NCBI RefSeq assembly: GCF_027587175.1
Contig: NZ_JAPCID010000057.1
Location: forward strand, 1 to 45,206
Length of the DNA stretch: 45,206 nucleotides
Reading direction: 5' to 3'
DNA from: Solirubrobacter deserti
GTDB lineage: Bacteria; Actinomycetota; Thermoleophilia; Solirubrobacterales; Solirubrobacteraceae
Each line of letters opens with the position of its first letter. Within the stretch, counting starts at the first letter, position 1. This document shows, piece by piece, positions 1 to 45,206 of this stretch. A program made the position numbers and the translations under genes. Below the pieces are notes generated by a model, which made no database searches, was not told where the DNA came from, and saw only the letters and a list, made by a program, of their open reading frames with translations.

Positions 1-267
1 CGGATACAGCGCGTAGTTCTGAAAGACCATCGCGATGTCGCGATCCCGCGGCGCCAACTCGTTGACCCGCTCGCCACCGATGACGAGGTCGCCCTCGCTG
101 ATCTCCTCGAGCCCCGCGACCATCCGCAGCGCCGTCGACTTCCCGCACCCGGACGGGCCGACGAGGATCATGAACTCCCCGTCCGCGATCTCCAGCGACA
201 GGTCCTTGACGGCCTCGAACCCGTCCGGATAGCGCTTCCACACGTGCTCGAAGCGGATCTCCGCCAT
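1..267 (-). CDS. Sugar ABC transporter ATPase (MalK/UgpC-like), 5' part only
   Basis: The visible 89 residues are the N-terminal end of a CUT1-type ABC ATPase, which would sit on the cytoplasmic side and power the sugar importer encoded just upstream. It begins MAEIRFEHV, has Walker A as GPSGCGKST, and reaches the Q-loop (VFQNYALYP) where the window ends, so the signature motif, Walker B and any regulatory domain lie outside. Its ATG shares one base with the TGA of the glycosidase gene (TGATG), so it is probably translationally coupled. The family call is secure; the substrate is not visible here. Confidence 0.93.
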
Positions 268-1526
268 CAGGTGCCTCCTCGCAGGATGTCGATGACGGCG
301 GCGGCGGTCCACGAGAAGTCGTGCGCGCCGAGGCCCTCGCCGGTCAACGGGTCGTAGTACTCGCGCATGCCGGAGCCCGCGACCAGGTCCAGCGTCGTGC
401 GCTCGAGCTCCGCGGCCGGCCCGTCGAAGCCCTGCGCCCGCAGCCCACGGCTGAGCAGCCAGTTCAGGTTCGCCCAGATCGGCCCGCGCCAGTAGCGTCG
501 CGCCTCGAACTCGGGCGCGGTCAGGTCGTAGGACGCCACGCCCAGCCCGGCCGCGCTGCGGAAGTGCGCCGACCCCAGCTCGGCCGCCACCGCCACACCC
601 ACCTCGCCCGGCAACCCTGGGTCCAGCAGCGGCGCCAGCGAGAGCACCGTGCGCCGCTCCAGCCACGCTCCCGACACCAGGTCACGCGGCCGGAAGCGCG
701 ACCCGTCCCACAGGCTCATGAGCCCGTCGTGGATGCGCGCGGCGGCCTCGCGGTGCGGGCCCGCGTCCTCGCCGACCCACTCCGCGATCTCCACCAGCGC
801 GTGCGTCGACCACAGCCAGATGGCGTTGAACAGCGGGTCCTCGACCTGGAACTGCGAGCGGCCGTCGTCCGCGTAGCCGCTGTCGCGGTACGCGCGCGCG
901 AGGTGCACGAAGCGGTCGTAGTCGGCGTCGCTCGGGCGCTCGGCGGCGTCCACGTGCCGGCGATCCTGGCGCTCGTACGGCTCGACGCCGCCCGCCGGCA
1001 GGGACACCGCCGCCAGCGGCTCGTCCCACGCGGGGGAGTTGTCCAGCCCCGACTCCCACGGGTGCACGATCGCCGCCAGCCCGCGCCCGCCCGCGTCGCG
1101 CCGGCCCGCCAGGTACTCGTGCTGCGCGCACAACGGCCCGAAGACACGCCGCAGGAACTCCTCACCGGCGCCGCGCTGGGCGACCTCCAGCGCCGCGCGC
1201 GCGTGCAGCGGCGGTTGCGTGAGCCCCGACGTCGCGACGCCGTCGACGCCGCTGTCCCAGAACGCGGGCCCCGGGAAATACGCGTCCTCGGGCACCTCGG
1301 GGTGGAAGACGATGTGCGGCACGCGCCCGTCCGGCCACTGCCCGCGCAGCAGCGACTCCAGCTCCGCCGCCGCCCGCGCGCTGTCGACCCACGACCAGCC
1401 GATCGCGATGTAGGCGGCGTCCCAGCCCCACTGGTGCGGGTACTGGCGCCGCGACGGCACGGTCGAGCCGCCCGTCCAGTTTGCGGACAGCACCGCCTCC
1501 GCCGACTGCTCGAGCGCGGCGCTCAT
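267..1526 (-). CDS. GH63-type glycoside hydrolase (glucosylglycerate/mannosylglycerate hydrolase-like)
   Basis: This is a 419-residue protein without a signal peptide, so it should act on a substrate already imported. The motif [11 protein letters not shown] at about residues 155-165 matches the (α/α)6 barrel of GH63 enzymes of the mannosylglycerate/glucosylglycerate hydrolase type, and the length also fits that group. Asp162 is the likely general acid. A C-terminal block [11 protein letters not shown]...HDFSWTAA (about 388-408) supplies Glu389 as the likely base. The N-terminal [12 protein letters not shown] is also typical. The ATG overlaps the permease stop (ATGA). A trehalase-like or other α-glucosidase role is the alternative. 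The position between permease and ATPase genes suggests that the imported solute is its substrate. Confidence 0.8.
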
Positions 1527-2398
1527 CCCTTCTCCGCCCCGCGCGTGAGGCCCTCCGTCATCAGCCGCTCCGCGAACAGGAACAGCACGATGATCGGCAC
1601 CGTGAGGATCACCGAGCCGGCCATCAGCGTCGTCGCGGGCGTCTCGATGTTGGTGAGCTGGGACACGCCCAGCGACACCGTCCAGTTCGGCCGCTCCTCG
1701 ACCAGGAACAGCAGCGCGAACAGGAACTCGTTCCAGGCGATCATGAACACGAACAGCCCGGTCGCGGCGATCGCCGGGATCGCGAGCGGCAGCGTGATCT
1801 TGCGGATGATCTGCATGCGCGTCGCGCCGTCGACCTCGGCCGCCTCCTCCAGCGACACCGGCACGGTCTCGAAGTAGTTGCGCAGCATGTAGACGCAGAT
1901 CGGCAGCGTCTGGGCGACGTACACGATCACGAGCACCCACAGCTCGCCGCGCAGGCCCATCTTCGAGAACGCGACGAACAGCGGGATGGCCAGCAGGATC
2001 GCCGGGAACAGGTACACGCTCAAGAACAGGAAGTGGACGGCGCGCCGGCCGAAGAACTCCAGCCGGGATACGGCGTAGGCGCCGAGAATGGACACCAGCA
2101 GCGTCACCACCACCGTCCCGGCGGCGAGCAGCAGCGAGTTCAGCAGGAAGCGCAAGAAGCCCTCGCCGCCCTCGCTGGTCGGCTTGAGCACGCGCTCATA
2201 CGCATCGGTGGACAGCTCGCCGAGCCCGACGATGATCGACCCGGGCGACTCGATGATCTCCGAGATGTCCCGCACCGACAGCAGGACCATGTAGTAGAAG
2301 GGGAACACCGTGATGAGCACGAAGAACGCGATCCCGAGCGGGCGCAGCACGCGCAGCGCCGCCACCTCGATCGCGTAGCGGTTCCAGCGTCGTCTCAT
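1523..2398 (-). CDS. Sugar ABC transporter permease, MalG-like
   Basis: This 291-residue inner-membrane permease belongs to the CUT1 (MalG/UgpE) type. It has about six hydrophobic segments, starting with a strong one near residues 18-40. The cytoplasmic EAA loop is visible as LEEAAEVDGATRMQIIRKI, which docks onto the ATPase. The chosen ATG overlaps the stop of the MalF-like gene (ATGA) and its own stop overlaps the glycosidase ATG in the same way. A longer open frame upstream is only read-through of the neighbouring gene in another frame. Confidence 0.93.
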   Translation of the reverse strand: MRRRWNRYAIEVAALRVLRPLGIAFFVLITVFPFYYMVLLSVRDISEIIESPGSIIVGLGELSTDAYERVLKPTSEGGEGFLRFLLNSLLLAAGTVVVTLLVSILGAYAVSRLEFFGRRAVHFLFLSVYLFPAILLAIPLFVAFSKMGLRGELWVLVIVYVAQTLPICVYMLRNYFETVPVSLEEAAEVDGATRMQIIRKITLPLAIPAIAATGLFVFMIAWNEFLFALLFLVEERPNWTVSLGVSQLTNIETPATTLMAGSVILTVPIIVLFLFAERLMTEGLTRGAEKG

Positions 2399-3366
2399 GC
2401 CGGGCGGTCCCTTTCGGCGAAGAACTTCAGGTAGACGAGCAGCAGCACGGCGAGCACGGCGGCCATGAACATCGCCACCGCCGCCGAGGCGCCGACGTCG
2501 TTGCGCGCCGTCAGGAACGAGTACACCTGGGTCGCGAGCACCTCGGTGCCGGCGCCGCCGCCAGTGAGCAGGTAGATCTCGTCGAAGGCGTTGAAGGTGA
2601 AGATGAAGCGCAGCACCGCGATCAGCGCGATCACGCCCGCGAGCTGCGGCAGCAGGATGTGGCGGAAGACCTGCGTCGGCGTCGCGCCGTCCATCTTCGC
2701 CGCCTCCTCCAGCTCTCCGGGCACGGCCTGCAGCCGCGCGAGGATGAACAGGAACGCGAACGGGAACGACTTCCAGCTCTCGAAGAAGATCACCATCAGC
2801 AGCGCCGTCGGCACGCCGAAGCTGAGGCCGAAGAGCGTGATCTCGCCGCGCTCCTGCGACAGGAACGGGATCGGGGAGTCCCAGCCGAGCACGTCTGTCC
2901 CGACGGCGTTGACGAACCCGAGCTGCGGGGAGAGCAGCACGCGCCAGATGAACGCGATCGCCACCACCGGCGCGACATAGGGCAGCAGCATCACTCCGCG
3001 CACGGCCGCGCGGCCCTTGAACGGCCGGCGCACGAGCAGTGCCGCGATCAACCCGAGCGCGATCGCGCCGAAGGTCCCGAGCACCGAGTACATGAGCGTG
3101 ACCCGGATCGCCGCGAGGAAGTCCGACGAGCCGAACAGCAGGTCGTAGTTGCGCAGCGTGTACTCGCTGCCGAGGATGTCCATCCGGCGGATCTGGATCA
3201 GCCGGATGCGCTGGAAGGACAGCAGCAGCGCCCACAGCACCGGCAGCACCACCATGACCACGACGACGATCACGGTGGGGGAGACGAGCGCGAGGCCTGC
3301 GCGCGCGTCGCGTTGCGCGCGGGTGCCCCGCGCGCGACGCTTCGGCTTCGCCTGAACGGCGGTCAC
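2395..3366 (-). CDS. Sugar ABC transporter permease, MalF-like
   Basis: This 323-residue CUT1 permease pairs with the MalG-like protein. After a basic cytoplasmic N-terminus (KPKRRARGTRAQR) come a long hydrophobic segment (LVSPTVIVVVVMVVLPV) and five more. The EAA loop reads LEEAAKMDGATPTQVFRHI. I chose the GTG at 3366, five bases beyond the binding-protein stop. The frame is open further upstream, but that would overlap the binding-protein gene with a non-membrane, arginine/serine-rich extension. The ribosome-binding site before the GTG is weak, so coupling to the upstream gene is likely. Confidence 0.9.
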   Translation of the reverse strand: MTAVQAKPKRRARGTRAQRDARAGLALVSPTVIVVVVMVVLPVLWALLLSFQRIRLIQIRRMDILGSEYTLRNYDLLFGSSDFLAAIRVTLMYSVLGTFGAIALGLIAALLVRRPFKGRAAVRGVMLLPYVAPVVAIAFIWRVLLSPQLGFVNAVGTDVLGWDSPIPFLSQERGEITLFGLSFGVPTALLMVIFFESWKSFPFAFLFILARLQAVPGELEEAAKMDGATPTQVFRHILLPQLAGVIALIAVLRFIFTFNAFDEIYLLTGGGAGTEVLATQVYSFLTARNDVGASAAVAMFMAAVLAVLLLVYLKFFAERDRPA

Positions 3367-3370
3367 AGGA

Positions 3371-4771
3371 CTACTCGAGCCCGGACTGGATCTCCTCGAC
3401 GGTGGACTGGACTTCCTTGGCCGCCTCGGCCGGGTCCTTGCCACCGATGACGTCCGCGACCGCCGAGGCGATCGGCTGCTCGCCGCGCAGCGCGCCCATC
3501 AACGCGCCCTGGCCCTGGGCGAAGCCCCAGCGCTGGAAGTTCGCGACGCCGTCGGCCAGGGAGGCGACGGAGTCCTCGCTGTAGAACTCGGTCAGCGGCG
3601 CCTTGGTGTCCACGCCGCTCTCGAGCCCGGCCCACGCCGTCTGGAACTTCTTCGGGTCCGAGCTGTCGCCGGCGCGCACGGGGTACTTGCCCTGCGGCGA
3701 GAGCCCGAGCCAGCGCACGTAGCCGTCGCTGAGCATGAACTCGGCGAGCTTCTGCGCGTCCTCGGTCGGGGCGTCGACGGAGATGTTCACCGTCGAGACC
3801 GAGCCGAACTGGCTGGGCGTGCCGCCCGCGCCGGTCAGCGGCCCGACGAGCCCGCTGTTCTTGGCCAGGAACGCCGGATCGTCCTTGCACTCCTCGCACG
3901 ACGGCTTGGTGTCGGCGCGCAGGCCGGCCATGCCGTCGAGCAGGAACGGCGACCAGAACATCATCGCGGCCTTGCCGGCGAAGTAGGTGCCGCGCGTGGA
4001 CTCGACGTCCTGCGCGCCCGAGACGGAGTAGTTGGAGGCGATGTCGCCGTACCAGCGCAACGCCTCCACGCACGGCGGCGAGTCGAAGGTGACCTTGCCG
4101 CCGTCGTCGACGATCTGGCAGCCCTGGGCGAGCGCGACGTGCTCGAACGTCTCGCTCGTGAAGCCGTCGCCGGGCTTGGTCGCGAGCGTGATGCCGGCCA
4201 TGCCGTCGCCGTTGAGCTCCTCGGCGGCGGCGCGCACGTCGTCGAGCGACTGCGGCGCCTCCAGCCCGGCCTTCTCGAACAGGTCCTTGCGGTAGATCAG
4301 CAGCTGCCCCCAGCCGTCGCTCGGCACGCCGGTGGCCTTGCCGTCCGCGCTGACGAGATCGAGCGCCTTCTTGGAGAACGTGTCCACCCCGAGCTTGTCG
4401 ACGACGGCCTGCGCCGCGTCGGCGTCGAAGATCCCCTCCAGCGCGTACTGCTGGGACTGGTCGAGCGGGGTGGCGAGCACCACGTCGGGCAGCTCGCCGG
4501 CGGCCGCGGCGTTGGTCATCAGCGTCGCCAGCTGGTCCTCGGGGACCGGCACGAGCTTGGTCTTGATGCCGGTCTTCTGGGTGAAGTCGTCGAGGATGGC
4601 CTGCGTAGCGGTCATGCGGTCGGGCTGGGACTCGTTGTTCCAGACCGTCAGGGTCTCGCCGCTCGGCCCGCCCGCGCTGTCGCCGCCGCCGTCATCGTCG
4701 CCGCCGCCGCACCCGACCGCGAACGCGGCCAGCCCGGCGAGGCAGAACATCGCTGCACGTCGCATCCTCAT
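3371..4771 (-). CDS. Extracellular sugar-binding lipoprotein (ABC solute-binding family 1)
   Basis: This 466-residue lipoprotein has an N-terminal signal with a lipobox ending at Cys21 (LAAFAVGC), followed by a glycine/aspartate linker. The mature part starts ETLTVWNNESQPDRM and contains the GITLATKPGDGFTSE and FAGKAAMMFWSPFLLDGMAG blocks typical of family 1 binding proteins. It would be anchored outside the membrane and deliver solute to the MalF/MalG-like pore. A Cys pair (residues about 309-312 in KPSCEEC) may form a disulfide. The ATG overlaps the dehydrogenase stop (ATGA), which decides the start over a second Met two codons later. Confidence 0.93.
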   Translation of the reverse strand: MRMRRAAMFCLAGLAAFAVGCGGGDDDGGGDSAGGPSGETLTVWNNESQPDRMTATQAILDDFTQKTGIKTKLVPVPEDQLATLMTNAAAAGELPDVVLATPLDQSQQYALEGIFDADAAQAVVDKLGVDTFSKKALDLVSADGKATGVPSDGWGQLLIYRKDLFEKAGLEAPQSLDDVRAAAEELNGDGMAGITLATKPGDGFTSETFEHVALAQGCQIVDDGGKVTFDSPPCVEALRWYGDIASNYSVSGAQDVESTRGTYFAGKAAMMFWSPFLLDGMAGLRADTKPSCEECKDDPAFLAKNSGLVGPLTGAGGTPSQFGSVSTVNISVDAPTEDAQKLAEFMLSDGYVRWLGLSPQGKYPVRAGDSSDPKKFQTAWAGLESGVDTKAPLTEFYSEDSVASLADGVANFQRWGFAQGQGALMGALRGEQPIASAVADVIGGKDPAEAAKEVQSTVEEIQSGLE

Positions 4772-5841
4772 CGCTCTCCTCCGTCATAGGTGAAGGCCAC
4801 CTTCACGGCCTCGTTCGGGTTCTCGTCGAGCCAGCCGTAGGCGTCCACGGCGTCGGCAAAGGGGAAGTGGCGGACGGGCAGCCCGTCGGTGCGGACGGCG
4901 CCCGAGGCCAGGAGGTCGACCACGGTCTGCATCACGCGCGGGCGGTTCCACGCCGGGTACGCGCGGTGCGGCGCGCCCCAGGCGCCCATGCTGGAGACCA
5001 TGTCGAGCCGGTTGTGGTGCCACTCCTCGCCAAGGCGCAGCTCGGGTGCGCCGCCCTGGTAGAAGCCGACGGTGACGACGCGGCCGCCGAGCCCGGGCGC
5101 CGAGACCGCGGCCTGCAGCCCGGCGGTCGCCCCCGAGGTCTCGACGGCCACGTCCACTCCGTGCCCGGCGGAGCGCTTGAGCGCGGCGCCCGGACCGTCG
5201 GGCGCCGCGGTCGGGTCGAGGGCGTCGTCGGCGCCGAGCTTGAGCGAGAGCTCCCGCCGCGACTGGACCGGGTCGATCGCGACGACGCGCGCCGCGCCGG
5301 CGAGCTTGGCCATCTGCACCAGCAGCAGACCGATCGCGCCGAGCCCGATCACGGCCACGTGGTCGCCGAGTTTGATCTGCGCGTCGTGCACCGCGACGAG
5401 CGCGACGGCACCGACGCTGACGAACAGCCAGCGCTCGAGCGGAGCGTCCTGGGGCAGCCGCACCGGCGGGTAGGTCGCGGCGGCGGCGACGTCGAGATCC
5501 AGGGTCGCCTCCTCGCGGTGCGGCGCGCCGACGTGCACCAAGTCGCCGGGCGCGAGCTCGGTGACCTGCTCGCCCACCTCGGCGACCCGGCCGACGAGCT
5601 CGTATCCGAGTGGGGCGGGGTAGGTCGCGGTCGGCGTGTCCGGCGTGATGAACGCGCGCAGCGCGCGGTCGAACACGCGCTCGTCGAACGCCGAGGTCCC
5701 GCGGTACAGGCTCAGCTCGGTGCCGTGGCTGACGCCGCTGAGCAGCGCCTTGACCCGGATCGAACGGGGCGCAAGCGCCTCCGCCGGTACGTCAGACAGC
5801 CGCAGTGAGCGTGGACCGTCGAGCTCAAGTGCTCGCGCCAC
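4768..5841 (-). CDS. MDR-superfamily alcohol/polyol dehydrogenase without canonical zinc ligands
   Basis: This 357-residue medium-chain dehydrogenase is the first gene of the sugar operon. The GroES-like half carries GVSHGTELSLYRG where classical enzymes have the GxCGTD zinc-cysteine motif. No four-cysteine structural zinc loop is present, so a zinc-independent mechanism like that of the BchC-like subgroup is likely. The nucleotide-binding half has VAVIGLGAIGLLLVQMAK (GxGxxG) followed by VVAIDP, favouring NAD. The GTG start is preceded by a strong GGGAGGAGA. By context it probably oxidises a sugar or polyol from the imported solute; the substrate is unknown. Confidence 0.85.
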   Translation of the reverse strand: MARALELDGPRSLRLSDVPAEALAPRSIRVKALLSGVSHGTELSLYRGTSAFDERVFDRALRAFITPDTPTATYPAPLGYELVGRVAEVGEQVTELAPGDLVHVGAPHREEATLDLDVAAAATYPPVRLPQDAPLERWLFVSVGAVALVAVHDAQIKLGDHVAVIGLGAIGLLLVQMAKLAGAARVVAIDPVQSRRELSLKLGADDALDPTAAPDGPGAALKRSAGHGVDVAVETSGATAGLQAAVSAPGLGGRVVTVGFYQGGAPELRLGEEWHHNRLDMVSSMGAWGAPHRAYPAWNRPRVMQTVVDLLASGAVRTDGLPVRHFPFADAVDAYGWLDENPNEAVKVAFTYDGGER

Positions 5842-5858
5842 TCGTCTCCTCCCTGGAT

Positions 5859-5937
5859 CTTCCGCGTAGTGGTTCTTCGAGCGTAAAGCACTTTCATGTA
5901 GCTGGCAAGCAGATTTGGTTTAGCCACTACGCAGAAG
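5859..5937. promoter_or_regulatory. Inverted pair of 16-bp operator-like sites between divergent genes
   Basis: CTTCCGCGTAGTGGTT at 5859-5874 and its inverted counterpart at 5922-5937 (reverse complement CTTCTGCGTAGTGGCT) match at 14 of 16 positions. The two centres are 63 bp apart, close to six helical turns. One site lies just downstream of the leftward -10, the other just upstream of the leftward -35 and in the leader of the ROK gene. The layout suits a repressor acting on both genes, most simply the ROK protein encoded next door. The repressor assignment is inference. Confidence 0.6.
5880..5908 (-). promoter_or_regulatory. Probable σ70-type promoter of the leftward sugar operon
   Basis: On the minus strand TTGCCA (5908-5903) and TACGCT (5885-5880) are separated by 17 bp. 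The first matches the -35 consensus at five of six positions; the second has the TAnnnT pattern common in high-GC bacteria. It sits about 40 bp ahead of the dehydrogenase GTG and lies between the two operator-like sites. Confidence 0.45.
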
Positions 5938-5978
5938 TCGCTCGACAGTGCTGAATCGCGGCGATAAGGTGGCGCACA

Positions 5979-7151
5979 ATGCACGACGGTTCACTCGGTG
6001 GCGTTCTCCGGCTCATCCGTGAGGGCCGCGCGCTCACCCGCACCGACGTGATGGACGTCACCGGTCTGTCGCGCTCGACCGTCATGCAGCGGCTCGGCGT
6101 GCTGCTCGATGCGGGCCTGCTGGTCGAGCAGCCCGAGGCCGGCCCGTCCAGCGGCGGCCGCCGGCCGGCCGCGCTCACGTTCAACGAGCGCGTCGGCATC
6201 GTGCTCGCGGCCGACCTCGGCGCCGAGCACGGGCGGCTCGCGGTCTACGACCTCGCGGGCGTCGTGCTGATCGAGGAGCAGGCGCCGCTGCGGATCGCCG
6301 ACGGCCCTGAGCCGGTGCTGGACTGGGTCGAGCGCCGCTTCGACGCGCTGCTGGCGGAGGTGAAGCGCGAGCCGGGGGACGTGCTGGCGATCGCGATCGG
6401 CCTGCCCGGGCCCGTGGAGGACGGACGGCCGGTGAAACCGCCGATCATGCCGGGCTGGGACGACCATCCCGTCGCCGAGCGGCTGTCCGAGCGCTTCGGC
6501 GCGCCCGCGCTGGTCGAGCGCGACGTCAACGCGATGGCGCTCGGTGAGCACCGGCACAACTGGCCGGACGTCGCCAACCTCGTGTTCGTGAAGATCGCCA
6601 CCGGGATCGGCGCGGGGATCATCACCGGCGGGGAGCTGATGCGCGGCCATCACGGCCGCGCGGGCGACATCGGCCACATCCGTGCCTACCGCGAGTCCGA
6701 CGAGCTGTGCACGTGCGGCAACCGCGGGTGCGTCGCCGTGCTGGCCAGCGGCTCCGCGCTCGTGCGCCAGCTGCACGAGGCGGGGGTCGACGTCGCCACG
6801 ACGGCCGACGTGGCCGCGCTCGTGCAGTCCGGCGACACCCTGGCCACGCACCTGGCGCGGGAGGCGGGGCGGGTGCTGGGCGCGGCGCTGGCGGCGGTGG
6901 TCAGCGTGGTCGCGCCGAGCCTGATCGTGGTCGGCGGCGAGATGGGCGACGCGTCCGAGCCGATGATCGCGGGCGTGCGCGAGGGCGTCTACCAGCAGGC
7001 CTCGACGCTCGCCACGCGGCACCTGCGGGTGCTCGGGACGCGCCTGGGCCAGCGCGTCGGCGTCGTGGGCGTGGCGACGGTCGCGCTCGAGCACGTGCTC
7101 GACCCGGCGAACGTGGACGCGCTGCTCGCCCGGCGCGGGATCGCGGCGTGA
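5979..7151 (+). CDS. ROK-family transcriptional regulator/sugar kinase-like protein
   Basis: This 390-residue protein has an N-terminal winged helix (about residues 8-60: LTRTDVMDVTGLSRSTVMQRLG), then an ASKHA fold (AADLGAEHGRLAVYD and ERDVNAMALGEH, which keeps the catalytic-type Asp). A ROK zinc site follows: Cys244, Cys246 and Cys251 in CTCGNRGC. The Glu that usually follows the last Cys (GCxE) is Ala here, and ASGSAL follows as expected. Such proteins bind DNA and sense sugars, and some also phosphorylate them. AAGGTGG lies 6 bases before the ATG. It diverges from the sugar operon and overlaps the isomerase gene by GTGA, so it probably controls both. Confidence 0.9.
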   Translation: MHDGSLGGVLRLIREGRALTRTDVMDVTGLSRSTVMQRLGVLLDAGLLVEQPEAGPSSGGRRPAALTFNERVGIVLAADLGAEHGRLAVYDLAGVVLIEEQAPLRIADGPEPVLDWVERRFDALLAEVKREPGDVLAIAIGLPGPVEDGRPVKPPIMPGWDDHPVAERLSERFGAPALVERDVNAMALGEHRHNWPDVANLVFVKIATGIGAGIITGGELMRGHHGRAGDIGHIRAYRESDELCTCGNRGCVAVLASGSALVRQLHEAGVDVATTADVAALVQSGDTLATHLAREAGRVLGAALAAVVSVVAPSLIVVGGEMGDASEPMIAGVREGVYQQASTLATRHLRVLGTRLGQRVGVVGVATVALEHVLDPANVDALLARRGIAA

Positions 7152-7912
7152 TCCTCGCCATCCAGGAGAACCTGGTCGAGGCCGACTCGGTGGCCGCGAA
7201 GCTCGCCGCGGCCCAGGAGGCGGGCTTCGACGCGCTGGAGTTGCGCGACGCCGCCCGGCCCGGCCTGGAGGGCATCCGCGCGCACACCGTGTGCCCGGAG
7301 CTGAGTGGGTGGCTGGGCGACTTCGACGCGGGCCGCCGAGCGCGGGCGCTCGACGAGCTCCGCCGCCAGCTGGACGGGATCGTCGCCCTCGGCGGCCACG
7401 GTGTGATCACGCCCGCGGCGTGGGGCATGTTCACGCGCCGGTTGCCGCCGTTCGACGAGCCGCCGCGCACGCCCGAGCAGGACCGCGAGGTGCTGCTCGA
7501 GGGCCTCGCCGAGCTGGGTGCGCACGCCGAGGCGGCCGGCGGTGTGCTGCTGCTCGAACCGCTCAACCGCTACGAGGACCACATGCTCAACACGGTCGCG
7601 CAGGCGGCCGAGCTGATCGCCGCGGCCGGCTCGCCCGGCGTGAAGATCCTCGCCGACACCTACCACATGAACATCGAGGAGGACGACGTCTGCGACGCCC
7701 TGCGGTCGATCGCGGACGTCCTCGGCGCGGTGCACGCGAGCGACTCCAACCGCCACCAGCCCGGCGCGGGGCACGTCGACTTCGCCGCGGTGGCGGGGAC
7801 GCTGCGCGAGCTCGGCTTCGACGGCGTCCTGTCGGTCGAGTGCCGGCTGCGCGGCGAGCCCGCGGACGCCGTGCGCTCATGCGGGGCGCTGCTGCGCTCG
7901 CTCGTCGACTAG
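7148..7912 (+). CDS. Sugar (phosphate) isomerase/epimerase, TIM barrel
   Basis: This 254-residue protein belongs to the xylose-isomerase-like TIM-barrel superfamily. Expected metal-binding strands are visible in order: LLLEPLNRYEDH (Glu), KILADTYHMNIEE (Asp and His), VHASDSNRHQPGAGHVDF (His), and LSVECRL (Glu). This matches the tagatose-3-epimerase-like branch, so ketose epimerisation is plausible, but the substrate is open. The GTG overlaps the ROK stop (GTGA) and there is no independent promoter space. Its TAG stop falls in a CTAG that also provides the stop of the convergent gene. Confidence 0.85.
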   Translation: MILAIQENLVEADSVAAKLAAAQEAGFDALELRDAARPGLEGIRAHTVCPELSGWLGDFDAGRRARALDELRRQLDGIVALGGHGVITPAAWGMFTRRLPPFDEPPRTPEQDREVLLEGLAELGAHAEAAGGVLLLEPLNRYEDHMLNTVAQAAELIAAAGSPGVKILADTYHMNIEEDDVCDALRSIADVLGAVHASDSNRHQPGAGHVDFAAVAGTLRELGFDGVLSVECRLRGEPADAVRSCGALLRSLVD

Positions 7913-8628
7913 AACCGGTGGGTCGCGACGATCTCGCCCCGCGGGTCGAGCCAGCGGACCGTGGCGACCGGCGCGCGCGCGTCGAGCGCCATGAACGCGA
8001 CGTTGTCGCGCACGGGCGCGGCGGCGCGTGTGCCGTCGTCGAGCGTGACGCGCACGGAGGCGACGCCGTCGGGCACGAGCACGGTCATCAGCCGCTCGCC
8101 GTGGACGCCCCAGGCCACACCGCGGCGGACGTCCTCCAGCGGGTAGGGACCCTCGCTGCCGAGCCCGTCGACCACGACCGCGACGCCCTCGATCCGGTCC
8201 GGCAGCCCGCCATCCATGCGCGCGTAGAGCAGGTACGCGGCGTCGCCGAGCGGGGTGGTGCCGACGGCGCGGATCGAGGACGGCTCGACCACGTACGGCG
8301 CGCCGAGCCGGTCGCTGACGACCGTCCGCACCGCCGTCGAGCGCTCAGCCGGGCTGGCCGGCCGGCGCAGGGCGCCGAACAGCTGGGTCGCGTCCGCCGG
8401 GACGCTCGCCTCCACCACCCGCGCGGGCGGCCGCGGGCCGGAGGTGTCGGCGATCAGCGCCGTCGCGAGCGTCGAGGTCCCCGCGACCAGCACCAGCGCG
8501 AGCGCTAGCGCCTTGCGCAGCGACCGGCGCCGTCGCACGTTCGCGGCACGCAGCCGGGCGGCCTGGGCGGGCGACGGCTCCAGCTCGCGCAGCGAGACGA
8601 GATGGTCGATGACGCGCTCGTCGTTCAT
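7909..8628 (-). CDS. Single-pass membrane protein, probable anti-sigma/regulatory partner
   Basis: This 239-residue protein has an N-terminal cytoplasmic part of about 35 residues (MNDERVIDHLVSLRELEPSP), a basic stretch, one membrane helix at about 38-58 (ALALALVLVAGTSTLATAL) and an extracytoplasmic domain of about 180 residues. I do not recognise the outer domain. The HxxxCxxC zinc motif of ZAS anti-sigma factors is absent. The ATGA overlap with the upstream sigma gene and the one-helix topology make an anti-sigma or sigma-modulating role the best guess. The start is fixed by the coupling. Confidence 0.6.
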   Translation of the reverse strand: MNDERVIDHLVSLRELEPSPAQAARLRAANVRRRRSLRKALALALVLVAGTSTLATALIADTSGPRPPARVVEASVPADATQLFGALRRPASPAERSTAVRTVVSDRLGAPYVVEPSSIRAVGTTPLGDAAYLLYARMDGGLPDRIEGVAVVVDGLGSEGPYPLEDVRRGVAWGVHGERLMTVLVPDGVASVRVTLDDGTRAAAPVRDNVAFMALDARAPVATVRWLDPRGEIVATHRF

Positions 8629-9134
8629 CGCGCGCCTCCTTCCTGGGTGGCGATCGGCATCGCGCGCATCCGGTCCCGTGCGCGCGACAGCAGGGAGTTG
8701 ACGGTGCCGCGGCGGCAGTCGAGGATCGCGGCGATCTGGCTGTCGGGCAGGTCGTGCACGTAGCGCAGCACGAGCACCAATCGCTCGCGCTCGCCGAGCC
8801 GGCTCAGCGCCTCGCGCGCGAACGCGGCCGCGTCGAGCTGGCCGTCGAGGTCGATCGCGGCGGCCGCGAGCGCCTCGGACGTCTCGTCCAGCGGCGCTTC
8901 CGCGCGCCGCCGATGCGTCCGCTTGCGCTGCGCGCGCAGCGTCTCGCGGACCGCGATCCGGTGCACCCACGCGTCGAACTTCTCGGGGTCGCGGAGCTGG
9001 CGTCGGCGCTCGAGCACGCGCAGGGCGACCTCCTGCGCGACGTCGTGGGCCTCGTCGCCGGGCCCGAGCATCGCGACGGCGGTCCGGGTGGCGAGCGTCA
9101 GCGCCCGCAACGCTGGGTCGGTCTGGGAAGCCAT
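8625..9134 (-). CDS. ECF-type RNA polymerase sigma factor
   Basis: This protein of about 169 residues has region 2 (AHDVAQEVALRVLERRRQLRD followed by FDAWVHRIAVRETLRAQRK) and region 4 (LSRLGERERLVLVLRYVHDLPDSQIA, with helix-turn-helix LDCRRGTVNSLLSRARDRMR). Region 3 is absent, which defines the ECF class. I chose the ATG at 9134 (MASQTDPAL) because region 2 begins soon after it; upstream in-frame starts would add unlike sequence. The ribosome site is weak. It is followed by the overlapping membrane gene, the usual sigma/anti-sigma order. Its target promoters are unknown. Confidence 0.88.
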   Translation of the reverse strand: MASQTDPALRALTLATRTAVAMLGPGDEAHDVAQEVALRVLERRRQLRDPEKFDAWVHRIAVRETLRAQRKRTHRRRAEAPLDETSEALAAAAIDLDGQLDAAAFAREALSRLGERERLVLVLRYVHDLPDSQIAAILDCRRGTVNSLLSRARDRMRAMPIATQEGGAR

Positions 9135-9180
9135 CTGCTGCTTAAGAGCACGAGGGACGTCGAATGCTTGCGGCCACGTG

Positions 9181-9195
9181 CAGGGTGGCACCCTG
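9181..9195. promoter_or_regulatory. Perfect palindrome upstream of the sigma gene
   Basis: CAGGGT-GGC-ACCCTG is a perfect dyad with 6-bp arms, 47-61 bp ahead of the sigma-factor start. The position suits an operator or autoregulatory site. No protein can be named, and a chance dyad in GC-rich DNA is possible. Confidence 0.3.
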
Positions 9196-9308
9196 ATGGC
9201 GGGGCGCGCACCATCCGTGTCGTGCCCGGGTCCGCCTGCTTGTGCGGCTGCGGTCGACCTGCTCGCGCTCGCGCACGGTCCTGTACGACGACGCGTGCGC
9301 CCGCGACG

Positions 9309-10220
9309 TCACACCCCGCTCGAACGAGGCTGCACCAGTGACCGGAGGACCGCTTCGGCGAAGCGGTCGTTCGACCGCGCGAGCGCGATCGGGTCCGAGT
9401 CCAGCGACCCGGGCACGACGATCAGCCGCTCGACCCCGGCGTCGGCGATCGCCGCCAGCCGTTCCGCCACCTCCTCCGGCGGGCCGGCGACGGCGAAGTG
9501 ATCGATCAGCGCGTCGTCGAGTCCGCGCGCGAGCGGGGCGGAGGCGCGGCCGTGCCGGGCGGGGTCGTAGTGGCCGGTGCGGCCCTGGAAGCGGGCGAAC
9601 GTCGCGGTGCTGCCGCGCACGAGCTCGCGCGCCCGGGCCCGGTCGTCGTCGACCGCCACGTTGAGGTAGGCGCCGACGGACGCGTCGCCCACGCGCTCGA
9701 CGGCGTCACGGAGCCGGTCCGGATCGGCGCCGAGCGTCAGGTCGACGCCCTCGGCCTGCCGCGCCGCCGCGGCGAGCACGCGCGGCCCGGACGCCGCGAC
9801 GTGCACGGGCACCTTCGGCGCGTCGCTCTGTGCGAGCCACTGGAGCCCACCGTTCAGCAGCCGCTGGAGCTCATCGAGGTCGTCTTGGAACTCCGCCACG
9901 GACGGCGCCCGCAGCCCCGCGCTGTGCACGGCGGAGCCGCCGCGGGCGACCCCGAGCACGACGCGCCCGCCCGACTCGGCGTGCAGCGTCGCGGCCGCCG
10001 AGGCGGTCACGCCGAGTGCGCGCGTGCGCGGATTCGTGGCGCCTGGGCCGAGCCGGTAGCGGGTGGTGGCGACCGCGGCGAGCGTGAGCTCCACCCACAG
10101 CTCGGCGGTCAGGCTGTGGCTGTCGGCGACGAGCAGGCCGGTGAACCCGGCCTGCTCGGGCCAGCGCGCCGTCTCCGCCACGCGCCCCGGCACGGCGAAG
10201 GTGTGGAGCCAGAGCTCCAC
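9309..10220 (-). CDS. LLM-class (F420/flavin-dependent) oxidoreductase
   Basis: This 303-residue protein has the TIM-barrel pattern of bacterial luciferase-like monooxygenases and F420-dependent reductases: ETARWPEQAGFTGLLVADSH near the start, then YRLGPGATNPRTRALGVTAS, then GGRVVLGVARGGSAV, and near the C-terminus EEVAERLAAIADAGVERLIV. It is likely cytoplasmic and uses F420 or FMN; the substrate cannot be read from sequence. The GTG start lies only four bases beyond the stop of the secreted-protein gene, so the two probably share a transcript. Confidence 0.87.
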   Translation of the reverse strand: MELWLHTFAVPGRVAETARWPEQAGFTGLLVADSHSLTAELWVELTLAAVATTRYRLGPGATNPRTRALGVTASAAATLHAESGGRVVLGVARGGSAVHSAGLRAPSVAEFQDDLDELQRLLNGGLQWLAQSDAPKVPVHVAASGPRVLAAAARQAEGVDLTLGADPDRLRDAVERVGDASVGAYLNVAVDDDRARARELVRGSTATFARFQGRTGHYDPARHGRASAPLARGLDDALIDHFAVAGPPEEVAERLAAIADAGVERLIVVPGSLDSDPIALARSNDRFAEAVLRSLVQPRSSGV

Positions 10221-10224
10221 CGCG

Positions 10225-10650
10225 TCAGCTTCGGCCGGTGACGACCGGGTTGGTGATCGTCACGCCCGCCGTGGGGCTCGAGAACGTGATCTTGAGCTGC
10301 TTCTTGACCTGCGCCATCGATGCGTTGTTGAACGCGATCTGGAAGCCCCGGGTCTCGTTGCCCTTGAGGGCGAGGGTGCCGGTCTGCCCGCGGAAGGGGC
10401 CGATCTCCGAGTGCGGATTGAAGGTCTTCAGGTTGGACTTGTACCGGAGCTTGACCGCCTGGCCGGCGGTCGCGCCGGAGACGCTGACCTCGCACTGGGC
10501 GTAGGTGAACGGCTTGCCGGTGTCGCGGCTGTAGCGGACTTTGCAGTTGCTGGTCGAGACCTGCGGACCGGTGGTCTGGGCCTGGGCGGGGACGGCGATC
10601 GCGGCGGTGGCGGCGATGGCGGTGAGGCCGGCGAGGAACGTGCGCTGCAT
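10225..10650 (-). CDS. Small secreted protein of unknown function
   Basis: This 141-residue protein has a clear signal peptide (MQRTFLAGLTAIAATAAIAV, cleavage likely after AQA). The mature domain of about 115 residues is β-rich and has two cysteines (in SNCKVRY and AQCEVSV) that could form a disulfide. I do not recognise the family. The ATG at 10650 follows a good AGGAGACC ribosome site; a longer frame upstream would put charged sequence before the signal. It precedes the LLM oxidoreductase gene by four bases. Confidence 0.7.
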   Translation of the reverse strand: MQRTFLAGLTAIAATAAIAVPAQAQTTGPQVSTSNCKVRYSRDTGKPFTYAQCEVSVSGATAGQAVKLRYKSNLKTFNPHSEIGPFRGQTGTLALKGNETRGFQIAFNNASMAQVKKQLKITFSSPTAGVTITNPVVTGRS

Positions 10651-10966
10651 GGGAGGTCTCCTGCGGAGGATGGGAGTGGACGCCTCCAAGCTTGCGGGCG
10701 GACCCGCCGCCGGTCGTCAGTACCGAGCTACTGCACTTTCCGGCGCGCGCTACGTCGGTGCGGTCATCCGCCCGTAGAGCTGCGCGCTTTGGGGGTGGGG
10801 ACGACGGCCCCGGAGCACATTTCCAGGACATGCACTCGACCCTTCGACGGCTGGAATGCCTTGCGCGACTGCAGCGACCACCACAAGTCGCTGCCAGGGC
10901 CGTAAGGGAGTGAATCAGGGAAGTCACTGATGGCACCGGCGCAGTTCTCGACGAGCATCGCGGCCC
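10651..10966. other. Non-coding divergent regulatory gap (316 bp)
   Basis: This gap separates the divergent small secreted-protein gene and the PKD-protein gene. I find no convincing gene in it; a 64-codon leftward frame (10764-10958) lacks a ribosome site. It holds a GCGGG-CGGA-CCCGC dyad at 10694-10707 and a stronger palindrome listed separately. No clear -35/-10 pair stands out for either direction. Confidence 0.6.
10871..10894. promoter_or_regulatory. 8-bp-arm palindrome ahead of the PKD-protein gene
   Basis: GCAGCGAC and GTCGCTGC form a perfect inverted repeat around an 8-base centre, 73-96 bp upstream of the ATG at 10967. It could be an operator or an RNA hairpin in a leader. A weaker dyad (AGTGA...TCACT) follows at 10909-10928. 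Confidence 0.35.
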
Positions 10967-13810
10967 ATGACCCTGAGATTGCTGTTGACCACGGCGGCGT
11001 TGAGCCTCGCAGCGGCGGCGCCCGCGTTCGCGCAGGTGCCGCTGAAGGCCTCCTTCACGGCCACTCCGGAGCAGCCCGAGCGCGGGCAGCTCGTGACCTT
11101 CGTGGCCACGAGCGACGGCTCGAGCCTGAAGCCGATCGTCCATACGTGGGACCTGGACGGCGACGGCGAGTTCGACGACGCCCAGGGTCGCACCGCCGAG
11201 CGGGCGTTCGCCGCCGACGGGACGCACGTCGTGCGGTTGAAGGCCGTCCAGGGCGACGCAGCGAGCATCGCGGAGAAGACGTTCGTGATCGGCGGCCCGA
11301 CGCCCACGCCGACGCCCACGCCGACGCCGACGCCGACGCCTACACCCGAGGCCACGCCGGACGCGACGCCGACTCCCGCCACACCGCCCGCGCCGGCGCC
11401 CACGGCGCCCGAGGCGAAGTTCGATCGCCAGTGCACGCGCCACGGCCAGTACACGTTCTGCGCGCTGGGCATCGCCTACCAGGGCGAGAAGAAGCGCATC
11501 AGCGCGGCGCCCTCCACCGGCCAGATCGTCGCCTACGAGTGGGACCTCGACGGCAACGGCACGTTTGAGCAGAGCACGGGCGCGACGCCGTTCGTCGAGC
11601 AGGTCTTCGAGCCGCGCAGCGCGGGCGTACAGGCCGTGCGCGAGTGGACGGTGTCCGTGCGCGTGACCGACGCGAGCGGTGCGACGTCCACGGCTGGCTT
11701 CCAGATCAACGTCAAGCCGCCCAAGTGCGAGCGCGAGGCCGAGTTCGGCGCCTTCACTGCAACCGGCGCGTGCCTGCGCGACTGGGGCGACCACTACCGC
11801 TCGACGGAGCCGATCACGCTCAACGGCATCGCGATCGAGCCGCGTGACGGGCACTTCGTCCGCCTGTCGGCGTCGGAGATCAGCTCGCGCCGCGCGACGG
11901 TGTCCATGAACGCGGGCGGCACCTTCGCTGTCCTCTCCTCCGGCAAGTTCGAGTGGCGGCCGTCCGGGGACGAGCTGCGCGGCTTCGCCGTCGACGCCGG
12001 CGCCAGGATCAACGGACTGAAGGTGACCGGGCTGCAGGGGCGCCCGGTGCTGGCCGGCGGCGCGCTGCGCGCCAAGGTCTTCCTCGCGCTGCCGGAGCAG
12101 TTCGGCGGCGCGACGTCCGGCACGCCGGTCACGGTCGGCGGCGGCGCGCAGGCCGCCGACGGCGCGTTCTCGTTCAGCGTGCCGAGCGCGGCGCTGGGCC
12201 CGATCGGGCTCGACAAGCTCAACGTCCGTTACGACGGTGTGGACCTGTGGGAGATCGAGGCCGGCGTCGTGCTCCCGCCGCCCGCCTTCGTGAACGTCAA
12301 CGGCAAAGCCGGCATCCGCAACGACGGCCGCTTCGCCTACGCGCAGGGCGAGACGCAGTTCCCCGGCGGCATCGCGCTCGGCTCCACCGGCGTGTTCCTG
12401 GAGCGCATCAAGTTCCGCATCGAGGTCGACCCGCCCGAGAGCGAGTGCGTCCCGCAGGTGGGCGTCAAGCCGCTGTACTGGCCCGAGCACATCCTCGGCC
12501 CGCGGCCGTCCAACGTGCCCGCGACCGCCGACTTCGGCGTCCCGACCTTCGCCATGTGCGGCGAGGTGTCGCTCACGGCCGGCCCGTCGATCGGGGACGT
12601 CGCCGCCGCCCGCCTCACGGCCGGGCTCGGCTGGGCGACCTACGCCGACCGCCCGTGGGTGCTGCGCGCGTTCGGCGACCTGTACCTGATGAACAACAAG
12701 ATGGCCGAGGCCAGGCTGGCCGTGCACGGCGACGGCTACATCAGCGCGCTCGGCCGCTTCTACGTCGGCTGGTCGGGCGTCGCGTCGCTCAGCGGCGGCA
12801 TCCGGCTCGAGATGCTCGGCTCCAAGTTCAATGCCAGCGGGCGCGTCGACGCGTGCCTGGAGTTCGTCGACTGGTGCGCCGGCGCCCGCGCGATCGTCTC
12901 CACCAAGGGCATCGCCGCGTGCCTGAAGATCGACGTGCTGATCGGCGACTGGACGCCCGGCATCGGCTACGAGTGGGGCGACGCGCTGCCGACGCCGTAC
13001 CTGCAGGGCTGCGACATCGGCGACTACAAGGTCCGAATCACGCGCCCGCAGGCGGCGGCCGCGCAGTTCACGGGCGCGGCGCGCACGGTCGACGTGAAGG
13101 GCGGGCTGCCCGGCGCGTCGTTCGTCATCCAGGGAGCGGGCGGGGCGCCCAAGGTCACCGTCACGGGGCCGGGAGGGCAGGCGCCGGCGCTCACGCTCGA
13201 GAACGCGGGCGCGAACCTCACCCAGGTGCTGATCTCCAAGCCGGCCGCCGGGCGCTGGACGATCACGCCGCAGCCCGGGTCCGTGGCGATCACCGAGGTG
13301 CTCGCGGCGGACGGCCTCGCTGAGCCGAAGGTGTCGGCCCGCGTGCTGCGGCCGGGCGTGCTGCGCTACGCGGTGGAGCCGGTCGCCGGTCAGACGGTGC
13401 GCCTCGTCGAGCGCGGCGGGAGCGCGGGCGGCGACATCGGCGTCGCTCGAGGTGAGGGAACGTTGCGCTGGACGCCCGCCGAGGGCGCGGCCGAGCAGCG
13501 CCAGATCGTCGCGCTCGTCGAGCAGGACGGGATGCCGCGCGACGAGCTCGTCGTCGCCACCTACCGCGCGCCGAAGGCCGCGCGGCCGTCGAAGGTGCGG
13601 GGCGTGAAGGTCACGCGTGGCGGCGTGAAGTGGACCCGTGTGCGCGGCGCCGGCAGCTACGTGGTCGAGGCGCGGCTGCCCGGCGGGCGCACCGTGGTGC
13701 GCAGCGTAAGGGCGCCGCGGCTCGCGGTGCGCGGCGCCGTGCGCGTCAATGTGCGGGCCGTCAGCCCGAGCGGCATCACGGGGCCCCGAACAGCGGCGCG
13801 ACGTCCATGA
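10967..13810 (+). CDS. Giant secreted PKD protein, member A of the four-protein family
   Basis: This 947-residue protein is exported by a signal peptide (about 1-22, AFA|Q). A PKD domain (about 24-107, WDLDGDGEFDD) is followed by a Pro-Thr linker (111-127 and beyond) and a second PKD-like domain (about 150-249, YEWDLDGNGTF). The family core starts near 254: FGAFTATGACL, then ITLNGIAIEP (Asn286-Gly287). Amphipathic β-rich repeats continue to a Cys-rich segment (about 619-690: SKFNASGRVDAC, VSTKGIAACLKI, GIGYEW, GCDIGDYKV). The C-terminal part has a β-domain (AAGRWTITPQPGS, about 760-771), VEQDGMPRDELVVATY and a fibronectin-III-like end. No anchor is visible. The ribosome site is weak. Function is unknown; a surface or matrix role is inferred. 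Confidence 0.85.
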   Translation: MTLRLLLTTAALSLAAAAPAFAQVPLKASFTATPEQPERGQLVTFVATSDGSSLKPIVHTWDLDGDGEFDDAQGRTAERAFAADGTHVVRLKAVQGDAASIAEKTFVIGGPTPTPTPTPTPTPTPTPEATPDATPTPATPPAPAPTAPEAKFDRQCTRHGQYTFCALGIAYQGEKKRISAAPSTGQIVAYEWDLDGNGTFEQSTGATPFVEQVFEPRSAGVQAVREWTVSVRVTDASGATSTAGFQINVKPPKCEREAEFGAFTATGACLRDWGDHYRSTEPITLNGIAIEPRDGHFVRLSASEISSRRATVSMNAGGTFAVLSSGKFEWRPSGDELRGFAVDAGARINGLKVTGLQGRPVLAGGALRAKVFLALPEQFGGATSGTPVTVGGGAQAADGAFSFSVPSAALGPIGLDKLNVRYDGVDLWEIEAGVVLPPPAFVNVNGKAGIRNDGRFAYAQGETQFPGGIALGSTGVFLERIKFRIEVDPPESECVPQVGVKPLYWPEHILGPRPSNVPATADFGVPTFAMCGEVSLTAGPSIGDVAAARLTAGLGWATYADRPWVLRAFGDLYLMNNKMAEARLAVHGDGYISALGRFYVGWSGVASLSGGIRLEMLGSKFNASGRVDACLEFVDWCAGARAIVSTKGIAACLKIDVLIGDWTPGIGYEWGDALPTPYLQGCDIGDYKVRITRPQAAAAQFTGAARTVDVKGGLPGASFVIQGAGGAPKVTVTGPGGQAPALTLENAGANLTQVLISKPAAGRWTITPQPGSVAITEVLAADGLAEPKVSARVLRPGVLRYAVEPVAGQTVRLVERGGSAGGDIGVARGEGTLRWTPAEGAAEQRQIVALVEQDGMPRDELVVATYRAPKAARPSKVRGVKVTRGGVKWTRVRGAGSYVVEARLPGGRTVVRSVRAPRLAVRGAVRVNVRAVSPSGITGPRTAARRP
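11297..11347 (+). repeat. Pro-Thr hexanucleotide repeat (PT)8P
   Basis: Seventeen codons alternate Pro and Thr (CCG/CCC and ACG), making a flexible linker between the two PKD domains. The 6-bp unit keeps the frame, so slippage would change linker length and not switch the gene off. Confidence 0.9.
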
Positions 13811-14132
13811 AGATCCGGTAGTCGTCGATCAGCTCGCCCTCTCCGCGGTAGATCGTGACCACGGGGAGGGCGATCGTCGTCCCGTCCTTGCGCGTGTAGG
13901 TCACGGTCGACTCGACGATCGTGGCCGAGCCCTGCTCGAACTCCTCGATCACGTCGTGCTTGACGCCCGCGATGCCGTCGCAGAACCCGGCCCACACGTC
14001 CCGCACGTTGTCGCGGCCGACCACGGTCTCGCTGTTGCCGAACGTGAAGCGCACGTCGTCGGAGAGATGACGCGCGAACGCATCCGGCTCCATCGAGTCG
14101 ATGTCTTTGAAAAGGTCTGCGTGCCTGGACAT
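13776..14132 (-). CDS. SnoaL-like/NTF2-fold protein
   Basis: This 118-residue protein has the pattern of the SnoaL/NTF2 α+β cone: a helical start (FKDIDSMEPDAFARHLSDDV), RFTFGNSETVVGRDNVRDVW, and the paired strands TVTYTRKDGTTIALPVV and EGELIDDYRIFMD. Such proteins bind or isomerise small hydrophobic ligands in the cytoplasm. Only 29 bp separate it from the divergent dioxygenase gene, hinting at a shared substrate. Its last 35 bases overlap the end of the PKD-protein gene on the other strand. Confidence 0.78.
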   Translation of the reverse strand: MSRHADLFKDIDSMEPDAFARHLSDDVRFTFGNSETVVGRDNVRDVWAGFCDGIAGVKHDVIEEFEQGSATIVESTVTYTRKDGTTIALPVVTIYRGEGELIDDYRIFMDVAPLFGAP

Positions 14133-14161
14133 TGGCGAAGACTACGGAGGAGAACGCGGCC

Positions 14162-15136
14162 ATGCCCAACCCGGGAACGATCAACGGCACGCACCACCTG
14201 ACGTTCTGCGTCGGCGGCGCGCAGGAGGACTACGACTTCCACGTGCGCACGCTGGGCCTCAAGAGCGTCAAGAAGACGGTGCTCTTCGACGGCGAGATCC
14301 CGATCTACCACCTCTACTACGCGAACCGCGTCGGCGACGCGAGCACGATCCTCACCTCGTTCCCCTACCGCCAGGCCGGCTGGATGGGCAAGCGCGGAAC
14401 CAACCAGGCGAAGTCGATCAACGTCGCCGTGCCGGCGGAGTCGATCGGCTACTGGGCCGACCGCCTCAAGGGCGCCGGGATCGAGGCGCGGCAGGTCGAG
14501 CGCTTCGGCACCGAGCGGCTCGAGTTCGCGCACCCGTGCGGCATCCCGTACCAGATCGTGGGAGAGAAGCGCGAGGACACGCGTGAGCCCTACGGCGGCG
14601 GTGACGTGCCCGCCGAGCACGCGATCCGCGGCGCCTACGGCACGACCACCTCGGTGCGCGAGCCGGACCTGATGGACGAGTTCCTACGCGAGGCGTTCAA
14701 CTGCACGCCCGTCGCGAGCGAGGGCGCCGACCACCAGTACGAGATCGCCGGCGACGGCCACGGGCGCATGCTCGAGTTGGTCGAGGAACCGGACAAGCCA
14801 CAGGGCACGTGGCGCTTCGGCGAGGGGACCATCCACCACCACGCCTTCGACGTCGGCTCCTCCGAGAACCAGCTCGTGGTCAAGGACTACATCGTCGGCC
14901 TCGGCTACACGGACGTGTCCGACGTCAAGGACCGCGGCTACTTCTTCAGCGTCTACCTGCGCACGCCGGGCGGCGCGCTGTTCGAGCTCGCGTACTCGAC
15001 GCCGCAGGGCTTCACGATCGACGAGTCCGAGGACGAGCTCGGCACCCACATGTGCATCCCGCCCCACTGGGAGGACCGGCGCGCGGAGATCTCCACGCTC
15101 GAACCGATCGACACGATCGAGGAGGTGAAGGGCTAG
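14162..15136 (+). CDS. Ring-cleaving dioxygenase, two VOC/glyoxalase domains (MhqO/PcpA-like)
   Basis: This 324-residue protein has two vicinal-oxygen-chelate modules. The first starts GTHHLTFCVGG (metal-type His11/His12) and has LGLKSVKKTVLFD and YHLYYANRVGDASTILTSFP. The second has EGTIHHHAFDVG and ALFELAYSTPQGF, giving a His/His/Glu iron site. This matches the hydroquinone-type ring-cleavage branch and fits degradation of a dihydroxylated aromatic or quinol. A strong GGAGGAGA precedes the ATG at 14162; an in-frame TTG at 14132 would overlap the SnoaL start and is less likely. Confidence 0.87.
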   Translation: MPNPGTINGTHHLTFCVGGAQEDYDFHVRTLGLKSVKKTVLFDGEIPIYHLYYANRVGDASTILTSFPYRQAGWMGKRGTNQAKSINVAVPAESIGYWADRLKGAGIEARQVERFGTERLEFAHPCGIPYQIVGEKREDTREPYGGGDVPAEHAIRGAYGTTTSVREPDLMDEFLREAFNCTPVASEGADHQYEIAGDGHGRMLELVEEPDKPQGTWRFGEGTIHHHAFDVGSSENQLVVKDYIVGLGYTDVSDVKDRGYFFSVYLRTPGGALFELAYSTPQGFTIDESEDELGTHMCIPPHWEDRRAEISTLEPIDTIEEVKG

Positions 15137-15648
15137 CAGCGCTTGCCGAAGTGCTGCACCCACAGCTCGACGCGGTCGGCGCCGGGGAGCGAGGCGACCC
15201 GGCGCGCGACGCCCGTGTCCCGGTAGCGCCCGCTGAGCAGCGTCGCGCGGTGGTCGGGTGAGTCGAGCCAGGCCTGCAGGACGTCGCGCGGCGTGGCGCC
15301 CCGCTCGACGTAGGCCAGGTTCTCGGCCACGGTGAAGCAGCCGCGGGCGTAGCCGACGGCGCGCATCGGCGCTTCGAAGGCGGTGCCGCACGGCGTGTGC
15401 GAGAACTGCTCGCAGGAGGCGATGCGGCTGGCCTTCAGCTGCGCGGAGCGGCCGAGCGAGGCGGTGGCGCGCAGCGGTGCGCGCCCCGCCTGAGCGCGGA
15501 CCTGGCCTACCAGGCAGCGGACGGCGGAGGCGCGCGTTGCAGCGCTGCCGGCGGAGGAATCGGCACCGGAGCAGGCGTGGGCCTGGGCGGCGGGGACGAC
15601 GACGAGCATGGCGGCGGCGAGCAGCGCCGCGCGGAGCAGAAGCGACAT
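15133..15648 (-). CDS. Secreted CAP-domain (SCP/YkwD-like) protein
   Basis: This 171-residue protein has a signal peptide (LLLRAALLAAAMLVVVPAAQA) and a CAP domain. The conserved core is visible: EQFSHTPCG (His), GYARGCFTVAENLAY (Glu), WLDSPDHRATLL (His) and YRDTGVARR. Six cysteines in the mature part (including the C-terminal KRC) could form three disulfides, suggesting an extracellular, stable fold. Bacterial CAP proteins are often cell-wall associated, but biochemical roles vary. Its TAG stop shares a CTAG with the stop of the convergent dioxygenase gene. Confidence 0.88.
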   Translation of the reverse strand: MSLLLRAALLAAAMLVVVPAAQAHACSGADSSAGSAATRASAVRCLVGQVRAQAGRAPLRATASLGRSAQLKASRIASCEQFSHTPCGTAFEAPMRAVGYARGCFTVAENLAYVERGATPRDVLQAWLDSPDHRATLLSGRYRDTGVARRVASLPGADRVELWVQHFGKRC

Positions 15649-15719
15649 AGGCGAGGGACCGGTCGGAGGGACGGGACGGCGGCGTCCAGTTTGCTGCGGA
15701 AAGCTCGTCCTTCTAGACC

Positions 15720-15760
15720 CGCTCCCCGGTGCGGGGGAGACGCTCCCACGTGCGGGGGAG
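15720..15760. repeat. Two tandem 20-bp repeats, 21-bp period, upstream of the pseudo-GS gene
   Basis: CGCTCCCCGGTGCGGGGGAG (15720-15739) and a copy differing at two bases (15741-15760) lie 21 bp apart, two helical turns. Each contains a CTCCC...GGGAG dyad. Same-face tandem dyads immediately upstream of a promoter look like binding sites for a dimeric activator or repressor. Confidence 0.55.
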
Positions 15761-15762
15761 GG

Positions 15763-15797
15763 ACGCGTTGCCCCACAACGCGTAGGTCACGTATACC
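15763..15797 (+). promoter_or_regulatory. Probable promoter of the pseudo-GS gene with palindrome over the -35
   Basis: ACGCGTTG-CCCCA-CAACGCGT (15763-15783) is a perfect 8-bp-arm palindrome. It covers a -35-like TTGCCC (15768-15773); 18 bp further is TATACC (15792-15797). The predicted start near 15804 leaves a leader of about 35 nt before the GTG at 15839. The palindrome could be an operator that blocks the -35. Confidence 0.5.
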
Positions 15798-15838
15798 GGT
15801 CAAGTTCCCCCCTTCCGCCCGCCCTCCGGAGCCGCCCC

Positions 15839-17476
15839 GTGAACCGTCCGTTCGACCTTGACGCCGCCCGCCGGCGATCCCGCTGTGTGATCGCCGAACC
15901 GGCGTCGTACGCCTTCACGACCGCCGCGCAGCGCGAATGGCTGACTCCTCGCGGGTTCTCGCTGCTGCAGTCGGCGATCGTGGACGGCCACGGGCTCGGC
16001 GAGGACCTGGCGCACGAGGTGGCCCGCGCGCTGCGCGGCTGGGCGGCGAGCCGCGGCGCGACCCAGGTCGCGTTCCGGGTCCACGCGCTCGCCGGTGAGC
16101 CGGCCGAGTACCGGCTCGAGCTCCCCCGCCTGACCGGTCAGGACCTGGTGGGCGGCGCCCACGCCACGCCCGCCCGCGGCCGGCTCACCTGGGACCCGGC
16201 CAGCGCGGCGTTCATCCGCGTCGACGGGCGCGGCGCGACGCTGTGCCTGCCGTCCGTGCTGGCTTCGGCCGACGGGGAGGCGCTCGATCACCGGCTGCCG
16301 CTGATGCGCTCCGAGGACGCGCTGGCCGCGGTCGCCGCCCGGGCGCTGCGCCTGCTCGGCGGCGGCGCGCGTGAACGCGTGCTGCCGACCGTGGCGCTCT
16401 CGCGCGCGTTCGAGCTCGTCGACGCGCAGCCCGGGGAGCCGCGCGGCGTCGCCGAGCGCGTATCGGGGTGCATGATCGAGGCCGAACGCGCGCTCGACCG
16501 CGTCGCCGCGGGCGTGCGGATCGGCGGCCAGGTGCTCACGGTGCTGCCGGCCGCGACCGGGCTCGCCGCCGACCGGCTGACGCTCGCGCTCGAGGTGCTG
16601 GCCGACGTCGCGCCGCGGTACGGGCTCACGCTGCGCGCCGGCGCCGCCGGGCCCGACGCGTGGTCGCTGATGGCGGGCGCGCACGGCAACCTGCTCGCGC
16701 CCGGCTCGACACCGCGCGCGCACCTGCGCTTCGCGTTCTTCGCCGCCGCCGTGGTCCGCGCATTCGCCGCGCACCCGGGCCTCGTCGGCCGGCTCGACCT
16801 CGGCCCGGACCTCGACGCCGTCCTGGCCGCCCTCGCGCGCGGCGAGCTGTTCGCCGGCAGCGACGAGGAGCGCGGCTGCGGCGCGCCGCCGCTCCCGCGC
16901 GTCGCCGGCCGCGCGACCGCCTACGGCTTCAGCGGCGCCGGTTTCGCGCTCGGCGCCCTGGACCCGTTCACCAGCACCGTCGTGAACACCATCGTCGCCG
17001 ACGCGATCATCGAGCAGGTCCGCTCGGTGCAGGCCTGGCTGACCGCGGGCGAGGACTTCGAGCCGGCCGTCCGCGAGGTCATCGCGGACGCCTACCGCCG
17101 CCATCGCCACGCCGGCCGCACGCTCGTTCCCGACACGGCGACGCGCGTGTTCGCCGAGCACTCCGTGATGTCCGCGCGTGAGCTGGAGGCCCGCCGCGCC
17201 GCGCGCCTGCGCGACGAGGCGCGCGAGGCGGTCGAGCGCGCCCGTGCCTACGTGGCGCCCGCCGCGATCCTGCGCCGCGCGCGGCTGTCCCCGCCCCGCA
17301 CCCGCGAGGCGTCCCGCCAGGCGGCCGAGATCGACGAGGCGCTGCGCACCGTCCAGGCCGCGTCACGGGCGCTGGACGCGATCGTCGCCGCCGGCGACAC
17401 GAGCGCCGTGCCGCCGCTGCTGGCGGACCTGCGCGCCGCCGCGCAGCGCCTCACGCCGGCTCGAACAGAGAGTTGA
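15839..17476 (+). CDS. Glutamine synthetase III homologue lacking catalytic motifs (pseudo-GS)
   Basis: This 545-residue protein aligns along its length with type III glutamine synthetase (GlnN, about 700-730 residues) but is shorter and has lost the active site. Framework matches are ALRGWAASRGATQ (about 64-76), TWDPASAAF (117-125), ATLCLPS...DGEALDHRLPLMRS (133-158), NLLAPGSTPRAHLRF (284-298) and AEHSVMSARELEARR...VAPAAI (439-477). At GSIII catalytic positions it differs: HWFQP is FRVHA, EQEYFLVD is SRAFELVD, GSGKHNNWS is AGPDAWS, and DRNRTSPFAFTGNKFEFR is GRATAYGFSGAGFALG. RHNEVAPGQ has no counterpart. The frame is intact with high GC3, so a maintained regulatory or scaffold protein is more likely than a pseudogene. 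GGAG precedes the GTG. The last 26 bases overlap the response-regulator gene. Confidence 0.78.
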   Translation: MNRPFDLDAARRRSRCVIAEPASYAFTTAAQREWLTPRGFSLLQSAIVDGHGLGEDLAHEVARALRGWAASRGATQVAFRVHALAGEPAEYRLELPRLTGQDLVGGAHATPARGRLTWDPASAAFIRVDGRGATLCLPSVLASADGEALDHRLPLMRSEDALAAVAARALRLLGGGARERVLPTVALSRAFELVDAQPGEPRGVAERVSGCMIEAERALDRVAAGVRIGGQVLTVLPAATGLAADRLTLALEVLADVAPRYGLTLRAGAAGPDAWSLMAGAHGNLLAPGSTPRAHLRFAFFAAAVVRAFAAHPGLVGRLDLGPDLDAVLAALARGELFAGSDEERGCGAPPLPRVAGRATAYGFSGAGFALGALDPFTSTVVNTIVADAIIEQVRSVQAWLTAGEDFEPAVREVIADAYRRHRHAGRTLVPDTATRVFAEHSVMSARELEARRAARLRDEAREAVERARAYVAPAAILRRARLSPPRTREASRQAAEIDEALRTVQAASRALDAIVAAGDTSAVPPLLADLRAAAQRLTPARTES

Positions 17477-18086
17477 TCAGGCCGATCGCGACGGCCTGGG
17501 CGGACGTGCGCGCGCCGAGCTTGCGGCGTACCTCGGTGGTGTGCGACTTCACGGTCTCCTCGCCGATCCCCATCTGCTCGGCGATCTCCTTGCGCTCCAG
17601 GCCTTGAGCGAGCAGCCGTAGCACGGTCAGCTGCTTGGGGGAGAGCTCCTGGAAGTCCCGGCCGTCCGCGCTGGCCGCGAACGCCGGTGATGTGAATGAG
17701 CGCCCGCGCGACGCGAGCAGCACCGCCTTGAGGAGGTCCCCGGGGGAGTCGCCCTTGGAGACGACACCCTGCGCGCCGGCCGCGAACGCCCGCTCGGCCA
17801 CGCCGAGCTCGTCCAGGCCGGTGTAGAAGACGACGTCGACCGCCGGCAGGTCGGCCCGGATGCGCCGGCACAGCTCGAAGCCGTCGATCGCCGAGCCCTC
17901 TAGCGCCACGTCGAGCACCGCGACCCGCGGCGAGTGCTCGCGGCAGGCGGCGATCGCCTCCTCCGCGTCGTGGGCGTACGCCACCACGTCCACCTCGGGA
18001 CGATTGTGGAAGAGCGTGCGCAACCCGAGGACGACCATCCTGTGGTCGTCCACCAGGACAACGGGTACGGCAAGGGCGGAGGACAC
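17451..18086 (-). CDS. NarL/LuxR-type response regulator
   Basis: This 211-residue protein has a receiver domain (about 8-125: VVLVDDHRMV; phospho-acceptor Asp59 in VAVLDVAL; VVSKGD with the conserved Lys) and a C-terminal LuxR helix-turn-helix (about 146-205: LSPKQLTVLRLLAQGLERKEIAEQ, then EETVKSHTTEVRRKLGA). It should bind DNA as a dimer when phosphorylated. The GTG at 18086 starts right before the receiver strand. Two GGAC-N5-GTCC dyads lie 43-74 bp upstream. The four-PAS kinase encoded nearby is the obvious candidate partner. Confidence 0.93.
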   Translation of the reverse strand: MSSALAVPVVLVDDHRMVVLGLRTLFHNRPEVDVVAYAHDAEEAIAACREHSPRVAVLDVALEGSAIDGFELCRRIRADLPAVDVVFYTGLDELGVAERAFAAGAQGVVSKGDSPGDLLKAVLLASRGRSFTSPAFAASADGRDFQELSPKQLTVLRLLAQGLERKEIAEQMGIGEETVKSHTTEVRRKLGARTSAQAVAIGLINSLFEPA

Positions 18087-18128
18087 AGCGACCTATCCGA
18101 TGGTAAACCGGCGGCATCGAGCGCTGCT

Positions 18129-18160
18129 GGACGCTCGGTCCGCGTGCGGACATCCTGTCC
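18129..18160. promoter_or_regulatory. Two GGAC-N5-GTCC dyads between divergent response regulators
   Basis: GGACGCTCGGTCC (18129-18141) and GGACATCCTGTCC (18148-18160) are two copies of one dyad with starts 19 bp apart. NarL-family regulators bind dyads of this general kind (DosR-type boxes also use GGAC/GTCC half-sites), so this may be the target of the adjacent NarL-type protein. Confidence 0.5.
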
Positions 18161-18246
18161 AGTCGCCGAACGCCGTGGAAAGGCTCACCCGCACGGGGGA
18201 GGCGCGTGATCCGGCCCGCGCAGCAGGGCGATACTCCGGATCGACG

Positions 18247-18630
18247 ATGACTGCGCCGACACGAGTGCTGGTGGCCGACGATGAGCCGCTGATCCGATTG
18301 CTGCTACGGCACACGCTCGAGCGCCGGCCCGGCCTGGAAATCGTGGGCGAAGCGGCAGATGGCGCCGAAGCGCTCAGCCTGATCGAAGCCCTGCAGCCGG
18401 ACATCGTGGTCCTGGACCTGTCGATGCCCGAGCCGGACGGGCTCGAGGTGACACGGCGGTTGCGCGCCGCCCGCAACGCCTGCGGGATCGTCGTGTTCTC
18501 GAGCACGACCGGCGCCGAGCCGGCCGTGCTGGCCTGCGGCGCGGACCGGTTCGTGGACAAGGCGGCGGGCGTCGAAGACGCGGTCGACGCGGTCGTCGCC
18601 CTCAGCGCGCTGCGGGGACCCGGAGGCTGA
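18247..18630 (+). CDS. Single-domain response regulator (CheY-like)
   Basis: This 127-residue stand-alone receiver has the acidic pair in VLVADDEPLIR, phospho-acceptor Asp57 in DIVVLDLSMPEPDG, Ser85/Ser86 in VVFSSTTG and Lys105 in FVDKAAG. There is no output domain, so it probably acts in a phosphorelay or by protein-protein contact. Its final 29 bases overlap the end of the convergent kinase gene. The ATG is chosen because the receiver begins directly after it. Confidence 0.92.
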   Translation: MTAPTRVLVADDEPLIRLLLRHTLERRPGLEIVGEAADGAEALSLIEALQPDIVVLDLSMPEPDGLEVTRRLRAARNACGIVVFSSTTGAEPAVLACGADRFVDKAAGVEDAVDAVVALSALRGPGG

Positions 18631-20773
18631 ACACCGAGCCCCTGCCGGGGCCCGGCGAGGCGGCTTCCAGCCGGCCGCCCAGGCGCTCGAGCATGCGGCG
18701 CGCCACGGCGAGGCCCATGCCGGTGCCCTCGGCCGCCGTCGGGCCGCGCTCGAAGAGCCCGAACACGCGCTCGAGGTCCTCGGCCGTGAGCCCGACGCCG
18801 TTGTCGGCGACGCGGATCTCGACGTCCTCCGCCGTCACGGTCGCGACCACCTCGACGCGCGGCACCACGTCGGGACGGCGGTACTTGATCGCGTTGGCGA
18901 TCACGTTCTGCAGCACGAGCGCGACTTCGGTGCGCGGGACCAGGACCTCCGGGAGCGGCTCGTGGACGACCACCTCCGCGGACGCCTCGGCCGCGGCGGC
19001 GCGCAGCGCGTCGACGGCGTCGCGCACCGCCACCGCGACGGGGACGCGCTCCGCCGGGGCGCCCCCGAGCGCCACGCGCGCCACCTGCATCAGAGAGCGG
19101 ATCTGCCCGCTGAGCCGGCTGGCGGCCGCGTCGATGTGGGTCATCAGCTCGCGCTCGTCGGGCTCCAACCGCTCGCCCGTGGTCGCGATCAACGCCCCCG
19201 CGCTGAGCTGGATCGACTGCAGCGGCTCCTGCAGGTCGTGGCTGGCGGCGTACGCGAACCGCTCCAGCTCGGCGTTGGAGCGCTCCAGCTGCGCCGCGCG
19301 CTCCTCCAGCGTCCGCTCCGCCGCGTCGAGGTCGGTGATGTCGCGGATCAGCGCGAGCGACCCGCGCCAGTGGCCGTCGAGCAGCGTCAGCGGCGCCATC
19401 GAGACCTGCGCGGGGAAGTGCGAGCCGTCGTGACGCAGGCGGGACGACCGGACCGTCAGGGTGCGACCGCGGTGGACCTCGGCGAGCTGGGACTCGAACA
19501 GGGCGCGTTCGTCCTCGGGCACGACCAGCTCCGCATAGCTGCGGCCGATCGCTTCCTCGGCGCGCAGACCGAACATGGCCTCGGCCCCGGGGTTCCAGGT
19601 CGCGATCCGGCCCTCCTCGTCGCGCGCCACGATCGCGTCCGGCGCGGCCTGCACGAGCGCGGCCAGCTGCGCCTGATCGGCTTCGGCGCGCCGCAGCTCG
19701 GACACGTCGGACGCGATCACGCCGATCGCCTCCGGCTGCCCGTCGGGCCCGGGCAGCGGGAAGCGCGTGACGACGAACGCGTAGTCGCGGCCGCTCGGGC
19801 CGGTGAAGTCGAGCGAGAACGTCATCGGGACCCCGGCGGCGAGCACCTCGCGCTCCTGCGCGCGGCTGAGCGCGGCGACGTCCGCCGGGAACATCTCCGA
19901 GTCGAGCCGGCCGATCATCTCCTCCGGTGTGCGGTCCCCACCGCCGCGGTTGGTCAGCAGGTAGCGGCCCTCGAGGTCCTTGAGCGCGATCGAGTTCGGC
20001 GCGTGCTCGATGATCCGGTCCAGCAGCCGCTGCGCACGGAGGCGGTCGCTGACGTCGAGCACGGTCATGGCGGCGCCCGTGATCGTGCCGCTCGGGTCCC
20101 GGATCGGGGCCGTGCTCACCTCCACCTCGAACCGTGTTCCGTCGCGGCGCTGCGCGACGGTTCCACGCCGCAGGATGCCCTTGGCCGCGACTGCCGCGAA
20201 CAAGGCCTCGGCGCCCAGCCGGTGCTCGGGCACCACGAGCTCGTCGCCGCTGCGGCCGACGATCTCCTCCGCGGGCCATCCGAACAGGCGCTCGGCGGAC
20301 GGGCTGAAGAACAGGATCGTGCCGTCCACGTCGACGCCCAGGATCGCCTCGGCGGCGGCGTCCACGATCGCACGTAGGCGGGCGGCCTGGGCCTCGGCCC
20401 GCACGCGGTCGCTCACGTCGCGCCCGACGGCCACGATCCCGGTCACGACGCCGTCATCGTCCATCAGCGGCGACAGCGTGACCTCGGCGGAGAAGACGGA
20501 CCCGTCCCGGCGAAGCAGCTCCATGACGGCCGGCTCCGGCACCCGCTCGCCGGCCGCGAGCCGGGTGGCGAGCTCGCGCGAGCGCTCGCGCTCCGGCGGC
20601 GAGGAGAGCTCGCTGACGTGGCGGCCCGCGAGCTCGGCCGCCGCGCTGCCGAACAGCCGCTCCGCCGCCGGGTTGACGTAGCGCACGCACCCGTCCAGCC
20701 CGGACACCACGACCGCGTCGGGAACGCTCGCGGCCACGGCGGCGAGCATGGTGGTCAGGGCGGGCTCGGCCAC
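18602..20773 (-). CDS. Cytoplasmic multi-PAS sensor histidine kinase
   Basis: This 723-residue protein has four PAS domains (about 8-122, 132-245, 250-362, 368-482). A coiled segment leads to HisKA with phospho-His512 (YAASHDLQEPLQS) and an HATPase domain (N box NVIANAIKYR about 623-632, G1 VADNGVGL about 655-662, G2 EGTGMGLAV about 682-690). No membrane helix is present, so it senses an internal signal such as redox, light or a small ligand; no haem- or flavin-specific residue is obvious. Three PAS domains end in a DVS/DIT-type connector. It starts with GTG. The two neighbouring receivers are likely phosphorylation targets. Confidence 0.93.
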   Translation of the reverse strand: MAEPALTTMLAAVAASVPDAVVVSGLDGCVRYVNPAAERLFGSAAAELAGRHVSELSSPPERERSRELATRLAAGERVPEPAVMELLRRDGSVFSAEVTLSPLMDDDGVVTGIVAVGRDVSDRVRAEAQAARLRAIVDAAAEAILGVDVDGTILFFSPSAERLFGWPAEEIVGRSGDELVVPEHRLGAEALFAAVAAKGILRRGTVAQRRDGTRFEVEVSTAPIRDPSGTITGAAMTVLDVSDRLRAQRLLDRIIEHAPNSIALKDLEGRYLLTNRGGGDRTPEEMIGRLDSEMFPADVAALSRAQEREVLAAGVPMTFSLDFTGPSGRDYAFVVTRFPLPGPDGQPEAIGVIASDVSELRRAEADQAQLAALVQAAPDAIVARDEEGRIATWNPGAEAMFGLRAEEAIGRSYAELVVPEDERALFESQLAEVHRGRTLTVRSSRLRHDGSHFPAQVSMAPLTLLDGHWRGSLALIRDITDLDAAERTLEERAAQLERSNAELERFAYAASHDLQEPLQSIQLSAGALIATTGERLEPDERELMTHIDAAASRLSGQIRSLMQVARVALGGAPAERVPVAVAVRDAVDALRAAAAEASAEVVVHEPLPEVLVPRTEVALVLQNVIANAIKYRRPDVVPRVEVVATVTAEDVEIRVADNGVGLTAEDLERVFGLFERGPTAAEGTGMGLAVARRMLERLGGRLEAASPGPGRGSVFSLRVPAAR

Positions 20774-20794
20774 TCGCCCAGGATACGAACGCCG

Positions 20795-21113
20795 TCAGGC
20801 GTCGTGGGCGAGCTCGTGGTCGCGCGGGAGCAGCGACGTGAGCAGCCGGAAGATCATGCTCGGCGTGCTCGGCCACAACTCGACGGCGTCGGGGAGCAGC
20901 CACACGCCGCCGTCGGTGTCCAGGACCTCGAGCCGGCGCACGGCCCGTGGACTCGGGCGCCGACGACCACACCGCTTGCACCAGCCAGTGCTCGCGCAGG
21001 CCCGCGATCAGCGCCCGTGCCCGCTCCGCGCCGGCGGCACGCACCGCCAGCACGCGCGCGTGGCCTGCTCGGCCGCGGCGAGGGCCTGCGCGCCGGCGTC
21101 GCACGCGGCGCCG
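20795..21113 (-). pseudogene. Frameshifted remnant, downstream half of an EspC-like locus
   Basis: Coding-like sequence (high GC3, ordinary composition) jumps between two frames. Reading leftward, CGAACDAGAQALAAAEQATR (from about 21113) is in one frame and AERARALIAGLREHWLVQAV in another. From about 20950 the first frame resumes with RLEVLDTDGGVWLLPDAVEL and ends at a TGA at 20795. I do not recognise the C-terminal part. It is either a decayed gene or carries sequencing errors. It may be one gene with the EspC-like segment upstream, or a second small gene. Confidence 0.45.
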
Positions 21114-21377
21114 CATCGCCTCCGCGTCCGTGCCGGTGTGGGCCGAAGCGGCGCCCCCGAGGCCGGCGGCGGACCCGGCGACCAGCGACAGCGAGGCCGC
21201 CCACGCGCCGCAGCACTCGGCGATCGCCGCCGCGGCCCCGGGCGCTCCGGCCGCTCCCGCGGCGGTACCGCCGGCGGCGTCGAGCCCGCCGCTCAACGCC
21301 GCCACCTGATCGGCGAGGGCCGTCTGACGCCCGCTCGCCGTCTGGAGTTGTCCTGGGTCTACTTCGATCCGGGGCAC
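21114..21377 (-). pseudogene. EspC/WXG100-like small protein, 5' part before a frameshift
   Basis: About 88 residues from a GTG (VPRIEVDPGQLQ) look like the EspC-type proteins linked to type VII (ESX) secretion: an N-terminal VDP-x-x-L start, an Ala/Gly-rich helical hairpin, and an ending SAHTGTDAEA that resembles the family's Y-x-x-TD-x-x-A tail. No stop follows in this frame; coding potential moves to another frame at about 21114. AGGAG lies only two bases before the GTG, so the start is uncertain. No ESX machinery is present in this window. Confidence 0.4.
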
Positions 21378-21426
21378 GGCTCCTGAGCCTTGCACCGCGA
21401 GCTGCGGCCCCCCGAAACGCCGAGGT

Positions 21427-21720
21427 TCAGTCGACCATCGGCGCGTAGAACTCGCGCTTGCGCTCGAGCAGGCGCGGGATCGCGTCGCCGAAGCCGAGCC
21501 GCTGGAAGTGCTCGGTCTCGGTGTGGGCGGTGTATGCCGCCTCGTCGACGTACTGCTCGTAGATGAAGAACTTCGTCGGGTCCTCGGGGTCCCGGTTCGG
21601 GATGTAGACGAGCACACCCTCCTCGGCGCGCGAGGGCTCGACCAGCTCGGACAGGCAGCGTGCGACTTCGTCTTCCTCGCCGGGCTTGGCGATCCAGGTC
21701 ACCGCGACGGTGTAGGCCAT
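21427..21720 (-). CDS. Small ABM-domain monooxygenase
   Basis: This 97-residue protein has the dimeric ferredoxin-like fold of antibiotic-biosynthesis (ABM) monooxygenases: YTVAVTWIAKPGEEDEVARC, then SRAEEGVLVYIPNRDPEDPT, then KFFIYEQYVDEAAYTAHTET with the conserved His and HF pattern. Such enzymes oxidise quinols or aromatic compounds without a bound metal. It is the last gene of the molybdenum hydroxylase operon. Its ATG lies 22 bases inside the end of the XdhC gene and has an AAGGGAAGC ribosome site. Confidence 0.85.
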   Translation of the reverse strand: MAYTVAVTWIAKPGEEDEVARCLSELVEPSRAEEGVLVYIPNRDPEDPTKFFIYEQYVDEAAYTAHTETEHFQRLGFGDAIPRLLERKREFYAPMVD

Positions 21721-22853
21721 GCTTCCCTTTCGTTCTGAGTATCCGCGTGACGGATCGGCCCTTCGGCCTCCCGCAGCGGCATGCCGTGTCGCCCAGCTCG
21801 GTGGGCGATGATCTCGGCCAGGACGGCGACCGCCGTCTCCTCCACGGTGGAGGCGCCGATGTCCAGCCCGCAGGGCGCGAAGATGCGGTCGATCTCCTCG
21901 TCGGTCACGCCGACGTCGCGCAGCCGCCGGTTGCGGTCCGCGGTCGTGTTGCGCGAGCCGAGCGCGCCGATGTAGCCGGCCCCCGTCTTCAGGGCGGCCT
22001 GCACGGCGGGGACGTCGAGCTTCGGGTCGTGCGTGAAGATCAGCACCGCGTCGCGCGGGCCGAGCTCGACGCCGTCGAGCACCGCGTCGGGCCAGCCGAC
22101 CTCGGTCTCCGCGGCGGCGCTGAAGCGGCGTGACTTCAGGAAGGCCGAGCGCGGGTCGGCGATCGTGACGCGGTAGCCGAGGCCCTTGGCCAGCGGCGCG
22201 AGCGCGCTCGAGAAGTCGATCGCGCCGAACACGACCATCCGCGGCGGCTCGGCCTGAATCGAGTTGTAGACACGCAGGCCGGAGCCCAGTGAGGCGCCGT
22301 CCGCGCCGAAGTCGCGCAGTGACGAGCGGCCCTCGGTGAGCAGACCCTGGGCCTCGCGCGCGGCGTTCTTGTCCAGCAGCTCGCCCTGGCCCAGCGACCC
22401 GATCACCCGCTCGCCGTCGACGAACAGCTTCGCGCCCGCGTGTTCGCCGTCGAGCAGCGTCACGAGCCCGGCCGGCGTGTGGTCGATCGTCGACTGCAGG
22501 TCGGCGAGCACGGCCTCGTGGTGCTCGGGGCGCAGCTCGTGGATGAAGATGTGCACGATGCCGCCGCACATCAGCCCGACGGTGCCGGCGAGCTCGTCGC
22601 TGATCCCGTAGGTGACGAGCTGCGGGGCGGCATTGCTCTCCAGCATCTCCATGGCCGCCGCGGCCACGGCGCCCTCGACGCAGCCGCCGGTGATCGAGCC
22701 CTCGATCCCGCCCTGGTCGTCGATGTACATGGACGCGCCGACGTCCAGCGGCGAGGAACCCTCGACCTCGACGAGCAGCCCAGCCGCGACCCGCCGGCCT
22801 TCCCGCAGCCACCCGGCGACGGCGTTCGCGGTGTGCTGGACTGGACGGGTCAT
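21699..22853 (-). CDS. XdhC/CoxI-family molybdenum hydroxylase maturation factor
   Basis: This 384-residue cytoplasmic protein carries the XdhC signatures: GRRVAAGLLVEVEGSSP, YIDDQGGIEGSITGGCVEGA, CGGIVHIFIHEL, and a Rossmann-like second domain (RMVVFGAIDFSSALAPLAK, then YIGALGSRNT and IGASTVEETAVAVLAEI). XdhC proteins bind the molybdenum cofactor, promote its sulfuration and insert it into hydroxylases. This fits the enzyme encoded upstream in the same operon. The ATG begins two bases past the amidohydrolase stop. Confidence 0.93.
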   Translation of the reverse strand: MTRPVQHTANAVAGWLREGRRVAAGLLVEVEGSSPLDVGASMYIDDQGGIEGSITGGCVEGAVAAAAMEMLESNAAPQLVTYGISDELAGTVGLMCGGIVHIFIHELRPEHHEAVLADLQSTIDHTPAGLVTLLDGEHAGAKLFVDGERVIGSLGQGELLDKNAAREAQGLLTEGRSSLRDFGADGASLGSGLRVYNSIQAEPPRMVVFGAIDFSSALAPLAKGLGYRVTIADPRSAFLKSRRFSAAAETEVGWPDAVLDGVELGPRDAVLIFTHDPKLDVPAVQAALKTGAGYIGALGSRNTTADRNRRLRDVGVTDEEIDRIFAPCGLDIGASTVEETAVAVLAEIIAHRAGRHGMPLREAEGPIRHADTQNEREAWPTPSR

Positions 22854-22855
22854 CT

Positions 22856-23740
22856 CTAAGCCTCCTCGAGCCGGTATACGCGGCGCGCGGTCCGGCCGAG
22901 CACGTCGTCCTGGACCTCCTGCGGGAAGCCGGCCAACACGCCGAACCACGCGTTCACCAGGCTAGAGAAGTCGGTCCAGAGGCTTTCCACGGGGAAGTTG
23001 GTGCCGAACATCGCGCGGTCGGAGCCGAACGCGTCGACGACCACCGTGGTGACGGTCTTGATCCAGTCCGGGTCGACGCGGTGGATGAACGTGCCCTGGC
23101 CGGACAGCTTCACGTTGACGTTGCGCAGCGTCGCCAGCTCGTGCAGGAACTCGCGCCACGGCTCGCCCTCGATCGGCATCCCCGCGTGGATGAGCACGAA
23201 GGTCACGTCCGGGTGCGCGCCGACCAGCTCGCGCACGTACGGCAGCTGGTTCGGGAACGCCTGCAGCTCGAACACCCAGCCGCGCTCGGCGATCCGCTCG
23301 AGGTTCTCGCCGAGCACGGGGTCGAGCATCGCGTCGGCGGACTTGGCGAACCGGAACGCCTCGTGCTCGTGCCAGTGCAGCTGCAGCCGGCAGCCGCGCA
23401 TCCGCGGCGAGGCGGCGATCTGGGCGTCGAAGGTCTCTTCCGCGCGCGGGTCGAACAGGTCCGCCGAGCCGACGATCGCGCTCGGCCAGCCCGTCTCGTC
23501 GGCCTGCGCCTGCACCCACTTGACCTCGTCCACCGAGCGGTCCAGCGGCCAGTTCGCCTGCGTGTAGACGGACTGCGTGAACCCCGCGGCCGCGGCGGCC
23601 TCGCCGTACTCGGCCGCGAGATAGTCGCGTTTCTGCAGCGCCTCGTAGGGCCCGAAGATGCGCGGGATCATCGGCCCGCTCAGCCACGGCAGGTCCTGGA
23701 CCCGCCAGATGTGGTGATGGGCGTCGACGTATCCGCTCAC
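22856..23740 (-). CDS. Amidohydrolase-2 family hydrolase (lactonase-like)
   Basis: This 294-residue TIM-barrel protein starts with the metal-binding YVDAHHHIW and continues with GCRLQLHWHEHE, VTFVLIHAGMP and MFGTNFPVESLW (the terminal Asp/Asn strand). This is the Amidohydro_2 branch that includes fuconolactonase and pyrone-dicarboxylate lactonase. In an operon with an FAH protein and a ring hydroxylase, hydrolysis of a lactone or cyclic amide intermediate is plausible. The GTG overlaps the CoxE-like stop (GTGA). Confidence 0.88.
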   Translation of the reverse strand: MSGYVDAHHHIWRVQDLPWLSGPMIPRIFGPYEALQKRDYLAAEYGEAAAAAGFTQSVYTQANWPLDRSVDEVKWVQAQADETGWPSAIVGSADLFDPRAEETFDAQIAASPRMRGCRLQLHWHEHEAFRFAKSADAMLDPVLGENLERIAERGWVFELQAFPNQLPYVRELVGAHPDVTFVLIHAGMPIEGEPWREFLHELATLRNVNVKLSGQGTFIHRVDPDWIKTVTTVVVDAFGSDRAMFGTNFPVESLWTDFSSLVNAWFGVLAGFPQEVQDDVLGRTARRVYRLEEA

Positions 23741-24798
23741 AGCTCACGCACCCTTTCCATCAACGTCTGAATGTCTCGCGCGCCGGCCAGCTCGATGTCG
23801 CCGAGGATCGCGGCCATGCCGCGCGTGACCGGCTCGTACTCGGGGTGAAGCGCCAGCGGCGACCACCACAGCAGCCGGTGCGACAGCCGCGCGAGCCGGT
23901 GCACGGCCGCGGCCATCTGCGCGGGGTCGCCGCGCTCGAGCCCGTCCGAGAGCACGATGACGAGCGCGCCGCGCGCCCGGTCGGCGTAGCGCGGCGTGCT
24001 CACGAACTCGTGCAGCGCCGGGCCGATCCGCGTGCCTCCGTCAGCGTCCTCGACCACGGCGCTCACCTCGGCGAGCGCGCGGGCGACGTCCCGCTGGCGC
24101 AGCTGGCGCGTGACGCGCGTCAGGCGCGTGCCGAAGGTGAACGCCTCGCAGCGCGCCGCCCACGCGAAGCGCAGGTAGTCCGGCGTGTGCTCGCGCAGGG
24201 AGCCGGACACGTCGATGAGCACGAGCAGCGGCCGCGTGCGCAGCGGGCGTCCGCGGCGGGCCAGCGTCGTGATCTCACCCGTGCGCGTCGCGTGCCGGAG
24301 CGTGCGGCGCAGGTCCAGGTGCTGGCCGCGGCGGTCGGGACGGCGGCGGCGCGACCGGATCTTCGGCAGGTGGCGATCCAGCGCGCGGCGCAGCTCGGCG
24401 AGGTCGTCGGGCGCGCCGCCGTACGCGCGCCGGTGGCGCAGCTCGTGGATCGACGCGCTCTTGCCCGTGCCCTCGCTCATCACCATCGGGGCCGCTTCGT
24501 GCTCGCCCTGCGGCTCTGGCGCCTCGGATTCGCCCTCCTCGGCCGGTGCCGGCTGCGGCGGGGCGCCGAGGAAGAACGAGGCGAACACCGCATCGAAGAC
24601 CGGGATGGCCTCCAGGCGGTCGACGAGGGTCACGCGCGCGAGCCAGTAGAGCCGCTGGATGTCGTGCGGCGGGTTGTCGCGCAGGGCCGTGAGGAAGTCG
24701 ACACGCCGCTCCATGCCCACATGGAGCGCCGTCACGAACTCGTCGAGTACGTGCTGGGTTTTCCACCGCTGCGGTGGAAAAGTCGCCTCGCGACTCAC
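23737..24798 (-). CDS. CoxE-like VWA-domain protein
   Basis: This 353-residue protein has an N-terminal helical region, a charged linker (about 85-125), a basic segment (KIRSRRRRPDRRGQH) and a C-terminal von Willebrand A domain. Its complete MIDAS is visible: DVSGS at 196-200, GGTRIGPAL, and VIVLSDGLERG. CoxE proteins work with MoxR/CoxD ATPases in maturing the metal site of CO dehydrogenase-like enzymes. The GTG start overlaps the MoxR stop (GTGA). Confidence 0.9.
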   Translation of the reverse strand: MSREATFPPQRWKTQHVLDEFVTALHVGMERRVDFLTALRDNPPHDIQRLYWLARVTLVDRLEAIPVFDAVFASFFLGAPPQPAPAEEGESEAPEPQGEHEAAPMVMSEGTGKSASIHELRHRRAYGGAPDDLAELRRALDRHLPKIRSRRRRPDRRGQHLDLRRTLRHATRTGEITTLARRGRPLRTRPLLVLIDVSGSLREHTPDYLRFAWAARCEAFTFGTRLTRVTRQLRQRDVARALAEVSAVVEDADGGTRIGPALHEFVSTPRYADRARGALVIVLSDGLERGDPAQMAAAVHRLARLSHRLLWWSPLALHPEYEPVTRGMAAILGDIELAGARDIQTLMERVREL

Positions 24799-25643
24799 AG
24801 ACCCAGGCTCTCGGCGTGCACGAGCACGGTCTCGGTGTCCTCGGCCTCTTTGACCAGCAGGCCGAGCGCCCGGCGCAGCGCGGTCGGCCACTCCGCGCCC
24901 TCGTCGGTGAGCAGCTTGGCCGCCTGGCCCCACTCGATCGTCTCGGCGATCCCGGGCGGCTTGATGAGCTCCAGCGACCGCACGCCGGTCACGGCGGCGA
25001 CCAACGACGCGGCCGCATCCGCCGACAACCCGGGCACCTTGGCCTCGATGATCCGCCGCTCGCGCGAGGAGTCCGGGAACGCGATCCAGTGGTACAGGCA
25101 GCGCCGCTTCAAAGCGTCGTGCAGCTCACGCGTGCGGTTGGACGTCATCACCACGATCGGCCGCGCAACCGCGCTGATCGTCCCCAGCTCCGGGATGGTG
25201 ATCTGGAAGTCGGAAAGGAACTCGAGCAGGAACGCCTCGAACTCCGAGTCCGCCCGGTCGATCTCGTCGATCAGCAGCACGCACGGCGTCCGCAGCGCCC
25301 GAAGCAGCGGCCGCTCCATCAGGTACGCCTCGTCGTAGAGCTCACCCACAGGCCGGCCCTCGGCCTCGCACGCGCGGATCGCGAGCAGCTGCTTCGGGTG
25401 ATCCCACTCGTACAGCGCCTGCGCCGCGTCCAACCCCTCGTAGCACTGCAGGCGGATCAGCTCGCGGCCGCGCACGCGCGCGAGCACCTTCGCGATCTCC
25501 GTCTTGCCGACGCCCGGCTCGCCCTCCAGCAGCAGCGGACGGCCGAGCGTCAGCGACAGATGCGCCGCGGTGAGCAGGCCCTCGTCGGCGAAGTACTGCT
25601 CCGCCGCGAGGTCCTGCCCCAGCTGAGCGATCGGGTCAGGCAC
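24795..25643 (-). CDS. MoxR/CoxD-type AAA+ ATPase
   Basis: This 282-residue AAA+ chaperone has Walker A GEPGVGKT (41-48), Walker B LLIDEID (123-129), sensor 1 VMTSNRTRELHDALKRRC with the arginine finger region, and a C-terminal lid. It probably remodels the molybdenum hydroxylase together with the VWA protein encoded next. The GTG start overlaps the end of the Mo-subunit gene by eight bases, a typical coupled arrangement. Confidence 0.92.
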   Translation of the reverse strand: MPDPIAQLGQDLAAEQYFADEGLLTAAHLSLTLGRPLLLEGEPGVGKTEIAKVLARVRGRELIRLQCYEGLDAAQALYEWDHPKQLLAIRACEAEGRPVGELYDEAYLMERPLLRALRTPCVLLIDEIDRADSEFEAFLLEFLSDFQITIPELGTISAVARPIVVMTSNRTRELHDALKRRCLYHWIAFPDSSRERRIIEAKVPGLSADAAASLVAAVTGVRSLELIKPPGIAETIEWGQAAKLLTDEGAEWPTALRRALGLLVKEAEDTETVLVHAESLGL

Positions 25644-26643
25644 GCGCTCGCAGCTCGTCCAGCCCGCGCAGGATCGACTCCGGCGTGAACGGCATCTCGG
25701 TCAGCCGCACGCCGCAGGCGTCGTAGATCGCGTTGGCGATCGCCGGGATCGGCGCGTTGGCCGTCATCTCGCCGATGCCCTTGGCCCCGTACGGGCCGTT
25801 GGCGGCCGGGAACTCGATGATCTCCGACGTCATCTGCGCATTGTCGGCCGGCCCGGGCATGAGGTACTCCTCGAAATCCCGCGGGCCGTGCTCGCGCACG
25901 GGGTAGTAGGGCTCGGTCGTCTCGTACAGCGCGTGCGAGACGCCCATCCACGCGCCGCCCTCGATCTGCTGCCTGGCCATCGCCGGGTTGATCGCCCGGC
26001 CGACCTCGTACACGTTGTACATGTGCAGCACCTCGACGACGCCGGTCTCGTCGTCGACGGTGACCTCGGCCACCGTGCACGCGTGCGCCTGCGCCGAGTC
26101 CGGGTCCATCTTGCCCGTCTCGGGCTCCGGGTAGGAGCGCTCCTTGAGGAAGATGCCCCGGCCCGCGATCGTGCGGCCGAGCTTGAAGTGCGCGGCCAGC
26201 GCGAGGTCCACGACGTGGATCTTCTTCTCCTCGGAGCCCTTGAGCTTGATGAAGCCCGTGCCGTCGGTCTCGAGGTCCGCGGCGTCGACCTCGAGCTCCT
26301 CGGCGGCCGCCTCGAGCATCGCCTCGCGCGCCTCCTGCGCGGCCATGATCACGGCGTTGCCGACCCGGTGCGTGCCGCGGGACGCGAACGTGCCCATGCA
26401 GTGCGGCCCCGTGTCGGTGTCGGCGGTGTCGACGATGATGTTCTCGTAGGGAAGACCCAGCGTCTCCGCGGCCACCTGCGCCGCCACGGTCTTCAGGCCC
26501 TGGCCGAGATCGACCGAGGACAGCGACACGACGAAGTTGCCCGTCGTGGTCGCGTGCACGAGCGCCTGGGTCGGGTCACCGCCCAGGTTCATGCCCGTCG
26601 GGTAGTTGACGGCGGCGTAGCCCCGTCCCCGCAAAATGGCCAT
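25636..26643 (-). CDS. Molybdenum hydroxylase Mo-binding subunit, C-terminal half as separate protein
   Basis: This 335-residue protein corresponds to the C-terminal part of the large subunit of xanthine dehydrogenase-family enzymes. It begins at the linker where the second cofactor domain starts (GRGYAAVNYPTGMNLGG). It has the cofactor-contacting DLGQG (45-49), VDTADTDTGPH, VGRAINPAMARQQIEGG and the catalytic Glu292 in YGAKGIGE. The ATG directly follows the TAG of the N-terminal half in the same frame, with a strong ribosome site. Together with that half it should form the MoCo active site for hydroxylating a heterocycle or aldehyde; the substrate is unknown. Confidence 0.88.
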   Translation of the reverse strand: MAILRGRGYAAVNYPTGMNLGGDPTQALVHATTTGNFVVSLSSVDLGQGLKTVAAQVAAETLGLPYENIIVDTADTDTGPHCMGTFASRGTHRVGNAVIMAAQEAREAMLEAAAEELEVDAADLETDGTGFIKLKGSEEKKIHVVDLALAAHFKLGRTIAGRGIFLKERSYPEPETGKMDPDSAQAHACTVAEVTVDDETGVVEVLHMYNVYEVGRAINPAMARQQIEGGAWMGVSHALYETTEPYYPVREHGPRDFEEYLMPGPADNAQMTSEIIEFPAANGPYGAKGIGEMTANAPIPAIANAIYDACGVRLTEMPFTPESILRGLDELRARA

Positions 26644-27990
26644 CTAGCGACCCTCCCTCGACGACAGCGCCCGCAGCTCGCCGGGCAACTCGTGGCCGAC
26701 CAGGTCGGCGGCCTTCTGGATGACCTCGATCAGCGCCGTGCCCTCCGCGACCTTGTGGTGGGCCTTCATGTCGCCGTCGCGGTAGGCGTTGATGAGCCGC
26801 AGCGCGAGCGGGTCCATGTCCAGCTCGCGCGCGATCCGGTCCATCTGGGTCTCCAGCGCGAAGTCGCCGATCGTCACGCCGAACCCGCGCATGGCGGACG
26901 ACGGCGTGCGGTTGGTGTACACGCACCAGGAGTCGATGTGGACGTTCGGGATCGTGTACGGGCCCGGCATGTGCGCCGCCGCCTTGGTCGCCGCGTACGG
27001 CGAGTGGCGTGAGTAGGCGCCGGCGTCCGCGTACAGCGTGCACTGGCGGGCGATGATGCGCCCGTCGTTCATCACGCCGTCCTTGATGTAGATGCGCTCG
27101 GCCGCGCGCGGGGAGGAGATCTGCATCTCCTCGTAGCGGTCGTAGACGTACTTGACCGGCTTGCCCGTCTGCATCGCGGCGATGCAGGAAATCGGCTCGA
27201 CGGTGACGTCCACCTTGCCGCCGAAGCCGCCGCCGACGGTCCCGCCGACGACCTGCAGCTTGCCGAACGGCACGTCCAGGATCAGCGCCGTGTTGTCGAG
27301 CGTGAAGAAGCACGCCTGCGTGTCGGAGTAGATCTTCAGGCGCCCGTTGTGCTGGGGCTCGACGATGCAGCCCGTCGTCTCCGTCGGTGCCTGCTCGATC
27401 GGCCGCGACTGGTACTTGAACTCGAAGATGTGGTCGGCCTCGGCGAAGCCCTGCTCCACGTCGCCGAGGCGCACGCGCCGGCAGTGGTGTCCCTCGTACT
27501 CGAAGTAGTTGGTGCCGTGCGGCTTGAGCGGGAAGGCGTCGGGCTTGATCGCCTCCTCGACGTCGAAGATCGGCTCGAGGTCCTCGTAGGTGACCTTCAC
27601 GGCCGCGGCGCCCTCCAGCGCCGCGCGCTCGCTCGTCGCCACCACGGCGACGATCGGCTCGCCCATCCACAGCACCTTCTTCTCGGCCAGCACCACCTCT
27701 TCGGGGTAGCCGACGTTGATGAGCGTGAGGATCGTGTACCAGTTCTTCGGGACGTCCTTGTAGGTCAGGACCTTCACGACGCCCTTGACCTTCTCGGCCT
27801 CGGACGTGTCCACCTCGACCAGGTTCGCGTGGTGGCGCTCGGAGCGGTGCATCTTCAGATGCAGCATCCCGGCGGGGTTGTAGTCCTCGAAGTACTGCGT
27901 ACGGCCGGTGACGTGGCCCATCGCGTCCAGGCGCTGGACGGGCTTGCCGACGACGTCGAAGCCGCCGGCCTCCGTGGTGGGGGCGCTCAC
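26644..27990 (-). CDS. Molybdenum hydroxylase Mo-binding subunit, N-terminal half as separate protein
   Basis: This 448-residue protein is the N-terminal part of the xanthine dehydrogenase-family large subunit. It has the a/b hammerhead start (VGKPVQRLDAMGHVTGRTQY), WMGEPIVAVVA, the molybdopterin loop GGTVGGGFGG (249-258) and SSAMRGFGVTIGDFALE (364-380), which has the RGFG of purine- and N-heterocycle-type enzymes and lacks the Cys loop of CO dehydrogenase. It ends SSREGR at an in-frame TAG, where intact homologues carry on into the C-terminal half. GTG start, GTGA overlap with the FeS gene. A split Mo subunit (50 + 37 kDa) is known in nicotinate dehydrogenase of Eubacterium barkeri. Confidence 0.9.
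   Translation of the reverse strand: MSAPTTEAGGFDVVGKPVQRLDAMGHVTGRTQYFEDYNPAGMLHLKMHRSERHHANLVEVDTSEAEKVKGVVKVLTYKDVPKNWYTILTLINVGYPEEVVLAEKKVLWMGEPIVAVVATSERAALEGAAAVKVTYEDLEPIFDVEEAIKPDAFPLKPHGTNYFEYEGHHCRRVRLGDVEQGFAEADHIFEFKYQSRPIEQAPTETTGCIVEPQHNGRLKIYSDTQACFFTLDNTALILDVPFGKLQVVGGTVGGGFGGKVDVTVEPISCIAAMQTGKPVKYVYDRYEEMQISSPRAAERIYIKDGVMNDGRIIARQCTLYADAGAYSRHSPYAATKAAAHMPGPYTIPNVHIDSWCVYTNRTPSSAMRGFGVTIGDFALETQMDRIARELDMDPLALRLINAYRDGDMKAHHKVAEGTALIEVIQKAADLVGHELPGELRALSSREGR
26651..26657 (-). promoter_or_regulatory. Strong ribosome-binding site inside the split Mo-subunit gene
   Basis: GGGAGGG lies seven bases before the ATG at 26643 and within the last codons of the upstream half. It supports independent initiation of the C-terminal half and argues against the TAG being a recent nonsense mutation. 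Confidence 0.65.
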
Positions 27991-28448
27991 TTGCCCACCG
28001 CCAGGATCGCCTCGATGATGGACTCGTAGCCCGTGCAGCGGCAGACGTTGCCGGAGATCGCGGTCACCACGTCCTCCCGGGTCGGGCTGGGGTTCTGCGC
28101 CAGCAGCGCCTCCGCGGCCATGATCATGCCCGGCGTGCAGAAGCCGCACTGGGTCGCGAAGTTGTCCAGGAACGACTGCTGGAGCGGCGAGAGGCCCTCG
28201 GGCGGCGTGGTGCCCTCGAGCGTCTTCACGTCCGAGCCGTTGATCGTCTCGACGGGGACGAGGCAGCTCATCACGGCCTCGCCGTCGACGTGGCACGTGC
28301 AGGTCCCGCACGTGCCGACGCCACAACCGCGCTTGGCCGCGGTCAATCCCAGCGTGTCGCGCAGGGCGCTCAGCAGGGTCGTGCCCGGCTTGGCGATGAA
28401 CTCCTCTTCGGAGCCGTTGACGGTGATCTCGATGACGCTAGACGGCAT
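27987..28448 (-). CDS. 2Fe-2S subunit of molybdenum hydroxylase (CoxS/XdhC-small type)
   Basis: This 153-residue electron-transfer subunit has the plant-ferredoxin cluster ligands Cys42, Cys47, Cys50 and Cys62 (GCGVGTCGTC) and the α-helical cluster ligands Cys101, Cys104, Cys136 and Cys138 (CGFCTPG and CRCTGY). It passes electrons from the Mo site to the FAD subunit. Length is normal for the family. The ATG lies inside the end of the FAD-subunit gene (11-base overlap). Confidence 0.96.
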   Translation of the reverse strand: MPSSVIEITVNGSEEEFIAKPGTTLLSALRDTLGLTAAKRGCGVGTCGTCTCHVDGEAVMSCLVPVETINGSDVKTLEGTTPPEGLSPLQQSFLDNFATQCGFCTPGMIMAAEALLAQNPSPTREDVVTAISGNVCRCTGYESIIEAILAVGK

Positions 28449-29109
28449 TGGTCAGAGCCCTACGGACGTGGACGGGCAGGACGCGACGGCGGTACCACGC
28501 GCTGGCGTACGCGTCGTCGAACGGGTCGGCGGCCTCGAGGGCGGCCTCGGCCGCGCCGTCGATGTCGCCCTCCGCGAGCTTGGCCTCCGCGGCGAGTGCG
28601 CGCACGGGCTCGCGCGCGACGCCGCCGAGCGCGATCCGCGTGCCGTCGCTCGCCACCGTGACGATCGACGCGCTGTTCTGCTTGCGGCGCATCGCCTTGG
28701 TGTAGAACCACTGCTCGGGGACCTTGAAGCTGACGCCGGTCACCAGGTCTCCGTTGCGCTCGATCTCCGCGTCCAGCGCGAGCAGGCAGACGGCCAGGTC
28801 GCCGTGCGGCTGGGGCGCGAACAGGTTCCCGCCGACCGTCGCCATGTTGCGGATGGTGGGGGAGGCGATCGACGCGATCGCCTCGCGCAGGAACGGCACT
28901 TCGCGCGCGAGCTGCGTGAGCGTCGTGGTGGCGCCGACGCGGACGGTGTCGCCTTCGGTCTCGACGCCGGAGAGGCCGGCCTTGCGCAGGCTGATGATCG
29001 ACTCGGTCGGCGCGAGGTGGGGGAAGATGCCGGTGCAGCCGGCGACGATCGTGCCCTGGCCCATCAGGCCGAGGACCTCGTCGATGGAGGTGGGGACGTG
29101 GACCTGCAT
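28438..29109 (-). CDS. FAD-binding subunit of molybdenum hydroxylase, short form
   Basis: This 223-residue protein matches the CoxM-type flavin subunit but is shorter than the usual 280-300. The second FAD motif is intact (TIRNMATVGGNLF, 85-97). The first, normally AGGTDL, is AGCTGI (23-28), and the intervening loop is shortened. The C-terminal domain (RIALGGVAREPVRALAAE) is present. FAD binding may therefore be altered or weak. The ATG is two bases past the FAH stop. Confidence 0.85.
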   Translation of the reverse strand: MQVHVPTSIDEVLGLMGQGTIVAGCTGIFPHLAPTESIISLRKAGLSGVETEGDTVRVGATTTLTQLAREVPFLREAIASIASPTIRNMATVGGNLFAPQPHGDLAVCLLALDAEIERNGDLVTGVSFKVPEQWFYTKAMRRKQNSASIVTVASDGTRIALGGVAREPVRALAAEAKLAEGDIDGAAEAALEAADPFDDAYASAWYRRRVLPVHVRRALTNAV

Positions 29110-29111
29110 GG

Positions 29112-29750
29112 CTAGATCTCCACCACCGGGTTGCGCAGCACGCCGATGCCCTCGATCTCGCACTCGACGACGTCGCCGTCCTTCAACGACTGCTTCGGGT
29201 CCATGAACTCGCCGCAGCCCCACGGGGTGCCGGTGAGGATGATGTCGCCGGGCTCGAGCGTGAACGAGTGCGAGCAGAAGCTGATCAGCTCCGCGACGCC
29301 GAAGATCATCTCGCTCGTGTTGGAGTCCTGCTTGACCTCGCCGTTCACGCGCGTGATCAGCTTCAGGTTCTGCGGATCGTCGAGCTCGACCACCTGCGGG
29401 CCGAGCGGGCAGAACGTGTCCAGGCTCTTGGCCCGCACCCACTGCACGTCGGCGAACTGCAGGTCGCGCGCCGAGACGTCGTTGGCGACGGTGTAGCCGC
29501 TCACGTACGACAGCGCTTCGGCCTCGGAGACGTTGCGCGCCTCCTTGCCGATGATCGCCGCGAGCTCGACCTCCCAGTCGACGCGCTCGGTCAGCCCCCG
29601 GGGGATCTTGATCTGGTCGCCGTCGCCGATGATCGACGTCGTGAACTTGCAGAACACGAGCGGCTTGGCCGGCGGCTCAGCGCCCGACTCGCGCACGTGA
29701 TCCATGTAGTTGAGCCCGATGGCCACGATCTTGCCCGGCCGCTGAATCAT
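29112..29750 (-). CDS. Fumarylacetoacetate hydrolase (FAH) family protein
   Basis: This 212-residue protein has the FAH fold signatures: IVAIGLNYMDHVRESG, metal ligands in VDWEVELAAIIGKEAR (Glu-x-Glu), YTVANDVSARDLQ (Asp), and LEPGDIILTGTPWGCGEF. Family members hydrolyse or decarboxylate β-diketo and oxo acids, and here it could open or cleave a ring-derived intermediate from the hydroxylase pathway. The N-terminal extension of some FAH proteins is absent. The ATG overlaps the regulator stop (ATGA). Confidence 0.92.
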   Translation of the reverse strand: MIQRPGKIVAIGLNYMDHVRESGAEPPAKPLVFCKFTTSIIGDGDQIKIPRGLTERVDWEVELAAIIGKEARNVSEAEALSYVSGYTVANDVSARDLQFADVQWVRAKSLDTFCPLGPQVVELDDPQNLKLITRVNGEVKQDSNTSEMIFGVAELISFCSHSFTLEPGDIILTGTPWGCGEFMDPKQSLKDGDVVECEIEGIGVLRNPVVEI

Positions 29751-30445
29751 CCGCTCACCGCTCTTTCGACGTTCTCCAGATGCCGCAACATCGCTGCTCT
29801 GGCCTCCTCCGCATCACCCGCCGCGATGGCCGCGGCGATCTCCACATGGTCCTGGGCGCTCTGCAGGCGCACCCGCGCCAGCCGGCCCGTGCGGCGCCGG
29901 CTGGCGATGCCCATCGCGGCCACCGAGTCCAGCAGCCGGCTGAGCACCGCGTTGTCGGCCGCCCGCGCGATCAGCGCGTGCAACTCGATGTCGTTCCACA
30001 TGAACGCCTCGGCGTCCTCGGAGACCGCCGGGGACGCCTCGGCGCAGCGCACCAACTCCGCCGCAGCGCTCTCGTCGATCCGCTCGGCGGCGAGCGCCGC
30101 CAGGCCGGGCTCGACGAGCTTGCGCGCCTCGAACAGCTCGGCCAGCCCCGCATCGCTGAGGGACAGCACGAGCCCAACGGGCCGCAGCAGCTTGTCGGGC
30201 TCCAGCGAGGACACGTACGTGCCGTCGCCCTGGCGCATCTCGGCCACGCCGAGCATGGCCAGCGCCCGCAGCGCCTCCCGCAGCGACGAGCGGGACACGC
30301 CCATGGTCGCGGCGAGCTCCCGTTCCGGCGGCAGGCGGTCTCCCGGCTGCAGGCGCCGCTCGGTGATCAAACCGATCAAACGGGTGGCTATCTGATCGGG
30401 CAGGCCCTCGCGAGTAACTGTGCCGAAGGCAATTGGCCCGACCAT
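29747..30445 (-). CDS. GntR/FadR-type (FCD) transcriptional regulator
   Basis: This 232-residue regulator has an N-terminal GntR winged helix (LPDQIATRLIGLITERRLQPG, then LAATMGVSRSSLREALRALAMLG) and a C-terminal FCD all-helical ligand domain with the expected His/Asp metal-site pattern (FMWNDIELHALIARAADN and SAQDHVEIAAAIAAGD). It is the first gene of the hydroxylase operon and probably represses it until an organic acid ligand binds. The ATG at 30445 has only a weak ribosome site and lies in a palindrome. The start is therefore less certain than the family. Confidence 0.9.
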   Translation of the reverse strand: MVGPIAFGTVTREGLPDQIATRLIGLITERRLQPGDRLPPERELAATMGVSRSSLREALRALAMLGVAEMRQGDGTYVSSLEPDKLLRPVGLVLSLSDAGLAELFEARKLVEPGLAALAAERIDESAAAELVRCAEASPAVSEDAEAFMWNDIELHALIARAADNAVLSRLLDSVAAMGIASRRRTGRLARVRLQSAQDHVEIAAAIAAGDAEEARAAMLRHLENVERAVSG

Positions 30446-30452
30446 TGGGCCA
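30434..30452. promoter_or_regulatory. Palindrome across the FCD regulator start codon
   Basis: TGGCCC and GGGCCA flank seven bases that include the regulator's ATG. FCD regulators commonly use short dyads, so an autoregulatory operator is possible. The divergent intergenic stretch (30446-30518) also holds a TATAGG (30490-30495) that could be a -10 for the rightward transporter operon, without a good -35. Confidence 0.3.
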
Positions 30453-30518
30453 GAGGCTAGCACCCCAGGTGACTGCCGCCGTACTTCCGTATAGGGTTGA
30501 AAACAGGGTGAGGGGTAA

Positions 30519-31259
30519 ATGAGTGACCAGAATCTGGTCGAACTTCGGGGCATCCACAAAGCGTTCGGCGACAACGTCGTCCTAGCCGGCGTCGACCTCT
30601 CGGTCGCGCGTGGCGAGGTGATCGTGATCGCCGGGCCTTCGGGCTCCGGAAAATCGACGATGTTGCGCTGCGTCAACGGTCTGGAGACAGCAGACCGTGG
30701 CGAGATCACGTTCGACGGCCGTCCCGTGAAGCCGGGCAAGGGCTTGGCGTCGCTGCGGGCGGAGATCGGCTTCGTGTTCCAGCAGTTCCACCTCTGGCCG
30801 CATATGTCCGTCTTGGACAACATCGCCCTGGCACCGGTGAAGGTGAAAGGCGTCGCTCGGGACGCGGCGCGTCAACGCGCGGAGGAGTTGCTCACCCGCG
30901 TGGGGATCGCCGAGAAGGCGCATCAGTTCCCGGCCGAGCTCTCGGGCGGACAGCAGCAGCGGGTGGCGATCGCGCGAGCGCTCGCCATGGACCCGAAGCT
31001 GATGCTGTTCGACGAGCCGACCTCGGCGCTGGACCCGGAGATGATCCGGGAAGTGCTCGACGTCATGCGCGACCTCGCACGCGAGGGCATGACGATGCTG
31101 GTCGTCACGCACGAGATGGGCTTCGCCCGCGAGGTGTGCGACCGGCTGGTGTTCATCGACGGTGGCCTGATCGTGGAGGAGGGGCCACCCGCGGAGTTCT
31201 TTGCCAATGCGCAATCCGAACGCGCGCGGGAGTTCGTCGACAAGATCATCCACCACTAG
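30519..31259 (+). CDS. Polar amino-acid ABC transporter ATPase (GlnQ-like)
   Basis: This 246-residue ATPase is complete: Walker [11 protein letters not shown]-loop [11 protein letters not shown], signature [15 protein letters not shown], Walker [14 protein letters not shown] and switch His in VVTHEMGFA. The motif spacing is that of the polar amino-acid uptake family. GTGAGGGG stands a few bases ahead of the ATG. It is the first gene of a four-gene importer operon divergent from the FCD regulator. Confidence 0.95.
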
Positions 31260-31274
31260 GGGGAAGGGCTCAGC

Positions 31275-32189
31275 ATGCAGGGTTTGCGTTGGTTGGGCGT
31301 CGCGCTCACGGTAGGTGCGCTGGCGTTTGCGGGATGTGGGGACGACGAGGAGCCCGCGGGGGGCGGGGCCTCAGGGGAGTCGACCCCGGCGGCGACCGAG
31401 ACGGCCGCGGCCGAGAAGTTCGATCCGGCTTCGACCCTGGGCAAGATCCAGGAGAAGGGCGAGATCACGATCGGCGTCAAGTTCGACGTGCCGCCGTTCG
31501 GGGTCAAGAACCCGCAGTCGGGTGAGGTCGAGGGCTTCGACATCGAGATGGGCAAGGCCGTCGCCGCCAAGCTCGGCGTCGAGCCGAAGTTCATCGAGGC
31601 GATCTCCGACAACCGGATCCCGTTCCTCGAGGACGGCACGGCGGACCTGATCCTCTCCACGATGACCATCAACGAGGAGCGGGTGCAGCAGATCGAGTTC
31701 TCGGACCCGTACTTCATCGCGCGCGGCCGCGTGCTCGTGCCGGGTGACTCGGACATCACCGGCGTCGAGTCCCTCGCGGGCAAGAACGTCTGCACCGCGC
31801 TCGGCTCGACCTACGAGGCGAACCTGGAGAAGCAGGCGCCCGAGGCCAAGCTCAAGCTCGTCGACTCCTACTCGGAGTGCCTCGAGCTCGTGCAGAACGG
31901 CGCCGTCGACGCGGTCTCGACCGACGACGTGATCCTCACCGGCATGATCATCCAGGACGACACGCTCAAGCTCGTCGGCGAGCCGCTCACGCAGGAGCCG
32001 TACGGCGCCGGCATCAAGAAGGGCGAGACCGAGATGGTCGAGTTCGTCAACGGCGTCTTCCAGGAGCTCAAGGACAACGGTAAGTGGGCCGAGCTCCACC
32101 AGGAGTGGATCGGCAAGTACACCGGCGAGTCCGCCGAGCCGCCCACGATGACCGTCGACGAGGCCGTCGAGACGGTCAAGAACAACTAG
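31275..32189 (+). CDS. Amino-acid-binding lipoprotein (family 3; glutamate/glutamine-type)
   Basis: This 304-residue lipoprotein has a lipobox ending at Cys21 (GALAFAGC), a Gly/Ser/Thr linker, then the type 3 fold: GEITIGVKFDVPPFGVK, EVEGFDIEMGKAVAAKLG, DLILSTMTINEERVQQIEFS, and the DxVSTDD/ILTG hinge. The ligand-binding Arg of many amino-acid binders may be at NEERV. It resembles glutamate-binding GluB-type proteins. AGGGGGAAGGG precedes the ATG at 31275. Confidence 0.93.
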   Translation: MQGLRWLGVALTVGALAFAGCGDDEEPAGGGASGESTPAATETAAAEKFDPASTLGKIQEKGEITIGVKFDVPPFGVKNPQSGEVEGFDIEMGKAVAAKLGVEPKFIEAISDNRIPFLEDGTADLILSTMTINEERVQQIEFSDPYFIARGRVLVPGDSDITGVESLAGKNVCTALGSTYEANLEKQAPEAKLKLVDSYSECLELVQNGAVDAVSTDDVILTGMIIQDDTLKLVGEPLTQEPYGAGIKKGETEMVEFVNGVFQELKDNGKWAELHQEWIGKYTGESAEPPTMTVDEAVETVKNN

Positions 32190-32201
32190 CCCGGACCTCG
32201 T

Positions 32202-32855
32202 TTGTTCGACGTCCTCACCGAGTACTGGCCCGAGTTCCGCTCGGGCTTCTGGGTGACCTGCCGGCTGATCGTGGCGTCGTTCCTCGTCGCGATGGTGGTG
32301 GGCACCCTGGTGGCGGCGTTCCGGATCGCGCCCAACAAGTGGCTGCAGCGCCTCGGCGGCCTCTACGTCGAGGTGTTCCGGAACGTCCCACTGCTCGTGC
32401 TGCTGTTCATCTCGTACGCCGGCCTGCGCCGCGCCGACGTGGACATCGGCCCGTGGACCGCCGGGATCGCCTCGCTGGGGCTCTACACCGCGGCCTACGT
32501 GGCCGAGGCGCTGCGCTCCGGCGTGTTCTCGGTCGGCAAGGGCCAGATCGAGGCGTCGCTGTCGCTCGGCTTCTCCTACGCGGAGACGTTGCGCCGGATC
32601 GTGCTCCCCCAGGCGTTCCGGACCGTCATCCCCCCGCTCGGCTCGCTGACGATCGCCATGATCAAGAACTCGGCGATCATCGGCGTGTCGCTGCTCGCGC
32701 TGCCTGACATCCTCAAGCAGGCGCGCATCGTGCAGGCGCGGACGTTCGAGACCGACGTGACGTTCTTCTGGGCCGCCGTCGGCTACCTGATCCTGACCGG
32801 GGCGGCGACGCTCGCGTTCCGGTTCCTCGAAAAGCGGTTCTCGATCGCGCGATGA
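32202..32855 (+). CDS. Amino-acid ABC transporter permease 1 (GluC/HisM family)
   Basis: This 217-residue membrane protein has five or so hydrophobic helices. The EAA loop region EVFRNVPLLVLLFISY and GQIEASLSLGFSYAETLRRI are diagnostic of polar amino-acid permeases. The start is TTG at 32202 (MFDVLTEYW), 12 bases after the binding-protein stop; no ATG or GTG gives a better fit. It pairs with the next gene to form the pore. Confidence 0.92.
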   Translation: MFDVLTEYWPEFRSGFWVTCRLIVASFLVAMVVGTLVAAFRIAPNKWLQRLGGLYVEVFRNVPLLVLLFISYAGLRRADVDIGPWTAGIASLGLYTAAYVAEALRSGVFSVGKGQIEASLSLGFSYAETLRRIVLPQAFRTVIPPLGSLTIAMIKNSAIIGVSLLALPDILKQARIVQARTFETDVTFFWAAVGYLILTGAATLAFRFLEKRFSIAR

Positions 32856-33646
32856 ACTACCTCTTCAGTCCCGACAACTGGGAGTGGCTCTGGACCGGCA
32901 ACAACGCCCGGTTCATCCTCGAGGGCTTCCTGATCAATCTCGAGATCGCGGTCGTGTCGATCATCTTCGCGCTGATCGTCGGCCTGATCCTCGCGCTGCT
33001 GCGGTTGTCCCCGATCAAGCCCGTGAGCTTCATCGCGGGCGCGTGGGTCGACGTCTTCCGCAACCTGCCGCTGATCTTCCTGATCCTGTACTTCGCGCTG
33101 GGCCTCCCGTCCTCGTGGAAACAGGCATGGGAGGACGCGATGCCAGGCTGGGCGCCCGAGGCGTTCCAGTCCGGGTTGGTGCTCGGCGCCTTCCTCGGGC
33201 TCGTGCTCTACAACAGCGCCGTGCTGGCGGAGATCATGCGCGCCGGCATCCTCTCGCTGCCCCGCGGGCAGGGCGAGGCGGCGGCCGCGCTGGGCATGAC
33301 CCGCGCGCAGTCGCTGCGCTACGTGATCCTGCCGCAGGGTCTGCGCCGGATGGTGCCGGCCACGGTCTCGCAGCTGATCACGCTCAACAAGGACACGACG
33401 CTGGTGTCCATCATCGCCATCACGGAGGTGATGCGCCGCGGCCGGATCGTGACCTCCTCGGGCTTCTTCGTCGAGGTCCAGGCCCCGATCCTGCAGGTGT
33501 TCATCTTCATCGGCCTGCTGTTCGTGATCGTCAACTACGCGCTCTCACGGCTCTCGCGCCGGTTGGAGATCCGCGAGCGCAAGATCACGGGCACGAAGAT
33601 GAAGCGCGTGAGCGGCGTCGAGGACGTCGCCGTCGAAACGGCCTGA
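32852..33646 (+). CDS. Amino-acid ABC transporter permease 2 (GluD/GlnP family)
   Basis: This 264-residue permease has VDVFRNLPLIFLILYFALG and the EAA-type GQGEAAAALGMTRAQSLRYV. The extra loop (PSSWKQAWEDAMPGWAPEAF) between the second and third segments is longer than in permease 1. A charged C-terminal tail follows the last helix. The ATG overlaps the previous stop (ATGA). A strong hairpin ends the operon nine bases later. Confidence 0.93.
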   Translation: MNYLFSPDNWEWLWTGNNARFILEGFLINLEIAVVSIIFALIVGLILALLRLSPIKPVSFIAGAWVDVFRNLPLIFLILYFALGLPSSWKQAWEDAMPGWAPEAFQSGLVLGAFLGLVLYNSAVLAEIMRAGILSLPRGQGEAAAALGMTRAQSLRYVILPQGLRRMVPATVSQLITLNKDTTLVSIIAITEVMRRGRIVTSSGFFVEVQAPILQVFIFIGLLFVIVNYALSRLSRRLEIRERKITGTKMKRVSGVEDVAVETA

Positions 33647-33654
33647 ACCTTCTC

Positions 33655-33680
33655 GGCGCGGCTCCGTGTGGGGCCGCGCC
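33655..33680 (+). terminator. Hairpin terminator after the amino-acid importer operon
   Basis: GGCGCGGCTCC and GGGGCCGCGCC form an 11-bp stem with one T-G wobble and a four-base GTGT loop. It starts nine bases after the permease stop. No T-run follows, which is common in high-GC actinobacteria. Confidence 0.7.
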
Positions 33681-33740
33681 GCGATGCGGTTTGCGCATCA
33701 ATCGTGACTGCGCAGGGATGCGCGAGTAGGTTCGCCCGCC

Positions 33741-35039
33741 ATGAGAGCCCTGATGGTGTCCGCGCTCGTCCTCCTCGTCTGTGCGGCTCCGGCCGCGGCG
33801 GACATCACGCGTCTGGCCACGGTCCCCGGCACGATTGTGGACGCCGCGCCGGATCGGGTGCTCTATCTCGAACGCCCGACGCAGCGGCTGATGGTGCAGG
33901 AGGTCGCGGGCGGCGCGCCCACGGCGGTCCCACTGCGCCCCGGAGGGTTCGCGACCGCCAACGCGAAGCTGATCGACGGCGGCGTCGTCTACGTCGCGCG
34001 GGATGGCGAGGCGCGCCTGTGGCTGGACTGGTGGCGCGGCGACGTGCTGCGGACAGCGGGCGCGTTCGGGCACACCCCGTTCTCGGTCGCGGGCGACTTC
34101 CTGCTGTGGAGCTCGGGCTCAGGGCTCGCCCGCACCCGCCTGTCCAGCGGACGCACCGACTACCTCACCCACAACTACCGCGCGAGCGGCGGCAACGCCG
34201 TCGCCGCGAACGGCGACGCCGTGTTCGCGACGCTGGACGGCGCACTGCACTGGCTGCGGGACGGCCGCATCTCGCGGATCGGGCGCGTCGGTTGGACATG
34301 GGCGTCGCAGCCCGTCTTCGACGGTACGGCCGTCGCCTTCCGCCGCACTGCGCCGTGCTGTGAATCCCCGAGCTTCATCGCCTACGGGGACGGCCCGGGC
34401 GAGATCATCCAGGACACGTTCCGGGAGGGCCCGGCGCCGCAGCCCGGCGTCGACTACATGGTCAACAACGGTTGGATCGCCTTCACGCGCCCGGCCGACC
34501 GGACGCGGCCGACGAGCCCGCTGCGCGTGTGGACGCGCGATCCGCAGGGGCGGCTCGACCTCGTGCACCCGGAGGCCGCGCGCCTGCAGGGCATCAGCCG
34601 CACCGGGCAGGTGCTCTACCGGGTCGGCAGCGAGTCCCAGCTGGTGGCGCGCGGCGAGCGGCCGTTTCGGCTGCCGCATGCGGTGGACCGCGCGTTCTGG
34701 GCGGATGGTCGTTGGCATCTGATCACGGGCGCGACGGTCTCGCGGCTCGACGTCTCGACCGAGCTTGTCCGCGGCCCCGACCGCGTGACGCCCAACGCGA
34801 TAGCGCTGTTCGAGCTCGCATCCTCGGTGCAGGGCGCACGGTACGAGTGCCGGCTCGACGACCGGCCCGCCGCGCCGTGCTCCGCCGATCCGCGCTTCGA
34901 CGATCTCGCCTTCGGCACCCACACCGTCACGGTCACGGCGATCGATCCGGAGACGGGGGAGCGTGACGCCACCCCGGCGACCTACACCTGGGTCGTCACG
35001 CCGCCGTCCGTCGGGCCGGAAGAGCCGTGCTGCACGTGA
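33741..35039 (+). CDS. Secreted β-propeller-like protein with C-terminal Ig-like domain
   Basis: This 432-residue protein has a signal peptide (MRALMVSALVLLVCAAPAAA). The next 320 residues show short repeating β-units with aromatic/Gly turns (RVLYLERP, GDFLLWSSG, GDAVFATLDGALHWL, QPVFDGTAVAF, NNGWIAF, GQVLYRVG), suggesting a propeller of about six or seven blades. A paired Cys-Cys (APCCES) is unusual. The C-terminus is one Ig-like module (YECRLDDRPAAPCSADPRF ... GTHTVTVTA) of the type repeated in the giant proteins at 38354-44666. Function is unknown; it is probably extracellular and lacks an anchor. Confidence 0.75.
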   Translation: MRALMVSALVLLVCAAPAAADITRLATVPGTIVDAAPDRVLYLERPTQRLMVQEVAGGAPTAVPLRPGGFATANAKLIDGGVVYVARDGEARLWLDWWRGDVLRTAGAFGHTPFSVAGDFLLWSSGSGLARTRLSSGRTDYLTHNYRASGGNAVAANGDAVFATLDGALHWLRDGRISRIGRVGWTWASQPVFDGTAVAFRRTAPCCESPSFIAYGDGPGEIIQDTFREGPAPQPGVDYMVNNGWIAFTRPADRTRPTSPLRVWTRDPQGRLDLVHPEAARLQGISRTGQVLYRVGSESQLVARGERPFRLPHAVDRAFWADGRWHLITGATVSRLDVSTELVRGPDRVTPNAIALFELASSVQGARYECRLDDRPAAPCSADPRFDDLAFGTHTVTVTAIDPETGERDATPATYTWVVTPPSVGPEEPCCT

Positions 35040-35043
35040 CGGG

Positions 35044-35072
35044 CGGCCCGCCGGCGCGTGGCCGGCGGGCCG
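35044..35072. terminator. Bidirectional hairpin between convergent secreted-protein genes
   Basis: CGGCCCGCCGGC and GCCGGCGGGCCG form a perfect 12-bp stem with a five-base loop. It starts five bases after the rightward stop and 12 bases from the leftward one, so it can serve both transcripts. Confidence 0.8.
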
Positions 35073-35084
35073 TGACGCCTCATC

Positions 35085-38000
35085 TCACGGCTTGAGCGTC
35101 TTGGCCCGGCCCGGCGCGCCGTCGGCGCGCACGGCGCGGACCACGACGCGCTCGAGCGTGTGGCCCGCAAGGCGCTTGACGGTGACACGCCGGGCCTTGC
35201 CGGGATCGACGTCGTACGTCAGCTCGCGACCGTCGCCGGTCCAGACGCCGACGGTGTAGCCGACAGCGCCGGGCACCGCGCTCCACTTGACCGTGCCGCC
35301 GCGGGTCGCGGTGACCCGCTTGGGCGCGGCGAGCGTGCGCAGCTTCGGCGCCGTGTAGCGCGCGACGGTCAGCGACGTCCGCGGCGCGCCGTTCTGCAGC
35401 ACGTCCGCCACGATGCGGCGCGTGCCGCCGCGCCCGAACGCCGGCTTGAAGCGCAGCGTGCCCTTCCGGCCCCGCGCGGTGCCGATCGTGAACGCCCCGC
35501 CGTCCGCGCGCAGCTCACGCAGCCGGACGGTCTGCCCCTTCAGCGGCGCGACCTCGTAGTCGGCGACGTACTTCCCGCGCACCCGCCGCACCTTCACCGC
35601 CACCGACGGCTCGGGCAGCGCCGCTGCGCTCGCGAGCGAGCGGACCGGCGCCGAGCCCGGCTGCGGCTCGACCGTCCAGCGCCCGGCCGCGGGCTTGGCC
35701 AGCACGACGTAGGTCGTGTTGTCGCCGGGGGAGTGGATGAACATGTGCCGCTCGCCCTTGACGATGCCGGCGGCGGACGCCGGCGCCGCGGCGGCGGCCG
35801 CACCCGGGCCCGCGAGCGCCACGTGCGGCGGCGCGCCCTCACCGCGCACGGCGATCACGGTCGCATCCAGCCCGGAGCCGAGGGACACGCTGGGCGCCCC
35901 GGCCTGCGCCGCCGACGCCGGCGTGTGCCAGCTGTCGAAGTCGCAGGAGTCGGCGACCCGCTCGCTCTTGCTGCCGGGACGGCCGTTGATGATGCCCATC
36001 TGCTTGACGTAGCCGATCGAGCCCGACCAGACCTTGAGGTCGATCTGGCCGCAGGCGCTGACCGTCAGCGCCTTGCTGTTGGAGGTCAGACGGGCCTCCG
36101 CGGCGGCCAGGCAGCTCGACTCGATCTCCGTGGAGATCACGCCGAACGAGAGCTTGCCCGCGAAGCACAGCCCGGCCTTGGCGCGGAAGTCCACCGAGCC
36201 GCTCGCGAACGCGCCCGTGAACGTGCCCTTGAGCTCGGTCTTGAGCTCGTTCTCGCCGTCCTTGCTCTTGAGCTTCCAGTCCTTGCCGAGCTCGGCGACC
36301 GCGGTGACGCCGCCTTCCTTGTACTCGATCGAGCCCTTGCCCCACTGCTCGCCGACGAACGACAGCGACCCGGAGAGCTTGAAGCCCTTGGCGTTGAACG
36401 TCAGGTCGCCGTCCGCGTCGACGAGCGAGAGCGGACCCTCGGAGGTGTAGATGCGCGGGCCCCAGGACAGGCCCAGGCCGACGGTGGCCTCCCAGTTGGG
36501 CTGGAAGACGTAGCCGATCTTGATCCGCTGCCAGTAGAGGCCGCCGAGGAACGGGCCCAGCCCGATGTTCGACACCTCGCCGGAGAGGTGCTTGAGCGTG
36601 CCCTCCTTGACGCCCACGCCGACCTTCACGTCGGGCGCGCGCGGGATCGGGATGGCGGCCGACAGCGTCGCCTCCCACTCGTTCTCGGCCGCCGAGTACC
36701 AGAACGACGCGCCGCCGATCCGCAGCCGGCCGAGGCCGATGTTGCCCTCCACCGTGCCGCCGAGCTTGTCGACCTTGAGCCCGTCGCGGTTGTCCGTGCG
36801 CACGGAGCCGATGAAGCCCGGGCCGTCCGCGGCGCTCTCGTAGTTGTCGTTGGGCGTCTTGCACTCTTCGTCGGCGGAGTCGACGAGCCCGTCGCGGTCG
36901 TCGTCGGTGCCGTTGGAGCACTGCGAGCGCCCGCTGCTGCTGTAGGCCTCGCCGGTCGGCGCAGTCCCGCTGAAGATGCCCGGGATGCCGATGTTGACCT
37001 CCAGGGACGTCGAGCCCTGCCCGAGCGAGAGCTTGTGCAGGCCCTTGAACGGCAGCCCGAAGAGCTTCACCGAGCCCGCGGCGCCGAACCCGTCGATGTC
37101 GGTCGGCCGCAGCGTGCCCGCCTCCTTGGGCAGGGTCCAGTTGAGCTCCTTGTGCTGCGCGAGCGGGATCGGGAGGCGGTCGAAGTACGTGGACGGGATC
37201 GACATCGACATCGACTCGGACCGCACGGTGCGCGACTTGACGTCGATCCGCACCCACTTGCCGGCGCCGGGCGTGATGTCGAGGCCGTTGAGCCGCACGG
37301 TGCCGGTCGTCGCGTAGAGGTTGGCGTCGAGCTTGGCGAAGCACTCCGCGTAGGCCTCGAGGATGCCGGTGCGGATGAACGAGATCCGCCGCTTGGTGCC
37401 CTTCCACTGCGCCAGCCCCGGGTCCTCGACCATCACGGGCCCACCGGCGTCGTTGTAGCCGGTGCAGCGGCTGTCTTCGGCGTTGCCGGACTCGCTCGTG
37501 CTCTCAGCGGCGCCCAGGACGAGGTCATTGCCGATCCGCTCGGCCGGCCACGGAGCCTTGCGCCACTCGAAGACCTCGGTCCCCCGGTGCGAGTAGGTGA
37601 TCTTGGCCGTGTGGCCCTCGGTCGTGTTGGTCAGCAGCGACGTGTGCGTGAGGAACTGCTTCGGATAGTCCTTGAGGTAGACCGTCTTGTGCTCGGCGTC
37701 CATCGCGGTCGCCGACTCGCCGCTGACGAGCGCGTCCGCCGCCGACCCGATGACGGTCCAGTCCGTGCCCTTCGCGCCCTGCGGGTTCATCCAGCGGTTC
37801 AGCCGGTGGGCGAGGAAGGCCTTGCCCATCTCGTGGTCGGCGTCGAGCTCGCCGCAGACCCGTCGCGCACAGTCCGACGAGAGCTCCTTCCCGCCCGCGT
37901 GCGGCGCGTTGAGCGTGATCGCGTCCTCGAGCGCCAGCGACGGCTCGAGCGCCAGCGCGGCCCGCAGGACCACGCCGCCCGTCCCGGCCGCGACGGCGTC

Positions 38001-38357
38001 GAACGGCTGGGCGCCGTAGCGGTTCTTGAGGTAGTCCGCCAGCGCGCGGCCGTGTGCCTCCACGCCCGCGCTGTCGGCGACGCCCACGTTCCAGTCGCAG
38101 TTGGTGTCGCCCGCGTGCGTCGAGACGGTCACGAACGGCGTCGTCTTGAAGCGGTGGAAGCGCTCGTCGGCGAGGATCCGTTGCTGGCGCAGCTGCCCCT
38201 GCAGCGGCTTCCACGTCGCCTTGCAGTCCACGGCCGTGCCGGTCTCGCCACCCGAGACGAACACGACCGGCTTGACCGTGTCGTCCGAGCGCTCCGCGGC
38301 GCCCGCCGGGGCGGCCGCGCCGAGCGCGACCGCCAGGGCCAACACGAGCCGCCTCAT
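35085..38357 (-). CDS. Giant secreted protein with lipase-like pseudoenzyme domain, family member D
   Basis: This 1,090-residue protein has a signal peptide (about 1-20). Residues about 28-250 resemble an α/β-hydrolase lipase: VVFVSGGETG, helix HGRALADYLKNRYG, nucleophile elbow AAGTGG (123-128), TLNAPHAGGKELSS, then Asp208 in GSAADALVSG and His238 in THTSLLT. The elbow has Gly125 where lipases have Ser, so hydrolysis by the usual triad is unlikely. The family core follows: GILEAYAEC, VRLNGLDITP (Asn357-Gly358), LNWTLP, a calcium-loop-like CSNGTDDDRDGLVDSADEEC (480-499), β-rich repeats, and the shared C-terminal domains (AAGRWTVEPQPGS, VPGAVGYTV). The ATG overlaps the upstream stop (ATGA). Confidence 0.82.
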   Translation of the reverse strand: MRRLVLALAVALGAAAPAGAAERSDDTVKPVVFVSGGETGTAVDCKATWKPLQGQLRQQRILADERFHRFKTTPFVTVSTHAGDTNCDWNVGVADSAGVEAHGRALADYLKNRYGAQPFDAVAAGTGGVVLRAALALEPSLALEDAITLNAPHAGGKELSSDCARRVCGELDADHEMGKAFLAHRLNRWMNPQGAKGTDWTVIGSAADALVSGESATAMDAEHKTVYLKDYPKQFLTHTSLLTNTTEGHTAKITYSHRGTEVFEWRKAPWPAERIGNDLVLGAAESTSESGNAEDSRCTGYNDAGGPVMVEDPGLAQWKGTKRRISFIRTGILEAYAECFAKLDANLYATTGTVRLNGLDITPGAGKWVRIDVKSRTVRSESMSMSIPSTYFDRLPIPLAQHKELNWTLPKEAGTLRPTDIDGFGAAGSVKLFGLPFKGLHKLSLGQGSTSLEVNIGIPGIFSGTAPTGEAYSSSGRSQCSNGTDDDRDGLVDSADEECKTPNDNYESAADGPGFIGSVRTDNRDGLKVDKLGGTVEGNIGLGRLRIGGASFWYSAAENEWEATLSAAIPIPRAPDVKVGVGVKEGTLKHLSGEVSNIGLGPFLGGLYWQRIKIGYVFQPNWEATVGLGLSWGPRIYTSEGPLSLVDADGDLTFNAKGFKLSGSLSFVGEQWGKGSIEYKEGGVTAVAELGKDWKLKSKDGENELKTELKGTFTGAFASGSVDFRAKAGLCFAGKLSFGVISTEIESSCLAAAEARLTSNSKALTVSACGQIDLKVWSGSIGYVKQMGIINGRPGSKSERVADSCDFDSWHTPASAAQAGAPSVSLGSGLDATVIAVRGEGAPPHVALAGPGAAAAAAPASAAGIVKGERHMFIHSPGDNTTYVVLAKPAAGRWTVEPQPGSAPVRSLASAAALPEPSVAVKVRRVRGKYVADYEVAPLKGQTVRLRELRADGGAFTIGTARGRKGTLRFKPAFGRGGTRRIVADVLQNGAPRTSLTVARYTAPKLRTLAAPKRVTATRGGTVKWSAVPGAVGYTVGVWTGDGRELTYDVDPGKARRVTVKRLAGHTLERVVVRAVRADGAPGRAKTLKP

Positions 38358-41300
38358 CGCCGGCCACCCTTCTTCTTCGTGGAGACGCGCTTGAGCGGCT
38401 TGCTCTTGTGCGGGGCGACGTTCGCCTTGCGCGTCGCCTTGATGCGCACGCGCGCGGCCTTGCTGACCTTGCCGTCCAGGCGCACCGTGCGCAGCGCCAC
38501 GCGCACGGTCACGTCACGGCCCACACCCGCCACGCGGATCGGCCGCTTGGCGTCGTCCGGCGCGAACGAGAGCTTGCGCCCGTCCGAGGTCGTGACGACG
38601 GCGTTGTAGCTCACGGCGTTCGGCACCGCCGCCCAGCGCACGAGCACGGCCGAACCCGTGCGGCGCGCGCGCAGCAAGCCCGGCTTGGCCGGCGTGCGCT
38701 CCTTCGGCGCCTTGTAGGAGGCGACCTTGATCTCCTCGCCCGGACGGCCGTCCTGCTCGATCTGGGCGACGATGTCACGCTTGCCCGCGGGACCGGCGCC
38801 CGGGGCGAAGCGCAGCTGGCCGCAGGCCGTCTTGCGCTCGGTGTCGACGCCGCCTGCCGCCTCGCGGCAGCGGCCGGGCTTGGCCACGCCGATGACGCGC
38901 TTGGTCCGCGGGCCCTTCTCGACGAACGTGATCTTCTGGCCGGGGGTGGGGGAGTAGCTGTAGGCCAGCGTGCGCTTGTGGCCCTTGCCGCCCACGCCGC
39001 CGACCAGCGTCGGCTGCGGGGTCGCGAACGCCTTGTCGACGGACGTCACCTCGACGCCCGCGTGCGGCTCGATCCGCCACTCACCGGCCGCCGGCCCGGT
39101 GACGAGGATCGACGTCGCCTTCTTGTGCGGGTCCGAGGCGATCATGTGCGAGCCCTCGACGAGCTCGCCGCCGTCCTCGGGCACCGTGATCCGGCGCCCG
39201 TCGGGGCCGACGAGGTCCACGCGCGGCGCCGCGTCCTTGCCGTGCACGCGCGCCGTGAAGGCCGGCATGTCGGCCGGGACGTCGATCGTCGGGATCGCGC
39301 CGACCTGCGACGGCCGCGCGAGGATCCACTTGCCGATCGAGCACGACGAGAGCATCAGGTCGAGGTCGTGGTTCTTCCACGTGTAGCCCGCGCCGCCCTT
39401 GACGGTGATCGGCTGCATCTCCCAGTGCACGCGCCAGGGCGCCCAGATCTTCCAGTTCTTGTTCTTGACCAGCACGGGGACCTCGAGCAGCGTCACCTTG
39501 ATGCAGCCCGCGGCGCCGACCGAGGAGGCGACCGCGCGCCCGTCCAGGCAGCCGACCTTGTAGACGCACACGCTGACCCAGCCCTCGACGTTGAAGCGCG
39601 AGGGCGAGCGCGTCTCGATCCAGCCGGTGACGCCGCCGTTGATCTGCGCGAGGCCGAAGTCGAGCTCGCCGCGGAAGTTGAAGTCGATCATCCCGGAGCC
39701 CCAGTAGGTGAAGTCCGAGGTCGCGACCTGCTTGCCGAACAGCGACAGCGAGCCGTTGGCCTTGATGAACCACGGCGTGCCGTTCCAGGCGTCGGAGTAG
39801 TGCAGGTCACCGTCGATGCGCACCGCGGACTTGCCGTCCACGGACGGGCCGAACGACACGGCCGCGCCGCCCTTGACCTGGAAGGGCGGCGGCTCCAGGC
39901 ACACGCCCAGCCGCACGCTCTCCAGGAACACGCCCGGCGCCAGCGGCACCATCGTGCCGAGGCCGTCGACGTACGCGCCCGCATGGCTGAGCTTGCCGTT
40001 GCGCAGGCCGCCCCACATGCCGAGCTGGGTCTTGGAGGCGGTGGGCAGGACGATCGCCAGCGCGCCGTCCCAGCGGTCGGCGTTGTTGTCGGAGCGGCAC
40101 TCCATGTACGGCTTCGGCTTGCCCGGGCCGATCGCCGGCGCCTGGCACGGCTCGACCGCGCTCGACCCGGCGCTCGCGAAGCTCAGGCACACGAGCTTGA
40201 CGCCGAGCTTGCCGATGTAGGCGTTCTCGACCTTGATCTTGAGCCCGTCGAGGTGGACGCCGTCGTTGTCGATGTTGATCGCGACGTCGCCCGTGACCGA
40301 GCCCGAGCCGCTGTCCGGGCCGGACTTGAACGCCTCGGGCAGCGCGATGTGCAGCGCCAGGACCGACTTGTACTTGCCGCCCGGCTGGGCCGGGGCGCGC
40401 AGACGCAGCGCGACGTGGCCCTCGACCTTCATGCCGAACAGCTTCTGGCCGGCCTTGGAGAGGTCGATCTTCTTGAACTCCTTCTCCTCGCCGAGCTTGC
40501 CCTCGGGGAGATCCCAGGACATGCCGCCCTCGTAGAGCTTGATGCCGGCCAGCTCGATCTTCACGTTCTGGATCGCGATCGAGCCGCCCTTCTTGTCGGG
40601 TGTCGGCGCGGTCAGGACGGTCTTGCTGCCGCCGATCGACGGCAGCGGGATGCCGTTGACCTTGACCGTGTCCTTGGACTCGTAGACGGGCTGGGCCTCG
40701 GTGCCGACGTTCTGCAGGCAGGGCGCGGTCGCCTCGATCACGCCGAAGCGCACGACGGGCTGGCAGTCGTCGACCGTGAACGAGCGCTTGGCGGGTGTCT
40801 CGTCCGTGTTGCCGGCGCGGTCGGTCGCGCGCACCTCGACGGTGTGCTGGCCGCCCGCGAGCCGCGGCGTCGTGAACTGGCCGTGCGGCGCGCACGGCTC
40901 CCACGTCTTGGTGTCGACGCCCTCCTGGCTGACGTTGTCGATCCGGCACTCGTACGTGGAGCCCGACTCGGAGGAGCCGAACTCGAACGTCTGCACCGTG
41001 CCGGTCCGTGCGCCCTCGGCCGGGCCGCTGACGATCGTCGTGTCCGGCGCGTCGGCGTCGATCGTGAACGCGCGCTGCGCCGGGGTCGTGTCGAGCTTGC
41101 CCTGCGGCGACTTCGCGCGTACGTTGAGCGTGTAGGCCCCGGAGCGCAGCTTCGGCGCCTCGAACGGCGACGAGCAGGCCGCCCACGCCGGCACCGAGGA
41201 GTTCGCGCCGTCGATCTTGCACTCGAACGTCGCGCCCGTGGTCTCGGTGGCGAACGTGAACGACGGCGTCGGGTCGTTGGTGACGTCGCCCGGGCCGCCC

Positions 41301-41629
41301 TCGATCGTGGTGTCCACGGTGGAGGTGTCGACCGTGAACGCCCAGCGCGGCGGGTTCGGCTCGACGTTGCCGGCGCCGTCGGTGGCGCGCACGGAGAACA
41401 CGTACTCGCCGTCGGGCAGCTGCACGCTGTAGGGCGAGGCGCACGACTTCCACGTGCCGGTCGGCTCGATCAGGCACTCGAACGTCGAGCCCGGTTCACC
41501 GCTGAAGGTGAACGTGGGCGTCGCGTCGGTGGTGATCTTCGCCGGACCCTCGTTGATCGTCTGGGCGGAGGCCGGGCCGGCGAGCGCCAGCATGGCGGTC
41601 ACCGCCGCCGAGATGATGCGTCCGTGCAT
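38354..41629 (-). CDS. Giant secreted protein with three Ig-like domains, family member C
   Basis: This 1,091-residue protein has a signal peptide (MHGRIISAAVTAMLALAG, cleaved near 22). Three Ig-like modules follow (about 24-101, 106-191, 196-287), each with a TFEC/TYEC cysteine, a second cysteine (KSCASPY, AACSSPF, EPCAPHG) and an RATD/RAKS turn. The family core starts at 289: FGVIEATAPC, VKVNGIPLP (Asn325-Gly326), MSWDLPEG, then β-rich repeats. The Cys segment (RFNVEGWVSVC, SSVGAAGCIKV, GGAGYTW, SSCSIGKW) and the C-terminal β and FnIII-like domains come next. The last 30 residues are very basic (KKKGGRR end), perhaps for cell-wall contact. AAAGGA precedes the ATG at 41629. Confidence 0.84.
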   Translation of the reverse strand: MHGRIISAAVTAMLALAGPASAQTINEGPAKITTDATPTFTFSGEPGSTFECLIEPTGTWKSCASPYSVQLPDGEYVFSVRATDGAGNVEPNPPRWAFTVDTSTVDTTIEGGPGDVTNDPTPSFTFATETTGATFECKIDGANSSVPAWAACSSPFEAPKLRSGAYTLNVRAKSPQGKLDTTPAQRAFTIDADAPDTTIVSGPAEGARTGTVQTFEFGSSESGSTYECRIDNVSQEGVDTKTWEPCAPHGQFTTPRLAGGQHTVEVRATDRAGNTDETPAKRSFTVDDCQPVVRFGVIEATAPCLQNVGTEAQPVYESKDTVKVNGIPLPSIGGSKTVLTAPTPDKKGGSIAIQNVKIELAGIKLYEGGMSWDLPEGKLGEEKEFKKIDLSKAGQKLFGMKVEGHVALRLRAPAQPGGKYKSVLALHIALPEAFKSGPDSGSGSVTGDVAINIDNDGVHLDGLKIKVENAYIGKLGVKLVCLSFASAGSSAVEPCQAPAIGPGKPKPYMECRSDNNADRWDGALAIVLPTASKTQLGMWGGLRNGKLSHAGAYVDGLGTMVPLAPGVFLESVRLGVCLEPPPFQVKGGAAVSFGPSVDGKSAVRIDGDLHYSDAWNGTPWFIKANGSLSLFGKQVATSDFTYWGSGMIDFNFRGELDFGLAQINGGVTGWIETRSPSRFNVEGWVSVCVYKVGCLDGRAVASSVGAAGCIKVTLLEVPVLVKNKNWKIWAPWRVHWEMQPITVKGGAGYTWKNHDLDLMLSSCSIGKWILARPSQVGAIPTIDVPADMPAFTARVHGKDAAPRVDLVGPDGRRITVPEDGGELVEGSHMIASDPHKKATSILVTGPAAGEWRIEPHAGVEVTSVDKAFATPQPTLVGGVGGKGHKRTLAYSYSPTPGQKITFVEKGPRTKRVIGVAKPGRCREAAGGVDTERKTACGQLRFAPGAGPAGKRDIVAQIEQDGRPGEEIKVASYKAPKERTPAKPGLLRARRTGSAVLVRWAAVPNAVSYNAVVTTSDGRKLSFAPDDAKRPIRVAGVGRDVTVRVALRTVRLDGKVSKAARVRIKATRKANVAPHKSKPLKRVSTKKKGGRR

Positions 41630-41633
41630 CGGG

Positions 41634-44600
41634 TCAGTCCTTTCGGGTCCAGGTGGCGGCGCGACCCGTGCCGTTGTCGGCACGCATCGCCACGACACGG
41701 ACGCTGACGGCGTCCGCGATCTTCACGACGCGCGTGTCCGCGTCGACCAGCTTGAGCACGACGCGGCCGTCCGGCAGCGTGACGCGCACGGAGTAGCGAT
41801 CCGCGTTCGCGGCCGGACGCCACGCGATCGTCGTCGGCGCGGTGCCGGACGCCGCGGACGCGCGGCGCGTGACCTTCAGCGCCCTCGGGATGCCCGGCTT
41901 CACGCGCGCCGGCGCGATGTAGGACGCGACGGTCAGGCGCTTGCGCGGGAGCCCGTCCTGCTCGACGACGGCGACGATCGTGCGCTTGCCGCCGCGGCCG
42001 TCGGCCGGGCGGAAGCGCAGAGTGCCCTTGCCGCCGCCGCGGACCGTGCCGAGCACGTGGTCGGCGGCCGTGCCCCGTTCCTCGAAGCGCACGGTCTGGC
42101 CCGCCTGGCGCGCGACGCTGTACTTCAGCGTCCGCGTGCGGCCGGAGCCGCCGACCCGCGCGCGCACCTTCACGGCGGGACGCAGCTCGGCGCTGCTGAC
42201 GGCGGCGATCGTCGCGCCGCCGGCCGGCGTGATCGTCCAGCGGCCGCCGCGCGGACGCGACAGCACGACGTAGGTGGTCTGGGTGCCGCTGTTGGTGAAC
42301 GCGAGCGAGCGCTCGGTCTTGCCCGGCGCCGCGATCTTCGTGCCGCCCGGACCGCGCAGCTGCACCTGCGGCGCAGCGCCGGCGCCGCGCACGGCGACCA
42401 TGATCGCGCGCTTGCCCTTCGGCAGCACGATCGTCTTCTCACCGGGCGAGGCCGCGCTGGCCTTGGCCTTCTCCACGCGCCAGTCCTTGAGATCGCACGT
42501 GCCGGCCATGAACTTCAGCGAGCCGCCCCACGTGTAGCCGGCGCCGACCCCGCCGATGTTGTCGTTGCCGACCTTCAGCTGGCCGCAGAGCGCGATGCCC
42601 TTGCTGGAGACCAGGCCCTCGACGCGTGGGCACAGGTTCGGGATCGGCACCGGGACGGTGTCGGCGACCTTGTAGGTGCCGGAGAAGCAGCCCTGGGCCG
42701 AGATCTCCGCGTTGAACTTGGAGTCCTCGATGAAGCCGTCGACGGACGCGTCGATGGTCACGGCGGCGTCGATCGAACCGAGCGGCACCGGGCCCTTGAG
42801 CCCGAGCGAGAAGTTCAGCTTGCCGCCGAAGTCGACCGCGCCGTTGGAGGCGTAGCCGAGGTGCAGGTCCTTGAACGTGTAGTCGCGGTCACGGGTGAGC
42901 GTGGCCAGCGGCGCCTCGGCGCGCAGCGACCATGGGTCGCCGGCCTTGAAGATCAGCCCGGCGTCCGGGATCTTGAGGTTCGCCTCGCCCTTGTCGATGC
43001 CGAGCGCCGTCAGGCCGATGCGGCCCTCGACGGTCACCGGCGAGCCGGCGCAGACCTTGATCGCGATCTTCTGCACGCGGATGCCGGCGCCGATGTTCAG
43101 GCCCGGCTCGTGGTTGAGCGTCCCGACCGCGTGGTTGAAGCCGCCGTCGGCGAAGCCCATGCCGACGTTGTCGATGCGGAGCTTGTTGGGCGTGGGGAGG
43201 ACGATCGCCTCGGCGCCGCCCTCCCACTTCAGGCCCGGGGAGTCGTGGTTGCAGGTCGGCTTGGCGTCGCCGTTGTGCTCACCCGAGAACGTGAGGTGCA
43301 GGTTGTGGATCTCGACCTTGCCGACGAACACGAGCGGCGCGTTGATCTTCAGGCCGGAGAGGTGGATGCCGCGGACGTTGTCGGACTTGACCTCGACGGC
43401 GCCGGTGAGCCCGTTGCCCTCGGCGTCCTGGAAGACCTTCGGCAGCTCGACGTTGCCGCTGAGCACCGCGATCCCGCCCTTGAGCAGCTCGAGCTTGGCC
43501 TCGCCCACGAGCTCGAAGCCCTGGACGTTGGCGCCGTCGTCGCCCTTGAGGTCGAGCGCCTTCTCGGAGTCCTTGGGCTTGGAGCCGAGCTTGGTCTTCG
43601 AGCCCACGTTGAACTTCGCCAGGGTGACCTTGTCGCCCTCGGGCACGGTCCACTCGAGGTCGCCCTCGTAGAGCACGATGCCCTTGATGCGCAGCTGGAT
43701 CTGGCCGAGCGAGAGCTTGCGCTTGTCGGTGTCGAAGCGCAGCTTGCGGCCGTCGATCTTGTTGAACGTGATGCCGTTGACCTTCACCGAGTCCTCGGCC
43801 ACCCACAGGCCGTCCTCGCGGTAGAAGCAGTCCGCGACGGCCTCGACGACGCCGATCGTCAGCTTCTCCGTGCAGTCGCGGACCTGCAGCACGCGGGCGG
43901 CGGGCGTCGGGTCGACGTTGCCGGCCGCGTCGGTGGCGCGCGCGTACACGGTGTGCTCGCCCGGCGTCAGCTCGGCCGTCGTGTACGACGCGTCGCACTT
44001 GGCCCACGCGGCGTCGTCGACCTTGCACTGGAACGTCGAGCTCGGGCGCGTGGACGCGAGCGCGAACGTCGGCGTGCGCTCCTTCGTGGAGCCCTCGACG
44101 CCGTCGATCGTCGTGTCCGGCCCGGTCGCGGCGAACGTGAGCACACGCGAGGCCACGGTCTGGTTGTTCGCCGCGTCGGCCGCGATCACGTTCACGGAGT
44201 GCGTGCCGTTGGCCAGCACCGGGGTCGTGAACGGCGACGTGCACGGCGCCGCTTCGCCCGAGTCGATCGCGCACCGGAACTCCACGCCCTCCTCCGGGGA
44301 GGAGAAGGTGAGCGTCGCGGTGACGTCGTTGATCGTGTCAGGGCCGGGATCGAGCGTGAGCGCGGGCGCGACCGAGTCGACGGTGAACGAGTGGAAGGCG
44401 CTCGTGCCGTCGGCCGTGCTGCGCACGCGGAACACGTGGCTGCCGTCGGTCAGCCTGGGCGCCTTGTAGACGCCGTCCGCGCACGGCTGCCAGGCCAGCT
44501 GGTCCATCCGGCACTCGGCCGGCGCCGCGGCCGTGAACGAGAACACGGGCTCGGGGTCGTTGGTCAGACGGACGGGCCCGTCGTCGATCCGGGTCTGCGC

Positions 44601-44666
44601 GTGCGCGGTCCCGGCGAGGACGCCGGCGAACGCCAGCGTCACCACCATCAGGCGGAACAGGTTCAT
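41634..44666 (-). CDS. Giant secreted protein with three Ig-like domains, family member B
   Basis: This 1,010-residue protein has a signal peptide (MNLFRLMVVTLAFAGVLAG, cleaved near AHA). It has three Ig-like modules (about 25-97, 100-180, 183-264), each with a cysteine pair (e.g. TFQCKVDDAAWAKC). The family core starts at 265: IGVVEAVADC, VKVNGITFN (Asn297-Gly298), LEWTVPEG (337-344). β-rich repeats follow to the Cys segment (about 650-730: FNAEISAQGC, SSKGIALCGQL, GAGYTWG, GTCDLKDWRV) and the shared C-terminal part (RGAGAAPQVQLRGPGG, GGRWTITPAGG, VEQDGLPRKRLTVASY, FnIII-like end). The start overlaps the upstream stop (ATGA). An in-frame extension to 44864 is arginine/histidine-rich shadow sequence and is rejected. 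Function unknown. Confidence 0.84.
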   Translation of the reverse strand: MNLFRLMVVTLAFAGVLAGTAHAQTRIDDGPVRLTNDPEPVFSFTAAAPAECRMDQLAWQPCADGVYKAPRLTDGSHVFRVRSTADGTSAFHSFTVDSVAPALTLDPGPDTINDVTATLTFSSPEEGVEFRCAIDSGEAAPCTSPFTTPVLANGTHSVNVIAADAANNQTVASRVLTFAATGPDTTIDGVEGSTKERTPTFALASTRPSSTFQCKVDDAAWAKCDASYTTAELTPGEHTVYARATDAAGNVDPTPAARVLQVRDCTEKLTIGVVEAVADCFYREDGLWVAEDSVKVNGITFNKIDGRKLRFDTDKRKLSLGQIQLRIKGIVLYEGDLEWTVPEGDKVTLAKFNVGSKTKLGSKPKDSEKALDLKGDDGANVQGFELVGEAKLELLKGGIAVLSGNVELPKVFQDAEGNGLTGAVEVKSDNVRGIHLSGLKINAPLVFVGKVEIHNLHLTFSGEHNGDAKPTCNHDSPGLKWEGGAEAIVLPTPNKLRIDNVGMGFADGGFNHAVGTLNHEPGLNIGAGIRVQKIAIKVCAGSPVTVEGRIGLTALGIDKGEANLKIPDAGLIFKAGDPWSLRAEAPLATLTRDRDYTFKDLHLGYASNGAVDFGGKLNFSLGLKGPVPLGSIDAAVTIDASVDGFIEDSKFNAEISAQGCFSGTYKVADTVPVPIPNLCPRVEGLVSSKGIALCGQLKVGNDNIGGVGAGYTWGGSLKFMAGTCDLKDWRVEKAKASAASPGEKTIVLPKGKRAIMVAVRGAGAAPQVQLRGPGGTKIAAPGKTERSLAFTNSGTQTTYVVLSRPRGGRWTITPAGGATIAAVSSAELRPAVKVRARVGGSGRTRTLKYSVARQAGQTVRFEERGTAADHVLGTVRGGGKGTLRFRPADGRGGKRTIVAVVEQDGLPRKRLTVASYIAPARVKPGIPRALKVTRRASAASGTAPTTIAWRPAANADRYSVRVTLPDGRVVLKLVDADTRVVKIADAVSVRVVAMRADNGTGRAATWTRKD

Positions 44667-45206
44667 CGACGGGCCTCCTTTGCCCTCAGGGTCACGGTGA
44701 GCCGCTTGGCGACGGTGCCGCCGGCCGCGCGGGTCTTGACGAGCACGGACAGCTGCTGTCCGCGCTTGGCCTTGACGGAGACCGTCTTGGTCTTGCCGGC
44801 CTTGATGGTGAACTTCGTGGCGTTGACGGTGCCGCGGCACGCGCCGGCGTGGCCCTTCGGGCACAGCACGCGCAGCTTGGCCCGCTGCTTGGCCACCTTG
44901 ACCTCGCGGCCGGCGTCGAGGAGGCGGACGGTGCGCGCATCGGGCGTGAGCAGGAGGTCGTCGCCACGGACGGCCTCGCTGCGGCCCAGCTGGACCGTGG
45001 CGAACACGGCGACCCGGCCGAAGCGGTCGACCTGGTTGCGCGTGCTCATCGGCAGCGTCAGGCGGACCGTGACGGTCTCACCCGGCGCGGCGGAGAACGT
45101 CTCGCGCGCCAGCGTCACCGCGTTGGACGGGATCGACTTGCCTGCACGCGCGGCGCCCGCGCGTGGGCGGCCGTCGCCGGCCGCGCGCGCCGCGCCGGCG
45201 CGGGCC
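44663..45206 (-). CDS. C-terminal end of a secreted protein, truncated by the window edge
   Basis: The frame is open from the window edge to a TGA at 44663, giving about 180 residues without a start codon I can trust. A GTG at 45118 is possible, but an Ala/Gly/Arg-rich sequence continues in frame upstream. The visible part is β-rich (PGETVTVRLTLPMSTRNQV) with a cysteine pair in RVLCPKGHAGACRGTV and a lysine-rich end (KAGKTKTVSVKAKRGQQL). It is the first gene of the giant-protein operon as far as can be seen and overlaps gene B by ATGA. Confidence 0.65.
   Translation of the reverse strand, partial: ARAGAARAAGDGRPRAGAARAGKSIPSNAVTLARETFSAAPGETVTVRLTLPMSTRNQVDRFGRVAVFATVQLGRSEAVRGDDLLLTPDARTVRLLDAGREVKVAKQRAKLRVLCPKGHAGACRGTVNATKFTIKAGKTKTVSVKAKRGQQLSVLVKTRAAGGTVAKRLTVTLRAKEARR

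What the first reader, a model, noticed from the sequence alone, without database searches (positions are those of the whole stretch)
35085..44666. A family of four giant secreted proteins with one shared, unassigned core
The three tandem genes here and the distant gene at 10967-13810 share, in order, a Cys/Asn-Gly core entry. It reads FGxxxAxxxC (A, C), IGVVEAVADC (B) or GILEAYAEC (D), then [VI]x[VL]NG[IL], and then a W-x-[PL]P turn. Long amphipathic β-repeats follow, then a Cys segment clearest in A and B (SxKGIAxC, GxGYxWG, CD[IL]xD) and looser in C and D. All four end in a β-domain with GxW[TR]I/VxPxxG plus an FnIII-like end. Only the N-terminal modules differ: PKD in A, Ig x3 in B and C, lipase-like in D. 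I know no named family with this arrangement. It looks like a surface or matrix system in which one scaffold carries exchangeable N-terminal heads.
Basis: partly seen in the sequence, partly recalled or inferred. Interest (0 to 1): 0.85.

Follow-up and report, generated by a model that had tools for sequence, protein, structure and literature searches.

The report
Secreted protein family, unassigned shared core
Certain actinobacteria carry an apparently unnamed family of large, probably secreted proteins in which one cysteine-rich beta-sheet core of unknown function is joined to several different kinds of front end.

Summary
Genes A (10967-13810), B, C and D (35085-44666) share one homologous core plus a beta tail: a core profile built without window rows finds 10 of 10 family members of this genome, all four included, and 0 of 78 shuffled or reversed controls. 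The core reaches no Pfam or NCBIfam cut-off and no PDB chain by sequence. AlphaFold models of the A and B cores are all-beta with matching strands; they resemble ushers, LptD, porins and apoB only loosely. The family is in 71 of 398 genomes drawn from the class, rarely elsewhere. Heads include propeller (commonest), Ig, PKD, LamG, PATR and a hydrolase fold whose nucleophile serine is glycine. Heads mostly follow core subfamilies, so 'exchangeable' is true only with limits. B, C and D lie in a four-gene cassette; its paralogue ends in an LCAT-like lipase gene. Two 3,460-aa relatives carry 29 tandem copies of a unit that matches part of the core. Best reading: secreted display or matrix proteins with a stiff beta core; a lipid-binding belt is the boldest rival. 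Function and location are untested.

The parts
10967..11722 (+). Gene A, signal-like N-terminus and head (two PKD stretches, Thr-Pro linker), residues 1-252
   Evidence: PF18911 and PF00801 above cut-off; hydropathy
11723..13072 (+). Gene A, core, residues 253-702
   Evidence: independent profile; AlphaFold model, pLDDT 79.0, pTM 0.66
13073..13810 (+). Gene A, beta tail (GRWTITPQPG domain, FnIII-like end) and stop
   Evidence: alignment
43881..44666 (-). Gene B, signal-like N-terminus and three Ig-like units, residues 1-262
   Evidence: Big_13 above cut-off, one stretch; three units with a local profile seeded from B and C
42447..43880 (-). Gene B, core, residues 263-740
   Evidence: repeat-unit match at about residues 479-537, profile against profile
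41634..42446 (-). Gene B, beta tail (domain with GRWTITP, then two FnIII-like domains) and stop
   Evidence: model residues 574-756 match FnIII pairs, Z about 10-11
40772..41629 (-). Gene C, signal-like N-terminus and three Ig-like units, residues 1-286
   Evidence: Big_13, 3 stretches, 9.2e-22
39302..40771 (-). Gene C, core, residues 287-776
38354..39301 (-). Gene C, beta tail and Lys/Arg-rich end
   Evidence: alignment; net +15 in the last 40 residues
37395..38357 (-). Gene D, signal-like N-terminus and alpha/beta-hydrolase-like head with Gly in place of the nucleophile Ser, residues 1-321
   Evidence: 32% identity to gene G; motif alignment
35901..37394 (-). Gene D, core, residues 322-819, the most divergent of the four; lacks the first entry Cys
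   Evidence: independent profile 1.6e-10; alignment
35085..35900 (-). Gene D, beta tail and stop
   Evidence: alignment
44663..45206 (-). Gene U, 3' part only (2075 aa in all, continues beyond the window): PD40 propeller, PKD, Big_13, no core; its stop overlaps the start of B by 4 bases
   Evidence: cassette order U-B-C-D

Best explanation
A, B, C and D belong to one family of multidomain, probably secreted proteins. Shown: a signal-like N-terminus, a variable head, a homologous core of 450-498 residues predicted to be all beta, with six cysteines kept in 40 to 56 of 56 rows (two near the entry, four near the end), and a beta tail. Inferred: the protein is exported, its cysteines pair outside the membrane, and the core forms a long stiff antiparallel sheet that holds the head away from the cell or from a matrix, while the tail (a domain weakly like a galactose-binding one, two FnIII-like domains, a basic end) touches wall or polymer. 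The head sets what is bound; in D the hydrolase-like head lacks its nucleophile and is more likely a binding head than an enzyme. In the genus the four-gene cassette would be made together and act together.
For: Homology of core and tail. No curated family over cut-off on the core and no PHROG or PDB sequence relative. Strand or non-strand agrees at 90.5% of 391 aligned positions of the A and B models, 48-63% when shifted. Cysteine counts. Signal-like start, no LPxTG-like end or C-terminal span in A-D. Heads are extracellular-type modules. Gly for Ser in 4 of 4 hydrolase heads examined. Tight gene spacing and conserved cassette order in this genome twice and in two genus-mates. Relatives in another class with 29 tandem units each and LVVTG or LAYTG, a hydrophobic span and a charged end. 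No Omp85 match and one sortase in this draft genome.
Against: No localisation, binding or phenotype data; spacer and binding roles are read from architecture. The four proteins have no sortase-type end of their own. Head type follows the core subfamily, which a mere carrier would not require. The galactose-binding-like match (PF23560) is below its cut-off. Both models used the same 16 sequences, so they are not independent; pTM of the B model is 0.49. The repeat unit was not found in B, C or D singly and only at 0.14 in A; the link is profile against profile, 95.4%.
Confidence: 0.5

Rival explanations
1. The core is a hydrophobic beta groove or belt (working like apoB sheets, LptD or AsmA-like grooves) that binds or moves lipid outside the cell, and the cassette is an extracellular lipid-handling set.
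For: Amphipathic long strands in B, for example residues 611-627 with faces of mean hydropathy +2.73 and -2.25. First VIA row of the A core is an apoB100 fragment (Z 12.1, rmsd 8.6, 221 residues), and LptD chains are among the Foldseek rows. The paralogous cassette holds gene G with an LCAT match of 33 bits, cut-off 21; D has a hydrolase-like head.
Against: TM-scores at most 0.27 in the 50 Foldseek rows shown for the A core, rmsd 8.6-13.9 in the VIA rows, porins tied: it may be only the look of long sheets. The lipase gene was seen only in the genus; none of 20 annotated loci outside it shows the D/G hydrolase profile (distant lipases could be missed). Amphipathic strands are expected in any beta sandwich. 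No AsmA/TamB-type Pfam match in the proteins scanned.
Confidence: 0.15
2. The core is a membrane beta-barrel, porin- or usher-like.
For: FimD usher is the first VIA row of the B model (Z 12.4, rmsd 7.8, 258 residues); ushers, LptD and porins fill the lists of the A core. Short turns alternate with longer loops in part of the A model.
Against: No Omp85 match in this genome at E 0.1 while 7 of 14 control genomes ring (the assembly is a draft, 96.7% complete). Conserved cysteines in the core. Relatives with a sortase-type end. Low TM-scores.
Confidence: 0.06
3. They are secreted degradative enzymes: the heads are catalytic, core and tail are accessory binding parts.
For: Propeller heads with weak BNR matches below cut-off, a LamG head, a hydrolase-like head; sugar-binding-like tail domain, below cut-off.
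Against: No catalytic family over cut-off in A-D. Nucleophile missing in 4 of 4 hydrolase heads. Ig and PKD heads are not enzymes (general knowledge).
Confidence: 0.15
4. The likeness comes from beta-rich, Gly/Ala-rich composition and not from common descent.
For: Core identities among the four are only 21-27%, and D is weak against A and B alone (0.002).
Against: Independent profile: 10 of 10 members, 0 of 78 controls; shuffled cores at best 0.61; near-invariant Cys and NG positions.
Confidence: 0.01

Closest known systems
Modular secreted adhesins with Big/PKD/FnIII modules
   Same: Signal-like start, Ig and PKD modules, FnIII-like end, large size
   Different: Here the constant part is a cysteine-rich core that no curated family covers; that known adhesins lack it is recalled, not tested beyond
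GBD_Hemicentin (PF23560)
   Same: First tail domain gives weak matches: 4.8e-5 in L061, 0.22 in B
   Different: Below the curated cut-off in both
Long beta-sheet lipid proteins (apoB, LptD; AsmA/TamB recalled)
   Same: Long amphipathic antiparallel strands; tandem beta units in the giant relatives
   Different: No sequence match; TM-scores at most 0.27 in the rows shown
LCAT and palmitoyl-thioesterase-like alpha/beta hydrolases (PF02450, PF02089)
   Same: Head of D is homologous to the first domain of gene G; G matches both families over cut-off
   Different: Head of D and first domain of G have Gly at the nucleophile place
Conserved signature protein WP_093115827.1 (993 aa, unknown function, class Thermoleophilia), PMC6544083 Table 2, read
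   Same: Size, class and unknown status only
   Different: Its sequence is not held here and was not compared; our family is patchy (71 of 398), so identity is doubtful

Membership tests
Shared-core family (this finding) | Core recognised by a profile without window rows | tested here: met
   A 1.2e-32, B 2.6e-29, C 1.3e-34, D 1.6e-10; 0 of 78 controls
Shared-core family (this finding) | Same predicted fold in all four | tested here: inconclusive
   Only A and B were modelled, from one 16-row set; C and D were not predicted
A curated Pfam or NCBIfam family for the core | Match over the curated cut-off within the core | tested here: not met
   A-D; relatives: Pfam, NCBIfam for L087 and L088 only
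Outer-membrane beta-barrel | Omp85 assembly protein in the host | tested here: not met
   0 matches at E 0.1 in a draft genome, 7 of 14 controls ring
Outer-membrane beta-barrel | Clear fold match to a barrel family | tested here: inconclusive
   Z about 10-12 with rmsd 7.7-13.9, many barrels tied
Sortase-anchored surface protein | LPxTG-like motif, membrane span, basic end | tested here: not met
   No L[PA]xTG in the last 80 residues of A-F and H-K; LAYTG or LVVTG in the two giant relatives
Active alpha/beta-hydrolase (head of D) | Nucleophile Ser in GxSxG (motif recalled) | tested here: not met
   Gly there in D, its G309 counterpart and the first domains of G and of its G157 counterpart
AsmA/TamB/apoB-type lipid groove | Open hydrophobic groove that binds lipid | not testable with these tools
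   model coordinates are not returned; no binding data

The most novel reading that the evidence does not exclude
An actinobacterial extracellular lipid-carrier system: the core is a secreted, disulphide-stapled beta belt that holds lipid somewhat as apoB does, drawn out to 29 repeat units in wall-anchored relatives, and made together with an LCAT-like lipase and a partner that wears a dead lipase as its head.
Probability: 0.08. Interest if true: 0.8.

Novelty: new variant of a known kind. Interest (0 to 1): 0.45.

Why it matters
A core without a Pfam or NCBIfam family, present ten times in one genome and recurring through a little-studied class, is a ready target for naming, structure and secretome work. 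If it is a display scaffold it would show how these bacteria vary what they bind; if it binds lipid it would be an unexpected secreted lipid carrier in a bacterium in which no outer-membrane assembly protein was found.

Tried and rejected
Two scans of viral contigs and one of plasmids gave no relative. Full-text searches listed no paper on this family that I could recognise from titles and abstracts; of the papers only PMC6544083 was opened (passages, section 10). Most subscription papers are not held.

Slice-against-slice matches inside the core were dropped because the slices overlap by up to 25 residues; only the giant-repeat against core-slice comparison is used. In one search no unit was found in B, C, D, E, H, I, J or K and only weak ones in A (0.14, 0.25) and F (0.16); 11 of 56 family rows, none of A-K, pass 1e-3, against 0 of 115 controls (best 0.034). 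The membrane-barrel reading was set aside after the Omp85 search. Of the structure lists only the 50 rows shown were seen, and AsmA-type chains are not among them, which says nothing against that fold.

Counts of genomes are lower bounds: three candidates per genome were scored, six. The window's genome has 5.04% estimated contamination; genus-mates hold counterparts of A, B, C, D, E, F and H, not shown for I, J, K. Head classes come from local profiles seeded with family members. The tree is a quick one, SH-aLRT support only, 17 of 45 inner branches open.

Full report
What is there. The four genes are long open frames: A 10967-13810 (+), B 41634-44666 (-), C 38354-41629 (-), D 35085-38357 (-). 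U and B, and C and D, overlap by 4 bases; B and C are 4 bases apart. U (2075 aa; PD40 propeller, PKD, Big_13, no core) runs out of the window. By hydropathy and pattern, A-D begin with a signal-like stretch, have no C-terminal span or LPxTG-like end, and have net basic ends; no signal-peptide predictor was run.

Homology. Full-length BLAST values between the four run from 1.5e-36 to 4.2e-105. Cut to the core the signal is weaker: B-C 3.6e-27, A-C 1.2e-17, C-D 3.0e-8, A-B 6.6e-8, A-D and B-D 0.002; 30 of 45 pairs among the ten own-genome members are below 1e-3, and the best of 2000 comparisons with shuffled cores is 0.61. The strongest test is a core profile of eight relatives without any window row: it recovers 10 of 10 own-genome members, D last at 1.6e-10, and neither the three coreless proteins G, U, V nor any of 78 reversed or shuffled ones.

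Core anatomy. Over 56 aligned rows, 8 of them repeating another row's core, six cysteines recur: B residues 265 (48 rows), 280 (53), 660 (44), 679 (40), 694 (56) and 724 (55). Three disulphides in an exported protein are an inference; D lacks the first of the six. The tail has a domain with GxWxIxP, weakly like the hemicentin galactose-binding domain but under its cut-off, then FnIII-like domains.

Structure. AlphaFold gave B 255-1010 at mean pLDDT 77.8, pTM 0.49, and the A core at 79.0, pTM 0.66. Both are almost wholly beta; strand assignment agrees at 90.5% of 391 aligned positions against 48-63% at shifted registers. The same 16 sequences fed both jobs; C and D were not modelled. Structure searches return ushers, LptD, porins and apoB100: for the A core TM-scores are at most 0.27 in the 50 Foldseek rows shown, and VIA rows have Z 10.1-12.1 with rmsd 8.6-13.9; for the B model a FimD usher has Z 12.4, rmsd 7.8 over 258 residues. 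I read this as 'long antiparallel sheet', not as membership of any of these families.

No named family. Pfam and NCBIfam give nothing over cut-off in the core of A-D, PHROGs nothing, and no PDB chain matches the A2 profile at E 10.

Distribution. The genome holds ten members. A draw of 398 genomes of the class has 71 with a match; a draw of 396 from the phylum has 11, two of them in other classes; in the class of one of these, 2 of 198. Of the 12 loci, ten are titled as Thermoleophilia or groups within it (Paraconexibacter placed there from memory) and two only as Actinomycetota or Actinobacteria. Patulibacter minatonensis is Thermoleophilia, Solirubrobacterales.

Heads. With local profiles, 48 distinct rows divide into propeller 25, Ig 7, PKD 6, hydrolase-like 1 and other 9. 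Pfam names two of the others: LamG in L060, PATR in L099, the gene of row L044. On the core tree the labels need 10 changes against a shuffled mean of 21.3, as low in 0 of 200. So heads travel mostly with their subfamily, with some swaps, as within the supported clade of C and F, which also holds a PKD-headed, a PATR-headed and an unclassified row. Deep branches are weak; D, K, L061 and L042 are long.

Cassette. This genome has two versions: U-B-C-D here and V-E-F-G on another contig, where G has two alpha/beta-hydrolase domains and an LCAT match over cut-off in the second. Genus-mate G157 has V-E-F-G (66-86% identity) and G309 has U-B-C-D (40-67%). The head of D is homologous to the first domain of G; in the four sequences compared, Gly stands at the nucleophile place. 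In 20 loci outside the genus (two of them the same Patulibacter place) only one member each was found and no other frame matched the D/G hydrolase profile.

Giant relatives. In G656, of another class, proteins of 3459 and 3458 aa carry a tandem array of a 55-residue unit, 29 matches each between about residues 880 and 2770 (68 matches in both proteins together, ten of them outside that array), followed by the second half of the core and the tail. Profile against profile the unit matches B about 479-537 with 95.4%. They end in LVVTG or LAYTG, a hydrophobic span and a charged end, like sorting signals (likeness recalled).

Reading. The most economical account is a secreted display or matrix protein: variable head, stiff beta core, polymer-binding tail. 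A lipid-binding belt is possible and would be more surprising. A membrane barrel is unlikely because no Omp85 was found in this draft genome. Function, partner and location remain untested.

Noticed in passing
L087:1569-11948 and L088:556-10932: Two 3,460-aa proteins with 29 tandem 55-residue beta units each, Gly-Asp-Pro and Thr-Asp-Pro linkers and a sorting-signal-like end; they share the second half of the core.
   Followed up: partly
L023:4074-6572: Tandem alpha/beta-hydrolase (gene G): first domain with Gly at the nucleophile place, second domain LCAT-like; last gene of the paralogous cassette.
   Followed up: partly
window 36855-36926 (D residues 478-501): Acidic, Cys-flanked DDDRDG insert in the core of D, 31.3 bits against a cut-off of 41 for NF033662; looks like a Ca-binding loop.
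   Followed up: no
window 33741-35039: 432-aa protein on the other strand next to D, with a signal-like start and an Ig-like end that matches the Ig head of B (2.7e-5).
   Followed up: no
G000:C1:217491-221750: 1900-aa frame with many matches to the Ig head of B and no core match.
   Followed up: no
window 14132-15136 and L085:11201-12262: Similar gene beside A in both this genome and genus-mate G309; conserved order, probably plain synteny.
   Followed up: no
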